A stretch of DNA of 10,384 nt from positions 1-10,384 of the forward strand of contig DQLO01000371.1 of assembly GCA_015660155.1 (NCBI GenBank). The letters are read 5' to 3'. The stretch's first letter is position 1; every line of letters starts with the position of its first letter. A model generated the notes under the pieces. That model did not search any database and was not told the origin of the DNA. It was given only the letters and a program-made list of their open reading frames with translations. Below, in pieces: positions 1 to 10,384 of this stretch. Source of the stretch: Verrucomicrobiota bacterium (GTDB lineage Bacteria > Verrucomicrobiota > Verrucomicrobiia > Limisphaerales > UBA1100). The position numbers and the translations under genes were made by a program.

Positions 1-1413
1 GGCGTTGCGGAGTTGTTTGGCGGTGGGAGCGTAATAGATGTATCCGTTCGTGTAGCCGGCGATGAATGTGTGGTCGTGCGGGGATGCCTTTTTGATGTTG
101 AGGCCAATCTGCACGGTTAACTCGCCGGGAAAAGTGACCATCACAAACTCGCCCACGCGCAGGCCGGCGACTTCGACCTCAATGGTTTTGTTGCCGGAAC
201 CGTACCCGTTTTTCTGGTGCTTCTTCAGCAACCGCAGGTTGGTGTTGATGCGGGTGATTTGTTCCATCGCGTGAATGTTGCGAACATAAGCGCGGAGGTT
301 GGCGCGGTTGGTGGCGTCCAATTTATCCAAACCGGCGCGGCCCATTTTGCGCTCGTGCAGGTAGCGATAGGAATTGAGCGAAGGAAAATCAGGCGAGAGA
401 TTGTACTTCACCGTGAGCGGCAAAAACGTTTTCAAGTTGAGGAACGTGCCCTTCAATGAACCGACCGATTTCTCGCGCTCGGTTTCCATCGCGGCAATGC
501 GCTTGGCGTGGTCGGCGCGGGGGAGTTTAAGCTTTTCGCTGTGAACGACCAAGGGCTGGCCGGGTTGGCTTTTGATTTTCCGAACGGCGCGCAGCGTACT
601 CAGCCCGAGCATGAGACCGAGAGGCTCGGCGCTGCGGAGATGGTTGACGGCTTTGTAGTTGATGGGGTTGATGTCGCCGCCGCAGCCCTGCACAAAAAGC
701 GCGATGCAATCCTTGCCCAGATTTTCCTCGATGGTCTTTGACGAAAAACCGGTGATGTCGGCGGTGTTGCCGCCGCTGGGAACGTTTTGAATGGGATGAC
801 AGGCAAAGTTGTAAACGATGGCCAGCGGTTTGCCATCGAGGCGGTCGAGGCGCAGCACTCCAATTTCTGTGTCCACAGGACCAACGGCGGCGACCAATTC
901 ATCGGGCGGCAGCGAGTAAGCGTGGCGCACGTCCACCACTTTGCCGCTCTTCAAAACGAGCCGCCGGTTTTCCATAATGCGCGTCTCGCGCCCCACGCCC
1001 GCGCCGGCCTTCACGGGCACGAGATTTTTCACAGCCGCTTTCACCGCCTGCACGGTGCGCGCCTCCACATCCGGATGCACGAGGCCGTGGCAGTGGCTGG
1101 CATTGAAAATGGTGTGGGCGGGCGGGATGCCCAGTTCCGCGAGCAGCTTCGCGCGGACGTTTGGCAAAAAGTCATCCTTGATGCGCCCGATCTCGCCGAT
1201 GGCCACGGCATCGAGGGTAACGAGCACGGCGGTGGTGTCGCCGCTTTTCAATACCAACGCCCGCGCGTAAAGGCGGTCGTTGACTGGCCCGCGCTCGTCG
1301 GTGATGTCCACCTTGGCGGCACCCGCCATCAGGGCGGCGGCGTTGGCATTCCCGGCAATCAGAAAACCGATGCACAGGGCGAGAAACCGTGAGGGCGAAA
1401 CGAGGGAGCGCAT
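1..1413 (-). CDS. Exported neutral ceramidase-family (PF04734-like) metal-dependent hydrolase, C-terminus cut off by window edge
   Basis: An open frame of 471 codons runs from an ATG at 1413 to the left edge with no stop, so the C-terminus is missing. Residues 1-26 form a signal peptide (basic start, LALCIGFLIA core, cleavage likely near ANA-AA), so the enzyme is probably periplasmic or secreted. Family landmarks appear in the right order: SHCHG (106-110), NFACHP (202-207), GCGGDINP (243-250), FPGE (428-431) and GYTNGYIYYAPT (453-464). By eye these supply the Zn ligands known from Pseudomonas ceramidase: H107 or H109, H206, E431 and a Tyr near 458-461. The family's GDVSPN motif reads GDINPI here, with Asn249 in place of the catalytic Ser, so ceramide N-acyl hydrolysis is not assured. 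It lies 57 bp downstream of the ECF sigma gene on the same strand. The start is chosen for its signal peptide; no Shine-Dalgarno is visible. Fold family is confident; substrate is not. Confidence 0.85.
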   Translation of the reverse strand, partial: MRSLVSPSRFLALCIGFLIAGNANAAALMAGAAKVDITDERGPVNDRLYARALVLKSGDTTAVLVTLDAVAIGEIGRIKDDFLPNVRAKLLAELGIPPAHTIFNASHCHGLVHPDVEARTVQAVKAAVKNLVPVKAGAGVGRETRIMENRRLVLKSGKVVDVRHAYSLPPDELVAAVGPVDTEIGVLRLDRLDGKPLAIVYNFACHPIQNVPSGGNTADITGFSSKTIEENLGKDCIALFVQGCGGDINPINYKAVNHLRSAEPLGLMLGLSTLRAVRKIKSQPGQPLVVHSEKLKLPRADHAKRIAAMETEREKSVGSLKGTFLNLKTFLPLTVKYNLSPDFPSLNSYRYLHERKMGRAGLDKLDATNRANLRAYVRNIHAMEQITRINTNLRLLKKHQKNGYGSGNKTIEVEVAGLRVGEFVMVTFPGELTVQIGLNIKKASPHDHTFIAGYTNGYIYYAPTAKQLRNA

Positions 1414-1470
1414 GCCGCGAGCGTACCGGCACGAGCGATGGCGTAAAGAGAATTGGTGGGGAAACGCGAG

Positions 1471-2166
1471 CTAAACGGCGATCGGAGCGACTTCCAAATA
1501 GGGTTGCCAGTCGACTTTCGCCGAGGCGATGGCGCGGTTTTCTTTTTCTTGAAGTTGCTTGAGGGCCTCGCGCATTTTGGCTTTGGCGCGATGGCAGCGG
1601 ACTTTTACGGAGTCAACGGATTGACCGGTGAATTCGCTGACCTCTTTGAGACTGCGCCCTTCGATCTCGCGCTGGGTGAGGATCACGCGGCTGAGAGGGG
1701 TGAGGGCTTGCATGGCGTATTCGAGCAGTTGGCGCGCTTCGCTAACCTTGAGTTGGCGGTTGATGTTGCCGGTGCTGAGCCAATCGATGGAGCCTTCGCC
1801 CAAATCCTCGAAGCTGGTTTCGCGGATGCGGCGCTGGATGCGGCGCAGATGATCGCGCGCCACATTGCTGGCAATGCGGGAAAGCCAATGCTCGAAGGGC
1901 GACTTGGCGCGGTACTGTTTCAAATTGCGCCACGCTTTTAGAAAGGTGTCTTGCGCGAGATCCTCCACCTTGTGCGCATCGCGCTCGTAATGAGTCAGAA
2001 TTCCGAACACCCGATTTTTATAACGGGCCACCAAAATCTCGAAGGCCTCCGGCTCGCCGTTGCGAATGCGGCGAAGGATCGCGGCGTCGGTTTCGATCGA
2101 TTCGTTTTCCTCATTGCGCACCGCGCAATCGGCCATTCCCACCATCATCGTGCTCATTGTGCTCAT
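1471..2166 (-). CDS. ECF-type RNA polymerase sigma factor (sigma-70 family, RpoE-like)
   Basis: The 231-residue product has the two-domain layout of an ECF sigma factor. Region 2 spans about 38-110: EAFEILVARYKNRVFGI, then the core-binding stretch EDLAQDTFLKAWRNL (68-82) and the -10-recognition helix HWLSRIASNVARDHLRR (93-109). Region 4 spans about 150-204: LTPLSRVILTQREIEGRSL, then the helix-turn-helix TGQSVDSVKVRCHRAKAKM that contacts the -35 element. It would direct RNA polymerase to a specific promoter set. No anti-sigma gene is visible on either side: the next gene on this strand is the ceramidase-like gene 57 bp downstream, and upstream is a divergent two-component system. A tail of about 25 residues follows region 4 and is too short for a receptor domain. 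The ATG at 2166 is chosen because GAAGGGA lies 7 nt upstream; in-frame ATGs at codons 4, 7, 8 and 11 are alternatives. Confidence 0.93.
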   Translation of the reverse strand: MSTMSTMMVGMADCAVRNEENESIETDAAILRRIRNGEPEAFEILVARYKNRVFGILTHYERDAHKVEDLAQDTFLKAWRNLKQYRAKSPFEHWLSRIASNVARDHLRRIQRRIRETSFEDLGEGSIDWLSTGNINRQLKVSEARQLLEYAMQALTPLSRVILTQREIEGRSLKEVSEFTGQSVDSVKVRCHRAKAKMREALKQLQEKENRAIASAKVDWQPYLEVAPIAV

Positions 2167-2173
2167 CGTTTTT

Positions 2174-2180
2174 TCCCTTC
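2174..2180 (-). promoter_or_regulatory. Ribosome binding site for the ECF sigma gene
   Basis: The minus strand reads GAAGGGA, then 7 nt, then the ATG at 2166. It is a fair Shine-Dalgarno match and favours the first ATG over the four further in-frame ATGs within the next ten codons. Confidence 0.5.
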
Positions 2181-2187
2181 AATTGAG

Positions 2188-2216
2188 TTGGATGCATCGC
2201 ATCTGCTTGATATATT
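2188..2216 (+). promoter_or_regulatory. Candidate sigma-70-type promoter for the two-component operon
   Basis: TTGGAT (2188-2193), a 17-nt spacer and TATATT (2211-2216) form a plausible plus-strand promoter. The -10 matches 5 of 6 consensus bases and is preceded by TGA, giving an extended -10 (TGnTATATT). The -35 matches only 3 of 6. Transcription would begin near 2223 and leave a leader of about 115 nt before the response-regulator ATG. The GTAAA repeats would then lie downstream of the start site, a position suited to negative autoregulation. Confidence 0.3.
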
Positions 2217-2234
2217 AGACCCGCTGGATGTAAA
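2209..2234 (-). promoter_or_regulatory. Weak candidate promoter for the ECF sigma gene
   Basis: On the minus strand TTTACA (2234-2229, 5 of 6 to the -35 consensus) is followed by the AT-rich stretch TAATATATC (2217-2209). The spacing is poor: 11 nt to TAATAT or 14 nt to TATATC, shorter than the usual 16-18. It could be a housekeeping promoter helped by an activator, an ECF-type promoter read differently, or chance. One GTAAA half-site (2230-2234) overlaps the -35 hexamer. Confidence 0.22.
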
Positions 2235-2244
2235 GGGGTTGTGT

Positions 2245-2321
2245 GAACGGGGCCTAAAAATTGTAAAATGTTGTAAAGTTCAGGGAAAAAATGAGTGAAA
2301 ACGGGTAAGCTATCCCCGTTC
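2245..2321. repeat. Inverted repeat GAACGGGG / CCCCGTTC in the leader of the two-component operon
   Basis: GAACGGGG (2245-2252) and CCCCGTTC (2314-2321) are perfect 8-bp inverted complements flanking the GTAAA repeats. A second left arm, AACGGG (2300-2305), pairs with CCCGTT (2315-2320) across a 9-nt loop. One right arm can therefore pair with either of two left arms. That could form alternative leader hairpins or mark operator half-sites; function is not established. Confidence 0.3.
2263..2277 (+). promoter_or_regulatory. CpxR-box-like direct repeat GTAAA-N5-GTAAA, putative response-regulator operator
   Basis: The sequence is TTGTAAAATG TTGTAAAGTT (2261-2280): two copies of TTGTAAA exactly 10 bp apart, containing GTAAA-N5-GTAAA. 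This matches the consensus known for enterobacterial CpxR and has the helical spacing typical of OmpR-family dimers. A third GTAAA sits at 2230-2234, 33 bp upstream, roughly on the same helix face. The region is shared by a CpxR-like regulator gene and a divergent sigma factor gene. That the adjacent regulator binds here is inferred. Confidence 0.45.
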
Positions 2322-2337
2322 GCAAAAGCAAAGTGCC

Positions 2338-3093
2338 ATGAGTCAAGCAATGAACATACAGCCCGAAGCCGCTGTGCCGGGATCTCCCTCGGTGGCCACG
2401 CCGATTATCATCATTGATGATGACCCGAAGCTGTGCGAGTTGATTCGCGATTACCTCGCGCCGCTGGGATACGATGTGGCCTCGGCCAACACCGGCCCGG
2501 AGGGATTGGAGAAAGTGCTCAACGGCGATTACCGCGCGGTGATTCTGGATGTGATGCTGCCGGGCATGGACGGCTTTGAAGTGCTCAAGGCCATCCGCCA
2601 CCAATCCAATGTGCCGGTGCTGATGCTCACCGGGCGCGGCGATGAGGCCGACCGCGTGGTGGGGCTGGAGATCGGCGCGGATGATTATTTGCCCAAAACA
2701 TTTTCCACGCGCGAATTGTTAGCGCGGCTGCGCGCGGTGATGCGGCGGGCCAAACCCAAAGCCGGCGCGGAACACGGGCCAGAGGTTGAAGCGGACCTCA
2801 CCAATGGCAATCTTATTATTTCGCCCGGCTCACGCACCGCCGTGCTGGGCGATGTGCCGCTGAAACTGACCTCGCTGGAATTCGATCTGTTACTGAGCCT
2901 CACGCGCGCGCGCGGACGAGTGCGGTCGCGCGAACAAATTCTCGATGACGTGGCCGGACGCGATTACGATGTGTTCGACCGGTCGATCGATGTCCACGTG
3001 AGCGCCCTGCGCCAGAAACTGGGCGATGATCCCAAGGCACCCACCTTCATCCAAACCGTCCGGTCGGTCGGGTACATGATGATCAAGCAATGA
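2338..3093 (+). CDS. OmpR/CpxR-family two-component response regulator (receiver plus winged-helix DNA-binding domain)
   Basis: The 251-residue protein has a receiver domain (about 22-138) and an OmpR-type winged helix (about 148-249). The receiver keeps the acidic cluster D27-D29, the phospho-acceptor D71 in ILDVMLPGMDG, T98 in LMLTGR and K120. The stretch DRVVGLEIGADDYLPK and the wing-domain stretch FDRSIDVHVSALRQKLGD resemble CpxR and its near relatives. The usually conserved Pro after K120 is Thr (PKTF rather than PKPF). About 20 residues precede the receiver, unusual for this family; an in-frame ATG at 2350 would shorten this tail. No strong Shine-Dalgarno is seen at either start. The kinase gene follows 7 bp after the stop, so the two are co-transcribed and almost certainly partners. 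The upstream GTAAA-N5-GTAAA site suggests autoregulation. It is not called cpxR because orthology cannot be shown here. Confidence 0.93.
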   Translation: MSQAMNIQPEAAVPGSPSVATPIIIIDDDPKLCELIRDYLAPLGYDVASANTGPEGLEKVLNGDYRAVILDVMLPGMDGFEVLKAIRHQSNVPVLMLTGRGDEADRVVGLEIGADDYLPKTFSTRELLARLRAVMRRAKPKAGAEHGPEVEADLTNGNLIISPGSRTAVLGDVPLKLTSLEFDLLLSLTRARGRVRSREQILDDVAGRDYDVFDRSIDVHVSALRQKLGDDPKAPTFIQTVRSVGYMMIKQ

Positions 3094-3100
3094 ATTGACA

Positions 3101-5053
3101 ATGAACATCCGCGGCACACTTTTCACCAAAATACTCGCCTGGTTCTTTTTGAACCTGCTGCTGATTGGCGCAATGATCTGGGCGGTCTACGAATTCCAAA
3201 TCGGACCCGGCTCGCCATTCGTTGGCCCATCGGAGCAACGGGTGCGACAAGTGGCTCAAGTCATCTCCGATGGGCTCACCAACCGGCTGCGCGAGGATTG
3301 GGCAGGCGAGCTGAGAAAGTTTTCTGAAATCTACAAAGTGGATTTTCATCTGGTGGGGATCGACGGCCAATCGCTGGTGGATGATTCCCTGAAAATCCCC
3401 AACGAGGTTCGCGAAAAAATCGCCAACCTTCCGCGCCCCAGACCGCCCCGTGAACGGCCCCCAACCTTGGCCGAGCAACTCCAGTTGAATGAGGAACAGC
3501 GCGAGAAATACTCCACTGTCAGGCTCGAGCGCGATCAGGCTTTCCGCAGCATGTGGACCAACTCCGCCCTGCGGGAATTGCCCCGGGAAGAACGCATCGT
3601 CCAGTCGCGCGAGTTGCTCAGTAAAATAATGCAGGACTATCGGAATCAAATGGATGAGTTGCTCAATGAAGAGCAACGCAAAAAATATGAGGAGATTGTC
3701 CAGCGCGGAACCCGGGGCAGCCTTCCTTTCAGCCGACGGCGGATCCCCTTCAGGCCCGAACAAATCACAGAAATAATGACCGAGGCCGACACCAACAAAG
3801 ACAAACAGTTGAGCAAAGCTGAATTGGAAACTTGGCTGCGGCAGCGCGGCAACGCAGGCCCGCCCAACCGCCCAGGACGAGGCGGTGGCAACGAATCCAG
3901 ACCAGCACAAAATGGCGGCAATCCTCCGCCGAACCGTATTCCCACTTCCCCCACCGCGGTTTTTATGATCAAAACGGACAAGCCCCAAGCGCGGTATTGG
4001 GCGGGAGTGGATATTCCCGTGGTAGTTCAGGCCGAGGGAAGCGAAGAACTCCCCAGCGAAAACCTCCTCGGACTGCGCCGGGTTCAACGAGGGCCAAACC
4101 AAGCCCACTACTTTGCCACACTTGTTACCGTGTCCGACACGATGAGCGGCGCTGGTCTCTTTTCCGATCCATTGCGATGGGTGAATATCCTCATCTTGGC
4201 CACGGTGCTTTCAGTGCTTTTCTGGTTGCCGATGGTGCGCAACATCACCCAGCCCATCGCCAAGATCACCGCCGCCACAGAACAAATTGCGGAGGGAAAT
4301 TTCGACACGCGGGTCGGCACCTCGCGCACCGACGAAATCGGCCGCGTGGGACAGGCCGTCGATCACATGGCCGAGCGGCTGGATGGTTTTGTGAAGGGCC
4401 AGCGGCGGTTTCTCGGCGACATCTCGCACGAGCTGTGTTCCCCCATCGCGCGCATTCAAGTTGCCTTGGGCATCCTCGATCAACGCGCGGATGATCAGCA
4501 AAAAAAATACGTTGCGGATGTGCAGGACGAAGTGGAGCACATGTCCGAGCTGGTCAACGAGTTGCTGCTTTTTTCGCAGGAAGGCGTGAAGCCCAAGTCC
4601 ATTGAACTGGAACCGGTGAACCTCCGCGAAATCATCGACCGCGTAATGGAACGGGAAGGCGCCAAAAATTCCACGGTGAAAATTTCGGTCAACAAGGAGA
4701 TTTCGGTGAACGCCAACGCGCAGCGTTTGTCGCTCGCGCTCGGCAACCTCCTCCGCAACGCCATCCAATACGCCGGCGACGCCGGCCCCATCAACGTGAG
4801 CGCCGAGCGTGAAAACGAATCACTGATCCTCCTCATCACCGACAGCGGCCCGGGCTTGCCCGAGGAAAGTTTGCCCAAGATTTTCGACCCCTTTTACCGG
4901 CCAGAACTCGCCCGCAACCGAGCCACCGGCGGCGCGGGCCTCGGCTTGGCCATCGTCAAAACCTGCGTCGAAGCCTGCCGCGGAACAGTCACCTGCCGAA
5001 ACCGCAAGCCCTCCGGCCTCGAGTTCAAAATCGTGCTGGAAAGTTCCGGCTAA
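3101..5053 (+). CDS. CpxA-like membrane sensor histidine kinase with a periplasmic Spy/CpxP-like and EF-hand sensor region
   Basis: Numbered from the ATG at 3101 (650 residues). TM1 is about 10-30, a large periplasmic region 31-357, TM2 about 358-376, HAMP about 377-430 (with DEIG at 411-414). The dimerisation/phospho-acceptor box is RFLGDISHELCSP with H443. The HATPase domain has N-box LGNLLRNAIQYA (547-558), G1 DSGPGLP (581-587), FDPFYR (595-600) and G2 GGAGLGLAIVK (610-620), so all kinase motifs are intact. The H-box resembles CpxA, but the usual Arg after HEL is Cys. The periplasmic part holds two LNEEQ motifs (129-133, 188-192) in charged helices, an EF-hand loop (230-241) and a Pro/Gly/Asn-rich linker (251-284). 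CpxA kinases usually have a much smaller periplasmic domain, about 130 residues. A TTG at 3095 could add two residues; ATG is preferred. The ligand is inferred: misfolded envelope protein and/or calcium. Confidence 0.94.
   Translation: MNIRGTLFTKILAWFFLNLLLIGAMIWAVYEFQIGPGSPFVGPSEQRVRQVAQVISDGLTNRLREDWAGELRKFSEIYKVDFHLVGIDGQSLVDDSLKIPNEVREKIANLPRPRPPRERPPTLAEQLQLNEEQREKYSTVRLERDQAFRSMWTNSALRELPREERIVQSRELLSKIMQDYRNQMDELLNEEQRKKYEEIVQRGTRGSLPFSRRRIPFRPEQITEIMTEADTNKDKQLSKAELETWLRQRGNAGPPNRPGRGGGNESRPAQNGGNPPPNRIPTSPTAVFMIKTDKPQARYWAGVDIPVVVQAEGSEELPSENLLGLRRVQRGPNQAHYFATLVTVSDTMSGAGLFSDPLRWVNILILATVLSVLFWLPMVRNITQPIAKITAATEQIAEGNFDTRVGTSRTDEIGRVGQAVDHMAERLDGFVKGQRRFLGDISHELCSPIARIQVALGILDQRADDQQKKYVADVQDEVEHMSELVNELLLFSQEGVKPKSIELEPVNLREIIDRVMEREGAKNSTVKISVNKEISVNANAQRLSLALGNLLRNAIQYAGDAGPINVSAERENESLILLITDSGPGLPEESLPKIFDPFYRPELARNRATGGAGLGLAIVKTCVEACRGTVTCRNRKPSGLEFKIVLESSG
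3485..3688 (+). other. Spy/CpxP-like (LTxxQ-type) helical segment inside the sensor kinase
   Basis: Residues 129-196 of the kinase begin with LNEEQREKY and end with LNEEQRKKY, 59 residues apart. Between them lie amphipathic charged helices, including RLERDQAFRSMW and SRELLSKIMQDYRNQMDELL. Paired LTxxQ motifs with this kind of spacing are the signature of the Spy/CpxP periplasmic chaperone family. CpxP is known to bind and restrain CpxA. The similarity is motif-level, so domain assignment is moderate. Confidence 0.55.
3788..3823 (+). other. Canonical EF-hand calcium-binding loop in the periplasmic domain of the sensor kinase
   Basis: Residues 230-241 read DTNKDKQLSKAE. This gives the EF-hand ligands D1, N3, D5, backbone at Q7, S9 and bidentate E12, with hydrophobic L at position 8. 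Helices flank it (EQITEIMTEA before, ELETWLRQRG after). Position 6 is Lys instead of the usual Gly, which is tolerated in some EF-hands. Only one EF-hand is visible, so calcium binding may be weak or need dimerisation. Confidence 0.75.
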
Positions 5054-5061
5054 AAACCCAC

Positions 5062-5916
5062 TTAAAGATCGAGTAATTCATCCATTAGTGCCGCCGTCTT
5101 GTCGTCGCCACCGTCGCTGCCCTCGCGCGTGACCCAGCCGGAGAAGCCGATTTTCTTTAACTCCGCCCGCACCTTGTCCCACTCCACATCGCCCTGGCCG
5201 AGCGGGCAGAACCCGTTTTTCTTGCCCCAATCCTTCACGTCCAGTTTCACATTGCGGTTGCCGAGAACGCGAATCCATTCGTGGCTGGGCGCGAACTTTT
5301 GCATGTTGCCAATGTCATAATACGCCTGCACCCATGGATTGTTAATTTCATCTATATAGTCGCGGAACTGCACCGGCTTGTAGCAAAAACCATTCCAAAC
5401 CGTTTCGATAAGCACATGAATGCCCAGCTTGCTCGCCAGCGGGATGACCTTGCGAATTTCCGTGATGGACCGTTCCCAAACCTGCTCATGCGTCTCGTTC
5501 GGCCCACTCACGCGCCCCGGCACCAGCAGCACCGACGAACCGCCCACCGCCTTCGACTCGCGAATCGCCGCCTCCAGCCCCGTGCGCCCCTCGTCGCGCG
5601 TAGCCTTGTCCGGCGAGGACAGCCGCTTTTGCCAATGCTTATTATAAACCACCCCGTGCATCGGCAGCTCCACCTCCGCGCACGCCTTGCGCAGCCCAGC
5701 GATATCCATCCCCGGCGCGCTTCCCTCGATGCCGTCAAAACCCAATTCCTTGAGCCGCTTCATCCGCTTCAAATTCGCCCGCCCGCCAAATTTAGTGGAC
5801 TTAAAAATCAACCCCTTGTTCGCCCGCTCACGTTTCTTGTCAGCCGCTTCGAGTTGCGAGGTGGCCATCACTGCCGCAGCGGCCCCGGTGGATTGAATAA
5901 AAGTGCGTCGGTTCAT
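5062..5916 (-). CDS. Tat-exported sugar phosphate isomerase/epimerase-like TIM-barrel protein (PF01261 family)
   Basis: The 284-residue product starts MNRRTFIQSTGAAAAVMATS, a twin-arginine-type signal, so it is probably exported folded, perhaps with metal bound. The rest fits a xylose-isomerase-like TIM barrel: strand/helix repeats such as LKELGFDGIEG (56-65), SSVLLVPG (127-134), GIHVLIETVW (165-174), AYYDIGN (198-204), NVKLDVKDW (222-230) and GFSGWVTREG (257-266). By eye E171, D201 and E265 match the metal-binding acids of tagatose-epimerase-type enzymes. The usual third-ligand His falls at D226, so the site is not classic. It is the last gene of the minus-strand run, 52 bp after the DUF1552 gene, and ends 8 bp from the convergent kinase stop. 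A short hairpin abuts the start codon and no Shine-Dalgarno is seen. Substrate is unknown; such exported paralogues are common in PVC bacteria. Confidence 0.88.
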   Translation of the reverse strand: MNRRTFIQSTGAAAAVMATSQLEAADKKRERANKGLIFKSTKFGGRANLKRMKRLKELGFDGIEGSAPGMDIAGLRKACAEVELPMHGVVYNKHWQKRLSSPDKATRDEGRTGLEAAIRESKAVGGSSVLLVPGRVSGPNETHEQVWERSITEIRKVIPLASKLGIHVLIETVWNGFCYKPVQFRDYIDEINNPWVQAYYDIGNMQKFAPSHEWIRVLGNRNVKLDVKDWGKKNGFCPLGQGDVEWDKVRAELKKIGFSGWVTREGSDGGDDKTAALMDELLDL

Positions 5917-5933
5917 GCGCCGAGGCTAGGCGC
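5917..5933 (-). promoter_or_regulatory. Short hairpin directly before the TIM-barrel start codon
   Basis: GCGCC, a 7-nt loop and GGCGC form a perfect 5-bp stem whose 3' arm touches the ATG in the mRNA, where a ribosome binding site would be expected. It could damp initiation or make it depend on ribosomes arriving from the DUF1552 gene. A short GC-rich stem may also be chance. Confidence 0.25.
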
Positions 5934-5968
5934 GTGGCGGAGATTGGGCAAATAAAATCCTACGTAAT

Positions 5969-7270
5969 CTACACCTCATCCAACGGCGCAGCCGCATCGC
6001 CGAAGGTTTTTGGGCGGACATTCATCTTGTCCATCATGCTGATGAACAGTCGGCTCATTTGGCGGTTGGGTTTGCCGAGATAATTCAGGTTCTGCCCGCC
6101 TTTGATTCGGCCGCCGCCGCCGCCGAGCATGACGACCGGAAGCTGCGTGGCGTCGTGATGGCCGGTGAGCATGCTGGAGCAGAGCATGAGCATGGTGTTA
6201 TCCAGCGCGGTGCGGTTGCCTTCTTGGATGGCGTCGAGACGGCGCGCGATGTAGGCCATTTGCTCGAGGAAAAACTGGTTCACCTTCAGCCAGTCGTTGG
6301 TGTCGTTGTGGGAGAGCAGATGGTGAATCATGTAATCCACGTTGAGGTGCGGGAAGCGCAGGGTGCCGTGGTCGTTGTTGAGCTTGAGGGTGCACACGCG
6401 CGTGGTGTCGGTCTGGAACGCGAGCACGAGGATGTCGCTCATCAGCCGCATGTGCTCCACGATGTCTTGCGGATAGCCGTCCTTCGGGCGGGGCATATTG
6501 GGCTTGGCGAGCGTCGGCCGCCAGCCCTGCAACTCGCCGCGTTGGCCGGCGCTTTCGATGCGCTGCTCCACCTCGCGCACGGAATTTAAATACTCGTCGA
6601 GCTTTTGCTGGTCGAGCTGGCTGATGTTGCGGCGCAAATCTTTCGCGTCGCCGAGTACCGCATCGAGCACGCTTTGGTCGCCCGCCTGTGCCTTGTTTTT
6701 GAATAACCGATCAAACGCCAGCGCCGGGTAAACCTCCAGCGGCGTGGGCGAGTTCGGGCTGCTCCACGAAATGTGTGAACTGTACAGCAGCGAATAATTC
6801 TTGTGCACGCCGGGATTGGATTTTTCGCAACCGAGCACCAAGCTCGGCACCTTCGTCTGCCGGCCAATGCGTTGTGCCACGTACTGGTCTACGCTGGTGC
6901 CGGACGAAATCCGACCGCCCGAGGCCAACGGCGCGCCCGAAAGCAGATTCCCCGTCTGCGAACTGTGAATGTTCCCCTTCAGCGCCTCCTTATTATAAAG
7001 CCCGCGAATGAAAACCATCTTGTCGCGAAACTCATTCAACGGCGCGAGCACCTTGCCCAGCTCCATCGCCTTGCCCTCACCCTTCGCCCACCATTCACTT
7101 TTGTGATAACCGCAACCCGAAAACAAAATCGCCATCCGCACCGGCGCCTCGCTCGCCTTCTTCGCGCCCTTCGCCACATCGCCCCACACGCGCAAGCTCT
7201 CCATCCAAGGCAACGCCATCGTCACCCCCAAGCCGCGCAACATCGTCCGTCGTGTGATTTCGTGTTTCAT
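5969..7270 (-). CDS. DUF1552 family protein with Tat-like N-terminus
   Basis: The 433-residue protein begins with TRRTMLRGLGVTMALPWMESL, a twin-arginine-like motif and hydrophobic stretch, so export is likely. It matches the family across its length: FSGCGYHKSEWWAKGEG (50-66), FIRGLYNKEA (87-96), SGAPLASGGRISSGTSVDQ (111-129), HISWSSPNSPTPLEVYPALAFDRLF (166-190), HMRLMSDILVLAFQTDTTRV (273-292), LDNTMLMLCSSMLTGHHD (356-373) and LPVVMLGGGGGRIKGG (377-392). The family is widespread in Planctomycetes and Verrucomicrobia, has no established biochemical role and commonly lies next to DUF1592/DUF1588 cytochrome genes, as here. It starts 45 bp after the cytochrome-like gene with a good GGAG site and precedes the TIM-barrel gene by 52 bp. 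Length is typical and no disruption is seen. Several His/Asp-rich stretches (NNDHG, DYMIHH, SHNDTND, GHHD) could bind metal; that is inference. Confidence 0.93.
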   Translation of the reverse strand: MKHEITRRTMLRGLGVTMALPWMESLRVWGDVAKGAKKASEAPVRMAILFSGCGYHKSEWWAKGEGKAMELGKVLAPLNEFRDKMVFIRGLYNKEALKGNIHSSQTGNLLSGAPLASGGRISSGTSVDQYVAQRIGRQTKVPSLVLGCEKSNPGVHKNYSLLYSSHISWSSPNSPTPLEVYPALAFDRLFKNKAQAGDQSVLDAVLGDAKDLRRNISQLDQQKLDEYLNSVREVEQRIESAGQRGELQGWRPTLAKPNMPRPKDGYPQDIVEHMRLMSDILVLAFQTDTTRVCTLKLNNDHGTLRFPHLNVDYMIHHLLSHNDTNDWLKVNQFFLEQMAYIARRLDAIQEGNRTALDNTMLMLCSSMLTGHHDATQLPVVMLGGGGGRIKGGQNLNYLGKPNRQMSRLFISMMDKMNVRPKTFGDAAAPLDEV

Positions 7271-7274
7271 AATT

Positions 7275-7278
7275 CTCC
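7275..7278 (-). promoter_or_regulatory. Ribosome binding site for the DUF1552 gene
   Basis: The minus strand reads TTGGAGAATT followed by the ATG at 7270, so GGAG lies 4 nt upstream. It is the clearest Shine-Dalgarno in the window and confirms that start. Confidence 0.6.
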
Positions 7279-7315
7279 AATCGCTGTCTTTAGACTAAAC
7301 TCGTTCCGATTTATT

Positions 7316-10300
7316 TCAATCAACTTTTGCCGAGCCCACACCACGAATATTCCGAAACTGATCGCTCGTCACAATCGCCTCCACCGCCACGCTGAAGCGG
7401 TAGCCGTTCTTCGCCAACCGCTTTTGCATGTCCGCCAGAAACGGCTCATCCGAAAGCTGCACCTCACGGCCCAGCGCGTAGCCGAGCAGCTTTTTGCAAA
7501 ACTGCCGCACCACCGCATCGCGCCGGTCATTCAGCAAATACCGCCGCAACCCGTCCATGCCCTCGATGGATTTGCCGTCGACCAATTTCGTTTTTGTGTC
7601 CACCGGCTTCGCGCGCAGACGGCCGATGGCATCGTACTGTTCCAGCGCGAATCCGTACGGGTCAATCCGCGCGTGGCACTTCGCGCACGCCGCCACGCTG
7701 CTGTGCTTTTCAATCAACTGCCGCGCCGTCAAACCCGCCGGCACACTCTCGGGCAACTGCGGCACATTCGCCGGCGGCTTGGGCAACCGCTCGCCGAGCA
7801 GCGTTCCCGAAACCCAATTGCCGCGCAAAATTGGGCTCGTGCGCGAGGCTCCCGATTGCTTCGCCAACACCGTCGCCATCCCGAGAATACCACCGCGCCC
7901 CTTCGCCCGCGCGCCTTCCACGCGCCGCCAATCGCTGCCGTTCACGCCGCCGATGCCGTAGTGTTTCGCCAGCGATTCGTTTAAAAAAGTGTGATCCGCA
8001 TTCAGCAAATCAAGAATCGACCCGTCGTTGCGAAACATGTCCTCGAAAAACCGCACCGATTCTTCGTACATCGCGCCGCGCAGTTTTTTGAATTCTGGAT
8101 ACAGCTTTTCATTCTTCCCATCGTCCGTGTCGAACTCCCGAATCCCCAGCCATTGGCACGCAAACTCCACCGCCAACCGCCGCGTGCGCCCATCGCGCAA
8201 CATCCGTCGCGCCTGTTCCGACACCAATTTGTCGCCGACCGGAATCTTACCGCTCAACGCGCGCTGCAACTCCGCGTCGGGCATCGACGACCACAGGAAA
8301 TAACTAAGCCGATTGCCCAGCTCACGATTCGTCACCGGCGCGGCCTTCGCCCCCGCCGCCGGCTTTTCCAGCCGATACAAAAACGCCGGCGAGGTCAGCA
8401 CCCGCGCCAGCGTCAACCGAATCGCCCGTTCATGCGGTAACTCCTTTTTGCGCAGCGTTTCGTACAGCCCGCGCATTTCCTTCTTTTCCGTTTCCGCCAA
8501 GGGCCGCCGCCACGCGCGCTCGGCCAAATCCAAAACCGCCGCCAAGTGAATCGGCTCGGTCTTTTTCAAACGCGCGCGAAACTTCTCCGCATCCTTCCGA
8601 ATCGGCACGCGCAATGCCTCCAGCGGCGACAGCAAATCTTCCCGGTCTTGCGTGGCGAATTCGTGAAGCTGCTCGTGGCTCACCACTCGCAGCAACGGCT
8701 CCCGCGCCACAAAAAACAGTTCATCCCACAACCGATCCAGCCGCGCCGCCTCGGCCTCGCTGAGCATCAACCGCGCAAGCGCTGCGTCCTCGCGATGATA
8801 GAGAATCATCGTCACCACCTCGTCCACCGGCACAATTTGCGCGTGGCACATCGCCGCCGGAAACAGCTCACGAAAATCCGCGTACGATTTTTCCACGCGC
8901 GCCATGCCGGCCTTGCCCTCCACCGCGACGATGGGCTGGCCCGCCATCGCCTTGGCGTCCGGCCGCGTGAGAGAGACCAAAAATTGCGCCGTGCCCTCCT
9001 GCCCCTTTCGCGGATGCAACATGCCGGTCACCGCCACTTCCGCGCCGGCCGCAAGTGCAGCGGGCAACTTGAATTCCAAAACCAACGGCGCGGTTGCCTC
9101 AATGTCCGCCGCCGCAAATTTGCCGGTCGCAAGCGCCAGCCATTTCAGCGGGCCGTTGGATTCGTTGAATTTTGCCGCCAACGCCTTGTCCGCGTTGGTG
9201 GCGGGCAACCGCTCCACGCCCAGCACGCGGTGCACCGCTCGCGCGTGTTTTTCAATTTCCGCCATCGGCTTTTTGCCTGCCACCGCCGCGCGCCAATGTG
9301 CCAGCGCGGAGCCGGGCGGGATGACGTTTTGCGCCGGCTTGGCCTCAGCCGATTCCCCAAAGTGCCAAACGGCCGCGTTGCCAAAAGTATCGGCGAGCGG
9401 ATTGCTGTCGTGGATGCGGTCGACCACTTCCTTCGCCAAATCCCACACGCGTTTTTTGCCGGCCTGCTCGGTGATGGTCAGCGAAACTTGTGTGGTGTCG
9501 CACACGTGCGAGCGGTCGCGCGCGTTCACCACGAGCTTGAGCAAGTCACCCGGCTGAATCACAAACTCCTGCTTCGGCGCAAACGCACCGCGCTTGCCAT
9601 TATCAAAAACGCCACGCGCAATCGTGTCCGCCCCCGCGCGCCCAATCAACTCCACGCGCCACGCCGCACCGTTGCCGCACACGGCATCGGAGTCCGCAAA
9701 AAATCCCGCGAGGCGAACCTTCCCCGCCAGCGGACTCTGCCACCAAATGATGGCCTCCTTCGTCGGCGAGGGATGCACGTTCACGCTGCGGCCCGGCACC
9801 ACGAGCGTTGCAAAACGGCGGGTCTCCTTTGACCCGTTCGCCATCATGCTCGGCGTGGCCGGCACACCCCAGCCACGGATGTCCGCGTAGCCGCCGATGT
9901 TGGAAATCATTTTTGTGAAGTGCCCCTTCACTACCGGCTGGGCGAACCGACCCAACTGCACCGCCGCCGCCCAGTTCGCCAGCAACCGCGCATCCAGCCC
10001 GCGCCCTTTCGCCGCGACCTCGATTGACTTGCCGCCCGCGTGCGCCTCGGCGATGACGTTTAAATACCGCCTCGTCCGGCGGCGTTCGTTCAGCTTCAAC
10101 AAAGCAATGCGCGGGCCCAATCCATTCACGGCGCCCAGCGATATTGGCGGCTGACCGGCAATCACCAAACGCGGGTTGCTCCACAGCACCGCGTCGCCGT
10201 CAGCGCCATCGCCCGCCCCGCCCGCGGCGAGGAACACGCTGATTTCACCCTTCGCATCCTTCGGCAGTTTCAGCCGAAACTCGCGCCGCTCCGCCAGCGG

Positions 10301-10384
10301 CGTCACCGGATTCATCCACGCCTTCGACCGCCCTTCGCGACCGATTTGCCCCACTGCATCAAATTTCCAAAGCTTGTCCTGCCA
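7316..10384 (-). CDS. Planctomycete-type c-type cytochrome-like protein (DUF1595-DUF1592-DUF1588-DUF1585), N-terminus beyond window
   Basis: The frame is open to the right edge (it enters reading WQDKLWKFDA) and gives at least 1022 residues, so the true start lies outside; a GTG at 10354 is internal. The C-terminal half has the PVC module in standard order: DUF1595 about 8540-8360 (AERAWRRPL), DUF1592 about 8340-7950 (YFLWSSMPDAEL to HTFLNESLAKHYGI), DUF1588 about 7905-7610 (GILGMATVLAKQSGASRTSP to one heme motif CAKCH) and DUF1585 about 7560-7330 (LLGYALGRE). Before these, about 8885-8650 carries FRELFPAAMCHAQIVPVDE and LDRLWDELFFVAREPL. The part from 10384 to about 9475 is beta-rich and includes VHPSPTKEAIIWWQSP and CDTTQVSLTI, resembling a ligand-binding sandwich of unknown function. 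A signal peptide and N-terminal heme domain may lie beyond the edge. The DUF1552 gene follows by 45 bp. An exported redox role is expected; the substrate is unknown. Confidence 0.92.
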   Translation of the reverse strand, partial: WQDKLWKFDAVGQIGREGRSKAWMNPVTPLAERREFRLKLPKDAKGEISVFLAAGGAGDGADGDAVLWSNPRLVIAGQPPISLGAVNGLGPRIALLKLNERRRTRRYLNVIAEAHAGGKSIEVAAKGRGLDARLLANWAAAVQLGRFAQPVVKGHFTKMISNIGGYADIRGWGVPATPSMMANGSKETRRFATLVVPGRSVNVHPSPTKEAIIWWQSPLAGKVRLAGFFADSDAVCGNGAAWRVELIGRAGADTIARGVFDNGKRGAFAPKQEFVIQPGDLLKLVVNARDRSHVCDTTQVSLTITEQAGKKRVWDLAKEVVDRIHDSNPLADTFGNAAVWHFGESAEAKPAQNVIPPGSALAHWRAAVAGKKPMAEIEKHARAVHRVLGVERLPATNADKALAAKFNESNGPLKWLALATGKFAAADIEATAPLVLEFKLPAALAAGAEVAVTGMLHPRKGQEGTAQFLVSLTRPDAKAMAGQPIVAVEGKAGMARVEKSYADFRELFPAAMCHAQIVPVDEVVTMILYHREDAALARLMLSEAEAARLDRLWDELFFVAREPLLRVVSHEQLHEFATQDREDLLSPLEALRVPIRKDAEKFRARLKKTEPIHLAAVLDLAERAWRRPLAETEKKEMRGLYETLRKKELPHERAIRLTLARVLTSPAFLYRLEKPAAGAKAAPVTNRELGNRLSYFLWSSMPDAELQRALSGKIPVGDKLVSEQARRMLRDGRTRRLAVEFACQWLGIREFDTDDGKNEKLYPEFKKLRGAMYEESVRFFEDMFRNDGSILDLLNADHTFLNESLAKHYGIGGVNGSDWRRVEGARAKGRGGILGMATVLAKQSGASRTSPILRGNWVSGTLLGERLPKPPANVPQLPESVPAGLTARQLIEKHSSVAACAKCHARIDPYGFALEQYDAIGRLRAKPVDTKTKLVDGKSIEGMDGLRRYLLNDRRDAVVRQFCKKLLGYALGREVQLSDEPFLADMQKRLAKNGYRFSVAVEAIVTSDQFRNIRGVGSAKVD
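7673..7687 (-). other. CxxCH heme c attachment motif in the DUF1588 domain
   Basis: The encoded motif CAKCH, followed by ARIDPYGFALEQYDAIG, is the only CxxCH in the visible protein. It sits where the DUF1588 (PSCyt3) family carries its covalent heme site. Heme attachment implies a periplasmic location. Confidence 0.8.

Follow-up and report, generated by a model that had tools for sequence, protein, structure and literature searches.

A CpxA-like sensor kinase of Verrucomicrobiota with a predicted Spy/CpxP-like module and EF-hand inserted in its PAS-like sensor

Does the sensor kinase encoded in this 10,384-nucleotide stretch of a Verrucomicrobiota genome (the window) carry its own accessory regulator within the polypeptide chain? 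A first-pass annotation had proposed that an inhibitor-like, CpxP/Spy-like part and an EF-hand are fused into the kinase, so that one protein could read envelope protein damage together with calcium or metal status. Fusion of the two elements into a CpxA-like kinase was supported by the predicted structure, by profile matches, by conservation and selection, and by a CpxR-type box. Our preferred reading, to which we assign a probability of roughly 0.6, is that the protein is a Cpx-type envelope-stress kinase whose PAS-like sensor took up a Spy/CpxP-like module and one EF-hand that act as a built-in regulator. The features of the locus are as follows.

1471–2166, minus strand: ECF sigma factor gene (Pfam Sigma70_r2 and r4_2; gene order in relatives)
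2263–2277, plus strand: CpxR-type box GTAAA-N5-GTAAA, GTAAAATGTTGTAAA, in the divergent intergenic region
2338–3093, plus strand: OmpR/CpxR-type response regulator (Pfam Response_reg and Trans_reg_C)
3101–5053, plus strand: CpxA-like sensor histidine kinase, 650 amino acids (Pfam, NCBIfam and PDB sequence matches)
3110–3196, plus strand: first membrane helix, residues 4–32 (model)
3221–3430, plus strand: PAS-like sensor, N-terminal half, residues 41–110 (model; PfeS and AbfS sensor matches)
3437–3718, plus strand: Spy/CpxP-like helical module, residues 113–206 (model, structural and profile matches, dN/dS)
3485–3499, plus strand: LTxxQ-type motif 1, LNEEQ, residues 129–133 (translation, conservation)
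3662–3676, plus strand: LTxxQ-type motif 2, LNEEQ, residues 188–192 (translation, conservation)
3755–3850, plus strand: EF-hand helix-loop-helix, residues 219–250 (model, profile match)
3788–3823, plus strand: 12-residue EF-hand loop DTNKDKQLSKAE, residues 230–241 (translation, conservation)
3851–3955, plus strand: Pro/Gly-rich linker, residues 251–285 (low-confidence model, dN/dS)
3956–4168, plus strand: PAS-like sensor, C-terminal half, residues 286–356 (model; structural matches)
4169–4249, plus strand: second membrane helix, residues 357–383 (model)
4232–5038, plus strand: HAMP, HisKA (His443) and HATPase_c domains (Pfam)

The kinase start codon, ATG at 3101, lies 7 bases past the stop codon of the response regulator. 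The regulator scored 199 bits with the NCBIfam OmpR model, 192 with MtrA and 188 with CpxR, all below the respective cut-offs. For the kinase the two best NCBIfam models were both CpxA models, NF007007 and NF045900, with scores short of the equivalog cut-offs (195.2 of 486 and 186.6 of 800 bits), and the best PDB sequence matches were CpxA cytoplasmic constructs. His443 was invariant in an alignment of 26 full-length kinases, comprising the window and the 25 full-length proteins among 30 matches, from which five partial proteins had been dropped. Downstream, positions 5062–10354 of the minus strand encode a TIM-barrel protein with a TAT-type signal, a DUF1552 protein and a DUF1592/1588/1585 protein (Pfam), a gene set that is common in the phylum.

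The first-pass annotation described the region of about 325 residues between the two membrane segments accurately. The two LNEEQ motifs, spaced by exactly 59 residues, and the Pro/Gly-rich linker were all found in the translation and the model. What it missed is that the region contains a split PAS-like sensor. In the predicted structure this periplasmic sensor is interrupted by an insert at residues ∼113–250, in which a three-helix Spy/CpxP-like module is followed by one EF-hand, with the disordered linker coming after. The best structural match of the sensor domain was PfeS, and AbfS was also matched. The CpxA sensor structures 8UK7 and 3V67, named in PMC11078701, were absent among the structural matches listed.

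The module helices were modeled at residues 131–152, 162–187 and 190–206. Comparison of the predicted models with structural chains using VIA-align ranked ZraP and Spy first, with modest Z-scores. Foldseek alone gave no significant match with either model, and the Spy, ZraP and CnrX chains ranked high only in this second look. Taken at that strength, the models reproduced the expected Spy-like helices with an adjoining EF-hand helix-loop-helix, and the module has the paired LTxxQ-type motifs on long helices that characterize the Spy/CpxP/ZraP/CnrX superfamily. As a single sequence, the window kinase scored 14.9 bits against the gathering cut-off of 24.3 of PF07813 (LTXXQ); a match to this family at E ≤ 0.1 was obtained for 5 of the 26 relatives, the best at 0.0021.

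Structural proximity to CnrX and ZraP raises the alternative of a transition-metal sensor of that type fused to the kinase, since CnrX and ZraP/STV chains were among the best structural matches of the predicted model. CnrX and ZraP use His and Cys residues as metal ligands. The 140-residue module of the window contains neither residue, and across 31 aligned rows His occurred in at most two rows of any column and Cys in none. Transition-metal sensing is very unlikely because no conserved His or Cys is present. The earlier suggestion that metal status is sensed found no support beyond the EF-hand.

The EF-hand was predicted as a helix-loop-helix with ligands at loop positions 1, 3, 5 and 12 in the model and the alignment. 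Its loop was annotated at the outset as canonical, which is correct for positions 1, 3, 5, 9 and 12, where the expected residues are found, but not for position 6, where Lys replaces Gly. Calcium binding by this EF-hand is uncertain because of that substitution. Position 6 is Asn, Gln or Lys in the nearest matches (P0002–P0015), and Gly in the majority of those further away. As a single sequence, the window missed the gathering cut-offs of EF-hand_7 (19.3 versus 30 bits) and EF-hand_1 (15.4 versus 25.4 bits), and the EF-hand_5 score of protein P0024 was likewise below its cut-off (24.5 versus 25.9). An EF-hand_1 match at E ≤ 0.1 was obtained for 21 of the 26 relatives, and the EF part of the module profile matched calmodulin with a whole-chain E-value of 6e-10.

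The acidic loop ligands, on whose retention in homologues the initial proposal depended, are kept: Glu-12, like Leu-8, was present in all 26 rows, and Asp-1 and Asp-5 were each present in 25. Relatives with only ∼20% identity over the module still have the ligands, and several show the textbook DxDxDG. Binding of lanthanides rather than calcium, a property of some bacterial EF-hand proteins, would be another use of such a loop. Lanmodulin-type loops have Pro at position 2, whereas the aligned rows have Thr, Gly, Ala, Gln, Ile, Ser or Arg there, and we regard this alternative as less probable still than transition-metal sensing.

Because the Pfam scores were below threshold, we considered whether the motifs had arisen by chance in a disordered insert. 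In the 26 rows, 16 columns of residues 113–250 were at least 90% conserved, and 7 of the 9 motif-defining positions fell among them (hypergeometric p = 2.2e-6; the motif definitions dictate the nine positions, but these were listed with the alignment already seen). Among 12 divergent modules, in which the others are 19–83% identical to that of the window, only eight columns were invariant, all in the motifs or within two residues of them. In window numbering these are Leu-127, two residues before motif 1, Gln-133, Leu-188 and Gln-192 in the helical part, and Ala-229, which precedes the loop, Asp-230, Leu-237 and Glu-241 in the EF part. Enrichment of the motif positions among conserved columns, together with invariance in divergent modules, shows that the motifs are more than chance.

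Between the window and five relatives from its genus, dN/dS was 0.10–0.14 for the helical module, 0.13–0.37 for the EF-hand, 0.15–0.45 for residues 33–112, covering the first PAS half, 0.09–0.19 for the C-terminal PAS half and 0.09–0.17 for HisKA/HATPase, as against 0.61–1.09 for the Pro/Gly-rich linker. The module and the kinase core are under purifying selection, and the linker is near neutral. With such selection directly beside a near-neutral linker, conservation down to 19% identity and homology at the profile level, a chance origin of the motifs retains a vanishingly small probability.

A search for the module in 293 genomes of the order, probably Limisphaerales judging by the name of one close match, found 19 places in 16 genomes. 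Ten of these were module-bearing kinases, all from the window's family, and nine were weak matches in other frames; an eleventh family member, G009, also has a module-bearing kinase. The first-pass annotation had suggested searching PVC genomes for the same architecture. It recurs in the window's family and appeared nowhere else among the order and phylum genomes searched. Each genome search scored the best 10–11 candidates, so that absences are soft, and the matches listed for the phylum draw did not include the greater part of the window's family. Assignment to one family comes from the genome searches; the protein matches carry few taxonomic names.

At the insert site, CpxA-like kinases from the order's other families show a Pro/Gly-rich loop without the module. 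In 73 outgroup loci (70 fetched of 83 matching genomes plus L029–L031, with the truncated L032 left out), no EF-hand loop and a single LTxxQ-like word were found in the sensor frame, L112 having no sensor part. In a tree of 92 kinase cores, the 17 module-bearing kinases sampled formed a single clade with support of 99/98, recovered in 200 of 200 bootstrap trees. The clade sits among module-free kinases, and the 92-core tree did not resolve its nearest relatives. The fusion looks like a single gain in which the segment was inserted into a PAS-like sensor loop, and the searched genomes showed it in no family other than that of the window. Computation established the architecture, as a predicted structure, together with its conservation, single clade and confinement to that family within this sample. 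Two second copies in the window's genus (L103 and L104, from G004 and G005) encode a divergent kinase with a shorter helical module and the same motifs.

The module profile also led to stand-alone LTxxQ proteins in Verrucomicrobia, with a match at E ≤ 1e-4 in 34 of 387 genomes of the phylum and links to such proteins at per-genome E-values of 3e-11 and 2.3e-14. Apart from the window's kinase no matching frame exceeded 430 amino acids. Most matches covered the helical part, some extending slightly beyond it, and one (G345) covered the EF part alone. In the window's own genome, two adjacent proteins (L262, 211–969 and 1139–1870; G000 contig C405) have several LTxxQ motifs each. The first exceeds the LTXXQ cut-off of 24.3 bits with 46.3 and the second is just under it with 22.7; they are possible free counterparts of the kinase module.

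A stand-alone donor of the joined Spy and EF module was found neither in the protein search nor, among the best 10–11 candidates per genome, in the phylum profile search. Among 214 candidates, the donor search with the module returned five proteins of 140–205 amino acids at E ≤ 0.01, three of which are partial proteins or kinase pieces by name or Pfam domain. EF-hand proteins were present in 20 of 20 genomes of the window's family and LTxxQ proteins in 19 of 20.

In the same family, inspection by eye revealed HlyD/LysM-like envelope proteins with a paired-LTxxQ module at their end (L134, L135, L137, L141 and L150); the kinase is apparently not the only envelope protein of this family to have acquired a Spy-like module by fusion. 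A single frame in G061 (L136), again judged by eye, has a Spy-like stretch and a C-terminal region that resembles di-haem cytochrome c peroxidase. Spy is a holdase, and such fusions are compatible with the idea that the kinase is a mere anchor for a membrane-tethered holdase chaperone that guards envelope proteins and leaves signaling unaffected. The module sits inside the PAS-like core, however, from where its movement could pass to the kinase, and the copy number of a kinase is probably low for a chaperone. We consider a pure holdase role rather unlikely.

The window box is the only exact match with an N5–6 spacer in its 2.15-Mb, 73.6%-complete assembly and lies upstream of the window's cpxR. 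It conforms to the CpxR consensus given in PMC5063474, GTAAA-N4–8-GTAAA. A scan for repeated 5-mers with no preset word, over 71 cpxR-upstream regions including that of the window, placed GTAAA first, with 16 regions, against shuffled means of at most 0.4 for any word. GTAAA-N5/6-GTAAA directed toward cpxR was then counted in 68 outgroup regions, largely the same regions as those of the unbiased scan that had supplied the word: 14 had an exact match and 62 a match with at most one mismatch, compared with 0 and 3 of 1113 control tiles, respectively. All 62 read GTWAA-N6-GTAAA. In the opposite orientation, the box at one mismatch was found in none of the 68 regions and in 5 of the 1113 tiles.

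In addition to the window, 7 of 12 other module-bearing loci examined have the box; L103, L104, L116, L117 and L118 do not. A wider CpxR-box regulon found no support in genome-wide counts, as the looser GTWAA pattern was rarer than its reversed control in four genomes (G000, 3 versus 15; G006, 12 versus 25; G041, 16 versus 43; G068, 19 versus 29).

In E. coli, cpxP is divergent to cpxRA. In P. aeruginosa, according to PMC5063474, cpxR is adjoined by a cpxP whose product contains two LTXXQ motifs. In the order studied here, an EF-hand protein gene diverges from cpxR in 31 of 68 outgroup loci, the 31 being spread over 12 families, or in 30 loci from 11 families if L230, a doubtful 78-residue frame, is left aside. 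Five of the 73 loci did not enter this count or the box count, three for want of the regulator in the stretch and two for short upstream DNA. The proteins are small, Pro/Gly-rich and, judging from hydrophobic N-termini in the translations, apparently secreted. The two that were tested matched Pfam EF-hand_5 with E-values of 1.7e-18 and 3.3e-10. Outside these genes, EF-hand loops were ∼200 times less frequent in the stretches examined, occurring in two other frames. The CpxR-type box was about equally frequent with and without the EF-hand gene (28 of 31 versus 34 of 37 loci).

In the remaining loci the divergent position is taken, as judged by eye, by YHYH-type or Pro/His-rich proteins or by other genes; YHYH-like proteins were noted in L188, L192, L198, L201, L202, L221, L224 and L226. 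The window has its ECF sigma factor gene in this position, which elsewhere in the order is often that of an EF-hand gene, and its EF-hand inside the kinase.

The strongest alternative to the preferred reading is that the EF-hand is a structural staple whose site is always filled, for example in sea water, where calcium is ∼10 mM, and which orders the joint between module and linker, leaving the Spy-like part as sole sensor. A single EF-hand a short way behind the helices would suit this role, as would the combination of an unvarying Glu-12 and Leu-8 with a position 6 occupied by Lys, Asn or Gln in the window and the matches closest to it. One fragment match is labeled marine metagenome, and the titles of some records hint at samples from polar seas. 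On the other hand, Asp-1 and Asp-5 are almost as well kept, and the recurrence of EF-hand proteins beside outgroup Cpx genes hints at a signaling role. A purely structural site is a possibility to be taken seriously, which we hold short of even odds.

Under the preferred reading of a built-in regulator, we infer inhibition of the kinase by the module, client binding and control by Ca2+. The insert would occupy a loop for which relatives have a Pro/Gly-rich stretch alone. At rest, the tethered module would contact the sensor dimer and favor the kinase-off state, and a divalent ion in the EF-hand, most likely Ca2+, would stiffen the module. Binding of unfolded envelope protein, or an emptied ion site, might then release the module, allowing autophosphorylation at His443 and activation of the CpxR-like regulator, which may act on its own divergent promoter. 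Client binding to the module and ion occupancy of the EF-hand would together determine how far the PAS dimer is switched off or on. Because the module lies within the kinase, the accessory regulator would always be present at 1:1, with no titration, separate degradation or feedback rise, unlike E. coli CpxP.

More tentatively, the Verrucomicrobial Cpx system as a whole may have a secreted, CpxR-controlled, calcium-binding EF-hand protein in the place of CpxP, one family having moved an EF-hand and a Spy-like chaperone inside CpxA, so that a single chain responds to both unfolded protein and calcium. We would not yet back this broader picture over its negation.

Neither a kinase with a fused LTXXQ/CpxP-like part and an EF-hand nor an EF-hand gene in the position of CpxP was found among the matches listed in the open-access full-text literature, as judged from titles and the starts of abstracts. 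Each part is known elsewhere from secreted proteins of its own; what appears to be new within those matches is that a single kinase combines them and that an EF-hand gene takes the CpxP position. A natural one-chain version fixes both stoichiometry and tether length, which should make a contact of the CpxP-CpxA type solvable and directly testable. The conserved CpxR-type box, together with the EF-hand gene divergent from cpxR, adds Verrucomicrobia to the bacteria with a Cpx-like circuit and suggests that an accessory protein there is linked to calcium.

Spy, CpxP, ZraP and CnrX are small proteins, free or membrane-anchored. The module studied here shares with this LTXXQ/Metal_resist superfamily the long helices and paired LTxxQ-type motifs, and its closest structural chains belong to it, but it is an internal kinase domain and has no conserved His or Cys. 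With the prokaryotic EF-hand proteins EfhP and CaBP, and with the divergent EF-hand proteins described above, the kinase has in common an EF-hand loop in an exported part. In those proteins the EF-hands are mostly paired within a free protein, whereas here one lies inside a histidine kinase.

The enterobacterial and Pseudomonas CpxA-CpxP-CpxR systems share with the present locus the cpxR-cpxA gene order, a PAS-like sensor (here with PfeS as best match), a CpxR-type box upstream of cpxR and an LTxxQ-type accessory element. PMC11078701 and PMC4160245 describe CpxP as a separate periplasmic protein that is feedback-regulated and proteolysed. According to PMC4160245, E. coli CpxP binds CpxA in the absence of stress and can be displaced by salt or by PapE, a misfolded pilin; reconstituted CpxA is inhibited by CpxP, and tethered MBP-CpxP prevents the full response. 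The contact is debated, an NMR study cited there having seen none, and PMC11078701 argues that one CpxP per CpxA is unlikely and that the protein is too scarce to keep all CpxA molecules off. The present kinase differs in that its Spy/CpxP-like module is predicted to be inserted in the kinase itself and joined to an EF-hand.
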